Below are positions 1-64,000 of a stretch of 64,000 nt of DNA, piece after piece. The number at the start of each line of letters is the position of its first letter. The first letter of the stretch is position 1. The translations under genes were made by a program, and so were the position numbers. The notes below the pieces were generated by a model. The model saw only the letters and a program-made list of their open reading frames with translations. It was not told the origin of the DNA and made no database searches. The DNA lies in assembly GCF_026020075.1 (NCBI RefSeq), contig NZ_CP102772.1, positions 2,852,001 through 2,916,000 of the forward strand. The letters are read 5' to 3'. This DNA is from Bosea sp. NBC_00550. GTDB lineage: Bacteria > Pseudomonadota > Alphaproteobacteria > Rhizobiales > Beijerinckiaceae.

Positions 1-1696
1 CCTCGACGACGCGGCCGTCTTCCAGGACCAGGATGCGGTCGGCCGAGAGGATGGTCGCGAGGCGATGCGCCACCACCAGCGTCGTGCGCCCCTGCATCAG
101 CCTGTCGAGCGCGTCCTGCACCACGCGCTCGCTTTCGGAATCGAGCGCGCTCGTGGCCTCGTCGAGCAGCAGGATCGGCGCGTCCTTCAGGATCGCACGG
201 GCGATGGCGAGGCGCTGGCGCTGGCCACCCGACAAGGTGACGCCACGCTCGCCGACGACCGTGTCATAGCCCTCGGGCAAGGCGCGGATGAACTCGTCCG
301 CGGCAGCGAGCCGCGCCGCCGCCTCGACCTCCGCCAGCGAAGCGCCGGGCTGGCCATAGGCGATGTTGTCGCGCACCGAGACGCCGAACACGGTCGGCTC
401 CTGCGGCACCAGCGCGAAGCGCTCGCGCCAGGCCTCGGGATCGGCCTCCGGCCCGGCGACGCCGTCGACGACCACGCGCCCGTTCTGCGGATCGTAGAAG
501 CGCAGAGCCAATTGCAGCACGGTGCTCTTGCCCGCGCCCGATGGCCCGACCAGCGCCACGCGCTCGCCCGGCCTGATCGAGAAATTCAGGTTCGACAGCG
601 CCGGGCCGACGCGCCCGGGATAGCTGAAGGAGACGTTCTCGAAGGCGAGTTCGCCGAGCGAGGGATGCGGCATCGGCTTGGGATGCGGCGGCGCGGCGAT
701 GGCCGGCTTCATCGCCAGGATCTCGCCGAGCCGGCTCGAGGCGCCGGCCGCCGCGCTGATATCCCCGTAGACCTCGGAGAGCTGGCCGAGCGAGCTTGCC
801 GCCAGCACCGCATAGAGAATGAACTGCGAGAGCCGCCCGCCCGTCATGCGCCCCTCGAAGACCTCGGTCGCCCCGGTCCAGAGCACGCAGACGACGCTCG
901 CGCTGACTAGGAAGATCGCGACGCCCGAAAGCAGCGCGCGCGATGCCGTCGCCTCGCGCGAAGCCGAATAGGCCCCGTCCGAAGCGGCCTCGAACCGCGC
1001 CGAGGTCTGGCTGGCAGCGCCGAAGGATTGCATCGTGCGGATCGCACCGACCGCCTCGGCGGCGAAGGCCGAGGCGTCCGCGAGCCGGTCCTGCGCCGCC
1101 CGCGCCCGCCTGCGCACCGTACGCCCGGACAGGACGAGCGGGATGACGATCAGCGGGATGACGCCGATGACGATGGCGGAGAGCCGCGGGCTCGTCGCCA
1201 CCATCAGCCCGAGTGCGCCCAGCGCCATGATGGCGTTGCGCAGCGCGATCGAGGCCGTCGAGGCGAAGGTCGACTTGATCTGCGTGGTGTCGGCGGTGAG
1301 CCGCGAGACGAGGTCGCCCGCCCGGCTCGAATCGAAGAAGGCCGGCTCCAGCCGCGTGAGGTGGCGGAAGACGTCGGCGCGCAGGGAGGCGACGATGCGC
1401 TCCCCCACCGTCATGACGAGGTAGAAGCGCGCCGAGCTCGCCAGCGCCAATACGGCGACGACGCCGATCAGCAGGATGAAATAGCTGTTGGCGAGCTGCT
1501 GTTCGCCCCCGGTGAAACCGACATCTATGACGCGCCGGACCGCCATGGGCAGCACCAGCGTCGCCAGCGACGCGATGACGAGCGCGACCAGCGCCAGGGC
1601 GATCCGCCCCTTCTGCGCCTGCGCATAGGGCCAGAAGGTCGCCAGAGAGCGGAAGTCGGGCCGCGCTTTCTTGTCGTTCTTGTCAGCCTCGGCCAC
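1..1696 (-). CDS. ABC transporter, fused permease/ATPase exporter (3' end cut by window edge)
   Basis: This is an exporter of the ABCB/MsbA type, a half-transporter that would dimerise in the inner membrane; the substrate is unknown. An N-terminal six-helix domain covers roughly residues 25-310. The ATPase domain follows, with Walker [10 protein letters not shown] near residue 384, the signature LSGGQRQR near 487, Walker [13 protein letters not shown] near 505 and the H-loop VVAHRL. About 565 residues are visible, so only the last few tens are missing. I chose the GTG start because AAGGAGG lies 8 bases upstream; an in-frame ATG at 1723 has a weaker ribosome site. It is divergent from rpmE. 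Confidence 0.93.
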
Positions 1697-1833
1697 GCGC
1701 CGGACCTCCTTCGTCTCTCGCATGCGCCACGCACGCTCTTTCAACCAATATCAATCTCGCTTCGTGAAGCCGATAGCGGCGCCCTTGGCAAACGACTCAA
1801 CGCCGCAGGGGCCGCCTCGAATGCCGGTTAAGC

Positions 1834-1862
1834 TTGCGCTGTGGTCCCGGCTGCGATATGTG
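1834..1862 (+). promoter_or_regulatory. possible sigma70-type promoter for rpmE
   Basis: TTGCGC (1834-1839) and TATGTG (1857-1862) are separated by 17 bases, about 100 bases upstream of the rpmE start. The match to consensus is only partial, so this is a suggestion. Confidence 0.28.
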
Positions 1863-1964
1863 CACGCGACTTCACGACAGGCTCATCCGAATTCTTTTCG
1901 ACGGGCCGGGCAGGCCCGCCTGCTTGTCGATGCGCCCGTTTTTGTAAGCTTCGAGGATTTCGTC

Positions 1965-2201
1965 ATGGCCAAGTCCGGCATCCACCCCGACTATCACAAC
2001 ATCAAGGTCGTCATGACCGATGGCACCGAATATGCCACCCGTTCGACCTACGGCAAGGAAGGGGACACCCTCAACCTTGACATCGACCCCAAGACCCACC
2101 CGGCCTGGACCGGCGGCACCCAGCATATGCTGGACCGTGGCGGGCGTGTGTCGCGCTTCAACACGCGCTTCGCCGGCCTGGGCACGATCGGCAAGAAGTG
2201 A
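1965..2201 (+). CDS. rpmE: 50S ribosomal protein L31
   Basis: This 78-residue protein is a component of the large ribosomal subunit and helps bridge the two subunits. The sequence opens [20 protein letters not shown] and continues with the family's [10 protein letters not shown] and HPAWTGG segments. It has no cysteines, so it is the zinc-free (C-minus) form usual in alphaproteobacteria. Translation starts at the ATG preceding AKSGIHP, with GAGGAT upstream; longer in-frame starts would add a non-conserved leader. A strong terminator follows 34 bases after the stop. Confidence 0.97.
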
Positions 2202-2235
2202 TGCTGCGGCGCTCTGGCGCCGTCGTTGACCTGAA

Positions 2236-2269
2236 ACAAAAAACCCGGCCTCGCGGCCGGGTTTTTTGT
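2236..2269. terminator. bidirectional intrinsic terminator between rpmE and rcdA
   Basis: A perfect 15-bp stem with a TCGC loop is flanked by an A-run on one side and a T-run on the other. It can end rpmE transcription on the + strand and read-through from rcdA on the - strand. Confidence 0.92.
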
Positions 2270-2320
2270 TGGAAATCCTGAACGCGCAGGCATCAGTTCG
2301 ATCGAGCGGCACTGCGCGCC

Positions 2321-2463
2321 GTCATTCCGGGGCGGCCCGCAGGGGCGAGCCCGGAACCCAGAACCTATGCGTTTCACGCGGAGGCGCGAGGGTCGAGCCC
2401 GCATTCGAACGGCACCGGTTCTGGTTTCCCGGCTCAAGCGCTCCGCGCTTGCCCCGGAATGAC
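2321..2463. repeat. intergenic palindromic repeat, family A copy 1
   Basis: The element begins GTCATTCCGGGG and ends CCCCGGAATGAC, so the ends are inverted. Internally, CCCGGAACCCAGAACC is answered by GGTTCTGG...CCCGG. It fills most of the 307-base gap between rpmE and rcdA and ends 45 bases from the rcdA stop codon. Copies at 4715-4859 and 51076-51226 share the same arms with different centres. Confidence 0.9.
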
Positions 2464-2508
2464 GGCGGTGTCCTGCGACGAAAGCCGGTCAGCGACGCCC
2501 GATGATCC

Positions 2509-3039
2509 TCAATGCGTCAGGCCGAGCCGCGCTTGCAGGCTCGCCAGCTGGTCCTGGACGGGGTTGCGAGCTTCGTTGCGGGTCTCGGCTCCCGACATCT
2601 GGCTTTCGAGATGGCGCAGGCGCGCCTGCAGCCGCTGCGAATGCGCCATCAGATCGCGCAGGCGTTCCGGCAGTTGCGCGACGATATGCTCGGCCGGCGC
2701 GATCATCGGATCGCCGATCTTGACCTTGTTGTGCTCGGTCCTGGCCTGCTCGGCCGTCAGTTCGCCCTCGGCCACGGCACGTTGCACCAGGAGCCAGGAG
2801 GCGATCTGCATCAGCCGGGTGGTCAGGCGCATGCTCTCGGTAGCGTAGGTCAGCGCGACCTCGCGCGGCAGCGCCGCCGCTTCCTTGCGGCCGTCCCCGT
2901 CGAGATAGGCGGCCGTCTGCTCCACCAGCCCCATGCCCTCGCGGAACAGCAGCATGAAGGCGTCGGATCGCACGAAGCGACGCGCGAAGGAAAGGGCGCC
3001 CTCTTTCGTCTGCGGATCGAGCAGCTGGGCATCGTTCAT
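2509..3039 (-). CDS. rcdA: RcdA family protein, regulator of CtrA degradation (DUF1465)
   Basis: In Caulobacter, RcdA is an adaptor that works with CpdR and PopA to help ClpXP degrade the master regulator CtrA and other substrates. The 176-residue product shows the family core MGLVEQTAAYLDGDGR, then ALTYATESMRLTTRLMQIASWLL, then QLPERLRDLMAHSQRL, all predicted helical. The ATG before NDAQLLD is preceded by GGGAGA. TTAA motifs at 3151-3162 and 3371-3386 upstream fit CtrA control, which is known for Caulobacter rcdA. Divergent function in this genus cannot be excluded, but family membership is clear. Confidence 0.88.
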   Translation of the reverse strand: MNDAQLLDPQTKEGALSFARRFVRSDAFMLLFREGMGLVEQTAAYLDGDGRKEAAALPREVALTYATESMRLTTRLMQIASWLLVQRAVAEGELTAEQARTEHNKVKIGDPMIAPAEHIVAQLPERLRDLMAHSQRLQARLRHLESQMSGAETRNEARNPVQDQLASLQARLGLTH

Positions 3040-3150
3040 GCGGTGTCTCCCATCGGCACAAGCCCGTGCGCCTTTGAAACGCGTCACGGATCATGCCGCC
3101 GATGTCGCAAGGATAGCGCCGATCACGTTTCCCGACGCCGGTAAGATGTC

Positions 3151-3162
3151 GTTAAGGTTAAC
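3151..3162 (-). promoter_or_regulatory. TTAA-rich possible CtrA half-sites upstream of rcdA
   Basis: On the - strand the segment reads GTTAACCTTAAC, two TTAAC repeats about 115 bases before the rcdA start. CtrA half-sites are TTAACCAT-like, so the fit is partial. TTAA is rare in this GC-rich DNA. Confidence 0.3.
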
Positions 3163-3255
3163 GCGGCTAAACAGCTCTGGCGAGATACGACCGTCAGCGC
3201 CCGGACACGGGAATAAACGCGCTTATGGGCACGGTGCGCGAGAGACCCCAAAGAC

Positions 3256-3281
3256 AAAAAAAGAGCCGCCAAAGGCGGCTC
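3256..3281 (-). terminator. intrinsic terminator of the candidate sRNA / DUF1192 transcript
   Basis: The stem GAGCCGCC/GGCGGCTC has a 3-base loop and is followed on the - strand by seven T. There is no T-run in the + direction, so it acts on the - strand only. Confidence 0.9.
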
Positions 3282-3347
3282 GAAGGTCAACAGGGAGGCG
3301 TCAAACAGAGTGGGCAGGAGCCACTCGACATCCAGACAAACTGGATG
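3256..3347 (-). ncRNA. candidate trans-acting small RNA with exposed CUCC motifs
   Basis: On the - strand this roughly 92-base stretch folds into three consecutive hairpins. The first has a perfect 7-bp stem CATCCAG/CTGGATG (3329-3347). The second is GAGTGG/CCACTC with loop CTCCTGC (3308-3326). The third is a GC-rich 8-bp terminator stem followed by seven T. The second loop and the linker CCTCCC are anti-Shine-Dalgarno-like. Three stem-loops with unpaired CUCC are also known in AbcR/alpha-r15 small RNAs of Rhizobiales, but I cannot assign the family. A promoter-like box lies just upstream. It could instead be a 3' UTR-derived RNA of the DUF1192 gene. Confidence 0.55.
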
Positions 3348-3352
3348 ATGCG

Positions 3353-3386
3353 ATTCATACTTTGGAATCTTTAACGCACCCTTAAC
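3353..3386 (-). promoter_or_regulatory. CtrA-type box and -10 for the candidate sRNA
   Basis: TTAA, seven bases, then TTAAC (3371-3386) matches the full CtrA consensus TTAA-N7-TTAA. On the - strand, TATGAAT (3353-3359) could serve as -10. With a start near 3347 the box spans about -24 to -39, the usual place for CtrA-activated promoters. The match is direct; CtrA binding is inferred. Confidence 0.5.
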
Positions 3387-3409
3387 GGGCGTGCCTTTTT
3401 GACCCTTGT

Positions 3410-3610
3410 TCAGGCCAGCTTTCGGAAAAACGCGTCCGCCGCGGAGCGCGACGCATCCTTTTTCGCGCGCGCCTCGGCCAGGCGTTCGATCTCGGCCTTC
3501 AGCACCGAGATGCGCTCATCGATCTCGGCGAGCGAGAGCATCGACAGATCCTGCCCGATCTCATGCACGCTCTTCGGCTTGGGGCGATCATCCTCCGGGA
3601 ATATCGACAT
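3410..3610 (-). CDS. DUF1192 family small protein
   Basis: This 66-residue protein has no assigned biochemical role. It begins MSIFPEDDRPKPKSVHEIGQ, the typical opening of DUF1192, followed by a short coiled coil (about residues 22-48, LSLAEIDERISVLKAEIERL) and a tail ending AADAFFRKLA. An upstream in-frame ATG would add seven non-conserved residues, so I use the ATG before SIFPEDD. The family is common in Hyphomicrobiales, often beside the same quinone oxidoreductase as here, which lies divergently. No regulatory partner is evident. Confidence 0.85.
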   Translation of the reverse strand: MSIFPEDDRPKPKSVHEIGQDLSMLSLAEIDERISVLKAEIERLAEARAKKDASRSAADAFFRKLA

Positions 3611-3704
3611 GGCGGCCTCGCATCTGCTCAAACTGCGCGCGGCAGGCTAGCCAACTCACGGCCGCAGTCACGCTGCGCCGCACCATGACGAAGGACGACA
3701 GGCC

Positions 3705-4703
3705 ATGAAGCCCCTACCCGAGACGATGACAGCGATCGGCATCGCGCAGCCCGGCGGACCGGAAGTCCTGCGGCCGGAGAGCCGTCCCGTTCCGAAGCCC
3801 GGCCCGGGCCAAATCCTCGTCGCCCTCGCCGCAGCCGGCGTGAACCGCCCCGATGTCCTGCAGCGCCAGGGCGGCTATAGCCCGCCGCCCGGTGCCTCCG
3901 ACATCCCCGGCCTCGAAATCGCCGGCACCGTCGTCGCGCGCGGAGAGGGAGCGGAGCGCTTCGCGATCGGCCAGCAAGTCTGCGGCCTCGTCGCCGGTGG
4001 CGGCTACGCGCAATATGCCGTCGTCCACGAGAGCAACGCGCTGCCCGTACCCGACGGCCTCTCGCTGATCGAGGCCGGCGCTATCCCCGAGACCTTCTTC
4101 ACCGTCTGGACCAACGTCTTCCAGCGCGGGCGGCTGCAGGCCGGCGAGAGCTTCCTCGTCCATGGCGGCTCCTCCGGCATCGGCACCACGGCGATCCAGC
4201 TCGCCAAGGCCTTCGGCGCGACCGTGCTGGCGACCGCCGGTTCCGAGGACAAATGCCGGGCCTGCCGCGAACTCGGCGCCGACCATGCCATCAACTACCG
4301 CACGGAGGATTTCGTCGTGGCGGTGAAGGCGGCGACCGAGGGACGCGGCGTCGACCTCATCCTCGACATGGTCGGCGGCGACTATATCGACCGCAACTAC
4401 GAAGCCGCCGCCGATCAGGGCCGCATCGTCCAGATCGCCTTCCTCAACGGCCCGAAGGCGACTGCCAATTTCAGCCGACTGATGCTGAAGCGCCTGACCC
4501 ATACCGGCTCGACGCTGCGCCCCCGCACCATCGCCGAGAAGGCGGCCATCGCCGCCGAGCTGCAGGAGAAGGTCTGGCCGCTGCTGGAAGCCGGGCGCTG
4601 CAAGCCCCTGATCAACGCGACCTTCCCGCTTGCAGAGGCCGCGCAGGCGCACCGGCTGATGGAATCCAGCGCCCATATCGGCAAGATCGTGCTGACGGTG
4701 TGA
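3705..4703 (+). CDS. NAD(P)H quinone oxidoreductase, PIG3-like zinc-independent MDR
   Basis: A 332-residue member of the medium-chain dehydrogenase family, of the quinone oxidoreductase (PIG3/Qor-like) branch, which reduces quinones with NADPH. The N-terminal GroES-like half (about 1-125) contains AAGVNRPDVLQRQG and lacks the zinc-ligand cysteine/histidine set of alcohol dehydrogenases. The Rossmann half carries VHGGSSGIGTTAIQLAKAFG (about 150-170) and ends LAEAAQAHRLMESSAHIGKI, both typical. It is divergent from the DUF1192 gene. Its 3' end abuts a palindromic repeat after 11 bases. Confidence 0.92.
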   Translation: MKPLPETMTAIGIAQPGGPEVLRPESRPVPKPGPGQILVALAAAGVNRPDVLQRQGGYSPPPGASDIPGLEIAGTVVARGEGAERFAIGQQVCGLVAGGGYAQYAVVHESNALPVPDGLSLIEAGAIPETFFTVWTNVFQRGRLQAGESFLVHGGSSGIGTTAIQLAKAFGATVLATAGSEDKCRACRELGADHAINYRTEDFVVAVKAATEGRGVDLILDMVGGDYIDRNYEAAADQGRIVQIAFLNGPKATANFSRLMLKRLTHTGSTLRPRTIAEKAAIAAELQEKVWPLLEAGRCKPLINATFPLAEAAQAHRLMESSAHIGKIVLTV

Positions 4704-4714
4704 CTCCCCTCGCC

Positions 4715-4859
4715 GTCATTCCGGGGCTTCGCGCAGCGAAGAGCCCGGAACCCAGAACCAATGTCCTTCTGGCGGGTCTTGCAACGAGGTCCGCGCCGTC
4801 ATGGAAAGCGCATCGGTTCTGGGTTCCGGGCTCAGGCCTTCGGCCTGCCCCGGAATGAC
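4715..4859. repeat. intergenic palindromic repeat, family A copy 2
   Basis: It has inverted ends GTCATTCCGGGG and CCCCGGAATGAC with inner arms CCCGGAACCCAGAACC and GGTTCTGGGTTCCGGG. It starts 12 bases after the oxidoreductase stop codon and occupies the first part of a 383-base gap before trcR. The remaining 227 bases hold a possible -10 (TATAAG, 4937-4942) inside the small palindrome CGCCTATAAGGCG and nothing else I recognise. Confidence 0.92.
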
Positions 4860-5086
4860 GATGCGGTTGCGCCAACTGCCAGCAGCCTCTGCTACTACAG
4901 CGCACGCTTTCCATGGACACCTGCCCCGCCCTCGCCTATAAGGCGCGCCATCCTGCTCATCGTCGATGATTTGGATGGCCGGCCGGGGAGGCCGGTCGGC
5001 GCATGAGAGCTTTTGTCCGCGACCTTGCCTTGACGAGCCCCAGCCAAGCGAGCTGACGGCGCGAAGGCATTTCAGGAGACGCAACC

Positions 5087-5815
5087 GTGTCACAAACCCC
5101 GCTGATGCCCAAGGCCACCGCGGTCTGGCTGGTCGAGAACACCTCGCTGACCTTCGAGCAGATCGCCGAGTTCTGCAAACTGCACCCGCTCGAGGTGCGC
5201 GGCATCGCCGATGGCGAAGTTGCGGCGGGCATCAAGGGCCTCGACCCGATCACCTCCGGCCAGCTCACCCGCGAGGAGCTGGAGCGCGCCGCCAAGAACC
5301 CGAGCCATCATCTGCGTCTCGCCGAGCGCAAGGTGAAGGTGCCGGAGATCAAGCGCACCAAGGGCCCGCGCTATACCCCGGTCTCGAAGCGCCAGGATCG
5401 CCCGAACGCCATCCTCTGGCTGCTGCGCAACCATCCCGAGCTCAAGGATGCCCAGATCATCCGCCTGATCGGCACGACCAAGTCGACGATCGCGCAGATC
5501 CGCGACCGCACGCACTGGAACGCCCAGCAGCTCACCCCGATCGACCCGGTCAGCCTCGGCCTGTGCTCGCAGATCGACCTGGATTTCGAGGTCGGCCGCG
5601 CCGCCAAGGATCGCCCCGCCGCGCTGGTGGAAGCCGGCTCGACCCTGCTCCCCGCGGAGGAGACGACCGCTCGCGAGCCCAAGCCTTCCGAGAGCCAGCC
5701 CTTCGCCGACATGAGCCGGCCGAAGCGCGAGGAGGAAGCCGCCATCGACGTCGATTCCGTCTTCGCCAAGCTGAAGCAGCTCAAGCGCCCGGCCGACGAG
5801 GACGACGAGGGCTGA
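5087..5815 (+). CDS. trcR: cell cycle transcriptional regulator TrcR (DUF1013)
   Basis: TrcR is a conserved alphaproteobacterial DNA-binding protein reported to act in the cell-cycle transcription network. The 242-residue product opens MSQTPLMPKATAVWLVENTSLTFEQIAEFC and carries two helix-turn-helix-like segments, LTFEQIAEFCKLHPLEVRGIADG (about 18-40) and HPELKDAQIIRLIGTTKSTIAQI (about 119-141). The acidic tail ends PADEDDEG. The GTG start is supported by CAGGAGAC seven bases upstream. It is monocistronic and followed by a family B repeat. Confidence 0.9.
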   Translation: MSQTPLMPKATAVWLVENTSLTFEQIAEFCKLHPLEVRGIADGEVAAGIKGLDPITSGQLTREELERAAKNPSHHLRLAERKVKVPEIKRTKGPRYTPVSKRQDRPNAILWLLRNHPELKDAQIIRLIGTTKSTIAQIRDRTHWNAQQLTPIDPVSLGLCSQIDLDFEVGRAAKDRPAALVEAGSTLLPAEETTAREPKPSESQPFADMSRPKREEEAAIDVDSVFAKLKQLKRPADEDDEG

Positions 5816-5831
5816 AGCTTTCTAGCCAGCC

Positions 5832-5923
5832 GTCATGCTCGGGCTTGACCCGAGCATCTCGGAAATCAGTGCTCTCTTGTCATGAGATTCTCGGGTCGAA
5901 GCGTCGCTTCGCCCGAGAATGAC
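5832..5923. repeat. intergenic palindromic repeat, family B copy 1
   Basis: It begins GTCATGCTCGGGCTTGACC and ends GCCCGAGAATGAC, with an inner CGAGCATCTC and GAGATTCTCGGGTC. It lies 17 bases after the trcR stop and 15 bases from the prpE stop codon on the other strand, in a convergent gap. Confidence 0.92.
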
Positions 5924-5937
5924 GGCATGATCGGGGC

Positions 5938-7872
5938 CTACCCGATCCCCCTGCCCTTCAGCGCCGTACCGATCTCGCCCAGTACTGCGGGGTCCTCGAT
6001 CGTCGCCGGCACGGCATAATCCTCGCCATCCGCGATCTTCTTCATCGTCGCCCGCAGGATTTTGCCGGAGCGCGTCTTCGGCAGCCGGTTGACCGTCAGC
6101 GCCAGCTTGAACGCCGCGACCGGACCAATCCGCTCGCGCACCAGTGCGACCAGCTCGCGCTCGACCTGCTCGGGCGTCTCGGTCGCGCCTGCCTTGAGCA
6201 CGACGAAGCCGCAGGGCTGCTCGCCCTTGAGCGCGTCGCGGATGCCGACGACCGCGCATTCCGCCACCGCCGGATGCGCCGCCAGCACCTCCTCCATCCC
6301 GCCGGTCGAGAGGCGATGGCCGGCGACATTGATGATGTCGTCGGTGCGGCCCATGATGAAGACATAGCCGTCCGCGTCGATGAAGCCGGCATCCGAGGTG
6401 TTGTAGTAGCCCGGATAGGTCGTGAGATACGCGTCCCTGAAGCGCTCGTCATCGTTCCAGAGCGTCGGCAGCGCGCCGGGCGGCAACGGCAGCTTGAGCA
6501 CGATCGCGCCCATCTTGCCCGGCTCGACCTGCCGCCCGCCCTCATCGAGGCACTGCACGTCCCAGCCCGGCAGCGGTACGGTCGGCGAGCCGTGCTTGAT
6601 CGGCAGCAGGCCGAGCCCCATCGGGTCGCCGACGATCGGCGACCCGCTCTCCGTCTGCCACCAATGGTCGATCACCGGCACCTTCAACAGTGCCTCGGCC
6701 CATTTCAGCGTCTCGGGATCGGCCCGCTCGCCCGCGAGGAACAGCGCCCTGAAACGCGAGAGGTCGTGGCCGGCGAGATGCCTGCCCTCCGGGTCCTCCT
6801 TGCGGATGGCGCGGAAGGCGGTCGGCGCCGTGAACAGCACCTTGACGCCATGCTCGGCGATCACCCGCCAGAAGGCGCCGGGATCGGGCGTGCCGACCGG
6901 CTTGCCCTCGTAGAGCACGCTGGTCGCGGCCTGGAGCAGCGGCGCATAGACGATGTAGCCGTGGCCGACGACCCAACCGACATCGGAGGCGCAGAACATC
7001 ACCTCGCCCGGCCCGACGTCGAAAAGCTGGTCCATAGTCGCCTTGAGCACGACCATGTGCCCGCCATTGTCGCGCACCACGCCCTTCGGACGGCCGGTCG
7101 TGCCGGAGGTGTAGAGGATGTAAAGCGGGTCGGTGGCGGCGACCTCGACGCAGTCGGCCCTGCGCCCTGCCGCCTTGGCGGCTGCGACCAGCGTGCGCCA
7201 GTTCCTGTCGCGCGTGGCATGCATCGAGGCGTCCGCCTGCGGCCGCTGCAGCACGACGCAGGTCTCGGGCTTGTGCGTGGCCATCGCGATCGCGCCGTCG
7301 AGCAGCGGCTTGTATTCGACCACGCGCGTCGGCTCGACACCGCAGGTCGCGGTCAGGATCACCTTGGGCTCGGCATCGTCGATGCGCGTCGCCAGCTCCT
7401 TGGCGGCGAAGCCGCCGAACACCACCGAATGCACCGCGCCGATGCGCGCGCAGGCCAGCATGGCGAAGGCGGCTTCCGGCACCATCGGCATGTAGATGAT
7501 GACGCGATCGCCCTTGCCGACACCGAGATCCTGCAGCACGGCCGCAAGCGTCGCGACCTCCTCCAGCATCTGGGCGTAGGTGTAGCTCGCCTTCGTCCCC
7601 GTGACCGGGCTGTCATGGATCAGCGCGACCTGCTCGCCGCGCCCGTCGCGGACGTGACGGTCGAGCGCGTTGAAGCAGGTGTTGCAGGTCGCATCCGGGA
7701 ACCAGCGGCCATAGATACCGGCTTCCGGATCGAAAGCCCTAGCGGGCGGCTTGATCCAGTCGATGCCCTCGGCGATCTCGAGCCAATAGGCGCCCGGATC
7801 GGCCTGCCAGCGGGCATAGGTTTCGTAATAGCCTTCGGCGGGCCGGGCGGGCGCCGCATGGGAGCCATTCAT
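5938..7872 (-). CDS. prpE: propionyl-CoA synthetase (AMP-forming)
   Basis: It activates propionate (or a short-chain acid) to its CoA thioester through an acyl-AMP intermediate in the cytoplasm. The 644-residue length and N-terminus (YYETYARWQADPGAYWLEIAEGI) match the PrpE branch of the acetyl-CoA synthetase family. The adenylate motif YTSGTTGRPKG lies near residue 252, the core ATESGSP-type segment reads WWQTESGSPI, and the C-terminal catalytic lysine motif is KTRSGKILRATMKKI. It is convergent with trcR. Acetyl-CoA synthetase is the alternative, but the PrpE-type N-terminus argues against it. Confidence 0.9.
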   Translation of the reverse strand: MNGSHAAPARPAEGYYETYARWQADPGAYWLEIAEGIDWIKPPARAFDPEAGIYGRWFPDATCNTCFNALDRHVRDGRGEQVALIHDSPVTGTKASYTYAQMLEEVATLAAVLQDLGVGKGDRVIIYMPMVPEAAFAMLACARIGAVHSVVFGGFAAKELATRIDDAEPKVILTATCGVEPTRVVEYKPLLDGAIAMATHKPETCVVLQRPQADASMHATRDRNWRTLVAAAKAAGRRADCVEVAATDPLYILYTSGTTGRPKGVVRDNGGHMVVLKATMDQLFDVGPGEVMFCASDVGWVVGHGYIVYAPLLQAATSVLYEGKPVGTPDPGAFWRVIAEHGVKVLFTAPTAFRAIRKEDPEGRHLAGHDLSRFRALFLAGERADPETLKWAEALLKVPVIDHWWQTESGSPIVGDPMGLGLLPIKHGSPTVPLPGWDVQCLDEGGRQVEPGKMGAIVLKLPLPPGALPTLWNDDERFRDAYLTTYPGYYNTSDAGFIDADGYVFIMGRTDDIINVAGHRLSTGGMEEVLAAHPAVAECAVVGIRDALKGEQPCGFVVLKAGATETPEQVERELVALVRERIGPVAAFKLALTVNRLPKTRSGKILRATMKKIADGEDYAVPATIEDPAVLGEIGTALKGRGIG

Positions 7873-8048
7873 CGGAAGCGTTCCTCTGCGCCGGATTTCA
7901 TCCTAAAGCCCCGCAGCGAGCCGGCGTTGGCGGGGCCGATTTTGCGCGGAAGACTGCGCACTCCCCTTGGCCAGCGCAAGCTTCGTGTGCTTACGACTTT
8001 CGCCCATCCCGTTCCGCATCTCTCGGCCCTGCGCCCCGCCGTCGCTCC

Positions 8049-8813
8049 ATGCCCTTCGACCTCGTCTTCTTCGCCGCCATGGTGCCGGCCGTCATCCTGA
8101 CGGGATTGGCGAAGGGTGGATTTTCCGGGATCGGCCTGCTCTCCCTGCCGCTGATGGCCCTGGTCGTCTCGCCGGTGACGGCGGCGGCGATCATGCTGCC
8201 GCTGCTGATCGCGCAGGATGTCGTCTCAGTCTGGTCGTACCGGCGCGAATTCGACCGCCGCAACCTGGCGACGCTGGCGCCCGGCGCGCTGCTGGGCGTG
8301 CTCGCCGGCTACCTGTTGGCGGCGAAGGTCTCGGATGCGGCCGTCGTCCTCGCCGTCGGGCTGATTTCGATCGGCTTCGCGCTGCGCCGCATGCTGGGCG
8401 ACGGCAAGAGGCCGCCCGCGGTCCAGCGCGCCAGCTGGGGGCCGGGCAGCCTCTGGGGCTTTCTCTGCGGCTTCACCAGCATGGTCGCCCATGCCGGCGG
8501 CCCGCCCTTCCAGATCTATGTGATGCCGCAGCGCCTGCCCCCGGCCATCTTCGTCGGCACCGGCGCGATCTTCTTCGCCGCGATGAATCTGGTTAAGATC
8601 ATCCCCTATCTCGCCCTCGGCCAGTTCAGCAGCCAGAACCTCATGGCCTCCGCCGCGCTGCTGCCTTTCGCCGTGGCCGCGACCTTCGCCGGCGTCTGGC
8701 TGGTCCGGCGTGTGCCGGCCGAGCGCTTCTACGGGATCATCTACTGGCTGCTGCTGCTCGTCGGCGCGAAGCTCGTCTTCGACGGCGTGCGCGGCCTGCA
8801 TCTGCTCGGCTGA
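8049..8813 (+). CDS. TauE/SafE family sulfite-type exporter
   Basis: A 254-residue integral membrane protein with about eight hydrophobic segments. The opening DLVFFAAMVPAVILTGLAKGGFSGIG and the internal repeat GFLCGFTSMVAHAGGPPFQIYVMPQ are the two characteristic half-repeats of the TauE/SafE family, which exports sulfite, sulfoacetate or related anions. The substrate cannot be read from sequence. The acyl-CoA synthetase follows 99 bases later on the same strand; that spacing makes co-transcription possible but not certain. Confidence 0.9.
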   Translation: MPFDLVFFAAMVPAVILTGLAKGGFSGIGLLSLPLMALVVSPVTAAAIMLPLLIAQDVVSVWSYRREFDRRNLATLAPGALLGVLAGYLLAAKVSDAAVVLAVGLISIGFALRRMLGDGKRPPAVQRASWGPGSLWGFLCGFTSMVAHAGGPPFQIYVMPQRLPPAIFVGTGAIFFAAMNLVKIIPYLALGQFSSQNLMASAALLPFAVAATFAGVWLVRRVPAERFYGIIYWLLLLVGAKLVFDGVRGLHLLG

Positions 8814-8912
8814 GGCGCAGCCGCGCGATTGCGCCGCATCGGAAAAAGGGATGGATTACGCGAAGGCGCAGCAGCCGCTAAGGCTGTCCGCGCCTGCGTG
8901 GAAGGTTTTGCG

Positions 8913-10541
8913 ATGACCCCTTCGGCCTACGACACCGATCTCGACCGCAACCCGGCGAATTTCCAGCCGCTGACGCCGCTGACCTTCCTCGAACGCGCCG
9001 CCGCCGTCTTCCCGGATCGCACGGCAATCATCCACGGGCCGCTGCGCCGCTCCTATGCCGAGTTCTATGCGCGTTCCCGCCGCCTCGCCTCGGCCCTGGC
9101 CAAGGCTGGCATCGGCAAGAACGACACCGTGGCGGCGATGCTGCCGAACACGCCGGCCATGCTCGAATGCCATTACGGCGCGCCGATGGCCGGCGCGGTG
9201 CTGAACACGCTGAACACCCGGCTCGATGCCGCGATCATCGCCTTCTCGCTCGACCATGGCGGCGCCAAGGTGCTGATCACCGACCGCGAGTTCTCGAAGA
9301 CGATCAGGGAGGCCCTTTCCCTGTGCAAGGCGAAGCCGCTCGTCATCGACTATGACGACCCGGTCTATGACGGCCCCGGCGAGCGGCTGGGGAGCATCGA
9401 ATACGAGGATTTCATCGCCGGCGGCGATCCCGATTTCGACTGGCAGATGCCATCGGACGAGTGGGACGCCATCGCGCTGAACTACACCTCCGGCACGACC
9501 GGCGATCCCAAGGGCGTGGTCTATCACCATCGCGGCGCCAATCTGCTGGCGACCTCCAACGTCATCACCGGCAATATGGGCCGGCATCCCGTCTATCTCT
9601 GGACGCTGCCGATGTTCCACTGCAATGGCTGGTGCTTCCCCTGGACGATCTCGATCGTTGCCGGCACCCATGTCTGCCTGCGGCAGGTCCGGGCCAAGGC
9701 GATGTACGACGCGCTCGCCGACCATGGCGTCACGCATCTCTGCGGCGCGCCGATCCTGATGTCCGCGCTGCTCAACGCCTCCGCCGAGGAGCGCCGCGAC
9801 TTCCCCCAGACGGTGGCCTTCTTCACCGCCGCCGCCCCGCCGCCCGAGGCCGTGCTCGCCGGCATGAAGCAGGCCGGCTTCGAGGTGACGCATCTCTACG
9901 GCCTCACCGAGTGCTACGGCCCCTCCGTCGTCAACGACTGGAACGATGACTGGAACGCGCTTTCCCCTGCCGAGCAGGCGACCAAGAAGGCCCGCCAGGG
10001 CGTGCGCTACCCGGCGCTGGAAGGGCTCGACGTGCTCGACCCGGAGACGATGCAACCCGTGCCGCGCGACGGGCAGACGCTCGGCGAAGTCATGATGCGC
10101 GGCAATGTCGTGATGAAGGGCTATCTCGGCAACCCTAAGTCCACGCAGGCCGCGTTCGCTGGGGGCTGGTTCCACACTGGCGATCTCGGCGTGCGCTATC
10201 CCGACGGCTACATTCAGCTCAAGGACCGCTCCAAGGACATCATCATCTCCGGAGGCGAGAACATCTCGTCGATCGAGGTCGAGGATGCGCTCTACAAGCA
10301 TCCCGCCGTTCAGGTTGCCGCGGTGGTGGCGCGGCCCGACGAGAAATGGGGCGAGACGCCCTGTGCCTTCATCGAGCTGAAGCCGGGCAAGGCGGCGACC
10401 GAGGCGGAGATCATCGCCTGGTGCAAGCAGCACCTCGCCTCGTTCAAATGCCCGAGGACGGTCGTCTTCGCCGAGGTGCCGAAGACCTCGACCGGCAAAA
10501 TCCAGAAATTCCGGCTGCGGGAGATGGCGCGGGCGCTGTGA
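8913..10541 (+). CDS. acyl-CoA synthetase, DmdB/medium-chain type
   Basis: A 542-residue AMP-forming ligase that converts a carboxylic acid to its CoA ester. It has the adenylation motif LNYTSGTTGDPKGVVYHHRG near residue 190, the HLYGLTECYGP core, the GWFHTGDLGVRYPDGYI hinge region and a C-terminal PKTSTGKIQKF catalytic lysine. The layout resembles the methylmercaptopropionyl-CoA ligase/medium-chain fatty acid branch, so substrate assignment stays open. I chose the ATG before TPSAYDTDLD because GGAAGG precedes it; a longer frame extends upstream without conserved sequence. Confidence 0.88.
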   Translation: MTPSAYDTDLDRNPANFQPLTPLTFLERAAAVFPDRTAIIHGPLRRSYAEFYARSRRLASALAKAGIGKNDTVAAMLPNTPAMLECHYGAPMAGAVLNTLNTRLDAAIIAFSLDHGGAKVLITDREFSKTIREALSLCKAKPLVIDYDDPVYDGPGERLGSIEYEDFIAGGDPDFDWQMPSDEWDAIALNYTSGTTGDPKGVVYHHRGANLLATSNVITGNMGRHPVYLWTLPMFHCNGWCFPWTISIVAGTHVCLRQVRAKAMYDALADHGVTHLCGAPILMSALLNASAEERRDFPQTVAFFTAAAPPPEAVLAGMKQAGFEVTHLYGLTECYGPSVVNDWNDDWNALSPAEQATKKARQGVRYPALEGLDVLDPETMQPVPRDGQTLGEVMMRGNVVMKGYLGNPKSTQAAFAGGWFHTGDLGVRYPDGYIQLKDRSKDIIISGGENISSIEVEDALYKHPAVQVAAVVARPDEKWGETPCAFIELKPGKAATEAEIIAWCKQHLASFKCPRTVVFAEVPKTSTGKIQKFRLREMARAL

Positions 10542-10560
10542 GAGCCCGCGCCGTTCGCCG

Positions 10561-11058
10561 TCAGGCGCGGTTCAGGCGTCCGTCCGGCGTGTAGTTGTCC
10601 ACCGCCTCGGGCAGCACCTTCGACAGCCGCGCCAGCAGATCCTCGCGCGACAACCCGGTCTGACGGGCGATCGCATCGATGACCTGCGGCCCGAGCGCCT
10701 GCTCCAGATCGGTCGGCGCGACCTCCTCGTTCGGGCCCTGCCGCACCCAGGAATCGGCCTTCTCGCCCTGCCCCGACTGGTTGAAGCGGTCGACGAGCTC
10801 GCCGAGGCCGTTGTTCAGCACGGCGCCGACGCCGCCCGCCCCCAGCAATCCGCCGAGGCTGCCGAGCAGGCCGCCACCCTCCTGAGGCACAGACTGCGCC
10901 TGTCCCGGCTGGGGCGCAGGAATCTGTCCCGGCTCCGGCTGGCCCCGGCTGCCGAGCCACTCGGAGATCTTGTCGCGGTTCTGGTAACCCGCGACGGCGA
11001 GAAGCCCGAGCAGGGCTGTCAGCGACGGAAAACCGCTGCTGCTGTTGTCGTCACTCAC
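10561..11058 (-). CDS. YidB/DUF937 family protein
   Basis: A 165-residue protein of unknown function. The family core is ALLGLLAVAGYQNRDKISEWLG near the start and a C-terminal helical bundle, QALGPQVIDAIARQTGLSREDLLARLSKVLPEAVD. Between them is a Gly/Gln/Pro-rich linker (about residues 38-80). The GTG start has AAGGAG eight bases upstream; a second in-frame GTG lies three codons earlier. It is convergent with the acyl-CoA synthetase (19-base gap) and follows the GlsB-type gene on the same strand, so the pair may be co-transcribed. Confidence 0.82.
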   Translation of the reverse strand: MSDDNSSSGFPSLTALLGLLAVAGYQNRDKISEWLGSRGQPEPGQIPAPQPGQAQSVPQEGGGLLGSLGGLLGAGGVGAVLNNGLGELVDRFNQSGQGEKADSWVRQGPNEEVAPTDLEQALGPQVIDAIARQTGLSREDLLARLSKVLPEAVDNYTPDGRLNRA

Positions 11059-11095
11059 GGCGATCACTCCTTCTCTCGTGCAAAGGATACCTGGA

Positions 11096-11356
11096 TCAGA
11101 CAGTGCGATTGCGGCCGGAAATGGCCGCCCAGACGACCAGCACGACAATGGCACCGACGACGGCGCCGATCAGCCCCGCCCCCTGACCGGGAGCGTACCA
11201 ACCGAGTGACTGGCCGAGATAGGTCGCGACGAAGGCCCCGATGATGCCCAGGATCGTCGTCAGGATGAAGCCGGACGGCTCGTTCGAGCCCGGCATGATG
11301 AACTTCGCGACGACACCGGCGACGAAGCCGATGATGATGGTCCAGATAATGCCCAT
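11096..11356 (-). CDS. GlsB/YeaQ/YmgE family stress-response membrane protein
   Basis: An 86-residue protein with three hydrophobic segments (about 3-20, 29-47 and 57-78). GFVAGVVAKFIMPGSNEPSG and TTILGIIGAFVATYLG are the family's signature loops (transglycosylase-associated family). Members are induced by general stress in several bacteria; no molecular role is proven. A GGGAGGG ribosome site precedes the ATG. The next gene downstream on this strand, the YidB-type gene, starts 37 bases on. Confidence 0.9.
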   Translation of the reverse strand: MGIIWTIIIGFVAGVVAKFIMPGSNEPSGFILTTILGIIGAFVATYLGQSLGWYAPGQGAGLIGAVVGAIVVLVVWAAISGRNRTV

Positions 11357-11453
11357 GCTATCCCTCCCTTGCTGAAGCGCGGCACATCAACCCACGGCCA
11401 TGCGACAAAGTTCCGTTCGGCCCCGACGGCATCTGCCCATCGGCGCGGACAAT

Positions 11454-11479
11454 AAAAAACCGGCCCCTTTCGGGGCCGG
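11454..11479 (-). terminator. intrinsic terminator after the - strand YdcH gene
   Basis: The GC-rich stem CCGGCCCC/GGGGCCGG is followed by six T on the - strand, 47 bases beyond the stop codon of the YdcH-like gene. Confidence 0.88.
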
Positions 11480-11525
11480 CTCGTCCGCATCTCGAATCAG
11501 TAACGGGTTGAGCGCCCGCTTCGCT

Positions 11526-11714
11526 TCAATGCAAGGTTCGCGATGGCATCGTCTGCCTTACGCGTTCGATCTCATCCTTCAGTTGCAATTTCTTCCGCTT
11601 CAACTCGGCCACGCTGAGATCGCTCGATGACGGGCTCGCCATAGCCTGGGCGATCGTATCTTCGAGCTGGCGATGCTTGCGCTCGAGTTCCGCAAGACGG
11701 GTTTGCAACGACAT
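11526..11714 (-). CDS. YdcH family protein (DUF465), copy 1
   Basis: A 62-residue, almost wholly helical protein: MSLQTRLAELERKHRQLEDT followed by ELKRKKLQLKDEIERVRQ, the usual DUF465 coiled-coil with a conserved KRKKL-LKDEI segment. Function is unknown. The ATG has AGGAGG-like bases (GGATCC TCC region read as AGGAGGATCC) upstream. It lies divergently from a second DUF465 gene and has its own strong terminator. Confidence 0.88.
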   Translation of the reverse strand: MSLQTRLAELERKHRQLEDTIAQAMASPSSSDLSVAELKRKKLQLKDEIERVRQTMPSRTLH

Positions 11715-11937
11715 CTGGATCCTCCTGATCAGCGGTTGACGTCTCAATCTGGCATAGAGCCGGCTTCGCGTCTGCCCTGTGATGTCACACGGCATTCATG
11801 AGTTTCTTTGATCCTCTCCGGCTCATTCCCGGAAAGTCGTGAATAGGACGACCTTCCGGCCCTTGCGCGACGGCGGATGCCCTTGCGGGGCGCGCAGCGG
11901 GAAAGGCATAGTCACGCCCAATAACGGCGATGATGAG

Positions 11938-12162
11938 ATGGCCATGGGATTCGAGCTCAGCCCTGAAGAGGTCGAGACCTTCACCGCGGAGCTGGCGCGG
12001 CTGCGGGAGGAACATCGCGATCTCGACAGTGCCATCGATGCGCTGGAGCGGGTCGGCTCGATCAACCAGATCCAGGTGCAGCGGCTGAAGAAGCGCAAGC
12101 TCTACCTGAAGGACCGCATCGCCCAGATCGAGGATGCGCTGACTCCCGACATCATCGCGTGA
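11938..12162 (+). CDS. YdcH family protein (DUF465), copy 2
   Basis: A 74-residue helical protein. The family motif appears as ARLREEHRDLDSAIDAL and VQRLKKRKLYLKDRIAQIED. The start is uncertain between ATG 11938 and ATG 11944, neither with a strong ribosome site. It shares the KRKK-LKDxI core with the divergent copy at 11526-11714 but has an N-terminal extension and IDALERVG segment of its own. purE follows 102 bases downstream on the same strand. Confidence 0.85.
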   Translation: MAMGFELSPEEVETFTAELARLREEHRDLDSAIDALERVGSINQIQVQRLKKRKLYLKDRIAQIEDALTPDIIA

Positions 12163-12264
12163 CGCTGCGCCTTTCCGGCGGCGCTGTGCCCGATTCGCCC
12201 TTGCTTCACGGGCCCTGGACGGTCTAGATCGCGCGCTTCCGTAAGCGGAGCCCGAGCGCATCTC

Positions 12265-12765
12265 ATGGCCGAGACCAGCACACCCGTCGCCATCATCATG
12301 GGCAGCCAGTCCGACTGGGCGACGATGCGCCACGCCGCCGAGACGCTCGACGCGCTCGCCATCCCCTATGACGCCCGCATCGTCTCGGCCCATCGCACGC
12401 CGGAGCGCCTGTTCGCCTTCGCCAAGGGCGCCAGGGCCGAGGGCTTCAAGGTGGTGATCGCCGGCGCCGGCGGCGCCGCGCATCTGCCGGGCATGGCGGC
12501 ATCGCTGACGCCGCTGCCGGTCTTCGGCGTGCCCGTCGAATCCAAGGCCCTGTCGGGGCAGGACAGCCTGCTCTCCATCGTGCAGATGCCGGCCGGCATC
12601 CCGGTCGGCACGCTCGCCATCGGCCGGGCCGGCGCCGTCAACGCGGCCCTGCTCGCCGCAGCCGTGCTCGCCCTTTCGGATGCGGGCCTGGCGGAGCGGC
12701 TGGACGCCTATCGCGCCCGCCAGAGCGCAGGCATCGCCGAGCGGCCCAACCGGGACGAGGCATGA
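12265..12765 (+). CDS. purE: N5-carboxyaminoimidazole ribonucleotide mutase
   Basis: It converts N5-CAIR to CAIR in de novo purine synthesis. The 166-residue class I PurE shows the nucleotide-phosphate motif IIMGSQSDW (about 9-17), then [10 protein letters not shown] with the catalytic histidine, and [12 protein letters not shown]. The length is normal. The stop codon overlaps the purK start by four bases (ATGA), so the two are translationally coupled. Confidence 0.97.
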
Positions 12766-13862
12766 GCCCGCCCGTCCCCACCGGCCTTGCGCCGGGCGCC
12801 GTGCTCGGCATCCTCGGCGGCGGCCAGCTCGCCCGCATGATCGCGCTGGCGGCGGCCGATCTCGGCATCCGCTGCCATGTCTTCGCGCCCGAAGCCGACA
12901 GCCCGGCCTTCGACGTCGCCGCCCGTCACACCATCGCCGACTACGAGGACGAGGCCGCGCTCGCCGCCTTCGCGGGTGCCGTCGATGTCGTGACCTATGA
13001 ATTCGAGAACGTCCCGGCCGCGACCGCGGCCTTCCTCGCCGGGCGTGCCCCGCTGCATCCCGGCGCACGCGCGCTCGCGGTGACGCAGGACCGTTTCAGC
13101 GAGAAGAGCTTCGTCGCCGGGCTCGGCCTGCCCGTGGCGCCCTTCCGCGCGGTCGATTCGCTCGCCGACCTCGAAGTCGCCGTCGCCGAGCTCGGCCGCC
13201 CTTCGGTGCTGAAGACCCGGCGCTTCGGCTATGACGGCAAGGGACAGGTCAAGATCGCGCCCGGCAGCGATCTCGCCGAGGCGCATGAGGCGATCGGCCG
13301 CTTCCCCGCGATCCTCGAAGGCTTCGTGCCCTTCGTCCGCGAGGTTTCGGTCGTCGCCGCCCGCGGCATCGACGGCGCCTTCGCCGCCTTCGACGTCTGC
13401 GAGAACGAGCATCGCGACCACATCCTCGCCTTCACCCATGTGCCCGCGAATCTCTCCGCCCCGGCCTCCGATGCGGCGATCGAGGCCGCACGCCGCATCG
13501 GCGAGGCGCTGGGCTATGTCGGCGTCTTCACCGTCGAGCTGTTCGTGCTGGAAGCGCAGGTCGGCAAGGGCGAGCGCATCGTCGTCAACGAGATCGCCCC
13601 GCGCGTCCACAATTCCGGGCATTGGACCAGCGAGGGCGCGCTGACCTCGCAGTTCCACCAGCATGTCCGCTCCGTCTGCGGCTTCCCGCTCGGTGCCACC
13701 ACCCGGCGCGGCCGGATCGAGATGGAAAACCTGATCGGCGACGCCGCGCTGCGGTGGCGCGAGATCCTGGCCGAGTCCGGCGCCCATCTCCACCTCTACG
13801 GCAAGCGCGACGCCCGCCCCGGCCGCAAGATGGGCCATGTCACGCGGGTCATGCCGGAATAA
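12762..13862 (+). CDS. purK: 5-(carboxyamino)imidazole ribonucleotide synthase
   Basis: This ATP-grasp enzyme makes N5-CAIR from AIR, bicarbonate and ATP, supplying the neighbouring PurE. The 366-residue product has the N-terminal [20 protein letters not shown], the substrate segment FENVPA, the ATP-grasp loop [13 protein letters not shown] (about 149-161) and the metal-binding [14 protein letters not shown]. It overlaps purE by four bases and is followed after nine bases by a family B repeat rather than a T-run terminator. Confidence 0.97.
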
Positions 13863-13871
13863 GCATCGCCG

Positions 13872-13970
13872 TCATGCTCGGGCTTGCCCCGTGCATCTGG
13901 TGCCGGAAGAGGCTCCCAGGCCTTGTCCTGCCGGAGATTCTCGGGTCTGCACTTCGCTCCGCCCGAGAAA
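13872..13970. repeat. intergenic palindromic repeat, family B copy 2 (degenerate)
   Basis: It begins GTCATGCTCGGGCTTGCCCC and carries GAGATTCTCGGGTCTG and CCGCCCGAGAA. The terminal ATGAC is lost. It starts nine bases after the purK stop codon. The rest of the gap to rpsU shows no clear element. Confidence 0.85.
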
Positions 13971-14131
13971 TCGGAACCACGGAAAGCCCTAGTAAAAACC
14001 GCCATTTTCACCGCTCCATGCCGTGGACAGGCGAAATGAATTCTGGTATCCGCACGAACCTTCGAGCGATGTGCCCTGCGCCATCGTCGGCGCTGATTAT
14101 TGACTCAACCCGCTAAGGACGGACGTTTCAC

Positions 14132-14365
14132 GTGCAGGTTCTCGTTCGCGACAACAATGTCGACCAGGCTCTCCGCGCTCTCAAGAAAAAGATGCAGCGC
14201 GAAGGTATCTTCCGCGAGATGAAGCTCCGCGGCCACTACGAGAAGCCGTCCGAGAAGAAGGCGCGCGAGAAGGCCGAGGCCGTCCGCCGCGCCCGCAAGC
14301 TGGTTCGCAAGAAGCTGCAGCGCGAAGGCCTCCTGCCTGCGCCGGTCAAGCCGAAGCGCCCCTGA
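14132..14365 (+). CDS. rpsU: 30S ribosomal protein S21
   Basis: A small-subunit protein that helps initiation at the anti-Shine-Dalgarno region. The 77-residue product reads [20 protein letters not shown], then [28 protein letters not shown], and ends with the basic tail usual in alphaproteobacteria. It starts at GTG. A short hairpin with a TTCG loop lies just after the stop codon (about 14374-14391) without a T-run. Confidence 0.96.
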
Positions 14366-14608
14366 TCCATTCCGGACGGCCTTCGGGCCGCCTTGGAAAG
14401 GGCCGATAGCCATCTGCGCCTGGAGCCCGCTCCGGGCGCTCTTGCTTTTCGGCGGCGTTAACCAAGTTTTGGCGGGTTTGAGTCGTTCTTTCCCGTGAGG
14501 CGCTGTCGGTTGGGGAGCGCAGAGACGCCGCGGCCGGCCCTCGGGCCGGATCAGCCTCCCGCAAGGGGGCAAGCGGCAGGCGAAGCACTGAACCAAAAGA
14601 GGCAGAGC

Positions 14609-15460
14609 ATGATCCGAGGCAGGTATTGGCTGGCAGCAGCCGGCATGGCGGTCGCGCTCGCAGGGTGCGACACCGTCTCGAATTTATCCTCGCAGCCCGC
14701 CGTCGCCGAGCTCGACACACGCGACACCGCCGATGCCAACGTCAACATCGGCTCGTTGACCGAGGTCATCAACCGTAACCAGAACGACCCCGGCGCCTAC
14801 AACACCCGCGGGGCGGCCTATGCCCGGGTCGGCCGCTTCTCGGACGCGATTTCGGACTTCACCAAGGCGGTCCAGATCGACCCTAACCTGGCTTCGGCCT
14901 ACACGAATCGCGGTCTCGCGCTGCGCCAGAGCGGCCGCACCGACGCCGCGCTGGCCGATTTCAACCGCGCCACCACGGCCAATGCCAATTATGCGCCGGC
15001 CTATGTCGCCCGCGCCAACCTGCTGCGCCAGCAGGGCAACAGCCAGCAGGCCATCGCCGACCTCAACACGGCGATCCGCCTCAACCCGGAAGCGGCCGAG
15101 GCCTTCCATGCCCGCGGGCTGGTCTACCAGAAGGAAGGCCAGCACCAGCATGCCGTCACCGATTTCGATTCGGTGATCGACCGCAATCCCTACACCGCCC
15201 CGCCCTATATCGCGCGCGGCCAGAGCCTGAACGCGCTCGGCAAGTACGACGCCGCGCTCGAGGATTTCACTGCCGCGCTCAATGTCGACAACCGCAACGC
15301 CGACGCCTGGGCCGGCCGCGGCTTCGCCTTCGAGAAGCTCGGCAAGAAGACCGAGGCCTCCGAAGCCTATCAGCGTGCGCTTGGCCTCGACGGCAACAAC
15401 GCGCAGGCGCGGGCCGGCGCCTCACGGATGGGCGGCGGCGGCGGCTTCTTCCGAAGCTGA
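14609..15460 (+). CDS. tetratricopeptide repeat lipoprotein
   Basis: A 283-residue exported lipoprotein. The signal peptide ends in lipobox LAGC with the lipidated Cys at residue 20. About six TPR units follow from residue 55 (for example DPGAYNTRGAAYARVGRFSDAISDFTKA split over two helices), ending in a Gly-rich tail GGGGGFFRS. NlpI-like periplasmic scaffolding is possible but unproven. Upstream TTAACCA (14458-14464) resembles a CtrA half-site. It is convergent with the alpha/beta hydrolase, 21 bases apart. Confidence 0.88.
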   Translation: MIRGRYWLAAAGMAVALAGCDTVSNLSSQPAVAELDTRDTADANVNIGSLTEVINRNQNDPGAYNTRGAAYARVGRFSDAISDFTKAVQIDPNLASAYTNRGLALRQSGRTDAALADFNRATTANANYAPAYVARANLLRQQGNSQQAIADLNTAIRLNPEAAEAFHARGLVYQKEGQHQHAVTDFDSVIDRNPYTAPPYIARGQSLNALGKYDAALEDFTAALNVDNRNADAWAGRGFAFEKLGKKTEASEAYQRALGLDGNNAQARAGASRMGGGGGFFRS

Positions 15461-15481
15461 GGAGCCACTCTTCGGGCTTCT

Positions 15482-16306
15482 TCAGGGCGACGCGCCGGCC
15501 TTGGCGGCCGGCCCGCCTACCGTGCGGGTTTCGGCTCCGGCCGGGCCTCCCTTGGCGACATCCGCGAGGAAACGCCGCACCTCGGCGACCGAGCCGTATC
15601 GAGGCAGATCCTCGTGCCGGCCGGCCGGAAAGCGCAGGAAGCGCTTGGGCGCGTTGGCCAGCTCATAAAGCGCCTGCCCCTGGGCGAAGGGGATGAGCTG
15701 GTCGCGCTCGCCATGCATCACGAGCAGCGGCACCTTGACCCGCCCGATGATCTCGTCCGAGCGGAACTTGTCCTTCATCAGCAGCCCCACCGGCACGTAA
15801 GGGTAGATGGCCTGCGCGACGGAGACGGTCGAGAGATAGGGTGCTTCCAGCACCACCGCCCGCAGCGGCACCTCCGCCGCCAGCTTCAGCACCACGCCGG
15901 TCCCGAGCGATTCTCCGTGGCCGACCAGCCGCCCGGTGCCGAAGCGCTCGGCAGCGGCGCCATAGGCGGCGCGGGCATCCTGTAGCAGCCCCTCCTCGCT
16001 CGGGCTGCCGGTGGAACCGCCATAGCCGCGATAGCTCACGGCGAAGAGACCCGTCCCGTCTTCCGTCAGCGCGCGGAACCGCCCCGCCCGGCCTGCCCGC
16101 CCGAGATTGCCGGCATTGCCATGGAAATAGAGCAGGACGGGCTTGTCGGCGCGCGGCGGCACGACCCAGGCGACGAGCCGCTCGCCATCGGCGGTCGCGA
16201 TGCTCGCCTCCTCAGCCGCGACGAGGCCTGCGGTCGCGATATCGGCCTTGGCCGGATCGCGCGGATACATCAACTCGCGCTGGCGCAGATAGAGCATGCC
16301 GAGCAT
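15482..16306 (-). CDS. alpha/beta hydrolase (BEM46/YfhR-like), N-terminus apparently frameshifted
   Basis: A 274-residue serine hydrolase related to the membrane-anchored BEM46/YfhR proteins. LLYFHGNAGNLG is the oxyanion-hole region, GHGESLGTG (about 125-133) is the nucleophile elbow GxSxG, and HGERDQLIP and GRHEDL supply the Asp and His. The substrate is unknown. The frame starts abruptly within a hydrophobic anchor (AGYLAMLGMLYLRQRELMYP) with no ribosome site. The missing first half (MILRLLKLL) is encoded in another frame from ATG 16361, suggesting a one-base frameshift near 16330 or a sequencing error. Confidence 0.82.
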   Translation of the reverse strand: MLGMLYLRQRELMYPRDPAKADIATAGLVAAEEASIATADGERLVAWVVPPRADKPVLLYFHGNAGNLGRAGRAGRFRALTEDGTGLFAVSYRGYGGSTGSPSEEGLLQDARAAYGAAAERFGTGRLVGHGESLGTGVVLKLAAEVPLRAVVLEAPYLSTVSVAQAIYPYVPVGLLMKDKFRSDEIIGRVKVPLLVMHGERDQLIPFAQGQALYELANAPKRFLRFPAGRHEDLPRYGSVAEVRRFLADVAKGGPAGAETRTVGGPAAKAGASP

Positions 16307-16383
16307 GGCCAGATAGCCGGCGACGCCAAAGACGCAGCAGCTTCAGAAGGCGCAGAATCATGCGGGGGCATGCCCGGAAAGCG

Positions 16384-16411
16384 AAAGGGCCGGCGATCAA
16401 GCCGGCCCTTT
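16384..16411 (-). terminator. hairpin terminator downstream of pntB
   Basis: An 11-bp stem AAAGGGCCGGC/GCCGGCCCTTT with a six-base loop lies 28 bases after the pntB stop. The T-tract is short (TTTCGCTTT), so termination efficiency is uncertain. Confidence 0.6.
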
Positions 16412-16438
16412 GCAGCAATCCGATGACGGCTGGCGTGT

Positions 16439-17845
16439 TTAGTGAGCCATCGCCTTGACGATGTCGTCGGTGACCTTCTTGGCGTCGCCGAACAGCATCA
16501 TCGTGTTGGGCCGGAAGAACAGCTCGTTCTCGACGCCGGCATAGCCGGCCGCCATGCCGCGCTTGATGAAGAGCACGGTCTTGGCCTTCTCGACGTCGAG
16601 GATCGGCATGCCGTAGATCGGCGATGCCTTGTCGGTCTTGGCCGCCGGGTTGGTGACGTCGTTGGCGCCGATGACGAAGGCGACGTCGGCCTGGCCGAAT
16701 TCCGAGTTGATGTCCTCGAGCTCGAAGACCTCGTCATAGGGCACGTTGGCCTCGGCCAGCAGCACGTTCATGTGGCCGGGCATGCGGCCCGCCACCGGAT
16801 GGATGGCGTATTTGACCTCGACGCCTTCCTTCTTGAGCAGGTCGGCCATCTCGCGCAGCGTATGCTGCGCCTGGGCCACCGCCATGCCGTAGCCCGGCAC
16901 GATGATGACCTTGCCGGCGTTCTTCATGATGTAGGCGGCATCATCCGCCGAGCCCTGCTTGACGGGCCGAGCCTCGACCGCACCGCCAGCGCCCGCCGCG
17001 GCATCGTCGCCGCCGAAGCCGCCGAGGATGACGGAGATGAAGCTCCGGTTCATCGCCTTGCACATGATGTAGGACAGGATCGCGCCCGACGAGCCGACCA
17101 GCGCGCCGGTGATGATCAGCGCCATGTTCCCGAGCGTGAAGCCGATGCCGGCGGCGGCCCAACCCGAATAGGAGTTGAGCATCGAGACGACGACGGGCAT
17201 GTCTGCGCCGCCGATCGGGATGATCAGCAGGATGCCGAGCGCCAGCGAGACCGCGACGATCAGCCAGAAGACCGCATGGCTCTCCGACTTGATGAAGATC
17301 GCCAGCAGCACGATGAGCGCGATGCCGAGCCCGATATTGATGCCGTGGCGCTGCGGCAGCATGATCGGCTTGCCGCTCATGCGCCCGTCGAGCTTGAGGA
17401 AGGCGATGATCGAGCCGGTGAAGGTGATCGCGCCGATGGCGACGCCGAGCGCCATCTCGAACAGGCTCGCGCCCTTGATCGAGCCGGTATGGCCGATGCC
17501 GAAAGCCTCCGGCGCATAGAGCGCCGCCGCCGCCACCAGCACGGCGGCAAGGCCGACGAGCGAGTGGAAGAAGGCGACGAGCTGCGGCATCTGCGTCATC
17601 TGCACGCGCTTGGCCATATAGGCGCCGATGCCGCCGCCGATGGCGATGCCGAGGATGACCAGCAGCCAGCCGGAGAAGCCGGAGGGCGGGAAGAACAGCA
17701 CGGTCGTGACGATGGCGATCGCCATGCCGATCATGCCGTAGCGGTTGCCCTGCCGCGAGGTCGTCGGATGCGACAGGCCCCGCAGGGCCATGATGAACAG
17801 GACGCCCGAAACGACGTAGAGCAGGGCTGAGAGGTTCGCGGCCAT
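16439..17845 (-). CDS. pntB: NAD(P) transhydrogenase subunit beta
   Basis: It is the NADP(H)-binding and membrane subunit of the proton-translocating transhydrogenase, which makes NADPH at the expense of the proton gradient. The 468-residue protein has about eight to nine N-terminal membrane helices (to about residue 260) and a C-terminal NADP(H) domain with VIIVPGYGMAVAQAQHTLREM, HPVAGRMPGHMNVLLAEA and FVIGANDVTNPAAKTD. It lies three bases after pntAB in a three-gene operon. Confidence 0.97.
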   Translation of the reverse strand: MAANLSALLYVVSGVLFIMALRGLSHPTTSRQGNRYGMIGMAIAIVTTVLFFPPSGFSGWLLVILGIAIGGGIGAYMAKRVQMTQMPQLVAFFHSLVGLAAVLVAAAALYAPEAFGIGHTGSIKGASLFEMALGVAIGAITFTGSIIAFLKLDGRMSGKPIMLPQRHGINIGLGIALIVLLAIFIKSESHAVFWLIVAVSLALGILLIIPIGGADMPVVVSMLNSYSGWAAAGIGFTLGNMALIITGALVGSSGAILSYIMCKAMNRSFISVILGGFGGDDAAAGAGGAVEARPVKQGSADDAAYIMKNAGKVIIVPGYGMAVAQAQHTLREMADLLKKEGVEVKYAIHPVAGRMPGHMNVLLAEANVPYDEVFELEDINSEFGQADVAFVIGANDVTNPAAKTDKASPIYGMPILDVEKAKTVLFIKRGMAAGYAGVENELFFRPNTMMLFGDAKKVTDDIVKAMAH

Positions 17846-17848
17846 GCG

Positions 17849-18283
17849 TCAGCCCTTCTTCTTGTACATCGCGAGCATGCGCTCGGTGACGAGGAAGCCG
17901 CCGAAGATGTTCACCGAGGCGAGGATCAGCGCCAGGAAGCCGAAGACCTTGGCCCAGATCGGCCCGTCGCCGAGCGCCGGCAGGGTCTCGACGCCGACGG
18001 CGAGCAGCGCGCCGACGACGATGACCGAGGAGATCGCATTGGTGACCGACATCAGCGGCGTGTGAAGGGCCGGCGTCACCGACCAGACGACGTAGTAGCC
18101 GACGAAGACGGCGAGCACGAAGATCGCGAGGCGATAGACCGTCGGGTCGACGCCGCCGGTGGCGATGCTGGCGGCGGCGGCGGCCTGGTCGGCATAGCGC
18201 TCGGCGAGCTCGGCCGCCTGCCTGGCGAGCGTGGCCGCGTTGCGGGCCTGTTCGAGAGCCTGTTCGGTGGTCGGATTTGCCAT
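17849..18283 (-). CDS. pntAB: NAD(P) transhydrogenase subunit alpha part 2
   Basis: This is the membrane part of the alpha subunit, which in alphaproteobacteria is a separate gene. The 144-residue product has a helical Ala/Glu-rich N-terminus (about 1-45) and three or four membrane segments, including [20 protein letters not shown] and [20 protein letters not shown], the latter a conserved family stretch. The ATG before ANPTTEQ has AAGGAA nine bases upstream. It sits 17 bases after pntAA. Confidence 0.94.
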
Positions 18284-18300
18284 GTTCGGAATTCCTTCGC

Positions 18301-19440
18301 TCAGGCCTTCGGCGCGAAATTCGGATGGATGACGGCGCCGTCCTTCGTCAGGGCGGTGGCCTTCACCAGCTCGTCGTCCCAGTTCACCGCGAGCTTCTTC
18401 TCGGCCTTGTCGATCAGCGTCTCGACGAAGGCATAGAGGTTCTTGGCGTAGAGCGAGGACGAGGTCGCCGGCAGGCGGCCGGGCACGTTGAGATGGCCGA
18501 CGATCTTGACGCCGTTCGGGGTCGTGACGACCTCGCCGGGCTTCGCCAGCTCGCAATTGCCCCCGCGCTCGACCGCGAGGTCGACGATCACGGAGCCCGG
18601 CTTCATGCTCTCGACCATCGCGGTCGAAATCAGCTTCGGCGCGGGCCGGCCGGGGATCAGCGCGGTGGTGATGACGATGTCCTGCTTGGCGATGTGGCTG
18701 GCGGTCAATTCCGCCTGCTTCGCCTGGTATTCCTTGGACATTTCCTTGGCGTAGCCGCCGGCCGTCTGCGCCTGCTTGAACTCCTCGTCCTCGACGGCGA
18801 GGAACTTGGCGCCGAGCGATTCGACCTGCTCCTTGGTGGCGGGGCGCACGTCGGTCGCCGTCACGATGGCGCCGAGGCGGCGCGCGGTTGCGATCGCCTG
18901 CAGGCCGGCGACGCCGACGCCCATGATGAAGATGCGCGCGGCCGGCACCGTGCCCGCCGCCGTCATCATCATCGGCAGCGCCCGGCCGTATTCGGCGGCG
19001 CCGTCGATCACGGCGCGGTAGCCGGCGAGATTGGCCTGCGAGGACAGCACGTCCATCACCTGCGCGCGGGTGATGCGCGGCATGAATTCCATGGCGAAGG
19101 CGGCGACATTGGCCTTGGCCAGCGCCTCGACCTGCGCCTCGCTGCCATAGGGGTCCATCACGGCGATGACGAGCGCGCCCGCAGGCAGGCCGGCGATCTC
19201 GCCCTCGCCCGGACGGCACACCTTCAGCACGATGTCGGCGCCGGCGAGCGCCTTGGCCGCGGTCTTCGCGATCGTCGCGCCGGCCGCCTCGTATTCCGCG
19301 TCGACGATGCCGGAAGCAATGCCGGCCCCCGTCTGGATCACGACCTCGGCGCCGAGGCCCTTGAACTTGCGGACGGTCTCCGGCGTCGCGGCGACGCGGG
19401 TTTCCGCCCCTTGCGTTTCGGCTGGGACAGCAATGCGCAT
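18301..19440 (-). CDS. pntAA: NAD(P) transhydrogenase subunit alpha part 1
   Basis: This is the soluble NAD(H)-binding subunit of the transhydrogenase. The 379-residue product starts [20 protein letters not shown], shared with alanine dehydrogenase. It has the NAD-binding fingerprint [20 protein letters not shown] (about 172-191) and the mobile-loop region near [11 protein letters not shown]. It is the first gene of pntAA-pntAB-pntB and lies just downstream of the aa3-oxidase subunit IV gene on the same strand. Confidence 0.96.
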
Positions 19441-19476
19441 GGTGGGGCAGGCCTTTCCGGCGTTATGGGAAGACGG

Positions 19477-19761
19477 TCAGAGCAGCAGGAGCGCGAGCAG
19501 CATCAGCACCAGCGCGACGAGCGGTGCACGCCAGGAAATCGAGGGAGCGGCGATGCCGACGCCCGTGCCGACCACGGCGAGCAGCGTGCCGATCAGCGCC
19601 GTGCCCCAGGCATGCTTGGTGCCGCCGACCGCAAGCGCCGCGACGATCGCGAGGCAGGCGACGGTGCCGACCTCGGCGAAGTGCACGAAGCCCGTATAGG
19701 TCCGCTCATGCTCGTTATAGTCCATCGCGGGGATGTCGGCATGTTGGGCGTGGTCGGCCAT
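19477..19761 (-). CDS. aa3-type cytochrome c oxidase subunit IV-like protein
   Basis: A 94-residue protein matching the bacterial COX4 (COX4_pro_2) family. It has a His/Asp-rich start, then the family motif MDYNEHERTYTGFVHFAEVG (about 13-32), which leads into three hydrophobic segments. The subunit is associated with alphaproteobacterial aa3 oxidases but is dispensable in several. It precedes pntAA by 36 bases, so it may belong to the same transcript. The 278-base divergent gap upstream shows no clear promoter. Confidence 0.85.
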   Translation of the reverse strand: MADHAQHADIPAMDYNEHERTYTGFVHFAEVGTVACLAIVAALAVGGTKHAWGTALIGTLLAVVGTGVGIAAPSISWRAPLVALVLMLLALLLL

Positions 19762-20039
19762 GGTCTCGATCCTGAAAAAGACACAGTCTCTTTACGCCTG
19801 TAGCGCACCCGCGACGCACGGGCAACGCGGCAGCGCCGCGTGCCGGCGAAATGCATCGCTCGCCAACCCGGCACCTATCCAATACCGGCGGCCATTCGCC
19901 ATTTCAATCGATTTAATCGTACGGAACCTGACGGTATGTCATCGCGCGCCCGTGGCCGCCATTAACGGCATTTCGGCAAAGGCCGGGACGATCCTCCCAG
20001 ATTCGGTTAAATCCTTGCAATCGAGTGGAGGCGGTTTTC

Positions 20040-20261
20040 ATGGACGATCCGCGCAAGAATACCGATGGCGATGATCCCTTCGCGCTCGATCCCGCCCTGC
20101 AGGAGAAAGCCAGGCGCTGGTTTGCCGAAGCGCGCGAGCAGACCAAGCGCGACGACGAGGAAATCGCCGCCTGGCGCAGCGACGCCCGTCCAACCGGAGG
20201 CGATGGCGGAAGCGGCGGTTTCGGCGGCGACGGCGGAGGGGATTGCGGCGGGGGCGATTGA
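20040..20261 (+). CDS. small hypothetical protein with Gly/Asp-rich tail
   Basis: A 73-residue protein I do not recognise. It is acidic and charged in the first 45 residues (DPFALDPALQEKARRWFAEAREQTKRDDEEI in outline, probably helical). It ends in a glycine/aspartate tail with one cysteine (GGDGGGDCGGGD). GTGGAGG lies eight bases before the chosen ATG at 20040, which decides against the in-frame ATG at 20025. It is divergent from the oxidase subunit and ends five bases before the kinase gene on the opposite strand. Confidence 0.6.
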   Translation: MDDPRKNTDGDDPFALDPALQEKARRWFAEAREQTKRDDEEIAAWRSDARPTGGDGGSGGFGGDGGGDCGGGD

Positions 20262-20266
20262 GCCGC

Positions 20267-21634
20267 TCAGGCCTGCGCCTTCAGGCCGGCGCCTGCCAGC
20301 GCCGTGCTTTGCCGCTCGGCCACCCGCTCCAATGAGAAGCCGTCGATCTCCGTCTCGAACAGCCGGTGGAAATTCAATTCGGCGTCGAGATGAAGGAAGA
20401 CGCCGCCGAGCCCGATCGCGGCGCGGTCCATGAAGACGAACTCGCGCGGCACGGTCACCGGCCCGCGCTGCTTCAAGGCCTGATGCACCTGGAAGGCCTG
20501 CTTGCGGCCGTATTCGGCCGGGCCGACGCCTTCGGCGATGCGCCGTGTCCGGTCCTCCAGCAACGGCCCGTAGATGAAGCGTGCCCAGATGTTCAGCGTG
20601 TCGACGAGATCCTTGGTCAGCCCCTTGAAGCCCCAGGTCTCGTAGGCATGGACGACCCGGGCATCCTCGCCGTCGCGCAGGCCGCGGTAGAGATCGACCA
20701 CCCCGCCGACGAAGGAGGGCGGGAAGATGCGGATGCAGCCATAGTCGAGCAGGTTGATGCCATCAGGCTCGCCGGCCTCCGAAAACACCGTGTAGTTGCC
20801 GAGATGCGGGTCGCCATGGATGACGCCGTGATGGCTGAAGGGCCGCCACCAGGCCTTGAACATCGCGGTCGAGATCCGGTCGCGCGCCTCCTGCCCGTCC
20901 TGCTTGTGCGAGAGGATCGGGCTGCCGTCGAGCCAGTGCATGGTGAGCAACCGCCCGGTCGAGAGCCCCGCCTCGACAGCCGGCACGCGCACCTGCGCCG
21001 TGTCGGCGAGGATGGTCTGGTAGAGCGCGATGTGCTTGGCCTCGCGGCGGTAGTCGAGCTCCTCGCGGACGCGGGCGCCGATCTCCTTGGCGATCTCGGT
21101 CGTATCGATCACCGCGCCCATGCGCCGATGCAATGCGAACAGTATCTCGAGCTGGGCGATATCGGCCTCCACGGCCGATTCCATGTCAGGATATTGCAGC
21201 TTGCAGGCGAGTGGGGCGCCTTCCCTCGTCGTGGCGCGATGCACCTGCCCGAGCGAGGCCGCCGCCGCCGGCTTGAGATCGAACTCGCCGAAACGCTCGC
21301 GCCAGCCCGCGCCGAGCTCCGCCATCATCCGGCGCTTGACGAAGGCCGCGCCCATCGGCGGCGCCTGCGACTGCAGCTTCTGCAATTCGGCGGCATATTC
21401 GGGCGGCACGACATCGGGAATGGTGGCGACGAGCTGGGCCACCTTCATGATCGGCCCCTTCAGCCCGCCGAGCGCCTTCGCCAAGGCCTCGGCATTGGAG
21501 GCGTCGCGTCCCTCGACGCCGAAGAGCCGGGCGCCGGCGATCCGCGCCGCCACCCCGCCGACATTGGCCCCGACGCGGGCATAGCGCGCGGCACGGGCAG
21601 AAAAGCGGTTGGCTTCGGTATCGCGGTCGGACAT
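20267..21634 (-). CDS. ABC1/UbiB family atypical kinase (AarF-like)
   Basis: A 455-residue member of the ABC1/ADCK/UbiB atypical kinases. The KxGQ-type segment reads LKGPIMKVAQLV (about 58-69), the Ala-rich nucleotide loop AAAASLGQVHRA (about 123-134), the ATP lysine lies in CKLQYPD, and the catalytic/metal segment is HHGVIHGDPHLGNY with INLLDYGC. These proteins support ubiquinone synthesis or lipid homeostasis. The KVAQ variant and lack of an obvious C-terminal membrane anchor suggest it is not the main UbiB. Confidence 0.85.
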   Translation of the reverse strand: MSDRDTEANRFSARAARYARVGANVGGVAARIAGARLFGVEGRDASNAEALAKALGGLKGPIMKVAQLVATIPDVVPPEYAAELQKLQSQAPPMGAAFVKRRMMAELGAGWRERFGEFDLKPAAAASLGQVHRATTREGAPLACKLQYPDMESAVEADIAQLEILFALHRRMGAVIDTTEIAKEIGARVREELDYRREAKHIALYQTILADTAQVRVPAVEAGLSTGRLLTMHWLDGSPILSHKQDGQEARDRISTAMFKAWWRPFSHHGVIHGDPHLGNYTVFSEAGEPDGINLLDYGCIRIFPPSFVGGVVDLYRGLRDGEDARVVHAYETWGFKGLTKDLVDTLNIWARFIYGPLLEDRTRRIAEGVGPAEYGRKQAFQVHQALKQRGPVTVPREFVFMDRAAIGLGGVFLHLDAELNFHRLFETEIDGFSLERVAERQSTALAGAGLKAQA

Positions 21635-21756
21635 CGGCTCGCTTTCGCGGGATCGGGCTTCACCTGATGTAAGCCGTCGCGCGGGGGATGCCAGTGCGGC
21701 CCGTCGCCTCGCCGGTCATGCCGCGGGCCGAGTGCGCCCCGGCGCATGGGGCCGCG

Positions 21757-22509
21757 TCACGGCCGCCCCAGCCGTTCGAGCGCCGTTCTGAAAGGGGCGT
21801 CGGAGACACGGATGAAGCCGAGATAGGGATGATCCATGTCGATGATGAGGACCAGGGCGACGCTGACGGACAGGGCGCAGACGAGCAGCGTGAACACGAC
21901 CGTCCCGTTGCTCGGCGCGAGGATACCGAAGGAGGCGAAGAGCAAGGTGAACCACAGGATCAGCACCGCGAGAAACGGGGTGGGAAACCCGCCCACCTCC
22001 GTTTCGGTGCGCACCCATCTCGCTTCGGCGATGTCGCCGCTGACCTGAAGCGCACGCGACTGAAGCAGGCGCTGCGCTTCGGTCGTCGGCGTCAGGCCCC
22101 GCAGCCCATCCTGAATGGCTTCGACGTCGAAGCCCTCGGCGAGCGGGATATCGTGGACACCGTCATCCCGTTCGGCGCTCAGCCTCGCTTCGAGGGCCTT
22201 GCGAAGCGCCAGGCGCATCGGCTGCGTTTCCGGCCCGTAATGCGCCATGACGCGATCAAGCAGGAGCACGCGCGCCGCCGACGTCCGCCTCTCCAGGCCG
22301 GCATCGTCGAAGGATCGCTTCGCCGAAGCGATGAGGAGCCCGAGCGCTAGTGCCGAAAGCGTCCCGATGATCGCCGTCGCCAGCTTGATCGCATCCCTGG
22401 ATTCGGGAGCCAGATGGTGGTCGGGCAGGCGCGAGCGCAGCACCATTCCCGCGAGCGCCGCGCCGAACACGCAGAGAAAGGCGATGCAGCCGATGGCGAT
22501 GGGGCTCAT
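21757..22509 (-). CDS. DUF4239 (bestrophin-like) membrane protein
   Basis: A 250-residue membrane protein. Hydrophobic segments lie near residues 2-22, 49-66, 183-201 and 207-227, with a soluble helical stretch between the second and third. The layout and the DAIKLATAIIGTLSALALGLLIASAK and DMDHPYLGFIRVS segments are typical of DUF4239. A distant relation to bestrophin channels has been proposed for the family; function here is unknown. I start at the ATG before SPIAIGC, eliminating a short non-conserved leader. Confidence 0.75.
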   Translation of the reverse strand: MSPIAIGCIAFLCVFGAALAGMVLRSRLPDHHLAPESRDAIKLATAIIGTLSALALGLLIASAKRSFDDAGLERRTSAARVLLLDRVMAHYGPETQPMRLALRKALEARLSAERDDGVHDIPLAEGFDVEAIQDGLRGLTPTTEAQRLLQSRALQVSGDIAEARWVRTETEVGGFPTPFLAVLILWFTLLFASFGILAPSNGTVVFTLLVCALSVSVALVLIIDMDHPYLGFIRVSDAPFRTALERLGRP

Positions 22510-22557
22510 TGCGCGCCTGATGCCTCTCGCCCTGTCGGGCAAGCCGGCAAGATATCG

Positions 22558-23469
22558 TCAGCTTGACGTTGCGTCCACCGCCGGCCGGCGTCCCGCGAGA
22601 TTCGCCCGCACCTCGGCCACGCTGGCGGCCCGCCCTCCAGCAGCCTCGACCTTGCGAACCGTCTCGGCGATCAAGGCCGCATTGGTCTTGGTGCAGCCGA
22701 AGGGCGCATCCTCCAACCCGCCGCGAACATGGACCCCGCGTGAGACGGCGGGCGCGATCAGCTCGGATAGATCGACGCCGAGCCCGGCGATCATCACCGG
22801 AGCTTCGGGAGCATCCTCGGCCAGCAGCTTGAGATGCGCCTCCAGCGCCCATTCGCGCGGCGGAAAGCCCCAGGCGAAGGCGTCGGAGAACATCAGCCGG
22901 TAGATCGGCGTGGGCATGCCTGGATAGGCCCTGGCCAGTGCGGCCCCCAGCCGCGTGAAGCCGGGCTCGTAGATCGCGTAGCTCGGATGGACCTTGTGAC
23001 GCTCGGCCACCTCCATGCCCTCGCGGATATGCTCGCCGGGGTTCTGATAGATGAAGCCCGGCTCTCCCTGCGGGATGCCGGCGAAGGTCGTCCAGTTGCA
23101 GGAGCCGGGATCGAGCACGCCCCATTCGACGAGGCCGCGCTTCGCGAGTTCCTCGAGATGGGTGTACCGGCCCGAGCCGATCATGTCGCCGGCATAGCCG
23201 GAACCGAGGATCGGGATCGTCGGATAGACGATCGCGTCGACCTTGGCGCGAATGCCCTCGATCGCCTGCGCATAGAGCTCCCAGTCGTCGCGCTGGCGGC
23301 CCGTCGCGACATCGTAGACGTGCAGATGCACGATCGCAGCACCGGCCTCGACCGCCGCGATGCCGTCGGCGACGATATCGGGAATGCTGATTGGAATACC
23401 AGGCTGGCGCTCTTTGCCCCAGGGCCCGTTGATCGCGGCTTCGATCCAGATCGGCTTGGTCACAGGCAT
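22558..23469 (-). CDS. beta-keto acid cleavage enzyme (BKACE, 3-keto-5-aminohexanoate cleavage family)
   Basis: The family condenses a beta-keto acid with acetyl-CoA to give acetoacetate and a new CoA ester, using a zinc ion. The 303-residue protein has the N-terminal WIEAAINGPWG with the conserved Glu, the zinc-type HLHVYDVATGR (about 48-58) and the late RGGLEDAPFGCTKTNA. The original Kce acts in lysine fermentation; most relatives have other substrates, and this one cannot be assigned. It is divergent from the acyl-CoA synthetase at 23562. Confidence 0.88.
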   Translation of the reverse strand: MPVTKPIWIEAAINGPWGKERQPGIPISIPDIVADGIAAVEAGAAIVHLHVYDVATGRQRDDWELYAQAIEGIRAKVDAIVYPTIPILGSGYAGDMIGSGRYTHLEELAKRGLVEWGVLDPGSCNWTTFAGIPQGEPGFIYQNPGEHIREGMEVAERHKVHPSYAIYEPGFTRLGAALARAYPGMPTPIYRLMFSDAFAWGFPPREWALEAHLKLLAEDAPEAPVMIAGLGVDLSELIAPAVSRGVHVRGGLEDAPFGCTKTNAALIAETVRKVEAAGGRAASVAEVRANLAGRRPAVDATSS

Positions 23470-23561
23470 TTCCTCGATCGGCTTATGCGGCTTTCCGCAG
23501 ACCGTAAGCCGCGTCCGCCGGGCTTGTCAGCCTGCCCGCAGGCTGGGCAGGATCGGCAGGA

Positions 23562-25214
23562 ATGCATGAGAGCGACCGGAGCGGACCTGTGTTGGAGCGC
23601 GGCACGACTTATGAAGATTCGCTGCGCCGCTTCGCCTGGCGCATCCCGGAGCGCTTCAACATCGGCACCGCCTGCTCGGACGCCCATGCCGACGGCACCG
23701 GCCGTCCGGCCCTGATCTTCGAGGAGGCTGACGGCAAGGTCGCGACGCTCTCGTTCGACGACCTCGCCCGTGCATCGAACCGCTTCGCCAATCTGCTCAG
23801 CGCTCACGGCATCGGCCCGGGCGAACGCGTCGGCATTCTGCTGCCGCAATCGCCGCAGACCGCGATCGCCCATCTCGGCACCTACAAGCGCGGCGCCATC
23901 GCCCTGCCGCTCTTCATCCAGTTCGGCCCGGAGGCGCTGGAGCACCGGCTCGGCCATAGCGGCGCCAGCGTCCTCGTCACCGATGCCGAGAACATCGGCA
24001 AGGTCGAGGCAATCCGCGATGCGCTGCCGAACCTGCGCAAGATCTTCGTCGTCGGCGGCGCCGGCCATCTCGATTTCGAGGCGGAGATGGCGAAGGCTTC
24101 CGACAGCTTCACCGCCGCCGACACCCGCGCCGACGACCCGGCCGTGATCATCTATACCTCCGGGACCACCGGTAAGCCGAAGGGCGCGCTCCATGCCCAT
24201 CGCGTCCTGCTCGGCCATCTGCCGGGCGTGCAGATGCCGCAGGAGTTCTTCCCGCAGGCCGGCGACCTGTTCTGGACACCCGCCGACTGGGCCTGGATCG
24301 GCGGACTGCTCGATGTGCTGCTGCCGAGCCTCTATTGCGGCGTGCCGGTGCTCGCCTCCCGCGCCCGCAAATTCGATCCCGAGGCTGCCTTCGCGCTGAT
24401 GGCGCGCCACAAGGTCCGCAACGCCTTCCTGCCGCCGACAGCCCTCAAACTGATGCGGCAGGTCGGCAATCCCCAGCGCTTCGGCTATTCCATGCGCTCG
24501 ATCGGCACCGGCGGCGAGACGCTCGGCGCCGACATGCTCGACTGGAGCCGCGAGACCTTCGGTTTCCCGGTCAACGAATTCTACGGCCAGACCGAGGCGA
24601 ACCTCCTCGTCGCCAATTGCGCCAGCCTGTTTCCGGTAAAGCCGGGCTCGATGGGCCACGCCGTGCCCGGCCACCGCGTGGCGGTGATCTCGCCCGAGGG
24701 GCGTGAGTTGCCGCCCGGCGAGCCGGGGCTGATCGCGGTCAACAGGCCGGACCCGGTAATGATGCTGGAATACTGGAACCAGCCCGACGCCACCGCGGCG
24801 AAATTCATCGGCGACTGGCTGGTCACCGGCGATACCGGGTCGCGCGACGATGAGGGCTATTTCTGGTTCCAGGGCCGCGACGACGACATCATCTCCTCGG
24901 GCTCCTACCGCATCGGCCCGGGCGATATCGAGGATTGCATCATCCGCCACCCCGCCGTGCTGATGGTGGCGGTCGTCGGCGTGCCCGATCCCGTCCGCAC
25001 CGAGATCGTCAAGGCCTTCGTGTTGCCGAAGCCGGGCATCGATCCCTCCGCGGCGCTGGCAGCCGAGATCCAGGCCTTCGTGCGCGACCGGCTGGCGGCC
25101 TACCAGTATCCGCGCGAGGTCGAGTTCGTGACGGAGCTGCCGCTTACCGCCACAGGCAAGATCATGCGCAAGGATTTGCGGAATCGGGAGATCGAGAAGC
25201 AGCGGGGCGGCTGA
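23562..25214 (+). CDS. AMP-forming acyl-CoA synthetase (medium-chain/AcsM-like)
   Basis: A 550-residue ligase for a carboxylic acid of unknown identity. IIYTSGTTGKPKGALHAHR (about 196-214) is the adenylation motif, NEFYGQTEANLL the core, WLVTGDTGSRDDEGYFWFQGRDDD the hinge and PLTATGKIMRKDL the catalytic-lysine motif. WTPADWAWIGGLLDVLLP is typical of the acetyl/medium-chain branch. Its start lies 92 bases from the divergent BKACE gene, suggesting a shared control region. A repeat follows nine bases after the stop. Confidence 0.88.
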   Translation: MHESDRSGPVLERGTTYEDSLRRFAWRIPERFNIGTACSDAHADGTGRPALIFEEADGKVATLSFDDLARASNRFANLLSAHGIGPGERVGILLPQSPQTAIAHLGTYKRGAIALPLFIQFGPEALEHRLGHSGASVLVTDAENIGKVEAIRDALPNLRKIFVVGGAGHLDFEAEMAKASDSFTAADTRADDPAVIIYTSGTTGKPKGALHAHRVLLGHLPGVQMPQEFFPQAGDLFWTPADWAWIGGLLDVLLPSLYCGVPVLASRARKFDPEAAFALMARHKVRNAFLPPTALKLMRQVGNPQRFGYSMRSIGTGGETLGADMLDWSRETFGFPVNEFYGQTEANLLVANCASLFPVKPGSMGHAVPGHRVAVISPEGRELPPGEPGLIAVNRPDPVMMLEYWNQPDATAAKFIGDWLVTGDTGSRDDEGYFWFQGRDDDIISSGSYRIGPGDIEDCIIRHPAVLMVAVVGVPDPVRTEIVKAFVLPKPGIDPSAALAAEIQAFVRDRLAAYQYPREVEFVTELPLTATGKIMRKDLRNREIEKQRGG

Positions 25215-25222
25215 AACCTCTC

Positions 25223-25327
25223 GTCATGCTCGGACTTGACCCGAGCATCTCTGGCGGACGGAGGCCCCGACGCTCCTTGTTCGGCAGGAGATTCTCGGGT
25301 CTGCGCTACGCTCCGCCCGAGAATGAC
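25223..25327. repeat. intergenic palindromic repeat, family B copy 3
   Basis: It begins GTCATGCTCGGACTTGACC and ends CCGCCCGAGAATGAC, with inner GAGATTCTCGGGTCTG. It almost fills the 120-base gap between two convergent 3' ends (stop codons at 25214 and 25335). Confidence 0.92.
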
Positions 25328-25334
25328 GACGCTG

Positions 25335-26189
25335 CTATAGCGCCTCCAGCACCAGCTCGAAGGTCATCAGCACCGGATTGTCGCCGCGCTTCAGCCGCCC
25401 GCTCGCCAGCGTGCCCTTGTAGTCGACCAGCGCGACATCGATCGCAGCCTCGAACCCGCCCTCGCCCGCCGCGATCCGTCCATGAGTGATCGCGACCTCC
25501 GTGGCGAAATTCTCGACCACCCCGCCATCCGCGAAGCGCGCGCCGATCGTCGAGCCGACACCGCCATGGATTACGGCCTCCCGGATGCCATGCTCGGCGC
25601 AGAACCCCTCCAGCGCTCCGCAGAAATCGACGTTTGGCTTCACCCGCAGCGCAAAGAAACGCCCGTTGCGCGTCGCGTCGAGCAGCGCCGCCGGTTTCGG
25701 CCCGAACAGTTTGAAATTCGTCTCCCCGTCCGGCTCGGCGACGAAAGCCGTCCCGTCGAGCCCGACCGCCGGCAGCGTGATCGTCTCGGCGACCACCGTC
25801 TCGTCGGGCAGGATATGGCCGCCGCTGCGCTTGGCCGGCCCCTCGGCCCAGAGTGCATGGGCGTGGAAGAACGGCGCGCCGTCGCGCTGGCCGAAGGTCA
25901 TCGCGCCGAGCTCGACCTGCGTCACCCCCGCTGGCCGGAAGGTCTCGCTGTAGAAAGCGGCATGTTCCGGCGTCTTCGACAGCGCCGGCATCACATAGGC
26001 GAAGGGCGAGAGCTTGAGCCCGTCAAGCTTGGCCACGCCGGAGACGAAGCCCGCCGCCGCGAAGCTGCGCCTGACGGCCTCCAGCAGCGGCAAGCCCGCC
26101 TGCAGCGTCATCGGGAAGGAAAGCCCATGGCACTCCGCCCACTGGATGCGCTCGGGCGTGCCGATGCCGGGCTGCTCGATCCGCCTCAC
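25335..26189 (-). CDS. PPC (DUF296) domain protein, probably two tandem domains
   Basis: A 284-residue protein with the PPC/DUF296 fold. The C-terminal half is a clear match in outline: FALRVKPNVDFCGALEGFC then REAVIHGGVGSTIGARF and a late GTLASGRLKRGDNPVLMTFELVL. The N-terminal half has a similar pattern (LQAGLPLLEAVRRSFAAAG, then FGQRDGAPFFHAHALW), suggesting a duplication. PPC domains occur as DNA-binding AT-hook partners in plants and as enzymes or unknowns in bacteria. Here the gene overlaps the CoA ligase by four bases, so a metabolic role is more likely. Confidence 0.78.
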   Translation of the reverse strand: MRRIEQPGIGTPERIQWAECHGLSFPMTLQAGLPLLEAVRRSFAAAGFVSGVAKLDGLKLSPFAYVMPALSKTPEHAAFYSETFRPAGVTQVELGAMTFGQRDGAPFFHAHALWAEGPAKRSGGHILPDETVVAETITLPAVGLDGTAFVAEPDGETNFKLFGPKPAALLDATRNGRFFALRVKPNVDFCGALEGFCAEHGIREAVIHGGVGSTIGARFADGGVVENFATEVAITHGRIAAGEGGFEAAIDVALVDYKGTLASGRLKRGDNPVLMTFELVLEAL

Positions 26190-27820
26190 TTTGCCCTCCC
26201 CTTCAGGAAATCGAGCTCGCCACGCTTTTCCAGCTCGTCCTTGACGAGGCGTTTCGGCACCTTGCCATAGCCGGATTTCGGCAGGGCCTCCCAGAACAGG
26301 AAACGCTTCGGCATCTTGTAGCGCGCGATCTTGGGGCTAAGGAAATCGGCGATCTCGGCCTCCGTCGCGCGCTGTCCTGGCCTGTTGACGCAGACCGCGA
26401 TGCCGATCTCGCCCCAGACCGGGTCGGGCACGCCGAGCACCGCGACCTCGGCGATAGCCGGATGGGTCAGGATCTTCTCCTCGATCTCGCGCGGATAAAT
26501 GTTCGAGCCGCCGGAGATGTACATGTCCGAGGCGCGGCCGGTGATGTAGACGAAGCCCTGCTCGTCCATATGGCCGAGATCGCCGGTGCGGAACCAGCCG
26601 TCGCGGAAGGATTTCGCATTGGCCTCGGGGTTGTCGTAGTAGCCGGCGAAGACGGCCGGGCCGATCACGCAGATCTCGCCCTGCACGTTCGCGCCGACCT
26701 CCCGGCCCTCCTCGTCCTGGATCTGCACCTGCATGCCCGTGCGCTCGAAGCCGCAGGTGCCGATGCGCGCATGCGGCCCGTCCTCTGGCTCATGCAGCGC
26801 CGGCGGCAGCACGGTGATGTTGCCGGTCACCTCGCCCAGCCCGAAATACTGCACGATCACCTTGCCGAGCTTGGCGAGCGCCGCCTTCTGGTCCTCGCGA
26901 TACATCGGCGCCCCCGCATAGATGATGTGGCGCAGGCTGGAATGGTCGTGCTGGTCGGCGGCGGGATGCTCGACCAGCATCTTCAGGATCGTCGGCACCG
27001 TGAAGATATTGGTGATGCGGTGCTTGGCGATCAGCCGATAGGCCTCGTCGATATCGAAACGCTCGGTCGGCAGCAGGATCGAGGCCGCGCCGCGCGCCGA
27101 GATCACCAATTGGTGCACGCCTGCGCCATGCGAGAGCGGCGCCACCACCAGCGAGGCGTCGGCCTCGGTCGAGCCCGGCACCAGGTCGCAGAGATGGTTG
27201 GTGATCACGAAGCCCATCTGGCCATGGGTCAACACGGCTGCCTTGGATCGCCCGGTCGTGCCCGAGGTGAAGAAGAACCAGCAGGGATCGTCGTGCTCGA
27301 CCGCGGCGTTCTCGACCTTTTCGCCGCGATGGCGCGCGATCACCGCCCCGACCTCGTCCTCGCCGAACGCGCCTTCCCCGATCCGCCAGAGAAATTCGGG
27401 CGCCGGGTTCGCAGCCGCGACCGCCGCGGCATGTTCCGGGAAATCGCCATGGCAGAGGAAGCCCTTGGCGCCGGAGGCAGTGGCGAGATAGGCCACCTCG
27501 TCCGGCAGCAGGCGGAAATTCGTGGGTACCCAGACCGCGCCAAGCCGGAAGGTCGCGAACATCGAGACGAACATCGCGTCGCAGTTCTTGGAATGGACGA
27601 GCAGACGGTCGCCCTTGCCGATGCCGCGCGCCTTCAGGCCCGCCGCCAGCGCCGAGACCTGCGCATCGATCTCGGCCCAGTCGAGCGTCTTCTCGCCCCA
27701 GATGAAGGCGGGGTGCTCGGCCAGGCGCCGCGCGTTCTGCGTCGCGATATGGGCGAGGTTCATCACGCGCCGCGTCATCGGCACGACGCCTCCGGCGGGG
27801 GCTGCGGTTACGGAGCTCAT
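26186..27820 (-). CDS. AMP-dependent acyl-CoA synthetase in the IclR operon
   Basis: A 544-residue ligase. FFFTSGTTGRSKAAVLTHGQ (about 181-200) is the adenylation motif, VQYFGLGEVTGN the core, WFRTGDLGHMDEQGFVYITGRASDMYISGG is split over the hinge, and the lysine motif is KSGYGKVPKRLV. The acid substrate is unknown, and benzoate/aryl or branched acids are both possible. The ATG at 27820 has GGGAGAG nine bases upstream. It overlaps the IclR stop by four bases and the PPC start by four, so all three are translationally coupled. Confidence 0.88.
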   Translation of the reverse strand: MSSVTAAPAGGVVPMTRRVMNLAHIATQNARRLAEHPAFIWGEKTLDWAEIDAQVSALAAGLKARGIGKGDRLLVHSKNCDAMFVSMFATFRLGAVWVPTNFRLLPDEVAYLATASGAKGFLCHGDFPEHAAAVAAANPAPEFLWRIGEGAFGEDEVGAVIARHRGEKVENAAVEHDDPCWFFFTSGTTGRSKAAVLTHGQMGFVITNHLCDLVPGSTEADASLVVAPLSHGAGVHQLVISARGAASILLPTERFDIDEAYRLIAKHRITNIFTVPTILKMLVEHPAADQHDHSSLRHIIYAGAPMYREDQKAALAKLGKVIVQYFGLGEVTGNITVLPPALHEPEDGPHARIGTCGFERTGMQVQIQDEEGREVGANVQGEICVIGPAVFAGYYDNPEANAKSFRDGWFRTGDLGHMDEQGFVYITGRASDMYISGGSNIYPREIEEKILTHPAIAEVAVLGVPDPVWGEIGIAVCVNRPGQRATEAEIADFLSPKIARYKMPKRFLFWEALPKSGYGKVPKRLVKDELEKRGELDFLKGRAK

Positions 27821-28704
27821 CGTGCGGCTCTCCCTGTCTCGATCGATCGCGGCGCGGCCGCCGTCATGGGCCTGGCGCCCTGTTTGGAAACGAACATCTG
27901 CGCCAGCAGCGCTTCCATCCGCACGCCCTCGCGTACCAGCAGCCCCGAAAGCTCGGCCTGCCGCGCCGGCGCCATGCGGCTGTCGATCGCGGCGATCGAC
28001 AAAGCCCCGGCGACGCGCCCGTCCGGATAGCGGAAGGCGCGGCCTACTCCCCATGAGCTGGCGACGAGCCGGCCGGGATTGAGCGAGAAGCCGCGCTCGC
28101 GCGTCTCGACGATATCGGCGCGCATCGCTTCGGGCGCGAAGCCCGGATAGCGCGCCAGCAGCACGGCCGCGTTGGCGGCGATGATGCGGTCCACATCGTC
28201 GTCCGGCAGCGCGGCGAGGATCGCGAGTGAACCCGCCCCGACGCCCAGCGGATGCTGGTCGCCACCCTGCAGCGCATGGGTCCGCACCGGATAGGTGCCC
28301 TCCTCCCGATGCAGGCAGATCGCATAATTCTCGCGCCGCACGGTCAGGAAGCTCGTATCCTTCGTGTCCGTCGAAAGACGGCGAAGGCTGTCCATCGCCA
28401 TATCGAGCACGCCATGGCGGCGCCCCGCCAGCACGCCGAGCACGAAGGCCTCCTCGCCCAGGCAATAGCGGCGCGTCTGCGGCTCCTGCTCGACGAGCCC
28501 GGCCCGCATCAGCGCCAGCAGCAGCCGCCGCGTCGTCGGCTTGTTGAGCCCGCTGCCGGAGACAATCTCGCCGAGCGGCAAGCCTTCGGCCGGCTCGCGC
28601 CCGATCAGCGAGAGCAGCCCCAGAGCGCGGTCGACGCTCTGCGAGCCGGACAGACCGGCTTCCGGCGCGGAACTCTGCGGCAAGCGCTCCTCCAGATAGT
28701 CCAT
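27817..28704 (-). CDS. IclR family transcriptional regulator
   Basis: A 295-residue regulator with an N-terminal winged helix (about 22-85: SQSVDRALGLLSLI, then LPLGEIVSGSGLNKPTTRRLLLALMRAGLVEQ) and a C-terminal effector domain (about 100-270). IclR proteins respond to small organic acids and often control the adjacent catabolic genes. Here it heads an operon with a CoA ligase and a PPC protein and is divergent from the TRAP transporter, so both sets are likely its targets. Confidence 0.92.
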   Translation of the reverse strand: MDYLEERLPQSSAPEAGLSGSQSVDRALGLLSLIGREPAEGLPLGEIVSGSGLNKPTTRRLLLALMRAGLVEQEPQTRRYCLGEEAFVLGVLAGRRHGVLDMAMDSLRRLSTDTKDTSFLTVRRENYAICLHREEGTYPVRTHALQGGDQHPLGVGAGSLAILAALPDDDVDRIIAANAAVLLARYPGFAPEAMRADIVETRERGFSLNPGRLVASSWGVGRAFRYPDGRVAGALSIAAIDSRMAPARQAELSGLLVREGVRMEALLAQMFVSKQGARPMTAAAPRSIETGRAAR

Positions 28705-28792
28705 GATATGGACCTTGTTCTTATCCTCAGAGCCTAGATTGGTGCATTGCCGATTGCAACGCCGCCTTCATCGTGTAAATCTGCCACGCGTC

Positions 28793-28806
28793 CACTGCTC
28801 ACAGTG
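28793..28806. promoter_or_regulatory. inverted repeat in the IclR-TRAP divergent region
   Basis: CACTG, four bases, then CAGTG forms a perfect dyad inside TCCACTGCTCACAGTGTGGA. It lies 89 bases from the IclR start and 125 from the transporter start. It is a plausible operator for IclR, but no consensus supports it. Confidence 0.35.
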
Positions 28807-28930
28807 TGGACCACAATCGACGCCGACAGTTCACAAGATCGGCGCGAAGGGAGGATGAGCGATGGCCCTAGAGGCACACTGCGTGGCGGGGACAAGCCCG
28901 TGCCGCCCAAGCCGTAGCTGAGGTCGCGGC

Positions 28931-30799
28931 ATGGTCGATGTCGTCGATACGCTGGCGCTGCCCGAGAACCTGAGCGAGAACGCGGATGCGCGCCCCGGCT
29001 CCCCGATCATGCGCCCGGTCGAGTTCGTCGCCGGCGCGCTCGTCGCCTTCATCATCTGCGTGCTGCTGCTCGGCGTCACCTCGCGCTATGTCTTCTCGCT
29101 GCCCTTCGTCTGGGTCGACGAGGTCGCCTCGATCTCGTTCATATGGCTGGCCATGCTCGGCTCGGCCATCGCCATCGACCGCAACGAGCATCTGCGCCTG
29201 TCGCTCTTCGTCAACATGATGCCGGAGCGGCTGCGCCAGTTCGTCGAGACCTTCGCGCTGCTCGCCATCGCGGCCTTCCTGGCGGCCATGGTCTATCCCG
29301 CGATCGACTACACGATCGAGGAAAGCTACGTCACCTCGGCCGCGCTCAACATTCCCAATAGCTGGCGCGTCTCCGCCATCGCCATCGGCATCGTGCTGAT
29401 GCTGCTGCTCGCACTGCGCTATGCGATCAAGACCTCCCGCCCGCAGGATCTGGCCCTGGCCGCCGCCACGATCGTGGGCCTGGGCCTGCTGTTCTGGCTG
29501 GGCACGCCGGTCTTCAAGGGACTTGGCTACCTCAACATCCTGATCTTCCTGATCGGCGTCGTCGCGCTCTGCCTTGTTGCCGGCGTTCCCATCGCCTTCT
29601 GCTTCGGGCTGGGCACGCTCTGTTTCCTGATGTTCTCGACCAGCGTGCCGACCGTCGTGATGGTCGGGCGCATGGATGAGGGCATGTCGAGCATCATCCT
29701 GCTCTCGGTGCCGATCTTCGTGCTGCTCGGCTGCATCCTCGACGCCACCGGCATGGGCAAGGCGATCGTCGACTTCCTCGCCTCGATGCTCGGCCATGTC
29801 CGCGCCGGCATGTCCTATGTCCTGCTCGGCTCGCTCTTCCTGGTTTCCGGCATCTCGGGCTCCAAGGTCTCGGACATGGCGACGGTCGCGCCCGCTCTCT
29901 TCCCCGAGATGAAGCGGCGCGGCTACAAGCCCAAGGACCTGATCGCGCTGCTCTCCACCGGCGCGGCGATGGCCGACACCGTGCCGCCCTCGATCGTGCT
30001 GATCGTGCTCGGCTCCGTCGCCGGCGTCTCGATCGCCGGGCTGTTCAATGCCGGCTTCGTCATCGCCGGCGTGCTGCTGCTGGCGCTCGCCGGCCTCGCC
30101 CGCTGGAAGGCGATGGCCGAGGATATGAAGGGCGTGCGTCGCGCGCCCTTCTCGATCATCGGCAAGGCGGCTCTGATCGCCGCGCCCGCGCTCGTCCTGC
30201 CCTTCATCATCCGGGCCGCGGTCGGCGGCGGCGTCGCCACCGCCACGGAAGTCTCGACCATCGCCGTGCTCTACGCGCTGATCATCGGCATGGTGCTCTA
30301 TGGCGGCATCGGCCGGGCCAAGTTCTACGCCATGCTGGTCGAGACCGCCGCGCTCTCGGGCGCGATCCTGATGATCCTCGGCACCGCGCTCGCCATGGCC
30401 TGGGCCCTGACCCAGACCGGCTTCGCCCGCGACCTCGCCACCTTCATGGCGGGCCTGCCCGGCGGCTGGCTCACCTTCATGGCGGTCACGATCGTCGTCT
30501 TCATGATCCTCGGCTGCGTGCTGGAAGGCCTGCCGGCGATCGTGCTGATGGCGCCGCTGATGTTCCCGATCGCCAAGAACCTCGGCATCAACGACATCCA
30601 TTATTCGATGGTCGTCGTCACGGCGATGAACATCGGCCTGATGACGCCGCCGATCGGCATCGGCTTCTATATCGCCTGCAAGATCGGCAACGTCTCGCCG
30701 GACGAAGCGATGGGCGCGATCTGGCCCTATCTCATCGCGCTGCTGATCGGCCTCGTCGTCATCGCCCTCGTCCCCGGCCTATCGACCTGGGTGCTGTGA
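28931..30799 (+). CDS. TRAP transporter, fused small and large permease (DctQM)
   Basis: A 622-residue inner-membrane protein. Residues about 27-170 are the DctQ part (four helices, with SRYVFSLPFVWVDEVASISFIW typical). From about 195 the DctM part follows with its long set of helices and loops such as SGISGSKVSDMATVAPALFPEMKRRGYKPKD and TPPIGIGFYIACKIG. TRAP systems take up organic acids with sodium. Fusions of this kind are a known variant. It is the first gene of an operon-like run with DctP and an SDR, and divergent from the IclR gene. Confidence 0.93.
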   Translation: MVDVVDTLALPENLSENADARPGSPIMRPVEFVAGALVAFIICVLLLGVTSRYVFSLPFVWVDEVASISFIWLAMLGSAIAIDRNEHLRLSLFVNMMPERLRQFVETFALLAIAAFLAAMVYPAIDYTIEESYVTSAALNIPNSWRVSAIAIGIVLMLLLALRYAIKTSRPQDLALAAATIVGLGLLFWLGTPVFKGLGYLNILIFLIGVVALCLVAGVPIAFCFGLGTLCFLMFSTSVPTVVMVGRMDEGMSSIILLSVPIFVLLGCILDATGMGKAIVDFLASMLGHVRAGMSYVLLGSLFLVSGISGSKVSDMATVAPALFPEMKRRGYKPKDLIALLSTGAAMADTVPPSIVLIVLGSVAGVSIAGLFNAGFVIAGVLLLALAGLARWKAMAEDMKGVRRAPFSIIGKAALIAAPALVLPFIIRAAVGGGVATATEVSTIAVLYALIIGMVLYGGIGRAKFYAMLVETAALSGAILMILGTALAMAWALTQTGFARDLATFMAGLPGGWLTFMAVTIVVFMILGCVLEGLPAIVLMAPLMFPIAKNLGINDIHYSMVVVTAMNIGLMTPPIGIGFYIACKIGNVSPDEAMGAIWPYLIALLIGLVVIALVPGLSTWVL

Positions 30800-30827
30800 A
30801 GCTCATGTTGAAACGAACAGGCTCGAC

Positions 30828-30932
30828 GTCATCCCGGACAAGCGGCGCTAGCCGCGCAGATCCGGGATCCATCGTAGAGCACAGAGCCCTACGATGGATC
30901 CCGGCGCTCCGCTACGCTGCGGCCGGGATGAC
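30828..30932. repeat. intergenic palindromic repeat, family C copy 1
   Basis: It begins GTCATCCCGGACAAG and ends GGCCGGGATGAC. The centre holds an inverted pair, GATCCGGGATCCAT and ATGGATCCCGG. It lies 29 bases after the TRAP permease stop codon and before dctP, so it sits inside the presumed operon. Confidence 0.92.
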
Positions 30933-30988
30933 CCGCCCCTGAAATCAGCCGCAGCAACAAGTAAAAGCAATCCAAGGAGAAAACGCCC

Positions 30989-32008
30989 ATGACCATCTCA
31001 CGCCGCAGCCTGCTCCAGGCGACAGCCGCCGCCTCCGCCATCGGCACCTTCCATATCGGCCGCGCCAATGCGCAGGCCGCCGAGTTCACCTACAAATACG
31101 CCAACAACCTGCCCGTCGCGCACCCGATGAACACGCGCGCCAACGAGGCGGTGGCGAAGATCAAGCAGGAGACGAACGGGCGCGTCGATATCCAGATCTT
31201 CCCGAACAACCAGCTCGGCTCCGACACCGACATGCTGAGCCAGGTCCGCTCGGGCGGCGTCGAGTTCTTCACGCTCTCGCCGCTGATCCTGTCGACGCTG
31301 GTCGCCAACGCCTCGCTGTCGGGCATCGGCTTCGCCTTCCCGAACTACGATGCGGTCTGGAAAGCGATGGACGGCGAGCTCGGCGCTTACGTCCGCGGCC
31401 AGATCAACAAGGCCAACCTCGTCGTCATGGACAAGATCTGGGACAACGGCTTCCGCCAGATCACCTCCTCCAGGGGCCCGGTCAACACGCCCGAGGACCT
31501 CAAGGGCTTCAAGATCCGCGTGCCGGTCTCCCCGCTCTGGACCTCGATGTTCACCGCCTTCCAGTCGGCCCCGGCCAGCATCAACTTCGCCGAGGTCTAC
31601 ACGGCCCTGCAGACCAAGATCGTCGACGGCCAGGAGAACCCCCTCGCCATCATCTCGACGGCCAAGCTCTTCGAAGTGCAGAAGTATCTCTCGCTGACCA
31701 ACCACATGTGGGATGGCTTCTGGTTCCTGGCCAATCGCCGCGCCTGGGAGAAGCTGCCGGAGGACCTGCGCGCCATCGTCGCCAAGAACATCAACGCCGC
31801 CGCCCTTCTGGAGCGAGACGACGTCTTCAAGCTCAACGCCGGCCTGCAGGGCGAGCTGGTCTCGAAGGGCATGGTTGCCAACGAGACCAAGGCCGACGCC
31901 TTCCGCGAAGCGCTGCGCAAGGCCGGCTTCTATGCCGAGTGGAAGAAGAAGTACGGCGACGAGGCCTGGACGATCCTGGAGAAGGCGGTCGGCAGCTCGC
32001 TGAGCTGA
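30989..32008 (+). CDS. TRAP transporter substrate-binding protein DctP
   Basis: A 339-residue periplasmic binding protein exported by the Tat route: the twin-arginine SRRSLLQ is at residues 4-10 and cleavage is likely after RANAQA. The mature part has the DctP landmarks NNLPVAHPMN, IQIFPNNQLGSDTDML and KGFKIRVPVSPLWTSMF, the last with the conserved Arg that binds the ligand carboxylate. AAGGAG lies about 10 bases upstream of the ATG. The ligand is presumably the acid handled by the neighbouring enzymes. Confidence 0.93.
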   Translation: MTISRRSLLQATAAASAIGTFHIGRANAQAAEFTYKYANNLPVAHPMNTRANEAVAKIKQETNGRVDIQIFPNNQLGSDTDMLSQVRSGGVEFFTLSPLILSTLVANASLSGIGFAFPNYDAVWKAMDGELGAYVRGQINKANLVVMDKIWDNGFRQITSSRGPVNTPEDLKGFKIRVPVSPLWTSMFTAFQSAPASINFAEVYTALQTKIVDGQENPLAIISTAKLFEVQKYLSLTNHMWDGFWFLANRRAWEKLPEDLRAIVAKNINAAALLERDDVFKLNAGLQGELVSKGMVANETKADAFREALRKAGFYAEWKKKYGDEAWTILEKAVGSSLS

Positions 32009-32021
32009 TCGCTCCGTAACC

Positions 32022-32113
32022 GTCATTACTCGGGCGAAGCGAAGCTTCGACCCGAGAATCTCATGACCAGCTAGCTCTGGTTTCCGTCATGCTCGGGTCA
32101 AGCCCGAGCATGA
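32022..32113. repeat. intergenic palindromic repeat, family B copy 4
   Basis: In the order opposite to copy 1, it begins GTCATTACTCGGGCGAAGC and ends GTCAAGCCCGAGCATGAC. It starts 14 bases after the dctP stop codon. With copy 5 it flanks the SDR gene in direct orientation. Confidence 0.9.
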
Positions 32114-32161
32114 CGCGCTTCCTCGACGCGTCCGCGCTACGCCACAGAAAGACTGACCACC

Positions 32162-32965
32162 ATGGCTGACCGGCTGAAGGGCAAGATCGCCATCGTCTTC
32201 GGCGCCGGCTCCTCCGGCCCCGGTTGGGGCAATGGCAAGGCCGCCGCTGTCACCTACGCCCGCGAGGGCGCCGGCGTCGCCTGCGTCGACCTGAACCGCG
32301 AAGCCGCCGAAGAGACGGCAAGCATCATCGCCGGTGAAGGCGGCAAGGCGCTGGCGCTCGCAGCCGACGTCACGAAGCTCGCCTCGGTCGAAGCCTGCGT
32401 CGCCGACGCGGCGCGCCATTTCGGCCGCATCGACATCCTGCACAACAATGTCGGCGTCACCCATATGGGTGGGCCGGTCGAACTGTCCGAGGAGCAGTTC
32501 AACGCCTCGCTGCAGCTCAATCTCGGCTCGGTCTATCGCTGCGCCAAGGCCGTGATCCCGCAGATGCTGAAGGGCGGCGGCGGCGCCATCGTCAACATCT
32601 CCTCGCTCGCCGCCATCCGCTGGACCGGCTATCCCTACTTCGCCTACTACGCCACCAAGGCGGCGGTGAACCAGGCGACCGTCGCGCTGGCGATGCAGTA
32701 TGCCCGGCAGAACATCCGCGCCAACTGCATCATGCCCGGCCTGATCGACACCCCGCTGATCTACAAGCAGATCTCCTCGCAATACGCCTCGGTCGAGGAG
32801 ATGGTCGCCGCCCGCGACGCGCAGGTGCCGATGGGCAAGATGGGCACGGCCTGGGACATCGCCAACGCCGCCGTCTTCCTCGCCTCCGATGAGGCGAAGT
32901 TCATCACCGGTGTCTGCCTGCCGGTCGATGGCGGCCAGAGCTGCACCGCCGGCCTGCCGGGCTGA
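32162..32965 (+). CDS. SDR family oxidoreductase
   Basis: A 267-residue short-chain dehydrogenase, NAD(P)-dependent. The cofactor motif is an expanded form, FGAGSSGPGWGNGKAAA (about 13-29), instead of the plain TGxxxGIG. HNNVGV, the catalytic Ser in NISSLAA, and the YYATK active site (about 158-162) follow; the C-terminus has FITGVCLPVDGG. It would oxidise an alcohol or hydroxy acid. It lies between dctP and the RpiR gene and is flanked by two family B repeats. I think it belongs with the TRAP operon, though an inositol-related role is possible. Confidence 0.9.
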   Translation: MADRLKGKIAIVFGAGSSGPGWGNGKAAAVTYAREGAGVACVDLNREAAEETASIIAGEGGKALALAADVTKLASVEACVADAARHFGRIDILHNNVGVTHMGGPVELSEEQFNASLQLNLGSVYRCAKAVIPQMLKGGGGAIVNISSLAAIRWTGYPYFAYYATKAAVNQATVALAMQYARQNIRANCIMPGLIDTPLIYKQISSQYASVEEMVAARDAQVPMGKMGTAWDIANAAVFLASDEAKFITGVCLPVDGGQSCTAGLPG

Positions 32966-32973
32966 CTCGCGGC

Positions 32974-33076
32974 GTCATTCTCAGGCGAAGCGAAGCGGAA
33001 ACCCGAGAATCTCATGCCGAAGAAGCGGCCGGAGCCTCTTTCGGCAGGAGATGCTCGGGTCAAGCCCGAGCATGAC
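32974..33076. repeat. intergenic palindromic repeat, family B copy 5
   Basis: It begins GTCATTCTCAGGCGAAGC and ends GTCAAGCCCGAGCATGAC, nine bases after the SDR stop codon. Orientation is the same as copy 4, and the two share the CCCGAGAATCTCATG segment. Confidence 0.92.
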
Positions 33077-33110
33077 AGCCTCTCCCCCGTCGATTGTTCA
33101 TTCCCCCATT

Positions 33111-33124
33111 GGAACGCTTGCTCC
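33111..33124. promoter_or_regulatory. weak IolR-like site upstream of the RpiR gene
   Basis: GGAA, six bases, then CTCC is one base off the rhizobial IolR motif GGAA-N6-TTCC. It lies 56 bases before the RpiR start, where an autoregulatory site would be expected. Confidence 0.3.
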
Positions 33125-33179
33125 ATTTCCGCTTCGCTGCCAGAACTGTCGCAACAGGGACGGCAACGGAAACCCAAGA

Positions 33180-34043
33180 ATGAGCGAAACCGCCGTTGCG
33201 GAACTGCCGCGCGATTTCGACGGCCTGCGCACGCTGATTCTCGCCCAGCGCGAGAGCCTGCCCAAGCGCATCGCCCAGATCGCAGCCTATTCGCTCGACA
33301 ATCCCGACGAGATCGCCTTCGGCACCGCCGCCAGCATCGCCGTCTCGGCCGGCGTCCAGCCCTCGACGCTGATCCGCTTCGCCCAGCATCTCGGCTTCGA
33401 TGGCTTCACCAGCCTGCAGGGCGTCTTCCGCGAGCGGCTGCGCGAGCGCAATTCGAGCTATGAGGAGCGCCTCAGCACGCTGCGGACCGGCGAAGGCGCT
33501 GCCGGTAACCACCACATTCTCGACGGCTTTCTCACCGCCTCGCGCAAGTCGCTCGACGTGATGAGCCGCAGCCTCGACGACGCGACGCTCGACCGCGCGA
33601 TCACGATGCTGGCGGGGGCCGAGACCATCTATATCCTCGCCCGCCGCCGCTCATACCCCATCGCGAGCTATCTCGCCTATGCGCTCGGCAAGCTCGGCGT
33701 CCGCTATCAGCTGGTCGAATCGGCGGCCGGGCTCGACCCCGAGATGATCGCCTTCGCCTCGCCGAAGGATGCCGTGCTCGTCGTCAGCTTCTCGCCCTAT
33801 GCGCAGGCCACCGTCGAGGACGCTCGCGGCCTCGCCGAACGCGGAGTCCCGCTGGTCGCCATCACCGATAGCGCGTTTTCCCCGCTTGCGAGCTTCGCCA
33901 GCCTCTGGTTCGAGGTCGCCGAGGCCGATTTCGGCGGCTTCCGCACGCTCTCCTCGACCATGGCACTGGCGATGGCGCTCTCCGTCGGCATCGGCGAGGC
34001 CCGCCGCATCGGCCGCAAGGGTCGCCGGCGCGGGCAAGCTTGA
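33180..34043 (+). CDS. iolR: MurR/RpiR family transcriptional regulator, probable IolR
   Basis: A 287-residue regulator with an N-terminal RpiR helix-turn-helix (about 20-90: AQIAAYSLDNPDEIAFGTAASIAVSAGVQPSTLIRFAQHLGFDGF in outline) and a C-terminal SIS sugar-phosphate domain (about 125-260). In Sinorhizobium the inositol repressor IolR belongs to this family. It directly precedes iolC, whose promoter region carries two GGAA-N6-TTCC-like sites, so an inositol-catabolism role is likely. An inositol-pathway intermediate is the expected effector. Confidence 0.86.
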   Translation: MSETAVAELPRDFDGLRTLILAQRESLPKRIAQIAAYSLDNPDEIAFGTAASIAVSAGVQPSTLIRFAQHLGFDGFTSLQGVFRERLRERNSSYEERLSTLRTGEGAAGNHHILDGFLTASRKSLDVMSRSLDDATLDRAITMLAGAETIYILARRRSYPIASYLAYALGKLGVRYQLVESAAGLDPEMIAFASPKDAVLVVSFSPYAQATVEDARGLAERGVPLVAITDSAFSPLASFASLWFEVAEADFGGFRTLSSTMALAMALSVGIGEARRIGRKGRRRGQA

Positions 34044-34050
34044 CGTCTGA

Positions 34051-34064
34051 GGAACATCTATTCC
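34051..34064. promoter_or_regulatory. IolR-type operator 1 upstream of iolC
   Basis: GGAACATCTATTCC is an exact GGAA-N6-TTCC, the motif I recall for RpiR-type IolR in Sinorhizobium. It lies just 5' of a -35-like TTGACG (34068-34073). Confidence 0.6.
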
Positions 34065-34080
34065 GCATTGACGAAATAAT

Positions 34081-34094
34081 GGAATTATTATTTC
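34081..34094. promoter_or_regulatory. IolR-type operator 2 upstream of iolC
   Basis: GGAATTATTATTTC differs from GGAA-N6-TTCC at one base. It starts exactly 30 bases after operator 1, about three helical turns, and overlaps the expected -10 region. It is also part of the dyad GAAATAAT-N6-ATTATTTC (34073-34094). The AT-richness stands out in this GC-rich DNA. Confidence 0.5.
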
Positions 34095-34149
34095 ATGCCG
34101 GCAGCAAGGGCCGTTCGGCCTCAACGAGCATCGCAGCCGGGAGGATGAT

Positions 34150-36084
34150 ATGACGGGACCGCTCGGCGGATCGGCGCAGGCGCTCGACGTCATCACCATC
34201 GGCCGCGCTTCGGTCGACCTCTACGGCCAGCAGATCGGCTCGCGGCTGGAGGATGTCACCAGCTTCGCCAAGTCCGTCGGGGGCTGCCCGGCGAACATCG
34301 CCATCGGCACCGCGCGGCTCGGCCTGCGTTCGGCCTTGCTAACCCGCGTCGGCAACGAGCAGTTCGGCCGCTTCCTGCGCGAGCAGCTCGGCCGCGAAGG
34401 CGTCAATCTGGACGGGCTCAAGACCGACCCCGAGCGACTGACCGCGCTCGCCATCCTCTCGGTCGAGAGCGACACATCCTTCCCGCTGCTGTTCTACCGC
34501 GAGAACTGCGCCGACATGGCGCTGGAGGAGGGCGACATCGACCCCGCCTTCATCGCCAAGGCCCGCGCCGTCGTCGTCACCGGCACGCATTTCGCCCGGC
34601 CGAAGCCGGAGGCCGCCCAGCGCAAGGCGATGAAGCTGATGCACGCGAACGGCGGCAAGGTCGTGCTCGACATCGACTATCGCCCCAATCTCTGGGGCCT
34701 CGCCGGCCATGACGCGGGCGACAACCGCTACATCGCTTCGCAGGCGGTGTCCGAGCGGATGAAGACCGTCCTGCCCGGCTGCGACCTCATCATCGGCACG
34801 GAAGAAGAGGTGCTGATCGCGTCCGGCGAAAGCGAGCTGCTGCCGGCGCTGAAGACCATTCGCGCGCTGACGCCTGCGACCATCGTGCTCAAGCGCGGCC
34901 CGATGGGCTGCATCGTCTATGACGGCGCGATCCCGGACGATCTGGAAGACGGTATCGTCGGCAAGGGTTTCCCGATCGAGGTCTATAATGTGCTCGGCGC
35001 GGGCGATGCCTTCATGTCCGGCTTCCTGCGCGGTTGGCTCGGCGGCGAAAGCCTGCAGACGGCTGCGACCTGGGCCAATGCCTGCGGCGCCTTCGCGGTC
35101 TCGCGCCTGCTCTGCTCGCCGGAAAGCCCGACCTTCGAGGAACTGCAATATTTCCTGAAGAACGGCAGCCCGCACCGCGCCCTGCGCAAGGACGAGGACA
35201 TCAACCACATCCATTGGGCCACGACGCGCCGTCGCGACATCCCCTCGCTGATGGCGCTGGCCTGCGACCATCGCTCCCAGCTCGAGGAGCTGGCGGCGAA
35301 GGCCGGGACCGATCCCGCCCGTATCCGCGACTTCAAGGTGCTCGCGGTCAAGGCCGCCGCGCGCGTCGCCAATGGCCGGCCCGGCTACGGCATGCTGCTC
35401 GACGAAAAGCATGGCCGCGAGGCGATGTTCGAGTTCGCCCGCCATCCTTTCGCCTGGCTCGGCCGGCCGGTCGAACTGCCGGGCTCACGCCCGCTGCGCT
35501 TCGAGATGAGCCAGGATATCGGCTCGGCCCTGCCGGAATGGCCGGTGGAGCACTGCATCAAATGCCTGTGCTTCTATCATCCGGACGACGCTCTGGAACT
35601 GAAGCAGACCCAGCAGGACAAGCTGCGCGGCCTGTTCGAGGCGGCGCGCAAGGTCGGGCGCGAACTCCTGATCGAGATCATTGCCGGCAAGAACGGCCCG
35701 CTCGGCCCCGACACCATCTCCCGCGCGCTGGAGGAGATCTACGCGCTCGGCATCAAGCCCGACTGGTGGAAGCTCGAGCCGCAATCCTCACCTGCTGCCT
35801 GGGCGGCCATCGAGCAGACCATCGCGAAGCACGACCCCTGGTGCCGCGGCGTCCTCCTGCTCGGCCTCGACGCGCCGGTCGAGGAGCTGGAAGCCGGCTT
35901 TGCCGCCACGGCCAATGCGCCCATCGTCAAGGGTTTCGCAGTCGGCCGCACCATCTTCATGTCGGCAGCCGAGGGCTGGCTTTCGGGCCAGCTGGATGAC
36001 GAGGCTGCCATCGCCGACATGGCCAGGCGCTTCGGCGCGTTGACCGACCTCTGGCTTGCCACGCGCGGCCGCAAGGCGGCATAG
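34150..36084 (+). CDS. iolC: 5-dehydro-2-deoxygluconokinase fused to DUF2090 domain
   Basis: IolC phosphorylates 5-dehydro-2-deoxygluconate in inositol catabolism. The 644-residue product has an N-terminal PfkB kinase (about 12-325; SVGGCPANIAIGTARLG near 37-53, catalytic VLGAGDAFMSGF near 280-291). The C-terminal DUF2090 half (about 335-640) resembles class I aldolases and may catalyse or support the following aldol cleavage. The fusion is usual in Proteobacteria. GGGAGG precedes the ATG by about six bases. It is the first iol structural gene after the operators. Confidence 0.95.
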   Translation: MTGPLGGSAQALDVITIGRASVDLYGQQIGSRLEDVTSFAKSVGGCPANIAIGTARLGLRSALLTRVGNEQFGRFLREQLGREGVNLDGLKTDPERLTALAILSVESDTSFPLLFYRENCADMALEEGDIDPAFIAKARAVVVTGTHFARPKPEAAQRKAMKLMHANGGKVVLDIDYRPNLWGLAGHDAGDNRYIASQAVSERMKTVLPGCDLIIGTEEEVLIASGESELLPALKTIRALTPATIVLKRGPMGCIVYDGAIPDDLEDGIVGKGFPIEVYNVLGAGDAFMSGFLRGWLGGESLQTAATWANACGAFAVSRLLCSPESPTFEELQYFLKNGSPHRALRKDEDINHIHWATTRRRDIPSLMALACDHRSQLEELAAKAGTDPARIRDFKVLAVKAAARVANGRPGYGMLLDEKHGREAMFEFARHPFAWLGRPVELPGSRPLRFEMSQDIGSALPEWPVEHCIKCLCFYHPDDALELKQTQQDKLRGLFEAARKVGRELLIEIIAGKNGPLGPDTISRALEEIYALGIKPDWWKLEPQSSPAAWAAIEQTIAKHDPWCRGVLLLGLDAPVEELEAGFAATANAPIVKGFAVGRTIFMSAAEGWLSGQLDDEAAIADMARRFGALTDLWLATRGRKAA

Positions 36085-36112
36085 CTTTCATGCGATCGGC
36101 CCACCCACGCGG

Positions 36113-36211
36113 GTCATCCCGGCCAAGCCGCGCGAGCGGCGCCGAGCCGGGATCCATGCCTGAACGGTTCCGGCATGGATCCGGGGTCTCGCTTCCCTCG
36201 CCCGGGATGAC
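36113..36211. repeat. intergenic palindromic repeat, family C copy 2
   Basis: It begins GTCATCCCGGCCAAG and ends CGCCCGGGATGAC, with the inner pair GCCGGGATCCATGCC and GGCATGGATCCGGGG. It sits 29 bases after the iolC stop codon and before iolD. Confidence 0.92.
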
Positions 36212-36244
36212 TTCATCATTCGTTGCGGAAAGTCGGAATCCGAA

Positions 36245-38095
36245 ATGACTGGCACCATCCGCCTCACCATGGCGCAGGCCCTGACGCGCTACCTCGCCGC
36301 GCAGATGACCGAGATCGACGGAGAGCGTCTCCCGATCTTCGGCGGCGTCTGGGCGATCTTCGGCCATGGCAACGTCGCGGGCCTCGGCGAGGCGCTCTGG
36401 CACGAGCGCGAGCGCCTGCCGACCTTCCGCGCCCATAACGAGCAGGCCATGGCCCATGCCGCCATCGCCTACGCCAAGGCGAACATGCGCCGCCGCTTCA
36501 TGGCCGCGACCACCTCGATCGGCCCCGGCGCGACCAACCTCGTCACCGCTGCGGCGCTGGCCCATGTCAACCGCCTGCCGGTGCTGCTGCTGCCGGGCGA
36601 CGTCTTCGCCAACCGCATTCCCGATCCCGTCCTCCAGCAGGTCGAGGCTTTCGGCGACGGCACCGTCTCGGCGAATGACTGCTTTAAGCCCGTCTCGCGC
36701 TATTTCGACCGCATCACCCGGCCCGGGCAGATCATCCCGGCGCTCGCCCGCGCCATGCAGGTGCTGACCGACCCCGCCGAATGCGGCCCTGTGACGCTCG
36801 CGCTCTGCCAGGACGTTCAGGCCGAGGCCTATGATTACCCCGAGAGCTTCTTCACTGAACGCCTCTGGACGCCGCGTCGTCCGCGCGCCGACCGCGCCGA
36901 GCTGAAGGCCGCCGCCGAGGCCCTGAAGGCCGCAAGGAAGCCATTGATCGTCGCTGGCGGCGGCGTGCTCTATTCCGGCGCCTCCGACGATCTCGCCCGC
37001 TTCTCGGCCGCGACGGGCATTCCCGTCTGCGAGACGCAAGGGGGCAAGTCCTCCCTGCCGGACGACAACCCGCTGAACATGGCGGCCGTCGGCGTCACCG
37101 GCACCGCGGCCGCCAACCGTCTCGCCGCCGAGGCCGACCTCATCCTCGCGGTCGGCTCACGCCTGCAGGATTTCACCACCGGCTCTTGGGCACTGTTCGG
37201 CGCCCCGCAGAAGACGATCATCGGCCTCAACGTTCAGGCTTTCGATGCCGGCAAGCACCGGGCCCTGCCGCTCGTCGCCGACGCGCGCGAAGGTCTTGCC
37301 GAACTGGCTGAGGCCATCGCCGGCTGGAAGGCCCCGGAAAGCTGGACCGCCGACGCCAAGGCCGGCAAGGCCGACTGGCGCAGGGAAGCGGATCAGGTCA
37401 CGGCCGCCACCAACGCCGCCCTGCCCTCGGACGCGCAGGTCATCGGCGCGGTTCAACGCAGTCTCGGCTCGGATATCATTCTGCTGCATGCGGCAGGCGG
37501 TCTGCCGGGCGAGTTGCACAAGCTCTGGCAGGCCGGCCCGCCCGGTTCCTGTCACGGCGAATACGGCTTCTCCTGCATGGGCTACGAGATCGCCGGCGGG
37601 CTCGGCGCCAAGATGGCGAAACCGGAGAAGGAAATCGTCGTCATGGTCGGCGACGGCTCCTATCTCATGCTCAATTCCGAGATCGCGACCTCGGTGATGC
37701 TGGGCCTGAAGCTCACCATCGTCCTGCTCGACAATCGCGGCTACGGCTGCATCAATCGCCTCCAGAACGCCACCGGCAGCGCCTCCTTCAACAACCTGCT
37801 GAAGGATGCCCGCCACGAGATGCTGCCCGAGATCGACTTCGTCGCCCATGCCGCGAGCCTCGGCGCCATCGCGACCAAGGCGGCGTCGATTGCCGAGCTG
37901 GAGACCGCGCTGGCGCAGGCCAAGGCCAACACCCGCACCACGGTCGTCGTCATCGACACCGACCCGCTGATCTCGACCGGCGCCGGCGGCGCCTGGTGGG
38001 ACGTGGCGGTGCCCGAGGTCAGCGCGCGCGCGGAAGTCCGGGCGGCGCGAGCCAACTATGAAACCCGCGTGAAGCGGCAGCACATCGGCGACTGA
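36245..38095 (+). CDS. iolD: 3D-(3,5/4)-trihydroxycyclohexane-1,2-dione hydrolase
   Basis: This thiamine diphosphate enzyme opens the inositol ring by hydrolysing the cyclic diketone. The 616-residue product starts TGTIRLTMAQALTRYLAAQM and has the conserved Glu in FRAHNEQAMAHAAIAYAKA (about 60-78), GATNLVTAAALAHVNRLPVLLLPGD in the Pyr domain, and the C-terminal ThDP motif beginning GDGSYLMLNSEIATSV (about 468) and ending LLDNRGYG. It lies between iolC and iolE on the same strand. The ribosome site is weak (GGAA). Confidence 0.96.
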   Translation: MTGTIRLTMAQALTRYLAAQMTEIDGERLPIFGGVWAIFGHGNVAGLGEALWHERERLPTFRAHNEQAMAHAAIAYAKANMRRRFMAATTSIGPGATNLVTAAALAHVNRLPVLLLPGDVFANRIPDPVLQQVEAFGDGTVSANDCFKPVSRYFDRITRPGQIIPALARAMQVLTDPAECGPVTLALCQDVQAEAYDYPESFFTERLWTPRRPRADRAELKAAAEALKAARKPLIVAGGGVLYSGASDDLARFSAATGIPVCETQGGKSSLPDDNPLNMAAVGVTGTAAANRLAAEADLILAVGSRLQDFTTGSWALFGAPQKTIIGLNVQAFDAGKHRALPLVADAREGLAELAEAIAGWKAPESWTADAKAGKADWRREADQVTAATNAALPSDAQVIGAVQRSLGSDIILLHAAGGLPGELHKLWQAGPPGSCHGEYGFSCMGYEIAGGLGAKMAKPEKEIVVMVGDGSYLMLNSEIATSVMLGLKLTIVLLDNRGYGCINRLQNATGSASFNNLLKDARHEMLPEIDFVAHAASLGAIATKAASIAELETALAQAKANTRTTVVVIDTDPLISTGAGGAWWDVAVPEVSARAEVRAARANYETRVKRQHIGD

Positions 38096-38121
38096 ACCCG
38101 CCTATCGGAAAGACGAAAGAC

Positions 38122-39006
38122 ATGATCCGCATCGGCGCGAACCCCATCGGCTGGTCGAATGACGACATGCTGGAGATCGGCGGCGACATCCCGCTCGAAA
38201 CCTGCCTGAACGAGGCGCGAGAAGCCGGCTTCACCGGCATGGAGCTCGGCAACAAGTTTCCGCGCGAGGCCGGCAAGCTGAAGCCGATCCTGGACGCTCA
38301 CGGCCACGCCCTCGTCTCGGGCTGGTACTCGACCGAGCTGCTCGTCCGCGACGTCGCCGCCGAGATGGCGGCCGTCAAGGCTCACGCGACGCTGCTGCGC
38401 GACATGGGCTGCTCGGTCCTGATCGCGGCGGAGACGTCGAACGCGATCCATTCCGACATCACCAAGCCGCTTTCGGCGCGGCCGGTCCTGCCCAGGGCGA
38501 AATGGGACGATTTCGGCGCGGGCTACACCAACTTCGCCGAGGCGGTGAAGGCCGAGTACGGCCTGCAGCTCGTCTATCACCATCACATGGGCACGGTGGT
38601 GCAGACCGAGGCCGAGATCGATCGCTTCATGGGCGTCACCGGCCCGGCCGTCGGCCTTCTGCTCGACACCGGCCATGCCACCTGGGGCGGCGGCGACCCG
38701 GCCCGCATCGCCCGCCACTGGAAGGCACGCATCCACCATGTCCACTGCAAGGACATCCGCGAAGCCGTGATGTGGCGCTCCAACCGCGAGGACTGGTCCT
38801 TCCTCGAATCCGTGCTCGCCGGCGTCTATACCGTGCCGGGCGACGGCCTCATCGACTATGTCCGCGTGCTCAGGGAGCTTCAGGGCTACTCCGGCTGGAT
38901 CGTGGTCGAGGCGGAGCAGGATCCGAAGAAGGCCGAGCCGGCGACCTATGCCAAGCTCGGCCATGCCAATCTGGCGCGCTTCATCAAGGAAGCGGGGCTG
39001 GCGTAA
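38122..39006 (+). CDS. iolE: myo-inosose-2 dehydratase
   Basis: It dehydrates 2-keto-myo-inositol to the diketone used by IolD. The 294-residue TIM-barrel protein opens MIRIGANPIGWSNDDMLEIG, typical of IolE. Metal-ligand segments include LQLVYHHHMGTVVQT, LLLDTGHATWGGGDP and IHHVHCKDIR, ending with WIVVEAEQDP. It starts 27 bases after iolD, so they are surely co-transcribed. A family D repeat follows. Confidence 0.96.
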   Translation: MIRIGANPIGWSNDDMLEIGGDIPLETCLNEAREAGFTGMELGNKFPREAGKLKPILDAHGHALVSGWYSTELLVRDVAAEMAAVKAHATLLRDMGCSVLIAAETSNAIHSDITKPLSARPVLPRAKWDDFGAGYTNFAEAVKAEYGLQLVYHHHMGTVVQTEAEIDRFMGVTGPAVGLLLDTGHATWGGGDPARIARHWKARIHHVHCKDIREAVMWRSNREDWSFLESVLAGVYTVPGDGLIDYVRVLRELQGYSGWIVVEAEQDPKKAEPATYAKLGHANLARFIKEAGLA

Positions 39007-39018
39007 AGCAGCTTGCAA

Positions 39019-39135
39019 GCCCTCATCCTGAGGAGCGCTTCGTAAGAAGCGCATCTCGAAGGATGCTCCAGCTGGTTCCGGAGCCTCCTGGAGCATCCTT
39101 CGAGACGGCCCTGCGGGCCTCCTCAGGATGAGGGC
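39019..39135. repeat. intergenic palindromic repeat, family D
   Basis: It begins GCCCTCATCCTGAGGAGC and ends CCTCAGGATGAGGGC, with inner inverted CTCGAAGGATGCTCCAG and CTGGAGCATCCTTCGAG. It lies 13 bases after the iolE stop codon and before iolB. It is the only copy of this family in the window. Confidence 0.92.
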
Positions 39136-39165
39136 TACGTTGATCTCCGGCGCGAGGAACGACCC

Positions 39166-39963
39166 ATGTCCCATCTCAAGGTCAAGCCGACCGGCACGCA
39201 GGGCCGCGTCACCCATGTCACGCCGGAAAGCGCCGGCTGGACCTATGTCGGCTTCGATCTGCACCGGCTGAAGCCGGGCGAAACCGTCTCGGCCAGGACC
39301 GGCGACCGCGAGACCTGCCTCGTCTTCGTCACCGGCAAGGGCGAGGCCACGGCCGGCGGGCAAGGGCTCGGCGAACTCGGCGAGCGCATGACGCCGTTCG
39401 AGGGCAAGCCGTGGTCGGTCTATATTCCGCAGGATTCCGATTGGTCGGTCACCGCCACCACCGATCTCGAACTCGCGATCTGCAGCGCGCCGGGGCTCAA
39501 CGGCGGTTTACCCGTGCGCGTCATCAAGCCCCGCGATCTCGGCCAGGAAATCCGTGGCAAGGGCTCGAACACGCGCCACGTCACCAACATCCTGCCCGAA
39601 GGCGAGCCGGCGGATTCCCTGCTGGTGGTCGAGGTCATCACGCCCGCCGGCAACACGTCGAGCTATCCGCCGCACAAGCATGACAGGGACGAGCTGCCGC
39701 AAGAGTCATACCTCGAAGAAACCTACTACCACCGCCTCAACCCGCCGCAGGGCTTCGGCTTCCAGCGCGTCTATACCGACGACCGCAGCCTCGACGAAGC
39801 GATGGCGATCGAGGATGGCGACGTCGTGCTGGTGCCGAAGGGCTATCACCCCTGCGCCACCTGCCATGGCTACGATCTCTATTATCTCAACGTCATGGCC
39901 GGGCCGAAGCGGACATGGAAGTTCCACAACGCCGCCGAGCATGAGTGGATGCTGAAGAGCTGA
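39166..39963 (+). CDS. iolB: 5-deoxy-glucuronate isomerase
   Basis: It isomerises 5-deoxy-D-glucuronate to 5-dehydro-2-deoxygluconate, the IolC substrate. The 265-residue bicupin shows SAGWTYVGFDLHRLKPGET at the start and metal-binding SYPPHKHDRD and LEETYYHRLNPPQGFGFQR in the second cupin (about 165-200), with DVVLVPKGYHP near the end. GAGGAA lies upstream of the ATG. It is the last iol gene here; iolG and iolA are not in the window. Confidence 0.96.
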   Translation: MSHLKVKPTGTQGRVTHVTPESAGWTYVGFDLHRLKPGETVSARTGDRETCLVFVTGKGEATAGGQGLGELGERMTPFEGKPWSVYIPQDSDWSVTATTDLELAICSAPGLNGGLPVRVIKPRDLGQEIRGKGSNTRHVTNILPEGEPADSLLVVEVITPAGNTSSYPPHKHDRDELPQESYLEETYYHRLNPPQGFGFQRVYTDDRSLDEAMAIEDGDVVLVPKGYHPCATCHGYDLYYLNVMAGPKRTWKFHNAAEHEWMLKS

Positions 39964-40029
39964 ACCACCTGCCCTTCGGGCGCCGAGGTCAGGCCTGGGC
40001 GCCCGTGAGCAGTTCAGTCGGCATCCGTC

Positions 40030-40344
40030 TCATGGATTGCACTTGTAGACCGTGCCGGAGGTCTCCGGCCCCTTCCACTTGATGTCGGCGACAGTGGAGA
40101 AGACATGGGTTCCACCCATCTCCGCGCCCTTGATCTTCAGGCGGGTGATGATCGAATCGCGCGCCGTATCCGTCAGCAGCACCGAATGCAGATCGGACCT
40201 GCCGTCGATCTCGCCAAGCTTGGTGCAGTTCTCCACAACCCCCTTCGCATCGGTCACCACGACGATGCTGCTGCGCGAGGTGTGATAGGCGCAGGCCCCC
40301 AGCAACAAAGCCGGCACAAGAATGAAGAAACGCGGCATTGCCAT
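40030..40344 (-). CDS. small putative lipoprotein
   Basis: A 104-residue exported protein of unknown function. The signal peptide MAMPRFFILVPALLLGAC ends in a lipobox with Cys18. The mature part (SSIVVVTDAKGVVENCTKLG, then ITRLKIKGAEMGGTHVFST, ending VYKCNP) resembles DUF4156-type small lipoproteins with two further cysteines that could form a disulfide. AGGACAG lies upstream of the first ATG. It is divergent from another lipoprotein gene. Confidence 0.72.
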   Translation of the reverse strand: MAMPRFFILVPALLLGACAYHTSRSSIVVVTDAKGVVENCTKLGEIDGRSDLHSVLLTDTARDSIITRLKIKGAEMGGTHVFSTVADIKWKGPETSGTVYKCNP

Positions 40345-40528
40345 GGTTCGGGCTGTCCTGATCGATTTGTGCCCCATGTTCAGCCGCTCCGCCATAAATG
40401 CAAGTCCGGGGATATGGAAGCGGCGTCTTGCCGCCCGGCAGGTTCGCCGCTGCTTTCCTGAGCCACTGATTGCTGCGGGATTGAATGAATTCGACCGCAC
40501 GAACTTTAACGCAAAGCCCGCGTCATTC

Positions 40529-40557
40529 TTGACCTGCGATGGCGGCTGCATTTAAGT
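40529..40557 (+). promoter_or_regulatory. sigma70-type promoter for the small lipoprotein gene
   Basis: TTGACC (40529-40534) and TTAAGT (40552-40557) are 17 bases apart and 38 bases upstream of the ATG. It is the best -35/-10 pair I see in this gap; the rest of the 250-base divergent region is featureless to me. Confidence 0.45.
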
Positions 40558-40594
40558 CGCGACAGGCCAATGGGAGGCTGAAAAAGGATAAACG

Positions 40595-40894
40595 ATGCGT
40601 AGCATTTTGATTGTTGGCGCCATGGCCGCGCTCCTTGCCGGTTGCCAGACCGCGCAGGAGTCCCTGGCCGACGCTGAAGTCACCTGTGAGGCCCAGGGCT
40701 TCCGTCCGGGCACCCGTGCTTATCAGCAGTGCCGTTCGGCGAACTATGTCGAGAACCGCCGCGCCTCGAACGAAACCGGCAATGCCGTCGCAGCCGGCGT
40801 CGCGGCCGGTGTCATCGGGGGCGCCCTCGTTGCCGCCGACAACCGCTCCTATTACGGCCGCGGCTATTACGGACGCCGTGGCTACTGGTGGTGA
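40595..40894 (+). CDS. small glycine/tyrosine-rich lipoprotein
   Basis: A 99-residue putative outer-membrane lipoprotein with lipobox LAGC, lipidated Cys17. A short segment with two cysteines (EVTCEAQGFRPGTRAYQQC) is followed by a glycine-zipper-like helix (GNAVAAGVAAGVIGGALVAA, about 62-81) and a Tyr/Gly/Arg tail YYGRGYYGRRGYWW. AAGGAT precedes the ATG by six bases. Such small lipoproteins are common in Hyphomicrobiales and unassigned. Confidence 0.75.
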   Translation: MRSILIVGAMAALLAGCQTAQESLADAEVTCEAQGFRPGTRAYQQCRSANYVENRRASNETGNAVAAGVAAGVIGGALVAADNRSYYGRGYYGRRGYWW

Positions 40895-40941
40895 TAGGTG
40901 AGCGCATCCCATTAGGATGCGTCTCCCCATAGGATAATGAA

Positions 40942-40977
40942 AAGAAGGGCCCTGCGGCATGCCGCAGGGCCCTTCTT
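40942..40977. terminator. bidirectional terminator, perfect 36-base palindrome
   Basis: AAGAAGGGCCCTGCGGCA and its exact complement form an 18-bp stem region between the convergent genes ending at 40894 and 40997. T-rich ends (CTTCTT) occur on both strands. Confidence 0.85.
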
Positions 40978-40996
40978 CTTAGGAGAGCTGGTTGCT

Positions 40997-41659
40997 TCAG
41001 CGCTTGGCAGCACGTCGCCGCGCCGGAGCCGGCTCCTTGGCCGCGCTCGAAGCCGACGTCAGAAGCGAGCCGATCACATAAACGGCAAGCCCCAGCCCGA
41101 CCATGACGGCCATGGGCTCGCGCTCCGCGCGCTTCGCCAGCATGCGGCCGCCCATATCGGCATAGTCGCGCGCCCGCGCCGCGTAGTCGTTGGCGCGATC
41201 CGCATAATCGTCCGCGCTCTCGCGGCGGGCGCTCAGCCAGCTGCTGCCAGCCTTCAGGGCACGGTTGCCGGCGTCCGCAGCATCGGAGCCGTAGTCGTTG
41301 AGCCAGCTACGCATGCGGCCATAGTCCGGCTCGTAGCGCTCCCAGCGCGAGGAGGGCTGGCTGCGCAGCGTCGCCCAGGCAATCAGCCCGATGCTCACGG
41401 CACCCAGGCCGAGCGTCGCGAGCGGATGCCGCTCGACGGTGCGCACGACGGTGTCCCCGCCTTCTCGAACCGCCTCCATCGGATCGGCCTCGTCCCAGGC
41501 TTCCTTGGCTCGCTCATAGCCGTCCTTCACGGTCTCGCTCGCCTTGTCGGCCATATCGGCCGCCTTGCTGCGCAGCGACCGCACGGTCGTCTCGGCCTCG
41601 TCCTGGATCTCGTCGGCAGCGTTCTGAACATCGGGCGGGAATCTGTTGGTGATCGCCAT
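40997..41659 (-). CDS. DUF883-like membrane-anchored helical protein
   Basis: A 220-residue protein. Amphipathic, charged helices (about 10-75, IQDEAETTVRSLRSKAADMADKA in outline) are followed by a hydrophobic segment (about 79-97, ERHPLATLGLGAVSIGLIAW) like that of ElaB/YqjD/DUF883 ribosome-associated proteins. A second helical stretch with repeated DYADRANDYAARARDYAD ends in another hydrophobic segment (about 183-204) and a basic tail. Function is unknown. GGAG lies nine bases before the ATG. Confidence 0.68.
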   Translation of the reverse strand: MAITNRFPPDVQNAADEIQDEAETTVRSLRSKAADMADKASETVKDGYERAKEAWDEADPMEAVREGGDTVVRTVERHPLATLGLGAVSIGLIAWATLRSQPSSRWERYEPDYGRMRSWLNDYGSDAADAGNRALKAGSSWLSARRESADDYADRANDYAARARDYADMGGRMLAKRAEREPMAVMVGLGLAVYVIGSLLTSASSAAKEPAPARRRAAKR

Positions 41660-41836
41660 GGCGGTTTCTCCGTTTCTGGAAGCGGGCATGTGCAATGAAC
41701 GAGAGACTCCGGGCCTGTGTTCCCGCGACGGTCGAAAACGCTTGGGTCATCATTCTTCGCCTGTTCGGCCATAACCCGGTCATGTTTGGATGCGATCTAT
41801 CGCGGAACAGGGGCATTCAACGAGAAGGAGACGCTT

Positions 41837-42046
41837 ATGCACGTTCAGCACCTCCAGATCGCTCATCCTGCAGTTCTCTCGGATCCCGAATGGATCGCGC
41901 TGGAGAGCATCGAAGAACAGACCCAGCACTTCATCTTCGACGACACGATGCTGCTTGCCTTGCGGGATCGTGGGCTGGTCGAGTCGGACGGGATCGTCTG
42001 GCGCGTCACCCAGACCGGGCACAGGCGCCTCATCGAGCGCGATTGA
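41837..42046 (+). CDS. small hypothetical protein
   Basis: A 69-residue protein I do not recognise. It reads as a compact domain (HPAVLSDPEWIALESIEEQTQHFIF, then ALRDRGLVESDGIVWRVTQTG) reminiscent of a winged-helix half, with the last part resembling a wing. AAGGAG lies six bases before the ATG, and a terminator follows, which supports it as a real gene. Confidence 0.6.
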   Translation: MHVQHLQIAHPAVLSDPEWIALESIEEQTQHFIFDDTMLLALRDRGLVESDGIVWRVTQTGHRRLIERD

Positions 42047-42101
42047 GCCTCCGGCCGAAGGCCGGGTTCCGTTCCGTATCATCATCATTGTCGATCATCA
42101 T

Positions 42102-42123
42102 GCCCGCCTCCCGGCGGGCTTTT
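42102..42123 (+). terminator. intrinsic terminator after the small hypothetical gene
   Basis: The stem GCCCGCC/GGCGGGC with a TCCC loop is followed by TTTT on the + strand. A second hairpin (CCGGCC GAA GGCCGG) lies just after the stop codon at 42046. Confidence 0.75.
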
Positions 42124-42223
42124 CGACGGCGCTGGAAAAACTCCGGCGCCGTCGCCATGTCTGGGCCTCGTGCCATGTCCGGGCCTGGTTTCGCAGCTCG
42201 GCTCCGCTTTCCGATGAGGTTCC

Positions 42224-42544
42224 ATGGGTAAACCCGTCTCCATCACCATCTCGCATGACCTCGGCCGCGTGGGCGCGCTCGATCGCCTGCGCAGCGGGCT
42301 AGATCGCATTCGCGACAAGCTCGGCATGGTCAGGATGCAGCTCGTCGAGGAGCGCTGGGACGGCGACAACCTGCATTTCGGCGTGGGCGCGCTCGGCCAG
42401 ACCGTCCATGGCCGCATCGAGGTCGAGGACAGCCTGGTCCGCGTCGAGGTCACACTGCCCTGGATGCTGGCCGTCTTCGCCGAGAAGCTGAAGATCGGCG
42501 TCCAGAAGCAGGGCCAGATCCTCCTGGAAAAACCGAAGGCCTGA
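42224..42544 (+). CDS. polyhydroxyalkanoic acid system family protein
   Basis: A 106-residue protein of the PHA-system (PHA_gran_rgn) family, linked to polyhydroxyalkanoate granules in some species. ITISHDLGRVGALDRLRSGLDRIRD opens it, and the core VEERWDGDNLHFGVGALGQTVHGRIEVEDSLVRV and LPWMLAVFAEKLK is the recognisable part. The biochemical role is not defined. bdhA at 46.3-47.1 kb also concerns hydroxybutyrate, but the two are not linked in an operon. Confidence 0.85.
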   Translation: MGKPVSITISHDLGRVGALDRLRSGLDRIRDKLGMVRMQLVEERWDGDNLHFGVGALGQTVHGRIEVEDSLVRVEVTLPWMLAVFAEKLKIGVQKQGQILLEKPKA

Positions 42545-42648
42545 GCCGGTCGCCCTTGCGCCCGCCAGCAGGCGCGCACTCCGGAGATGGCTTCTGATAA
42601 TTCGCGGCCGCGGCTCGCGGCCGCGGGCGGAAAATTCGGCAGCGCCGG

Positions 42649-42671
42649 CCTAAAAGACGTACGTCCTTAGG
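42649..42671. promoter_or_regulatory. imperfect inverted repeat upstream of the antiporter gene
   Basis: CCTAAAAGACGT is mirrored by ACGTCCTTAGG, an 11-bp dyad with one insertion and a substitution, 82 bases before the antiporter start. It could be an operator; no regulator is suggested. Confidence 0.3.
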
Positions 42672-42752
42672 TTGAAATCGGCGGCTTCAAACCCCATGCT
42701 CCGAAGCGTTCCAGCATTTTCGATTACTTGACGTTTCGGACTCGGGAGACCC

Positions 42753-44624
42753 ATGCATCACGGCCCGCTGATCGCCATCATCGTCGCGGGCCTCGGCCTT
42801 GCTTTCGTCTTCGGGGCTATCGCCCAAAAACTGCGGATTTCCCCCCTCGTCGGCTATCTCGTCGCCGGCGTCGCCGTCGGCCCCTTCACGCCGGGCTTCG
42901 TCGCCGACCAGAACCTCGCCAACGAGCTCGCCGAGATCGGCGTCATCCTGCTGATGTTCGGCGTCGGCCTGCATTTCTCCCTGAAGGACCTGCTCTCGGT
43001 GAAGGCGATTGCCGTGCCGGGCGCCGTCGTGCAGATCGGCATCGCGACGCTGCTCGGCCTCGGGCTCGGGACGCTGCTCGGCTGGAACTGGTTCTCCGGT
43101 GCGGTCTTCGGCCTGGCTCTTTCGACTGCATCGACCGTCGTTCTGCTCCGCGCCCTGCAGGAGCGGCGGCTGGTCCAGACCGAGCGTGGCCGCATCGCGG
43201 TCGGCTGGCTGATCGTCGAGGACATGGCGATGGTGCTCGCGCTGGTGCTGCTGCCGGTGCTGGCCGAGATCATCAACGGCGGCTCGCAGCCGGGCGCGAG
43301 CGCGCCGCTGGCGACCCGCTTCGACCTCGGCATCTGGGGCGTGCTCGGCCTGACCTTCGCCAAGCTGATCGGCTTCCTCGCCTTCATGCTCGTCGTCGGG
43401 CGGCGCGTCATTCCCTGGGTCCTGCACTGGGTCGCGCATACGGGCTCGCGCGAGCTCTTCCGCCTCGCCGTGCTCGCCGTGGCGCTCGGCGTCGCTTATC
43501 TGGCCGCGACCCTGTTCGGCGTCTCCTTCGCGCTCGGCGCCTTCTTCGCCGGCATGATCCTGTCGGAATCGCCGCTCTCGCAGCGCGCCGCCGAGGAGAC
43601 CCTGCCGCTGCGGGACGCCTTCGCGGTGCTGTTCTTCGTCTCGGTCGGCATGCTCTTCGACCCCGGCATCATCCTGCGGGCGCCCGGCCCCCTAATCGCC
43701 ACGCTCGCCATCATCCTGATCGGCAAATCCGTCGCCGCCTGGATGATCGTGCGCGCCTTCGGCCGCTCGAACGCGGTTGCGCTGACGATCTCGGCCTCGC
43801 TCGCCCAGATCGGCGAGTTCTCCTTCATCCTCGCCGGGCTCGGCAGCGCGCTCGGCATCCTGCCGGCACAGGGGCGCGATCTCATCCTGGCCGGCGCGAT
43901 CCTGTCGATCCTGTTCAACCCGGTGATGTTCGCGATCGTTGAGCGCCTGGCCCCCGAGGCGCCGGTGGCGAAGCCGAAGCCAGCAGCCGCCCCCGCCGAA
44001 GCGGCGGAGCCCGAGCCAACTGCTTCCGAGGCCCAGCCGGAGGCGGCGCCCGAGCGGGACGTCACCCCGACCAGCCTCAAGGATCACATCGTCGTGGTCG
44101 GTTACGGCCGCGTCGGCAGCCTGCTCGGTGCCGGGCTGCTGGCCCAGGGCTCGAAGCTGCTGGTCATCGAGGACAATCCCGACGCAGTCGCGACGGCGAA
44201 GCGCGACGGCGCGGAGCTGCTCGTCGGCAATGCGGCCGATCCCGAGGTGCTGTCGGCCGCGGCGGTCGGGCGCGCCATCCGCCTCTTCGTCGCCATTCCC
44301 GGCAGCTTCGAGGCCGGCCAGGTCTGCGAGCAGGCCCGGGCGGAGAATCCGACGCTTCCGATCGTCGCCCGCGCCCATTCCGATGCCGAGGTCGCCCATC
44401 TCACCAAGTGCGGCGCGACGCTGACGATCATGGGCGAGGCCGAGATCGCCCGCGCCATGCTCGGACTCTGCCAGAACCTCGCGGGAGCGGCTCAGCCGGA
44501 AGCCTCACCGCCCGAGGCGAAGCCGGAAGACGCCAGGCCGGACGCAGCGGGCGGGCTCCACCTTGTGAAGCCCCGCGCCTCCGCGTCGGACGATTCGCCC
44601 GCCGACCCGTCGGCCGCGGCCTGA
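42753..44624 (+). CDS. ybaL: YbaL/Kef-type monovalent cation:proton antiporter (CPA2)
   Basis: A 623-residue inner-membrane antiporter. About twelve membrane helices fill residues 1-385 (LRISPLVGYLVAGVAVGPFTPG and FALGAFFAGMILSESPLSQRAAEETLPLRDAF are landmarks). An Ala/Pro/Glu-rich linker (about 400-435) leads to a TrkA-N nucleotide-binding domain (from about 448, VVGYGRVGSLLGAGLL). The C-terminus is again Ala/Pro-rich. It would exchange K+ or Na+ for protons under NAD(H) or other nucleotide control. GGGAGA lies just before the ATG. Confidence 0.9.
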   Translation: MHHGPLIAIIVAGLGLAFVFGAIAQKLRISPLVGYLVAGVAVGPFTPGFVADQNLANELAEIGVILLMFGVGLHFSLKDLLSVKAIAVPGAVVQIGIATLLGLGLGTLLGWNWFSGAVFGLALSTASTVVLLRALQERRLVQTERGRIAVGWLIVEDMAMVLALVLLPVLAEIINGGSQPGASAPLATRFDLGIWGVLGLTFAKLIGFLAFMLVVGRRVIPWVLHWVAHTGSRELFRLAVLAVALGVAYLAATLFGVSFALGAFFAGMILSESPLSQRAAEETLPLRDAFAVLFFVSVGMLFDPGIILRAPGPLIATLAIILIGKSVAAWMIVRAFGRSNAVALTISASLAQIGEFSFILAGLGSALGILPAQGRDLILAGAILSILFNPVMFAIVERLAPEAPVAKPKPAAAPAEAAEPEPTASEAQPEAAPERDVTPTSLKDHIVVVGYGRVGSLLGAGLLAQGSKLLVIEDNPDAVATAKRDGAELLVGNAADPEVLSAAAVGRAIRLFVAIPGSFEAGQVCEQARAENPTLPIVARAHSDAEVAHLTKCGATLTIMGEAEIARAMLGLCQNLAGAAQPEASPPEAKPEDARPDAAGGLHLVKPRASASDDSPADPSAAA

Positions 44625-44626
44625 AA

Positions 44627-44657
44627 AAAGGGCGGGGGGCCATGCGCCCCGCCCTTT
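44627..44657. terminator. bidirectional hairpin terminator between antiporter and DUF3830 genes
   Basis: An 11-bp stem AAAGGGCGGGG/CCCCGCCCTTT begins three bases after the antiporter stop and faces the 3' end of the DUF3830 gene. T-runs are short. Confidence 0.65.
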
Positions 44658-44685
44658 CGATGTCAGCGGCTTCGTCGAACCCGGC

Positions 44686-45102
44686 TCAGTCGACGAGGTC
44701 GAAGCGGACGTCCTGCACGCCTTCGTAGAGCGTCTTGCGGCCGAGCGTGTAGAGGTTCTCCAGCCCCGAAGTCAGGGTGATGAAGTGGTTGCCGGAGAGC
44801 ACGCCAGCCTTGCTGGCGAACTGCACGCCGCCATAGGCCAACAAGATTTCGGTCTCGCTGACGCCGCCCGGATACAGGATGATGTGTCCGGGCGCCGGAT
44901 AGGCCGTGTTGTTCTCGTAGCCGACGCCGAAATCGAGATCGCCGAGCGGCATCCAGACGCCTTCGCCACTCCAGCGCACATGCACCATCTTGCTGATGAA
45001 CGGCATCTGCTTTTTGAAAGCGGCGCAGGTCTTCGGGGCGGCCTCCAGCTCGAACTTGGCATCGAACTTGAACGGCCCGGCAGTGACGATCAGCTTGCTC
45101 AT
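44686..45102 (-). CDS. DUF3830 family protein (cyclophilin-like fold)
   Basis: A 138-residue cytoplasmic protein of the DUF3830/cyclophilin-like family, function unknown. Recognisable segments are ITAGPFKF-like VTAGPFKFDAKFE, KTCAAFKKQMPF, VRWSGEGVWMPLGDL, PGHIILYPGGVSETEILLAYG and NHFITLTSGLENL. AGGGAT lies six bases before the ATG. It is a single gene between convergent ybaL and the patatin operon. Confidence 0.82.
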   Translation of the reverse strand: MSKLIVTAGPFKFDAKFELEAAPKTCAAFKKQMPFISKMVHVRWSGEGVWMPLGDLDFGVGYENNTAYPAPGHIILYPGGVSETEILLAYGGVQFASKAGVLSGNHFITLTSGLENLYTLGRKTLYEGVQDVRFDLVD

Positions 45103-45226
45103 GAAATCCCTGTCTTTCTGCAATGGGGTCCCGGACTCGGTGAATGCCATTCCGCTGCGCCCTCGCGCAAGAGTGGCTCGGGAACAAGAGAGGCGCCGGA
45201 AAGCGAAGGATCGCGTCGCCACTGCC

Positions 45227-46297
45227 TCAGGTGATCGCGTCCTTGAGATCGAGCGTCCCCGCCTTGCCGATCGCCTCGTAATTGCGTTTGAGCCAGCGCT
45301 TCGCCGCCGCGCGCCCCAAGTCGCGCAGCCTGAGCAGGAAGGACCATTCGGCGTTCATCCGCGACGAGGAGCTCAGCTCCGCCAGCGGCGGGCCGCCGTC
45401 GATCCGGTGCATCAGCACGCGCTTGTATTCGTCGCGTGGCAGCTTGCCGGCATCGACCAGCCGGTTGACGAAATCGATCGCGCGCAGCTCGCGCAGTGTC
45501 GAGGCGTTGAAGGTGATCTCGTTCAGGCGATCCTGGATCTCGCGGGCCTTGGTCGGCAGTTCCTTGCGCTGGACCGGGTTGATCTGCACCAGCAGGATGT
45601 CGTCGCAATGCGCCTTGTAGAACAGCGGGAACAGGGCGGGATTGCCCATATAGCCGCCGTCCCAATAGGCCTCGCCATGGATTTCCACCGCCTGGAACAC
45701 CATCGGCAGGCAGGCCGAGGCCATCACATGGTCCGCGGTCAGGTCCCCGCCTTCGAACACGGCGATCTTGCCGGTCCGGACATTGGTGGCGGCGATGAAG
45801 AGCTTCACCGCATCGTGGGACCGCACCTTCTCGAAATCGATCAGGTCGGAGATGACGCCGCGCAGCGGGTTGATGTTCAGCGGGTTGACGTCATAGGGGC
45901 TGGCGACCTTCGAGAACATCTCCAGGAAGAGCAGGCCGGGCGGCGTGCCGTTGCTGCCCCAGGCGCCCAGCATGGTGTCGAGCAGCGAGCGCTCGGAGCC
46001 GCCATACTTGCCGTCGACGCTGATCGCCCGCCAGAACGCCTCCAGCTTGGCCCGCGCGCCATCGGCGCCGCCGTCGACCCAGCCCTCGGCCAGCACGACG
46101 GCATTCATCGCGCCGGCGCTCGTGCCGGTGAGCGCCTCGATGCCGAGCCGCCCATCCTCCAGGATGACGTCGAGCACGCCCCAGGTGAAGGCGCCATGCG
46201 CGCCCCCGCCCTGCAGCGCCAGCGAGATCGTCTTCTCCGCCTTCGGCCCGGCCAGCCCCTTGACCAGCTCGGGCTTGCGGGACGGGCGCCCGCTCAT
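45227..46297 (-). CDS. patatin-like phospholipase family protein (DUF3734-type C-terminus)
   Basis: A 356-residue lipid acyl hydrolase candidate. The oxyanion motif is ALQGGGAHGAFTWG (about 27-40), the nucleophile elbow GTSAGAMN (GxSxG, about 58-65), and the catalytic Asp lies in WDGGYMGNPALFPL (DGG, about 210-223). The C-terminal region with LRELRAIDFVNRLVDAG resembles DUF3734. It overlaps the bdhA stop by four bases and is therefore made with 3-hydroxybutyrate dehydrogenase. A role in storage-polymer or membrane-lipid turnover is inferred. Confidence 0.9.
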   Translation of the reverse strand: MSGRPSRKPELVKGLAGPKAEKTISLALQGGGAHGAFTWGVLDVILEDGRLGIEALTGTSAGAMNAVVLAEGWVDGGADGARAKLEAFWRAISVDGKYGGSERSLLDTMLGAWGSNGTPPGLLFLEMFSKVASPYDVNPLNINPLRGVISDLIDFEKVRSHDAVKLFIAATNVRTGKIAVFEGGDLTADHVMASACLPMVFQAVEIHGEAYWDGGYMGNPALFPLFYKAHCDDILLVQINPVQRKELPTKAREIQDRLNEITFNASTLRELRAIDFVNRLVDAGKLPRDEYKRVLMHRIDGGPPLAELSSSSRMNAEWSFLLRLRDLGRAAAKRWLKRNYEAIGKAGTLDLKDAIT

Positions 46298-47079
46298 GCG
46301 GCGGTCCAGCCGCCATCCATCGGCAGCGTCGCCCCGGTGATCGACTTGGCAGAGTCGGTGCAGAGGAAGACGGCGAGCGCCGCGACCTGCTCGACCGTGA
46401 CGAACTCCTTGGTCGGCTGGGCGTCGAGCAGCACGTCGTTGATGACCTGTTCCTTGGTCAGGCCGCGCGCCTTCATCGTGTCCGGGATCTGCTTCTCGAC
46501 CAGCGGCGTCCAGACATAGCCCGGCGCGATGGCATTGACGGTGATGCCCTTGGTCGCGACCTCGAGCGCCACGGTCTTGGTCAGCCCGGCAATGCCGTGC
46601 TTGGCGGCGACATAGGCCGATTTGAACGGCGAGGCGACGAAGGCATGCGCCGAAGCGGTGTTGATAATCCGGCCCCAGCCCTTTTCCTTCATCTTCGGCA
46701 GGGCGGCGCGGATCGTGTGAAACGCCGAGGACAGGTTGATCGCGATGATCTGGTCCCATTTCTCGATCGGGAACTCGTCGATCGGCGAGACGTACTGGAT
46801 GCCGGCATTGTTGATCAGGATGTCCATGCCGCCGAAGGCCTTCTCGCCCTCGGCGATGAAACCGGCGATCTCGGTGGGCTTCGTCATATCGGCTGGCGAA
46901 AACACCACCTTGACTCCGAATTCCTGCTCCAGATCGGTGCGCAGCTTCTCGGCATCTGCGGCTGGCATAATTCCGTTAATGACGAGGTTGGCGCCCTCCT
47001 TGGCGAGTGCGCGGGCATAGGCGAGCCCGATGCCGGAAGTCGAGCCGGTGATGGCGGCAGTGCGATCTTTAAGGAACAT
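46294..47079 (-). CDS. bdhA: 3-hydroxybutyrate dehydrogenase
   Basis: It interconverts D-3-hydroxybutyrate and acetoacetate with NAD(H). The 261-residue SDR has TGSTSGIGLAYARALA at the cofactor site (about 11-26), NNAGIQYVSPIDEFP, the catalytic Ser in NTASAHAFVASPFKSAYVAAKHG split with Tyr-x-x-x-Lys (about 155-159), and the family's long IPDTMKARGLTKEQV segment. The ATG before FLKDRTA gives the usual length; an in-frame TTG 7 codons earlier is unlikely. It is divergent from zur. Confidence 0.94.
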   Translation of the reverse strand: MFLKDRTAAITGSTSGIGLAYARALAKEGANLVINGIMPAADAEKLRTDLEQEFGVKVVFSPADMTKPTEIAGFIAEGEKAFGGMDILINNAGIQYVSPIDEFPIEKWDQIIAINLSSAFHTIRAALPKMKEKGWGRIINTASAHAFVASPFKSAYVAAKHGIAGLTKTVALEVATKGITVNAIAPGYVWTPLVEKQIPDTMKARGLTKEQVINDVLLDAQPTKEFVTVEQVAALAVFLCTDSAKSITGATLPMDGGWTAA

Positions 47080-47192
47080 GAGCGTCAAGGCTCCTGACAA
47101 TCGGGGAGAAAATGCTTAGGTTCGTGTTCGAACAAGGCAATGCAACGATTGGATATCATCGCACGTTGCCCGAGGACTCTTCGCAGCGCAAC

Positions 47193-47732
47193 ATGACGAA
47201 AATGCAGCCAGAAGCCCATGACCACCACGATCATGTGCACCACACGCATGACGGACCATGCCGCCACGCCGAGGACCATCGCCGCCATGCGGCCGAGGCC
47301 CTGGCGCGGGCGGAGCGCATCTGCCGCGAGCGCGGCCTGCGCCTGACTCCCATCCGGCGGCAGGCGCTGGAAGCTCTCCACGCCGACCATCGCCCGGTCG
47401 GAGCCTATGATCTCGCCGACCGGATTTCGCCGGCGGGCGGGCGGCGGCTTGCGCCGATCTCGATCTATCGCGCGCTCGATTTCCTGGTCGAGCAGGGCTT
47501 CGTCCACCGGCTCTCTTCGAAGAATGCCTATGTCGCCTGCCTGCACGGCCATGGCGCGCATGAGGTCGTCGCCTTCCTGATCTGCGAGGTCTGCGGCGGT
47601 GTCGACGAGGATTCTTCGCCCGCGATGAAGAAAGCGGTGGCGGCCATCGCCGAAACCCGGCAATTCTCCCCGTCGCACCAGATGGTCGAGATCGTCGGCC
47701 GCTGCGAACATTGCCGCAACGCCGGTTCGTGA
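47193..47732 (+). CDS. zur: Fur-family transcriptional regulator, probable Zur
   Basis: A 179-residue zinc-uptake regulator candidate. The N-terminus is unusually His-rich ([17 protein letters not shown], about 8-24). The winged helix spans about 40-105 with the recognition region [19 protein letters not shown]. The metal-binding half has [21 protein letters not shown] and GRCEHC, the two CxxC pairs of the structural zinc site. Pairing with ispG is frequent in rhizobial genomes, where this gene is zur. The start could also be ATG 47202. A TGTTCGAACA palindrome (47125-47134) lies upstream. Confidence 0.85.
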
Positions 47733-47745
47733 TAGAGCAGCCCTC

Positions 47746-49020
47746 ATGAATGAGCGCGCCTTTTCCTATCTGACGCCGGAACGCGCCGGGCCGCTCGCCC
47801 GTCAGCTGACCGTACCGGTCAAGGTCGGCAACGTCACCGTCGGCGGCGGCGCGCCGATCGTCGTGCAGTCGATGACGAATACGGACACCGCCGACATCAG
47901 CGCCACGGTGGCGCAGGTCGCGGCGCTCGCCCGGCAGGGCTCGGAGCTGGTGCGCATCACGGTCGACCGCGACGAGGCCGCAGCCGCCGTGCCGAAGATC
48001 CGCGAGCGGCTGGACCGCGTCGGCATCGACGTGCCGCTGGTCGGGGACTTCCACTATATCGGCCACAAGCTGCTGGCCGATCATCCGGCCTGCGCCGAGG
48101 CGCTGGCGAAGTACCGGATCAACCCCGGCAATGTCGGCTTCAAGGACAAGAAGGACAAGCAGTTCTCGCAGATCATCGAGATGGCAATCAGGCACCGCAA
48201 GCCTGTCCGCATCGGCGCCAACTGGGGCTCGCTCGACCAGGAACTGCTGACCGCGCTGATGGACGAGAATGCGGTGAGCGCGCGCCCGCTCGACGCCCGC
48301 GCCATCATGCGCGAGGCCATGGTGCAATCGGCCCTGCTCTCGGCCGAGCGCGCCGAGGAACTCGGCCTCGCCCGCGAATACATCATCCTTTCGGCCAAGG
48401 TCTCGGGCGTGCAGGACCTGATCACGGTCTACCGCATGCTCGCGAGCCGGGCGAACTACGCCATCCATCTCGGGCTCACCGAGGCCGGCATGGGCTCGAA
48501 GGGCATCGTCGCCTCCTCCGCCGCGCTCGGCATCCTCCTGCAGGAAGGCATCGGCGACACGATCCGCTATTCGCTGACGCCGGAACCGGGCGGAGACCGC
48601 ACGCTTGAGGTCAGGACGGCGCAGGAACTGCTCCAGACCATGGGCTTCCGCGCCTTCGTGCCGCTCGTCGCCGCCTGCCCCGGCTGCGGCCGCACGACCT
48701 CGACCGTGTTCCAGGAGCTGGCGCGCGACATCCAGGACTGGATCTCCACCTCGATGCCCGAATGGAAGACGCGCTATCCCGGCGTCGAGAACCTCAACGT
48801 CGCGGTGATGGGCTGCATCGTCAACGGACCCGGCGAGTCCAAGCATGCCGATATCGGCATCTCGCTGCCGGGCACAGGCGAGGCGCCGACCGCCCCTGTC
48901 TTCGTCGACGGCAAGAAGGTCACGACCCTGCGCGGCACTGGAATCGCGGACGAGTTCAAGACGATGGTTGCGAGCTATGTCGAGCGGCGCTTCGGCGCTG
49001 GTCTCGGCGCGGCTGGCTGA
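47746..49020 (+). CDS. ispG: 4-hydroxy-3-methylbut-2-enyl diphosphate synthase
   Basis: A [4Fe-4S] enzyme of the MEP isoprenoid pathway. The 424-residue product has the N-terminal TIM barrel starting near [26 protein letters not shown]. The cluster ligands are the two cysteines of [17 protein letters not shown] (about 306-322) and the later [17 protein letters not shown] (about 353-369). The ATG is 13 bases after zur, so both are probably on one transcript. Confidence 0.97.
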
Positions 49021-49098
49021 CCCTGCCTTTGCGTGCCCCTCGCATTATGCTAGAGGCCCCGGCCTTTCGCTGCACCGCAGCACGCGCGGAGATCCCTT

Positions 49099-51063
49099 AT
49101 GGGGCATGAGAAGCCGAATCCTGCGACCGTCCGGCCGGAGGATTCCCGTTTCGGGCTCGACGATGGCCACGGCCATGCCGGCGGGCACGGTCACGGCAAA
49201 TCGGGCTATACCGCGCTTGCGCTCGGTGCGCTCGGCGTCGTCTATGGCGACATCGGCACGAGCCCGCTCTACGCCCTGCGCGAAACACTGCTCGCGGCGA
49301 CCGGCGGCGCGGAGAACGTCGTCATTCCGCCCACGGTCGTCATCGGCGTCCTCTCGCTGATCCTGTGGTCGCTCGTCATTGTGGTGACGCTGAAATACGT
49401 CGTGCTGCTGATGCGGGCCGACAATAACGGCGAGGGCGGCATCCTGACCCTCGTCGCGCTCGCCCAGCGCAGCCTCGGCCGGGCGCGCAGCCACATGGCC
49501 CTGCTGCTCGGCATGATCGGCGCGGGCCTGTTCTACGGCGACACCGTCATTACCCCGGCGATCTCGGTGCTTTCGGCGATCGAGGGCGTCAAGCTGATCA
49601 CGCCGGCGCTCAACGACTACATCCTTTGGATCGCCTCGGTGATCCTGATCGGCCTCTTCGTGGTCCAGAGCCACGGCACCCAGCGCGTCGCGACCTTCTT
49701 CGGCCCGATCATGCTGGTCTGGTTCCTGACGCTGGCCGGGCTCGGCATCTATCACATCGCCGACGACCTCAGCGTGTTCCGCTCGATCAACCCCTATTAC
49801 GCGCTGCTGTTCTTCCGCGACCACGCCGGCGTGGCGCTGGCCGTCCTCGGCTCGGTCTGTCTGGCGGTGACGGGCGCCGAGGCGCTTTACGCCGATATGG
49901 GCCATTTCGGGCGCGGCCCGATCCGCGGCGCCTGGCTCTATATCGTCTTCCCGGCATTGTGGCTGAACTATCTCGGCCAGGGCGCGCTCATCCTCTCCGA
50001 CCCCAGCGCCATCGACAATCCGTTCTACCGGCTCGCTCCGGAGGGCCTGCTGCTGCCCTTCGTCGTGATGGCGACGGTGGCGACCATCATCGCCAGCCAG
50101 TCCGTCATCACCGGCGCCTTCTCGCTGACGCGACAGGCGATCCAGCTCGGCCTGCTGCCGCGCATGGAGATCCGCCACACCTCTGAGCAAACCTCGGGCC
50201 AGATCTATGTGCCCCGCGTCAACCTGCTGCTGCTCGTCGTCGTTCTGATCCTGGTCTGGTCGTTCCGGACATCGTCGAGCCTGTCGCACGCCTATGGCAT
50301 CTCGGTCTTCGGCACGATGGTGGTCTCTTCCCTGCTCGCCGCCATCGTCATCCGCCGCCACTGGGGCTGGAGCCTGCCGGCCACCGCCGCGCTCATCCTG
50401 CCCTTCCTGCTGGTCGACGTATCTTTCTTCTCGGCCAACATGCTGAAGCTCTTCCACGGCGGCTACGTGCCGGTGCTGCTCGCCATGGGGCTGACGCTGG
50501 TGATGTGGACCTGGATGCGCGGCACCAAGATCCTCTTCGACAAGACCCGCAAGACCGACGTGCCGCTGCTCGAGCTCGTCACCATGCTGTCGAAGAGCCC
50601 GCCCGCCCGGGTGAAGGGCATGGCCGTCTTCCTGACCAGCGACCCGGAGACCGCCCCGGCCTCGCTGCTGCACAACCTCAAGCACAACAAGGTGCTGCAC
50701 GAGCGCAACGTCGTGCTGACCGTGCGCTCGGCCGACACGCCGCGCGTCCTCGAGGAGGAGCGCGTGCGCCTCGCCCGCATCACCGACGACTTCTGGCGGG
50801 TCGACATGGTCTACGGCTACATGGAGAGCCCGAACGTGCCCAAGGGGCTGGCGATGCTGCGCAAGCAGGGCTTCAAGTTCGACATCATGTCGACCTCGTT
50901 CTTCCTGTCGCGCCGCTCGATCAAGCCCTCTCCCCAGTCGGGAATGCCGATCTGGCAGGACAATCTCTTCATCGGCCTGACCAAGAGCGCGACCGACGCG
51001 ACGAACTTTTTCCAGATCCCGACCGGCCGCGTCGTCGAGGTCGGCACGCAGGTCACGGTCTGA
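49099..51063 (+). CDS. kup: potassium uptake protein Kup
   Basis: A 654-residue low-affinity K+:H+ symporter of the KUP/HAK/KT family. The conserved start [22 protein letters not shown] (about 38-59) is followed by about twelve membrane helices to residue 460, with [12 protein letters not shown] and [22 protein letters not shown] cytosolic C-terminal domain follows. The first 35 residues are His/Gly-rich. A family A repeat begins 12 bases after the stop. Confidence 0.96.
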
Positions 51064-51075
51064 GCAAACGCGGCT

Positions 51076-51226
51076 GTCATTCCGGAGCAAGCGCGCAGCG
51101 CTTGAGCCCGGAACCCAGAACCGGCGGAGCTTGTTCGGAAGAGCTCCCCGAGCCCGTAAGCTCATGCGATATCAGACGTCGGTTCTGGGTCCCGGGCTCG
51201 GCCCTTGCAGGCCGCCCCGGAAAGAC
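51076..51226. repeat. intergenic palindromic repeat, family A copy 3
   Basis: It begins GTCATTCCGGAGC and ends GCCCCGGAAAGAC, with inner GAGCCCGGAACCCAGAACC and GGTTCTGGGTCCCGGG. It sits in a 192-base convergent gap between kup and the EamA exporter gene. Confidence 0.9.
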
Positions 51227-51255
51227 AGCGCGATTCCTGTCGAGCCCTACAGTCT

Positions 51256-52179
51256 CTAGTCCAGCCGCGCCGAGGCCGCCTCTTCCGGCACATGCCGCAC
51301 CCGCTCGCGATAGAGCAGGTAGAGCCCGGAGGCGATGACGATGCCGGCGCCGGCGAAGGTCCAGCCGTCCGGCAGCTGGCCGAAGACGAACCAGCCGAGC
51401 AGCACCATCCAGACGATCTGCGAGTAGATGAAAGGCGCGAGCACGGTCGCCGGCGCCAGCCTGTGCGCGAGGATCAGGAGCCAGTGGCCGAAGCCGCCGA
51501 GCACGCCGACAAGGATCATCAGAAGCCAGGGCAGCAGGCCCTGCGGCGTCTCCCAGATCCAGGGCAGCAGCGGGATGGTGGCGAGCGTTCCGGCGGCGCC
51601 GGAATAGATCATCGTCGTTTCCGATGAATCATGGCCCGAGAGCATGCGCGTCGACAGCGCGTAGAAGGCGAAGCAGAAGCAGCCGAGCACGCTGAGCAGC
51701 GCCGCCGGATGCATGCCGCCGATGCCCGGCCGCGTCACCACCAGCACGCCGATGAAGCCGACGGCGATCGCCGCCAGCCGGCGCGGTCCCGGCCATTCCC
51801 CGAGCAGCGGCCCGGAGACCAGCGCCACCAGCAGCGGCGCCGCGAACATGATCGAGATCGTCTCGGCGAGCTGGAGATAGCGCAGCGCCACGAAATTGAG
51901 CGCCGTCGAGCCGAGCAGCAGCAGCGAGCGCCCCCATTGCAGCCAGGGACGCTTCGTCCGCAGCACGCCCGGATGCGACCACGGATTGATGAGCGCGAGC
52001 ACCAGGATCATGCTGCCGGCATAGCGCGCGAACACCACCTGCAGCGGGTTCATCGACTGCCCCAGCCATTTCGCGCTCGCATCGAGCATCGAGAACAGCA
52101 GGACGGCGACGCCCATCAGGCCGATGGCCATGAGGCGCGCTCGCCCCGCGTCGGACGGAGCCTGGGATGGCAGGGGCAC
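51256..52179 (-). CDS. DMT superfamily (EamA) transporter
   Basis: A 307-residue inner-membrane protein with about ten hydrophobic segments arranged as two EamA repeats (about 20-145 and 160-290). MNPLQVVFARYAGSMILVLALI, PLLVALVSGPLLGEWPG and the matching APFIYSQIVWMVLLGWFVFGQLPD show the two halves. Family members export amino acids, nucleosides or other metabolites; the substrate is unknown. The C-terminal tail is short and charged. Confidence 0.9.
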   Translation of the reverse strand: MPLPSQAPSDAGRARLMAIGLMGVAVLLFSMLDASAKWLGQSMNPLQVVFARYAGSMILVLALINPWSHPGVLRTKRPWLQWGRSLLLLGSTALNFVALRYLQLAETISIMFAAPLLVALVSGPLLGEWPGPRRLAAIAVGFIGVLVVTRPGIGGMHPAALLSVLGCFCFAFYALSTRMLSGHDSSETTMIYSGAAGTLATIPLLPWIWETPQGLLPWLLMILVGVLGGFGHWLLILAHRLAPATVLAPFIYSQIVWMVLLGWFVFGQLPDGWTFAGAGIVIASGLYLLYRERVRHVPEEAASARLD

Positions 52180-52273
52180 GTGGTTTCGCCATGCTCTGGA
52201 GGAATGACGAAGCCAGATTGAACCGATTTAGAGGCCTCCGCCAGCTCAGGAGCGCATGCGCTCCATGCGCAGA

Positions 52274-52756
52274 TCAGGCGTCGCTATCGGCCTCGTCGAG
52301 ATCGGTGTCGGGATCGTCATGATCGGCGCCGGCCCGGGAAAGGCCCTTGGCGGCCTTGCGCAGCAGCTTGCGCAACTGCTTGCGTTCCTTGCCGTCGAGC
52401 TTGTCGAGAAGCTCTTCCTCGACGTCGTTCCAGACCGCGTCGAGTTCCGCGGCGGTCTTCTGCCCGGTTTCCGTCAAGGCGACCTGGACCAGCCGGCCGT
52501 CGCGATTGCCGCCCTCGCGCGTCACGAGGCCCTGGAGCGAGAGGCGCCCGATCGTCTTCGACACCGTCGGCGGCTTCACGCGCAGCAGCGAGGCAAGCTC
52601 GCCCATCGTCATCGGCGCCGGCTGCAGGGCTTTCAGCGCCTGCTCCTGCCCGGGGAACAGTCCGAGCCCGTTCAGCCGCTCGCCCATCCGCGATCGATGC
52701 AGACGCGCGGTGACGAGCAGGGCACGGCCAACGCTTTTCTCGAGTGCCTTGGTCAT
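52274..52756 (-). CDS. MarR family transcriptional regulator
   Basis: A 160-residue dimeric winged-helix regulator. The DNA-binding part lies at about 40-105, with MTMGELASLLRVKPPTVSKTIGRLSLQGLVTREGG divided into helix-turn-helix and the wing VTREGGNRDGRLVQVALT. The acidic tail DDPDTDLDEADSDA is not part of the family core. Ligand and targets are unknown; the EamA exporter downstream (about 95 bases) is a candidate target. Confidence 0.9.
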   Translation of the reverse strand: MTKALEKSVGRALLVTARLHRSRMGERLNGLGLFPGQEQALKALQPAPMTMGELASLLRVKPPTVSKTIGRLSLQGLVTREGGNRDGRLVQVALTETGQKTAAELDAVWNDVEEELLDKLDGKERKQLRKLLRKAAKGLSRAGADHDDPDTDLDEADSDA

Positions 52757-52858
52757 GGGTCGATCCTTCGGGCCGATCCTTGGACGGATAAGGAGACGCT
52801 TCGCCGGCTGCGTATTCGCGCGCGAACATGACAGACGGATGACAATGCAATGTCAGAG

Positions 52859-53440
52859 CTAAAAGACTGTGAGTTTCGCGGCGACTTTTTGCAGGAAAGC
52901 GTCCCGGCTCTCGGGCGTCGAGAGATTCATGTCATAATGCGCCAGATAGGTCGTGCGGGCCAGCGGGTGACAGACCGCACGCAGCGCGCGGCAGACCGCC
53001 TTGCGCGGCGGATCGCCCATCAGCAAGGCGCGCCAGCGTGAGCCGCCATAGCTCGTGACGGCCGCAAGCCGGCGGATATTGTGTAGCGCCGGCTGCGCTT
53101 TCCCATCGGCCATCCTGAACGAGACTCCCGGCAGGAAGACCCTGTCGAGGAAACCCTTCAGGATCGCCGGATAGCCGAAGTTCCAGACGGGGAAGCACAG
53201 CACCAGCGCTTCGGCGGCCCGCACGCGTTCAACATAGCCGGCAACCGGCAATGTGTTGCTGGCGATGTCGTGATAGCCGCGCCGCTCCTCCCGGCTCAGC
53301 ACCGGGTCGAAGCTCTCGGCATAGAGATCGCAATCATCGACCTCGTGCCCGGCCTGCCTCAGTGTTGCGACCACCGTCTCGTGGGCCGCGGCACCGAAGC
53401 TCTCGGGAACGGGATGGGCATAGAGGACGAGCACGCGCAT
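52859..53440 (-). CDS. NAD(P)H-dependent oxidoreductase (flavodoxin-like fold, KefF/MdaB-like)
   Basis: A 193-residue flavin reductase of the NQO1/flavodoxin_2 family. It starts MRVLVLYAHPVPESFGAAAHETV with the phosphate-binding HPxxxSF-type motif and continues with CDLYAESFDPVLS, LCFPVWNFGYPAILKGFLDRVFLPG and TSYGGSRW. It would bind FMN or FAD and reduce quinones. CGGAG lies about 10 bases before the ATG. It is followed on the - strand by the MarR gene after about 100 bases. Confidence 0.88.
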   Translation of the reverse strand: MRVLVLYAHPVPESFGAAAHETVVATLRQAGHEVDDCDLYAESFDPVLSREERRGYHDIASNTLPVAGYVERVRAAEALVLCFPVWNFGYPAILKGFLDRVFLPGVSFRMADGKAQPALHNIRRLAAVTSYGGSRWRALLMGDPPRKAVCRALRAVCHPLARTTYLAHYDMNLSTPESRDAFLQKVAAKLTVF

Positions 53441-53483
53441 TGCTGAGGCTCCGAGTGCGGGCTGTTTTTGACGGAACCACAAC

Positions 53484-53578
53484 GTCATCCCGGACAAGCC
53501 GCGTCTGCGGCGCCGATCCGGGATCCATCATAGAGTTCCGGTGTCCTTCGATGAGTCCCGGGTCAAGCCCGGGATGAC
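53484..53578. repeat. intergenic palindromic repeat, family C copy 3
   Basis: It begins GTCATCCCGGACAAGCC and ends AAGCCCGGGATGAC, with GATCCGGGATCCATCA near the middle. It lies between the 3' end of the FAD oxidoreductase gene (23 bases away) and the start of the reductase gene. Confidence 0.9.
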
Positions 53579-53601
53579 CGAGCGGCCCGTTCGCAAGCGT
53601 T

Positions 53602-55026
53602 CTAGCCGACTCCGGCCTCAGTGAGACTGCGGAACAGGAAGGTCTTGCCCGAGCGATAATCGTAGCTCGGGTCCTCCCAGGCGATCATCTTGCCGGGGTT
53701 GAGCAGGCCCTGCGGATCGGCCTCGCGCTTGAAGGCGAGCTGCGTCTCGTCGGTCTGCTTCATGCCGCCTTCCTCCAGCGTGTACCGATGCGGGTTGAAG
53801 ATCGGCGCGCCCATCTCCTCATGAACGGCGATGATCTCCTCCAGCCGCTCTTCCGTGGTGAAGCGCACCAGCGGCAGGCCGAAGCAGGTGATCTTGCCGT
53901 CGAAGCGCACGAATTCGAGATGGGCGACCACCTCGTCGCCGAAGCGGGCATGGATCTTGTCGACGAGGTCGATCTGGTTCGGGAAGGGATAGAGCACCTG
54001 CAGATAGGTGATCGCGGGGTCGACACGCAGCGCCCGCAGCGTCGTGTGGTTCCAGCCGAGCTCGTAAGCCGGCGGCAGGCCCTTGGCATCTTCGGGCGAC
54101 AGCTTGTCGGTGCGCAACAGCAGCTCCGCGCCCTTAAAGCGCCGAGCATAGGCGCAGAGCGCATCCACCGCGAAATCGGCGGCCATGACGATGACGAGAT
54201 GGCTGTCGCGCGGCAGGAACTTGCGATGCCGCAGGAAATAGTCGTGCGGCGCGGGCGCGGCGACGACGCAGAGGTTCTTGAGCGCGAGCCCGTCCTGCTC
54301 GCCCACCGCATTGGCGAATTCGGTGGCGGCGCGCAGGCTGTCGAAACCGACGATGACGTCGACCCAGTCATAGGCCGGGCCGAGCGGCATCTCGACCTCG
54401 GTGATGATGCCGTTGGTGCCATAGGCATGGGCGACCTTGTGCAGATCCTCGCCGGAGAATTCGAGGATGCGAGGGCTTGCCTCCATCGTCGCGACCTTGA
54501 GCCGGATGATGTTGCCCCAGTCGCGCAGGCCACCCCATTTGATCGAACCGACGCCGCCCGAGCCGCCGGCGATGAAGCCGCCGATCGAGGCGGTCTGGTA
54601 GGTCGAGGGATGCAGGCGCAGTTCCTGGCGCGAGTGGGCACGCGTCTCGTCATCGATCCGCGCCATGATCGCGCCGGGCTCGGCGACATAGCGGCCGGCA
54701 CCGATTTCCCTGACCTTGTTGAAGCCGGAGAGGTCGAGCAGCACGCCGCCCGACAGCGGCATCGCCTGCCCGTAATTGCCGGTGCCCGTACCACGCGGCG
54801 TGAGGGGGATACCGAGCTCGTGGCAGGCGGCGAGCACTTGCACGACCTCTGCCTCGCTCACCGGCGAGACCACGATATCGGCGACGATATGGTCGAGCTG
54901 GCGCTTCAGCACCGGCGAGTACCAGAAGAAGTCGCGGCTCTTCTGCTTCACCAGCGCCGGGTTCTCCTCGGTGCGGATGCCACCGAGGCGGGTCTTCAGC
55001 GTGGCGATGTCGTAACGTCCGGTCAT
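53602..55026 (-). CDS. FAD-binding oxidoreductase (GlcD/D-lactate dehydrogenase type)
   Basis: A 474-residue flavoenzyme of the PCMH/FAD_binding_4 family, which oxidises 2-hydroxy acids or related alcohols. LTPRGTGTGNYGQAMPLSGG (about 76-95) is the FAD pyrophosphate loop, and TASIGGFIAGGSGGVGSIKWGGLRDWG (about 145-171) is the second FAD segment. The C-terminal half (HTTLRALRVDPAITYLQVLYP, then NPHRYTLEEGG) has no standard motif I can tie to a substrate. It overlaps the amidohydrolase gene by four bases, which makes a two-gene operon. Confidence 0.9.
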   Translation of the reverse strand: MTGRYDIATLKTRLGGIRTEENPALVKQKSRDFFWYSPVLKRQLDHIVADIVVSPVSEAEVVQVLAACHELGIPLTPRGTGTGNYGQAMPLSGGVLLDLSGFNKVREIGAGRYVAEPGAIMARIDDETRAHSRQELRLHPSTYQTASIGGFIAGGSGGVGSIKWGGLRDWGNIIRLKVATMEASPRILEFSGEDLHKVAHAYGTNGIITEVEMPLGPAYDWVDVIVGFDSLRAATEFANAVGEQDGLALKNLCVVAAPAPHDYFLRHRKFLPRDSHLVIVMAADFAVDALCAYARRFKGAELLLRTDKLSPEDAKGLPPAYELGWNHTTLRALRVDPAITYLQVLYPFPNQIDLVDKIHARFGDEVVAHLEFVRFDGKITCFGLPLVRFTTEERLEEIIAVHEEMGAPIFNPHRYTLEEGGMKQTDETQLAFKREADPQGLLNPGKMIAWEDPSYDYRSGKTFLFRSLTEAGVG

Positions 55027-56351
55027 GATGCTCTGCCCATCAGATGGTCGAGTTCGCGGTAATCCGGCAAGGTCCGGTCGATCGGTCGTCCGGCGACCAG
55101 CACCGTGCGATCGGCCTGCGGCCGGGAGAAGAGTTCCGTCCAGTCGCGCGCCCGCGTCAGGATGAGATCGGCCGGCGCTCCCACCGCGATGACGCCGGCG
55201 CCACGCAGGCCCATCGCTTCCGCCGGTGTGCGCGCCACGGCCGCAGCCCAGTCCGGGCCAGAATGATCGAGCTGGAGGATGCGCGTGCCCTCGCGCAGCA
55301 CCTCGACGAGGTCGAGATCGCCATAGGCATAGAACGGGTCGCGCGTGTTGTCGGATGCGATCATCACCGGCACACCGGCCGCCTTCAGCTCATGTAGGGC
55401 GGTGACGCCACGCCAGCGCGGTGTGCGGCCCACCCCCCTGTCCTGCAGATACATGTTGCAGAGCGGCAGCGAGACCACGGCGATGCCGGCCTCGCGAACC
55501 TTGGCGATGATCCGCGCCTCGTCCTCCGGCGCCTGCAAAGCGAGCGAGCAGCAATGCCCGCACAGGATCTTGCCTGAAAAGCGATGGCGCAGCGCCGCAT
55601 CCGCGATGTGCTCCAGCGAGCGGGCCGCGGGATCGTTGGTCTCGTCGACATGAAAGTCGAGATCGAAGCCGTTCTCGATCGCCGCCTGAAAGAGGATGTC
55701 GAGCGCCCGGTCGAGCTCCGGGATCATGTAGGTGACGCAGCCGAGGATGCCGTCGCCATGCGCCTTCACCGCCGCGATCACCGCCGCCATATGCGCCGGA
55801 TCGAGCGCCGCATCGGCCCCGAACAGCGGCGAGGCCTGCAGCGCGATACGCCCGGCCCATTCCGCCCTGATCTCGGCATAGGCAGGCCAGGAGATGCCGA
55901 TCTGCTTGCCGACGGAATCGATATGGGTCCGCATCGCCGCCGTGCCATGCGCGAAGGCGGTGCGTAGCGAGAAATCCATCCGCGCCCGCACATCCTCGGC
56001 GGACCAGTTCGCCTCGCGGTCGGCTGCGACCGTCGTCAGCGCACCCGGAAAGGTGCCATCCCGATTGGGGCTGCGCGGCCAGATATGGCCCTTGTCGAGA
56101 TGAACGTGACAATCGACCAGCCGCGGCAGAACGATCCCGCCGTCGAGATCGACGGCCGGCATCGCCCCCGCAGCCACCATGCCGGCCGGCTCGATCCTTT
56201 CGGTCCGGCCCTCGGCAATGACGAGATCGATGCGCGCCAGCCCGTTGCGGTCAGCCGCAACCTCGCCGCCCTCGATCAGGCAGGCAGGAGCGCGGAGCTC
56301 GGCAAGGCGGAAGGCCGGGGCATCGGGCATGCGGGCGAAACCGGTCGTCAC
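55023..56351 (-). CDS. cytosine deaminase-like amidohydrolase
   Basis: A 442-residue metal-dependent hydrolase close to CodA-type deaminases. DCHVHLDKGHIW gives the HxH metal pair, HVDETNDPAARSLEHIA the third His plus the proton-shuttle Glu, CGHCCSLA a further His, and ASDNTRDPFYAYGDLDLVEVL the metal Asp. The substrate may be a pyrimidine or another N-heterocycle. The GTG at 56351 is chosen because AGGGAC lies upstream; ATG 56330 is the alternative. It overlaps the FAD oxidoreductase by four bases and is divergent from folD. Confidence 0.85.
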   Translation of the reverse strand: MTTGFARMPDAPAFRLAELRAPACLIEGGEVAADRNGLARIDLVIAEGRTERIEPAGMVAAGAMPAVDLDGGIVLPRLVDCHVHLDKGHIWPRSPNRDGTFPGALTTVAADREANWSAEDVRARMDFSLRTAFAHGTAAMRTHIDSVGKQIGISWPAYAEIRAEWAGRIALQASPLFGADAALDPAHMAAVIAAVKAHGDGILGCVTYMIPELDRALDILFQAAIENGFDLDFHVDETNDPAARSLEHIADAALRHRFSGKILCGHCCSLALQAPEDEARIIAKVREAGIAVVSLPLCNMYLQDRGVGRTPRWRGVTALHELKAAGVPVMIASDNTRDPFYAYGDLDLVEVLREGTRILQLDHSGPDWAAAVARTPAEAMGLRGAGVIAVGAPADLILTRARDWTELFSRPQADRTVLVAGRPIDRTLPDYRELDHLMGRAS

Positions 56352-56542
56352 GTTGTCCCTGCCCCTTCCAGCCTCGCGTCTTGGTTCGTCGATACCGGGC
56401 GGCCCGTAGCCCCGCAAGCCGCGACGGACGCCCCTCCCCTGCCACATGGCACCCGTGGCCATGTCGCCATCGCATTCGGGCTTGTCCGGGCCGGCCGGAT
56501 CGCGCATGAGGGCGGCGTCACCCATAAGGACGAGGTCGGACC

Positions 56543-57403
56543 ATGACCGGTGAAGCCCGCATCATCGACGGCAAGGCCGCCGCCGCCGCGCTCAGGGCCG
56601 AGATCGCCCGCGAGGTCGCCGTGATCAAGGCTGCGCGTGGGCTCGTGCCGGGGCTGCATGTCGTGCTCGTCGGCGAGGACCCTGCGAGCAAGGTCTATGT
56701 CGCCTCCAAGGAGAAGCTGGCGGTCGAGATCGGCATGAACTCGGTCGCCCATCGGCTGCCGGCCGAGACGACCGAAGCCGAGCTTCTCGCCAAGCTCGCC
56801 GAACTGAATGCCGACGACAATGTCGACGGCATCCTGGTCCAGCTCCCCCTGCCGAGGCATATCGACACCGGCCGCATCATCGACGCGATCGATCCGGCCA
56901 AGGATGTCGACGGGCTGCACCCGATCAATGCCGGTCTGCTTGCCGGCGGCAAGAACGGGCTCGTGCCCTGCACGCCGCTCGGCAGCATGCTGCTGCTGAA
57001 GCAGGCGCTGCCTTCGCTGTCCGGGCTGGATGCGGTCGTCATCGGGCGCTCGGAACTGGTCGGCCGGCCGGTTGCGCAATTGCTGCTTCAGGCCGACTGT
57101 ACCGTCACCATCGCCCATTCGCGCACGCGCGACTTAGCCGCCGTGGTCCGGCGCGCCGATGTCGTCATCGCGGCGGTCGGCCGCCCGCGCATGGTCAAGG
57201 GAGACTGGATCAAGCCCGGCGCCACCGTCATCGATGTCGGCATCAACCGCCTGCCCGACGGCAAGCTCATCGGCGATGTGGATTTTGCCGAGGCCGTGAA
57301 AGTGGCCGGCGCGATCACGCCCGTGCCGGGCGGCGTCGGCCCGATGACCATCGCCTGCCTGCTCCGCAATACGCTGACGGCGTTCAAGGCGCGGCGGGGG
57401 TGA
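56543..57403 (+). CDS. folD: methylenetetrahydrofolate dehydrogenase/cyclohydrolase
   Basis: A bifunctional enzyme of one-carbon metabolism that interconverts 5,10-methylene-, methenyl- and 10-formyl-tetrahydrofolate. The 286-residue product has the catalytic lysine in [16 protein letters not shown] (about 46-61), [27 protein letters not shown] and the NADP motif [17 protein letters not shown] (about 166-182), ending with [16 protein letters not shown]. It is convergent with the hepT-like gene, two bases apart. Confidence 0.97.
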
Positions 57404-57405
57404 AA

Positions 57406-57750
57406 TCAACCGCGCGATCGGACGAGAAGGTCTTCGATCGCAGCGCGCAGGGGCGGCAGATCCTCCGCCACCACGGCCCAGACGATATCGGGGTCGACGC
57501 GCCAATATTCGTGTCGGATCAGGTTGCCGATGGCCCGAACGTCAGCCCAAGCGATCTCGGGCCTTGAGGCGAGCAGATCATCGGGGAGATGGCGAACCGC
57601 TTCCGAGATGATCTCCAGCAACCGTTCGATGCCGCGCTGCGCAAATCCAGCCTTGGCAAAGCTCGCGCGATCATGGCTTGAAGCGGCGTCCTCGATCATC
57701 CCGATAGCATCGAGAATGTCTTCCAGGACGACATCGACGCGTCTTGCCAT
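57406..57750 (-). CDS. hepT: HepT-like (DUF86) HEPN toxin with altered active-site motif
   Basis: A 114-residue all-helical HEPN protein, the toxin half of a MntA-HepT module. DILDAIGMIED, FAQRGIERLLEIISEAVRHLP and the C-terminal VWAVVAEDLPPLRAAIEDLL match the family. The catalytic RX4HXY segment reads GNLIRHEYW, so the canonical Arg is Gly and an Arg sits directly before His instead. MntA AMPylates the Tyr of this motif in known systems. The start overlaps the mntA stop by one base. Confidence 0.88.
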   Translation of the reverse strand: MARRVDVVLEDILDAIGMIEDAASSHDRASFAKAGFAQRGIERLLEIISEAVRHLPDDLLASRPEIAWADVRAIGNLIRHEYWRVDPDIVWAVVAEDLPPLRAAIEDLLVRSRG

Positions 57751-58046
57751 CAGAAGACCCGGACGGCCTCGCTCTCGATCTGGTCCCGCAGCTTCGGATG
57801 CAGGCTCGATCGTGTCGTCAGGTCGATCGCGACGCCGAGCTCTTCCGTCAGGTAGCGCTGCATCCCCGCGAGATCGAGCAGCGAGAACTTCCGGCCGGGC
57901 TCGACATCGATGAAAATATCGATGTCGCTGTTCTCTCTCGCCTCGTCGCGAGCGGTCGATCCATAGACAAAGGCCGCCTGTGCGCCACGATCGCGCAAGA
58001 CCTTGGCACGGCAGATCAACTCGGCGGTAGCTTCGTCACGGGTCAT
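57750..58046 (-). CDS. mntA: MntA-type minimal nucleotidyltransferase antitoxin
   Basis: A 98-residue nucleotidyltransferase, the antitoxin partner of HepT. The active site is GSTARDEARENSDIDIF (GSx-DxD, about 29-45) with a further acidic residue in VAIDLTTRS. The C-terminal SSLHPKLRDQIESEAVRVF is typical. It is the first gene of the two-gene unit; hepT starts at its stop codon (TGATG). In characterised pairs it transfers AMP to the HepT tyrosine. Confidence 0.9.
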   Translation of the reverse strand: MTRDEATAELICRAKVLRDRGAQAAFVYGSTARDEARENSDIDIFIDVEPGRKFSLLDLAGMQRYLTEELGVAIDLTTRSSLHPKLRDQIESEAVRVF

Positions 58047-58107
58047 GACGCCGATCCTATATCAGATCGGCAATGAACCAAAGGACCGGAGGCTACTCCC
58101 CCAGCCG

Positions 58108-58198
58108 AGATGATCAGCCCTGAGCCGACCATCTCGGAAACCAGAATTCTCTCGTCACGAGATTCTCGGGTCGAAGCCAAGCTTCGCCCGAGAATGAC
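58108..58198. repeat. intergenic palindromic repeat, family B copy 6 (left end degenerate)
   Basis: It contains GACCATCTCGGAAA, GAGATTCTCGGGTCGAAGC and ends TTCGCCCGAGAATGAC. The left arm is worn (GATGATCAGCCCTGAGCC). It lies 13 bases beyond the lpdA stop codon and 62 from the mntA start. Confidence 0.85.
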
Positions 58199-58210
58199 GC
58201 AGACGGTGGA

Positions 58211-59611
58211 TCACATGTGGATCTGGCGCTTCTCCACCGCCATCGCCGCTTCCTTCACCGCCTCGGCGAGCGTCGGATGTGCGTGGCAGGTGCGGGCGAG
58301 GTCTTCGGCCGAGCCGCCGAACTCCATCAGCACGGTCACCTCGGCGATCAGGTCCCCGGCATGCGGGCCGATGATGTGGCAGCCGAGCACGCGGTCGGTC
58401 TTGGCATCGGCCAGCACCTTCACGAAACCGTCGGTATGGCGGATGGCGCGGGCGCGGCCATTGGCCGTGAAGGGGAACTTGCCGATCTTGTATTCGACGC
58501 CGGCCGTCTTGAGCTCTTCCTCGGTCTTGCCGATCGCGGCGACTTCCGGCGCGGTGTAGACGATGCCCGGAATGGCGTCGTAGTTCACATGGCCCGCCTT
58601 GCCGGCGATGATCTCGGCCACCGCGACGCCCTCGTCCTCGGCCTTGTGCGCCAGCATCGGCCCGCGCACCACATCGCCGATGGCATAGATGCCGGCGACA
58701 TTGGTCTTGAAATGGTCGTCGATGACGACGCGGCCCTTCTCGGTGGCGACGCCGGCCTTGTCGAGGCCGAGGCCGTCCGTATTCGGGCGGCGGCCGATCG
58801 CGACCAGCACGATATCGGCATTGAGCGTCTTGGCCTCGCCCCCGGCGGCGGGCTCGACGGTAACGGTCGCGCCGCCCTTCTTGGCCGTCTCGACCTTGGT
58901 GACCTTGGACCCCAGCTGGAAGGTGAAGCCCTGCTTCTCCAGGATGCGCTGGAACTGCTTGGCGATCTCGCCATCCATGCCGGGCAGGATGCGATCGAGA
59001 TATTCGACGACGGTGACCTTGGCGCCGAGACGGGCCCAGACCGAGCCGATCTCGAGGCCGATCACGCCGGCGCCGACCACGACGAGCTCCTTCGGGACAG
59101 TGCCGATCTCGAGAGCGCCGGTCGAGGTCACCACGGTCTTCTCGTCGATCTCGACGCCCGGCAGCGGCGCGGATTCGGAGCCCGTCGCGATGACGATGTT
59201 CTTGGTCTCGATCTCCTGCGTCTTGCCGTCCTCGGCGGTGACGATCACCTTGCCGGCGGCCGGGATCGCGGCCGTGCCGTGGAAGGCGTCGATCTTGTTC
59301 TTCTTGAGCAGGAATCCGACGCCGTTGACGTTGGCGTCGATCGTCTCCTGCTTGTGCGCCATCATGGCCTTGAGATCGAGCTTCGGCTTGCCGACGACGA
59401 TGCCGAGCTTCTCGAAGGTGTGGCCGGCTTCCTCGAACATCTCGGAGGCATGCAGCAGCGCCTTGGAGGGAATGCAGCCGACGTTCAGGCAGGTGCCGCC
59501 ATGCGTCTTGCGCTTCTCGACGACGGCGACCTTCAGCCCGAGCTGGGCGGCCCGGATGGCGCAGACATAGCCCCCGGGGCCGGTTCCGATAACGACGAGA
59601 TCGTAGGCCAT
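58211..59611 (-). CDS. lpdA: dihydrolipoyl dehydrogenase (E3)
   Basis: It reoxidises the lipoyl groups of 2-oxo acid dehydrogenase complexes using FAD and NAD+. The 466-residue product shows [19 protein letters not shown] (about 7-25), the redox-active pair C41/C46 in [17 protein letters not shown], the NAD-binding [13 protein letters not shown], and the C-terminal [13 protein letters not shown] with the catalytic His. GGAAGGG lies six bases before the ATG before AYDLVV. It lies near odhB and is likely the E3 of that complex, though now separated from it by other genes. Confidence 0.97.
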
Positions 59612-59833
59612 GACGCCCTTCCGTTGATGGTTTCGAGGCCGCGGACGACGCCGCGGCGGATGGCGGTCGGCATACATCGGTTCTGCGGCAAGCGCTACGT
59701 CATTCATGCGTTGACGGCATGCCGCGGCGCTTGCCGCGACTCAGACAGCGGCGCTTACTGCCGGATCACAAGAAAAGGATGAAACGCCATTCGCTGAACA
59801 TTGCAGATCAGCCCGCTGGAGGGGCACGCCGTC

Positions 59834-61501
<1,668 letters not shown>

Positions 61502-61502
61502 T

Positions 61503-61609
61503 CTGGAGCATCTTCGAGCGAAGTGGATACCGTTTCGCGTGAAGGCAATCGATAAAACAAGAGGCCGGAGCATGTCCGCGATGCAGAGAACGCGAACATG
61601 CTCCAGGAT
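61503..61609. repeat. intergenic palindromic repeat, family E
   Basis: TGGAGCATCTTCGAGCG at the left is answered by CGCGAACATGCTCCA at the right, with an internal AATCGATAAAACAAGAG stretch. I recall similar GAGCATG-ended elements as common in rhizobial intergenic DNA. It starts 2 bases after the lctP stop codon and is the only copy here. Confidence 0.75.
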
Positions 61610-61647
61610 GAGTCCGCCGGGGCGGATCGGACCGGCGCGCCGATGCG

Positions 61648-62052
61648 TCACATCAGCAGTCGCCAGAGCATCATCGCGAGGCCGGCGACCGAGGCCAGCC
61701 AGACGACGGTGCGGACCACCGGGATGCCGGTGGCATAGAGGATGACATAGACGAACCGCGCGGCGAGATAGAGCCACGCCCCGGTCGCCGCGATGCCGCC
61801 GGCCTTGCCCGTGACGGTCAGCGCAAGCGCGAGTGCCACAAAGGCCGGATAGGTTTCGAGCAGGTTGTCGAGCGCGCGCTTCAGCCGCTGCGCGACGATG
61901 CTCTGCGGTTCGCGCCGCTCGTCGCGCGGGCTGAACAGATAGGTCGGCCCGAGATCGGCGGACGTTCCCGCCTGCAGGACGACCTGCACGAGCAGGAGCA
62001 GGACGCTCCAGCCGAGAACGGTGATTTCGGTCGTCATGGGAAGTGCGGTCAT
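61648..62052 (-). CDS. MAPEG family membrane protein
   Basis: A 134-residue protein with four hydrophobic segments of the MAPEG family (microsomal glutathione-transferase-like). PRDERREPQSIVAQRLKRALDNLLETYPAFVALALAL is split over the loop and second helix and holds the family's RA..N..E motif; GAWLYLAARFVYVILYATG follows. The substrate is unknown. The ATG has GGAGGGG directly upstream; a second ATG lies five codons later. Confidence 0.88.
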   Translation of the reverse strand: MTALPMTTEITVLGWSVLLLLVQVVLQAGTSADLGPTYLFSPRDERREPQSIVAQRLKRALDNLLETYPAFVALALALTVTGKAGGIAATGAWLYLAARFVYVILYATGIPVVRTVVWLASVAGLAMMLWRLLM

Positions 62053-62139
62053 GGTCCCCTCCAGCCCGGATAGGCGGGGAGCATGACAGCTTGTCGAGTT
62101 CAGGCCAATCCGATCACGGGCGCGGCGGCGAAGGCGCGA

Positions 62140-62556
62140 TCACAGCGGCGCGTTGAACGCCCAGACATGGCCGAAGGGGTCGCGCAGCCTGCCATAGCGG
62201 GCGCCCCAGAACACGTCGCTCGCCGGCATGAAGATTTCGGCGCCGGCAGCCTCGGCCCTGGCCAGCGCGGCATCGACATCGGCCGGCGCCGGCAGGTTGA
62301 TGCTGATCGCGACGCCAGTGCCCTTGAGGCTCGTCGGCGCCATGACATGGCCGCCGAACTCCGGGAATTCGTCATGCAGCATGATCTCGCTGCCGAACAA
62401 GGCGAGGTTGGCGTGCATCACGCGCTCGCCATCCTCGGCTGGCTGCATCAAGGTGCACTGCGCGCCGAAGGCCTTCTCATAGAAGGCGATCGCCGCCTTG
62501 CCGCCCCTGACGCAGAGATGCGGCTGCAGCGGCGGAACATTCGGTGGAAAAGCCAT
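62140..62556 (-). CDS. VOC family protein (PhnB/glyoxalase-like)
   Basis: A 138-residue protein of the vicinal-oxygen-chelate fold, of the PhnB-like branch without known activity. PHLCVRGGKAAIAFYEKAFGA is the first half, MHANLALFGSEIMLHDEFPEFG the middle and DPFGHVWAFN the last strand with the conserved Gly-His. It lies between odhB (42 bases away) and the MAPEG gene on the same strand. Confidence 0.88.
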   Translation of the reverse strand: MAFPPNVPPLQPHLCVRGGKAAIAFYEKAFGAQCTLMQPAEDGERVMHANLALFGSEIMLHDEFPEFGGHVMAPTSLKGTGVAISINLPAPADVDAALARAEAAGAEIFMPASDVFWGARYGRLRDPFGHVWAFNAPL

Positions 62557-62598
62557 GGCTCATCTCCTCCTGCCCCGCCGTCGCGGGTCTGGCTGTCC

Positions 62599-63876
62599 TC
62601 AGAGATCGAGGACGAGGCGCGCCGGGTCCTCCAGGCCTTCCTTGACGCGGACGAGGAAGGTCACGGCCTCCTTGCCGTCGATGATGCGGTGGTCGTAGCT
62701 GACCGCGAGATACATCATCGGCCGGATCTCGATCTTGCCGCCGACCACGACCGGGCGCTCCTGGATCTTGTGCATCCCCAGGATCGCCGATTGCGGCGCG
62801 TTCAGGATCGGGGTCGACATCAGCGAGCCGTAGACGCCGCCATTCGAGATCGTGAAGGTGCCGCCCTGCATCTCCTCGATCGAGAGCTTGCCGTCGCGGG
62901 CCTTCTTCCCGAACTCGCCGATCTTCTTCTCGACACCGGCGATGGAGAGATCGTCGGCATCGCGAACCACCGGCACGACGAGGCCCTTCTCGGTGCCGAC
63001 GGCGACGCCGATATGGTAGTAGTTCTTGTAGATGATGTCGGTGCCGTCGATCTCGGCATTGACCGCCGGGATCTCCTTCAGCGCCTGGACGCAGGCCTTC
63101 ACGAAGAAACCCATGAAGCCGAGCTTCACGCCGTGCTTCTTCTCGAAAACGTCCTTGTACTGGTTGCGCAGCGCCATGACGTTGGTCATGTCGACCTCGT
63201 TGAAGGTCGTCAGCATGGCAGCGTTGGACTGCGCCTCCTTCAGGCGGCGCGCGATGGTCTGGCGCAGCTTCGTCATCTTGACGCGCTCTTCGCGCGAGGC
63301 GTCGTCCGGCGCCGAGGGAGCGCGGACCTGCACGGGCGCGGGCGCGGCGGCCGGAGCGGCAGCGCCGCCGGTCGCGATCGCGGCCAGCATGTCGCCCTTG
63401 GTGACGCGGCCGTCCTTGCCCGAGGCCGGGACGGAGGCCGGGTTGACGCCGCTCTCGGCGGCGAGACGCGACACGGCCGGGCCGGAATCGGCAGCCTTGG
63501 TCGCCGGCTTCACCTGCGGCTCGCCGGCGATGGCGGCGGTCTTCTTCTCGGCATCGGCGACCGTGTTGGAACCGGCCTTGCCGGCCGCCTGGGCGACGGC
63601 GGCGTCGTCCTTCTTCGGCGCGGCGGCAGCAGCGGCACCGCCTTCGGCGATCGTGCCGAGCAGGGCGCTGACGCCGACCGTCTCGCCTTCCTTGGCGACG
63701 ATCTCGCCGAGCACGCCGGCGGCCGGGGCGTTGACCTCCAGCGTCACCTTGTCGGTTTCCAGCTCGACGAGAGGCTCGTCGGCCTTCACCGCCTCGCCCG
63801 GCTTCTTGAACCACTTGCCGATCGTGGCCTCGGAAACGGATTCGCCGAGGGTAGGTACGCGGATTTCGGTCGCCAT
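62599..63876 (-). CDS. odhB: 2-oxoglutarate dehydrogenase E2, dihydrolipoyl succinyltransferase
   Basis: This is the core of the 2-oxoglutarate dehydrogenase complex of the TCA cycle. The 425-residue product has a lipoyl domain (about 1-75) with lipoylated K43 in [12 protein letters not shown], an Ala/Pro linker, a peripheral subunit-binding domain (about 120-155, [27 protein letters not shown] in outline) and the catalytic domain with [15 protein letters not shown] (His and Asp). The end PARLVLDL is typical. The sucA gene is expected further right, outside the window. Confidence 0.95.
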
Positions 63877-63969
63877 GTCAGGCCTCTGTTGTCTCGTTCT
63901 CTGGCGGTCGGTTCGGCATCGGCTCGGGAACGCGGATCGGTCCCCGGAAACACCGGTGCGGCATGAAAG

Positions 63970-63998
63970 CCCGGCGGCGCCCGAAGGGCGCTGCCGGG
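63970..63998 (-). terminator. hairpin upstream of odhB
   Basis: A 13-bp stem with one mismatch, CCCGGCGGCGCCC/GGGCGCTGCCGGG with a GAA loop, lies 94 bases before the odhB start. On the - strand it is followed by CTTTCATG only. It may attenuate read-through from sucA, which I expect upstream, or act as a processing site. The other bases between it and odhB show nothing else. Confidence 0.4.
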
Positions 63999-64000
63999 AG

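Follow-up and report, generated by a model that had tools for sequence, protein, structure and literature searches.

A segment on the minus strand beside rcdA in Bosea sp. NBC_00550 is, by its match to an Rfam model, a BjrC1505 small RNA (sRNA) gene, so far unannotated, of a family that is catalogued in Alphaproteobacteria. It lies in a window of 64,000 nt, by which we mean the whole stretch of DNA that was analyzed. By comparison with relatives, the RNA is a separate, structured one that ends in a terminator, carries a conserved CCUCCC core, and has a promoter region of its own, in which a CtrA-type box lies over the -35. We infer that CtrA would control the sRNA and that the RNA would block ribosome sites. 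Taken as a whole, the reading of a BjrC1505 gene with a CtrA-activated promoter and a CCUCCC core that blocks ribosome sites seems to us moderately probable.

Assignment of the rcdA-side RNA to the BjrC1505 family

We scanned the window with Rfam and found one match over its cut-off, RF02356 (BjrC1505), which covers positions 3256-3392 of the minus strand at full model length with 95 bits against a cut-off (GA) of 50. Therefore, the segment beside rcdA is read as a member of a known sRNA family. It matches BjrC1505 in sequence, hairpins, core, terminator, and length, with no defining difference, and the Bosea sp. NBC_00550 genome holds one copy. Positions 1 to about 45 of the model seem to cover promoter DNA 5' of the RNA, and the 5' stem of the model contains nonstandard pairs in the Bosea sequence. 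BjrC1505 is reported to come from Bradyrhizobium, in work by Madhugiri in 2012; the literature that we searched contained no description of its function. An earlier note, made from the letters alone, had proposed a candidate sRNA on the minus strand within 3256..3386, and the Rfam score, the covariation, and the conserved promoter box bear this out. The features of the locus are as follows.

2509..3039, minus strand: rcdA (DUF1465, which we take to be the RcdA family), downstream; Pfam PF07323, 183.2 bits
3256..3347, minus strand: predicted BjrC1505-family sRNA transcript of about 92 nt, from the RF02356 match and covariation; the start is a prediction
3347-3341 with 3335-3329, minus strand: hairpin 1, 7 bp, CATCCAG/CTGGATG; both-sided changes at 6 of 6 counted pairs
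3326-3308, minus strand: hairpin 2, 6 bp, GAGTGG-CTCCTGC-CCACTC; both-sided changes at 6 of 6 pairs, loop not universal
3289..3305, minus strand: conserved core UUUGACGCCUCCCUGUU with CCUCCC (CCTCCC linker at 3298-3293), candidate seed
3281-3263 (stem) and 3262-3256 (T7), minus strand: terminator from the terminator scan, 8 bp with a 3-nt loop, GAGCCGCC-TTT-GGCGGCTC plus T7
3353..3359, minus strand: TATGAAT, -10-like, 11 nt after the box; the 174 unique promoters show a TTATNANT block of columns
3371..3385, no strand assigned: TTAA-N7-TTAA box (CtrA consensus), spanning about -38 to -24 relative to the predicted start and at the same place in relatives
3410..3631, minus strand: DUF1192 gene, upstream; Pfam PF06698, 82.6 bits

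At E<=0.001, RF02356 had matches in 82 of the 149 genomes sampled from the same taxonomic family; in the order sample they occurred in 245 of 297 genomes, and in the class sample in 30 of 289. RF02356 matched none of the 14 control genomes searched, Caulobacter vibrioides among them, and BjrC1505 therefore lies outside the best-known CtrA circuit, which counts against the CtrA reading. Among the named loci, the highest RcdA scores belong to Bosea records (L137 and L140). We also used R1, our own model of the transcript alone, without the promoter, trained on 75 sequences. R1 matched 214 of 249 order genomes and 78 of 337 class genomes, many of the class matches being weak; the family, order, and class samples overlap, and the training sequences were partly drawn from them. 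Several genomes (G066, G165, G172, G196, G243, G434, and G641) gave more than one match to the sRNA models, as paralogues or assembly artifacts.

Structure and core of the RNA among relatives

The earlier note had described three perfect hairpins, a CCTCCC linker, and a run of seven T, and direct reading confirmed all of them, position for position. The predicted folding energy of the 95-nt segment is -36.5 kcal/mol (z -4.96), and none of 200 shuffles was equally stable. For the structure alignment we took 75 nonredundant relatives, the Bosea sequence included, from 187 usable loci at a 90% similarity cut. Among these relatives 93.1% of the cells in stems were paired, rising to 98.3% in the terminator stem. 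The conservation of the hairpins, for which the earlier note had proposed a search for compensatory changes, is seen in both-sided changes at 18 of the 20 stem pairs. The covariation score of this alignment was 0.254, compared with 0.137 when shuffled (none of 500 shuffles reached 0.254); slid versions scored no higher than 0.088. RNAalifold, run on the same alignment, predicted the terminator and, besides it, just one weak hairpin, which surrounds CCUCCC. The conserved core may form such a hairpin; however, we do not claim it because no both-sided change in the 75 relatives supports the pairing. The window RNA contains a 14-codon ATG frame. We rejected a conserved small peptide because closed frames of at least 8 codons occurred in just 26 of the 75 relatives.

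The 17-mer of the core is present in 65 of the 75 relatives, CCTCCC in 73, and the linker GACGCCUCCCUGUU or GACGCCTCCCTGTT in 68, figures that are inflated since many of these relatives were found through the 17-mer itself. Likewise, conservation of the core among the 118 core-found loci (matches listed) is by selection because the 17-mer was the query. Among the 79 loci (L001-L079) found by Rfam searches or as repeats thereof, 74 have at most one core mismatch. The earlier note had singled out the CTCCTGC loop of hairpin 2 as an anti-Shine-Dalgarno element. The loop is present here; however, it does not appear to be the key element, because of the 75 relatives only 40, limited by lineage, carry a CUCC-type motif in that hairpin, and members from Mesorhizobium, Phyllobacterium, and Devosia (L093, L102, and L099) have other loops. 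By this comparison, 68 against 40, the linker rather than the loop is the better candidate seed.

A CtrA-type box in the promoter region

Both promoter elements that the earlier note had named, a TTAA-N7-TTAAC box and a TATGAAT -10, are present on direct reading. With its final C, the box reads TTAACGCACCCTTAAC on the plus strand (3371-3386). This site is the one TTAA-N7-TTAA in the 64-kb window, where shuffles gave none; the 6.27-Mb genome has 27 sites, compared with 12 for the pattern read backwards. A simple sigma-70 scan found no classical promoter at the locus, and the sRNA start near 3347 is a predicted one. GANTC sites, presumably CcrM-type, flank or overlap the -10 at window positions 3365-3369 and 3352-3356 and are not family-wide.

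We then asked whether the box is kept in relatives. Loci found by RF02356 are not blind to the promoter, as the model spans about 45 positions 5' of the predicted start. In test (a) we therefore used loci with the exact 17-nt core in named genomes, at least 118 in number. R1, which is blind to the promoter, matches 113 of the 118 core-found loci (matches listed). The loci without an R1 match (L110, L128, L148, L176, and L177) were dropped as chance core matches; they had first been set aside for having no box and no rcdA, three also lacking a terminator, and the box-blind R1 check came later. Leaving out L085, L113, and L171, with less than 95 nt upstream, gave 110 core-found loci; L123 is counted among these promoters and excluded from the alignment and from the rcdA-gap and rcdA-adjacency counts. 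A box with at most one mismatch lies at -95 to -65 of the core, about 80 nt upstream, in 108 of the 110 core-found loci (matches listed), and in 50 it is exact; many of the loci are near relatives, so that box counts here and below are not independent events. Dinucleotide shuffles of the 110 loci gave a mean of 6.4 boxes and a maximum of 14 (exact, 0.6 and 3). Seven 31-nt windows further upstream held 0, 0, 1, 0, 2, 3, and 8 boxes among the 118 listed loci, the last window overlapping the box region. The box is absent from the core-found loci L083 and L131 and from the sRNA locus L063.

In test (b), on class-sample loci found by R1, the box was present in 23 of 27 (7 exact), compared with 2 of 108 control windows; many of the 27 genomes had supplied earlier loci or training sequences. 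Of the boxless four, L393, L394, and L397 probably had the core misplaced by our script, and L383 is without a box. Among the 10 genomes new to the analysis (L377, L385, L392, and L397-L403), 9 had the box. The logo of the 174 unique promoters reads TT(A/T)AC-N6-TTAAGCTTTC followed by TTATNANT, with TTTA in the first half-site in about a third. The commonest spacing from box to -10 was 11 nt, found at 96 of 187 loci.

TTAA-N7-TTAA is given as the CtrA consensus in two papers (PMC3616915, PMC12403871). One of them reports it for Methylosinus sporium, again as a promoter motif of CtrA type (PMC12403871); the other reports a predicted CtrA motif upstream of rcdA in Sinorhizobium meliloti, which concerns rcdA and not the BjrC1505 RNA (PMC3616915). 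A conserved TTAA-N7-TTAA, the sequence mark of the CtrA regulon, is thus what we find at the BjrC1505 promoter, and its fixed place suggests that the cell cycle controls BjrC1505. We examined 15 of the 27 genomic boxes, including that of the sRNA, taking as neighbors the longest frames near each box; 10 neighbor proteins were tested and 9 had a Pfam match. Among the 14 other boxes, 5 adjoin motility or receptor genes (flagellin, two rod-protein loci, an MCP, and a HAMP-domain receptor), and others adjoin ddl, a lytic transglycosylase, a MipA protein, and a sugar transferase. These neighbors fit the CtrA regulon, which is circumstantial evidence.

Neighboring genes and apparent autonomy of the sRNA unit

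The position beside rcdA, which the earlier note had stressed, holds here and, on the same strand, in 156 of the 168 loci whose downstream sequence reaches 900 nt; it is not universal. A MetY-type gene (by eye) follows instead of rcdA in L064-L066 and L068, and other genes follow in L009, L021, L076, L077, L079, L109, and L135. In L136, a Bradyrhizobium MAG, the sRNA and its box (about 1480-1700) are inverted between DUF1192 and rcdA, through an inversion or an assembly error. The gap between sRNA and rcdA ranges from 66 to 740 nt in relatives (median, about 172). This gap, the equivalent of window positions 3040-3255, has a CtrA-type box of its own in 71 of 172 cases, 31 of them exact, while shuffled gaps gave a mean of 5.6 and a maximum of 10 (exact, 0.3 and 2). 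On the other side, 71 of 103 named loci have DUF1192 upstream in the same orientation, and 55 of 86 have a quinone-oxidoreductase-like gene farther upstream; both counts come from single-sequence searches that miss diverged copies. A member of the TrcR family of transcriptional cell-cycle regulators lies 1.7 kb beyond the sRNA promoter (window 5087-5815, plus strand; PF06242, 218.3 bits), and among the 66 named loci whose upstream sequence exceeds 3.5 kb, 24 have a TrcR match.

The sRNA unit looks self-contained, neither a DUF1192 3' untranslated region (UTR) nor an rcdA leader, because it occurs beside other genes and once inverted with its box, and a separate box is frequent in the stretch between it and rcdA. 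The earlier note had offered as its alternative that the hairpins are the 3' UTR of the DUF1192 gene; in this view they would only form the end of its mRNA, terminator included, and would lack a promoter of their own. DUF1192, on the same strand, does end 24 nt short of the box, its upstream position is common among the named loci, and its mRNA may well also end at the sRNA terminator. However, the box and -10 block precede the RNA in 108 of 110 loci (matches listed), the distance from DUF1192 to the RNA varies, and RNA and box are inverted together in L136, with the possible assembly error there, and we disfavor this explanation as extremely improbable. The frequency of rcdA downstream on the same strand would also agree with a leader, with CtrA switching on transcription at the box and the terminator holding back read-through into rcdA. 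We consider this very unlikely, given the loci where other genes follow, the inversion in L136, the spread of gap lengths, and the many gaps with a box of their own.

Proposed mechanism and search for targets

In the mechanism that we propose for BjrC1505, phosphorylated CtrA would bind the TTAA-N7-TTAA box and, from its position over the -35, would activate the gene at a particular stage of the cell cycle. Through its CCUCCC core the RNA would then pair with the purine-rich ribosome-binding sites of several mRNAs and block their translation, and the targets may differ between lineages.

We searched for such targets with start-codon-linked seeds of 9 to 11 nt across genomes, a design that leaves room for weaker or otherwise placed pairing. 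The pattern CAGGGAGGCN{1,10}ATG was run on 13 genomes of the same genus, the Bosea sp. NBC_00550 genome included. For 6 of these genomes 72 sites were listed; we examined 70 and omitted 2 that overlapped another site. Among the matches listed, a short-chain dehydrogenase and a thiG-like gene recurred in 3 of 6 genomes each, and thioesterase-like, DUF2794-like, and dioxygenase-like genes in 2 of 6 each (all names by eye). We rejected these recurring sites as targets and read them as shared ribosome sites of close relatives. Across 91 genomes, ACAGGGAGGCGN{1,9}ATG matched in 35, and we examined one site in each of 30. In this order-wide scan no gene occurred in more than 2 of the 30 loci (L303/L308 and perhaps L312/L314), leaving aside hits that by eye resemble the sRNA's own antisense, such as L307, L315, L316, and L321. 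The best match in the Bosea genome, 12 nt long, is at the short-chain dehydrogenase. Its close orthologue is present in 21 of 25 same-genus genomes, 6 of these 21 have the 12-mer, and none of 8 more distant genomes has it. We also searched 71 genomes for complements to 16 nt of the core with at most 2 mismatches. Among the matches listed, the sRNA itself is the only one with 0 to 1 mismatch in the Bosea genome; three further complements have 2 mismatches, one of them the dehydrogenase site. Thus, the same-genus and order-wide scans with 9- to 11-nt start-linked seeds and the dehydrogenase follow-up found no conserved mRNA target. Either the set of targets changes from lineage to lineage, or the core has another role, for example in binding Hfq.

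The latter reading, in which the partners of the conserved core are not ribosome sites but a protein, for example Hfq, or some other RNA, draws on the outcome of the seed scans and on the CCUCCC-like linkers in the MmgR and SorX models, which gave subthreshold matches. However, CCUCCC is a plain anti-Shine-Dalgarno sequence. The near-perfect complement to the core is the sRNA itself, and the 2-mismatch complements include the dehydrogenase site (both among the matches listed); we regard this reading as rather unlikely. A different doubt concerns the box. On the sRNA strand the family box is TT(A/T)AC-N6-TTAAG, and the canonical 3' C of TTAAC therefore lies on the opposite strand, here and often. 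CtrA could repress the sRNA instead. With the RNA otherwise as described, this reversed asymmetry and the TTTA variants would suit a box that serves CtrA repression or another TTAA-binding regulator. A box over the -35 fits activation, however, and several genomic boxes adjoin flagellar and chemotaxis genes. Repression or another regulator is in our judgment unlikely, though worth keeping in mind, and activation by CtrA is the reading that we prefer.

More broadly, we propose, tentatively and aware that it may somewhat more easily fail than hold, that in Hyphomicrobiales, and in part of the other Alphaproteobacteria, BjrC1505 serves the CtrA regulon as an old shared posttranscriptional arm, its nearly invariant CCUCCC core silencing lineage-specific sets of mRNAs. 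If this is true, CtrA gains a repressive output beyond its own promoters. The CtrA-type box kept at a fixed place would tie BjrC1505 to the cell-cycle circuit, and a direct test is possible. The RNA family is already known; our literature searches returned no statement of the link to CtrA, and the founding 2012 paper and all supplements lay outside them, so it may be in print.

Comparison with other sRNAs

The earlier note had also likened the RNA to the AbcR-type sRNAs. This kinship was not borne out: Rfam, which we assume holds an AbcR/alpha-r15 model, gave no such match at the gathering cut-off in the window, nor at E<=5 in 3100-3700. What remains of the earlier reading is the independent sRNA gene and the CtrA-type box, without the CTCCTGC loop as key element and without AbcR.

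According to PMC4414408, EcpR1 of S. meliloti is, like BjrC1505, a conserved Rhizobiales sRNA, one tied to cell-cycle control by base pairing. We rejected identity with EcpR1, since its loop UCCGCCGCAUCU and its divK-pleD or rpmG location are both absent here. CcnA of Caulobacter is described, in PMC8959179, as a cell-cycle noncoding RNA whose C-rich loop acts on ribosome sites and whose transcription is expected after CtrA accumulates. By that description, it is unlike BjrC1505 in its gene at the replication origin, its CCCC loop, and its ctrA and gcrA mRNA targets.

The segment resembles MmgR/suhB (RF00519) in having a CUCCCU linker before a G+C-rich terminator; however, we rejected this identity at 25.1 bits against a cut-off of 41. 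True MmgR/suhB copies are found elsewhere in the Bosea genome, two in number, with 70.5 and 66.2 bits. These copies, L328 (G000:C1:1178356-1178430, minus strand) and L329 (G000:C1:3021380-3021456, plus strand), have a similar CCUCCCUAGACUU linker before the terminator.
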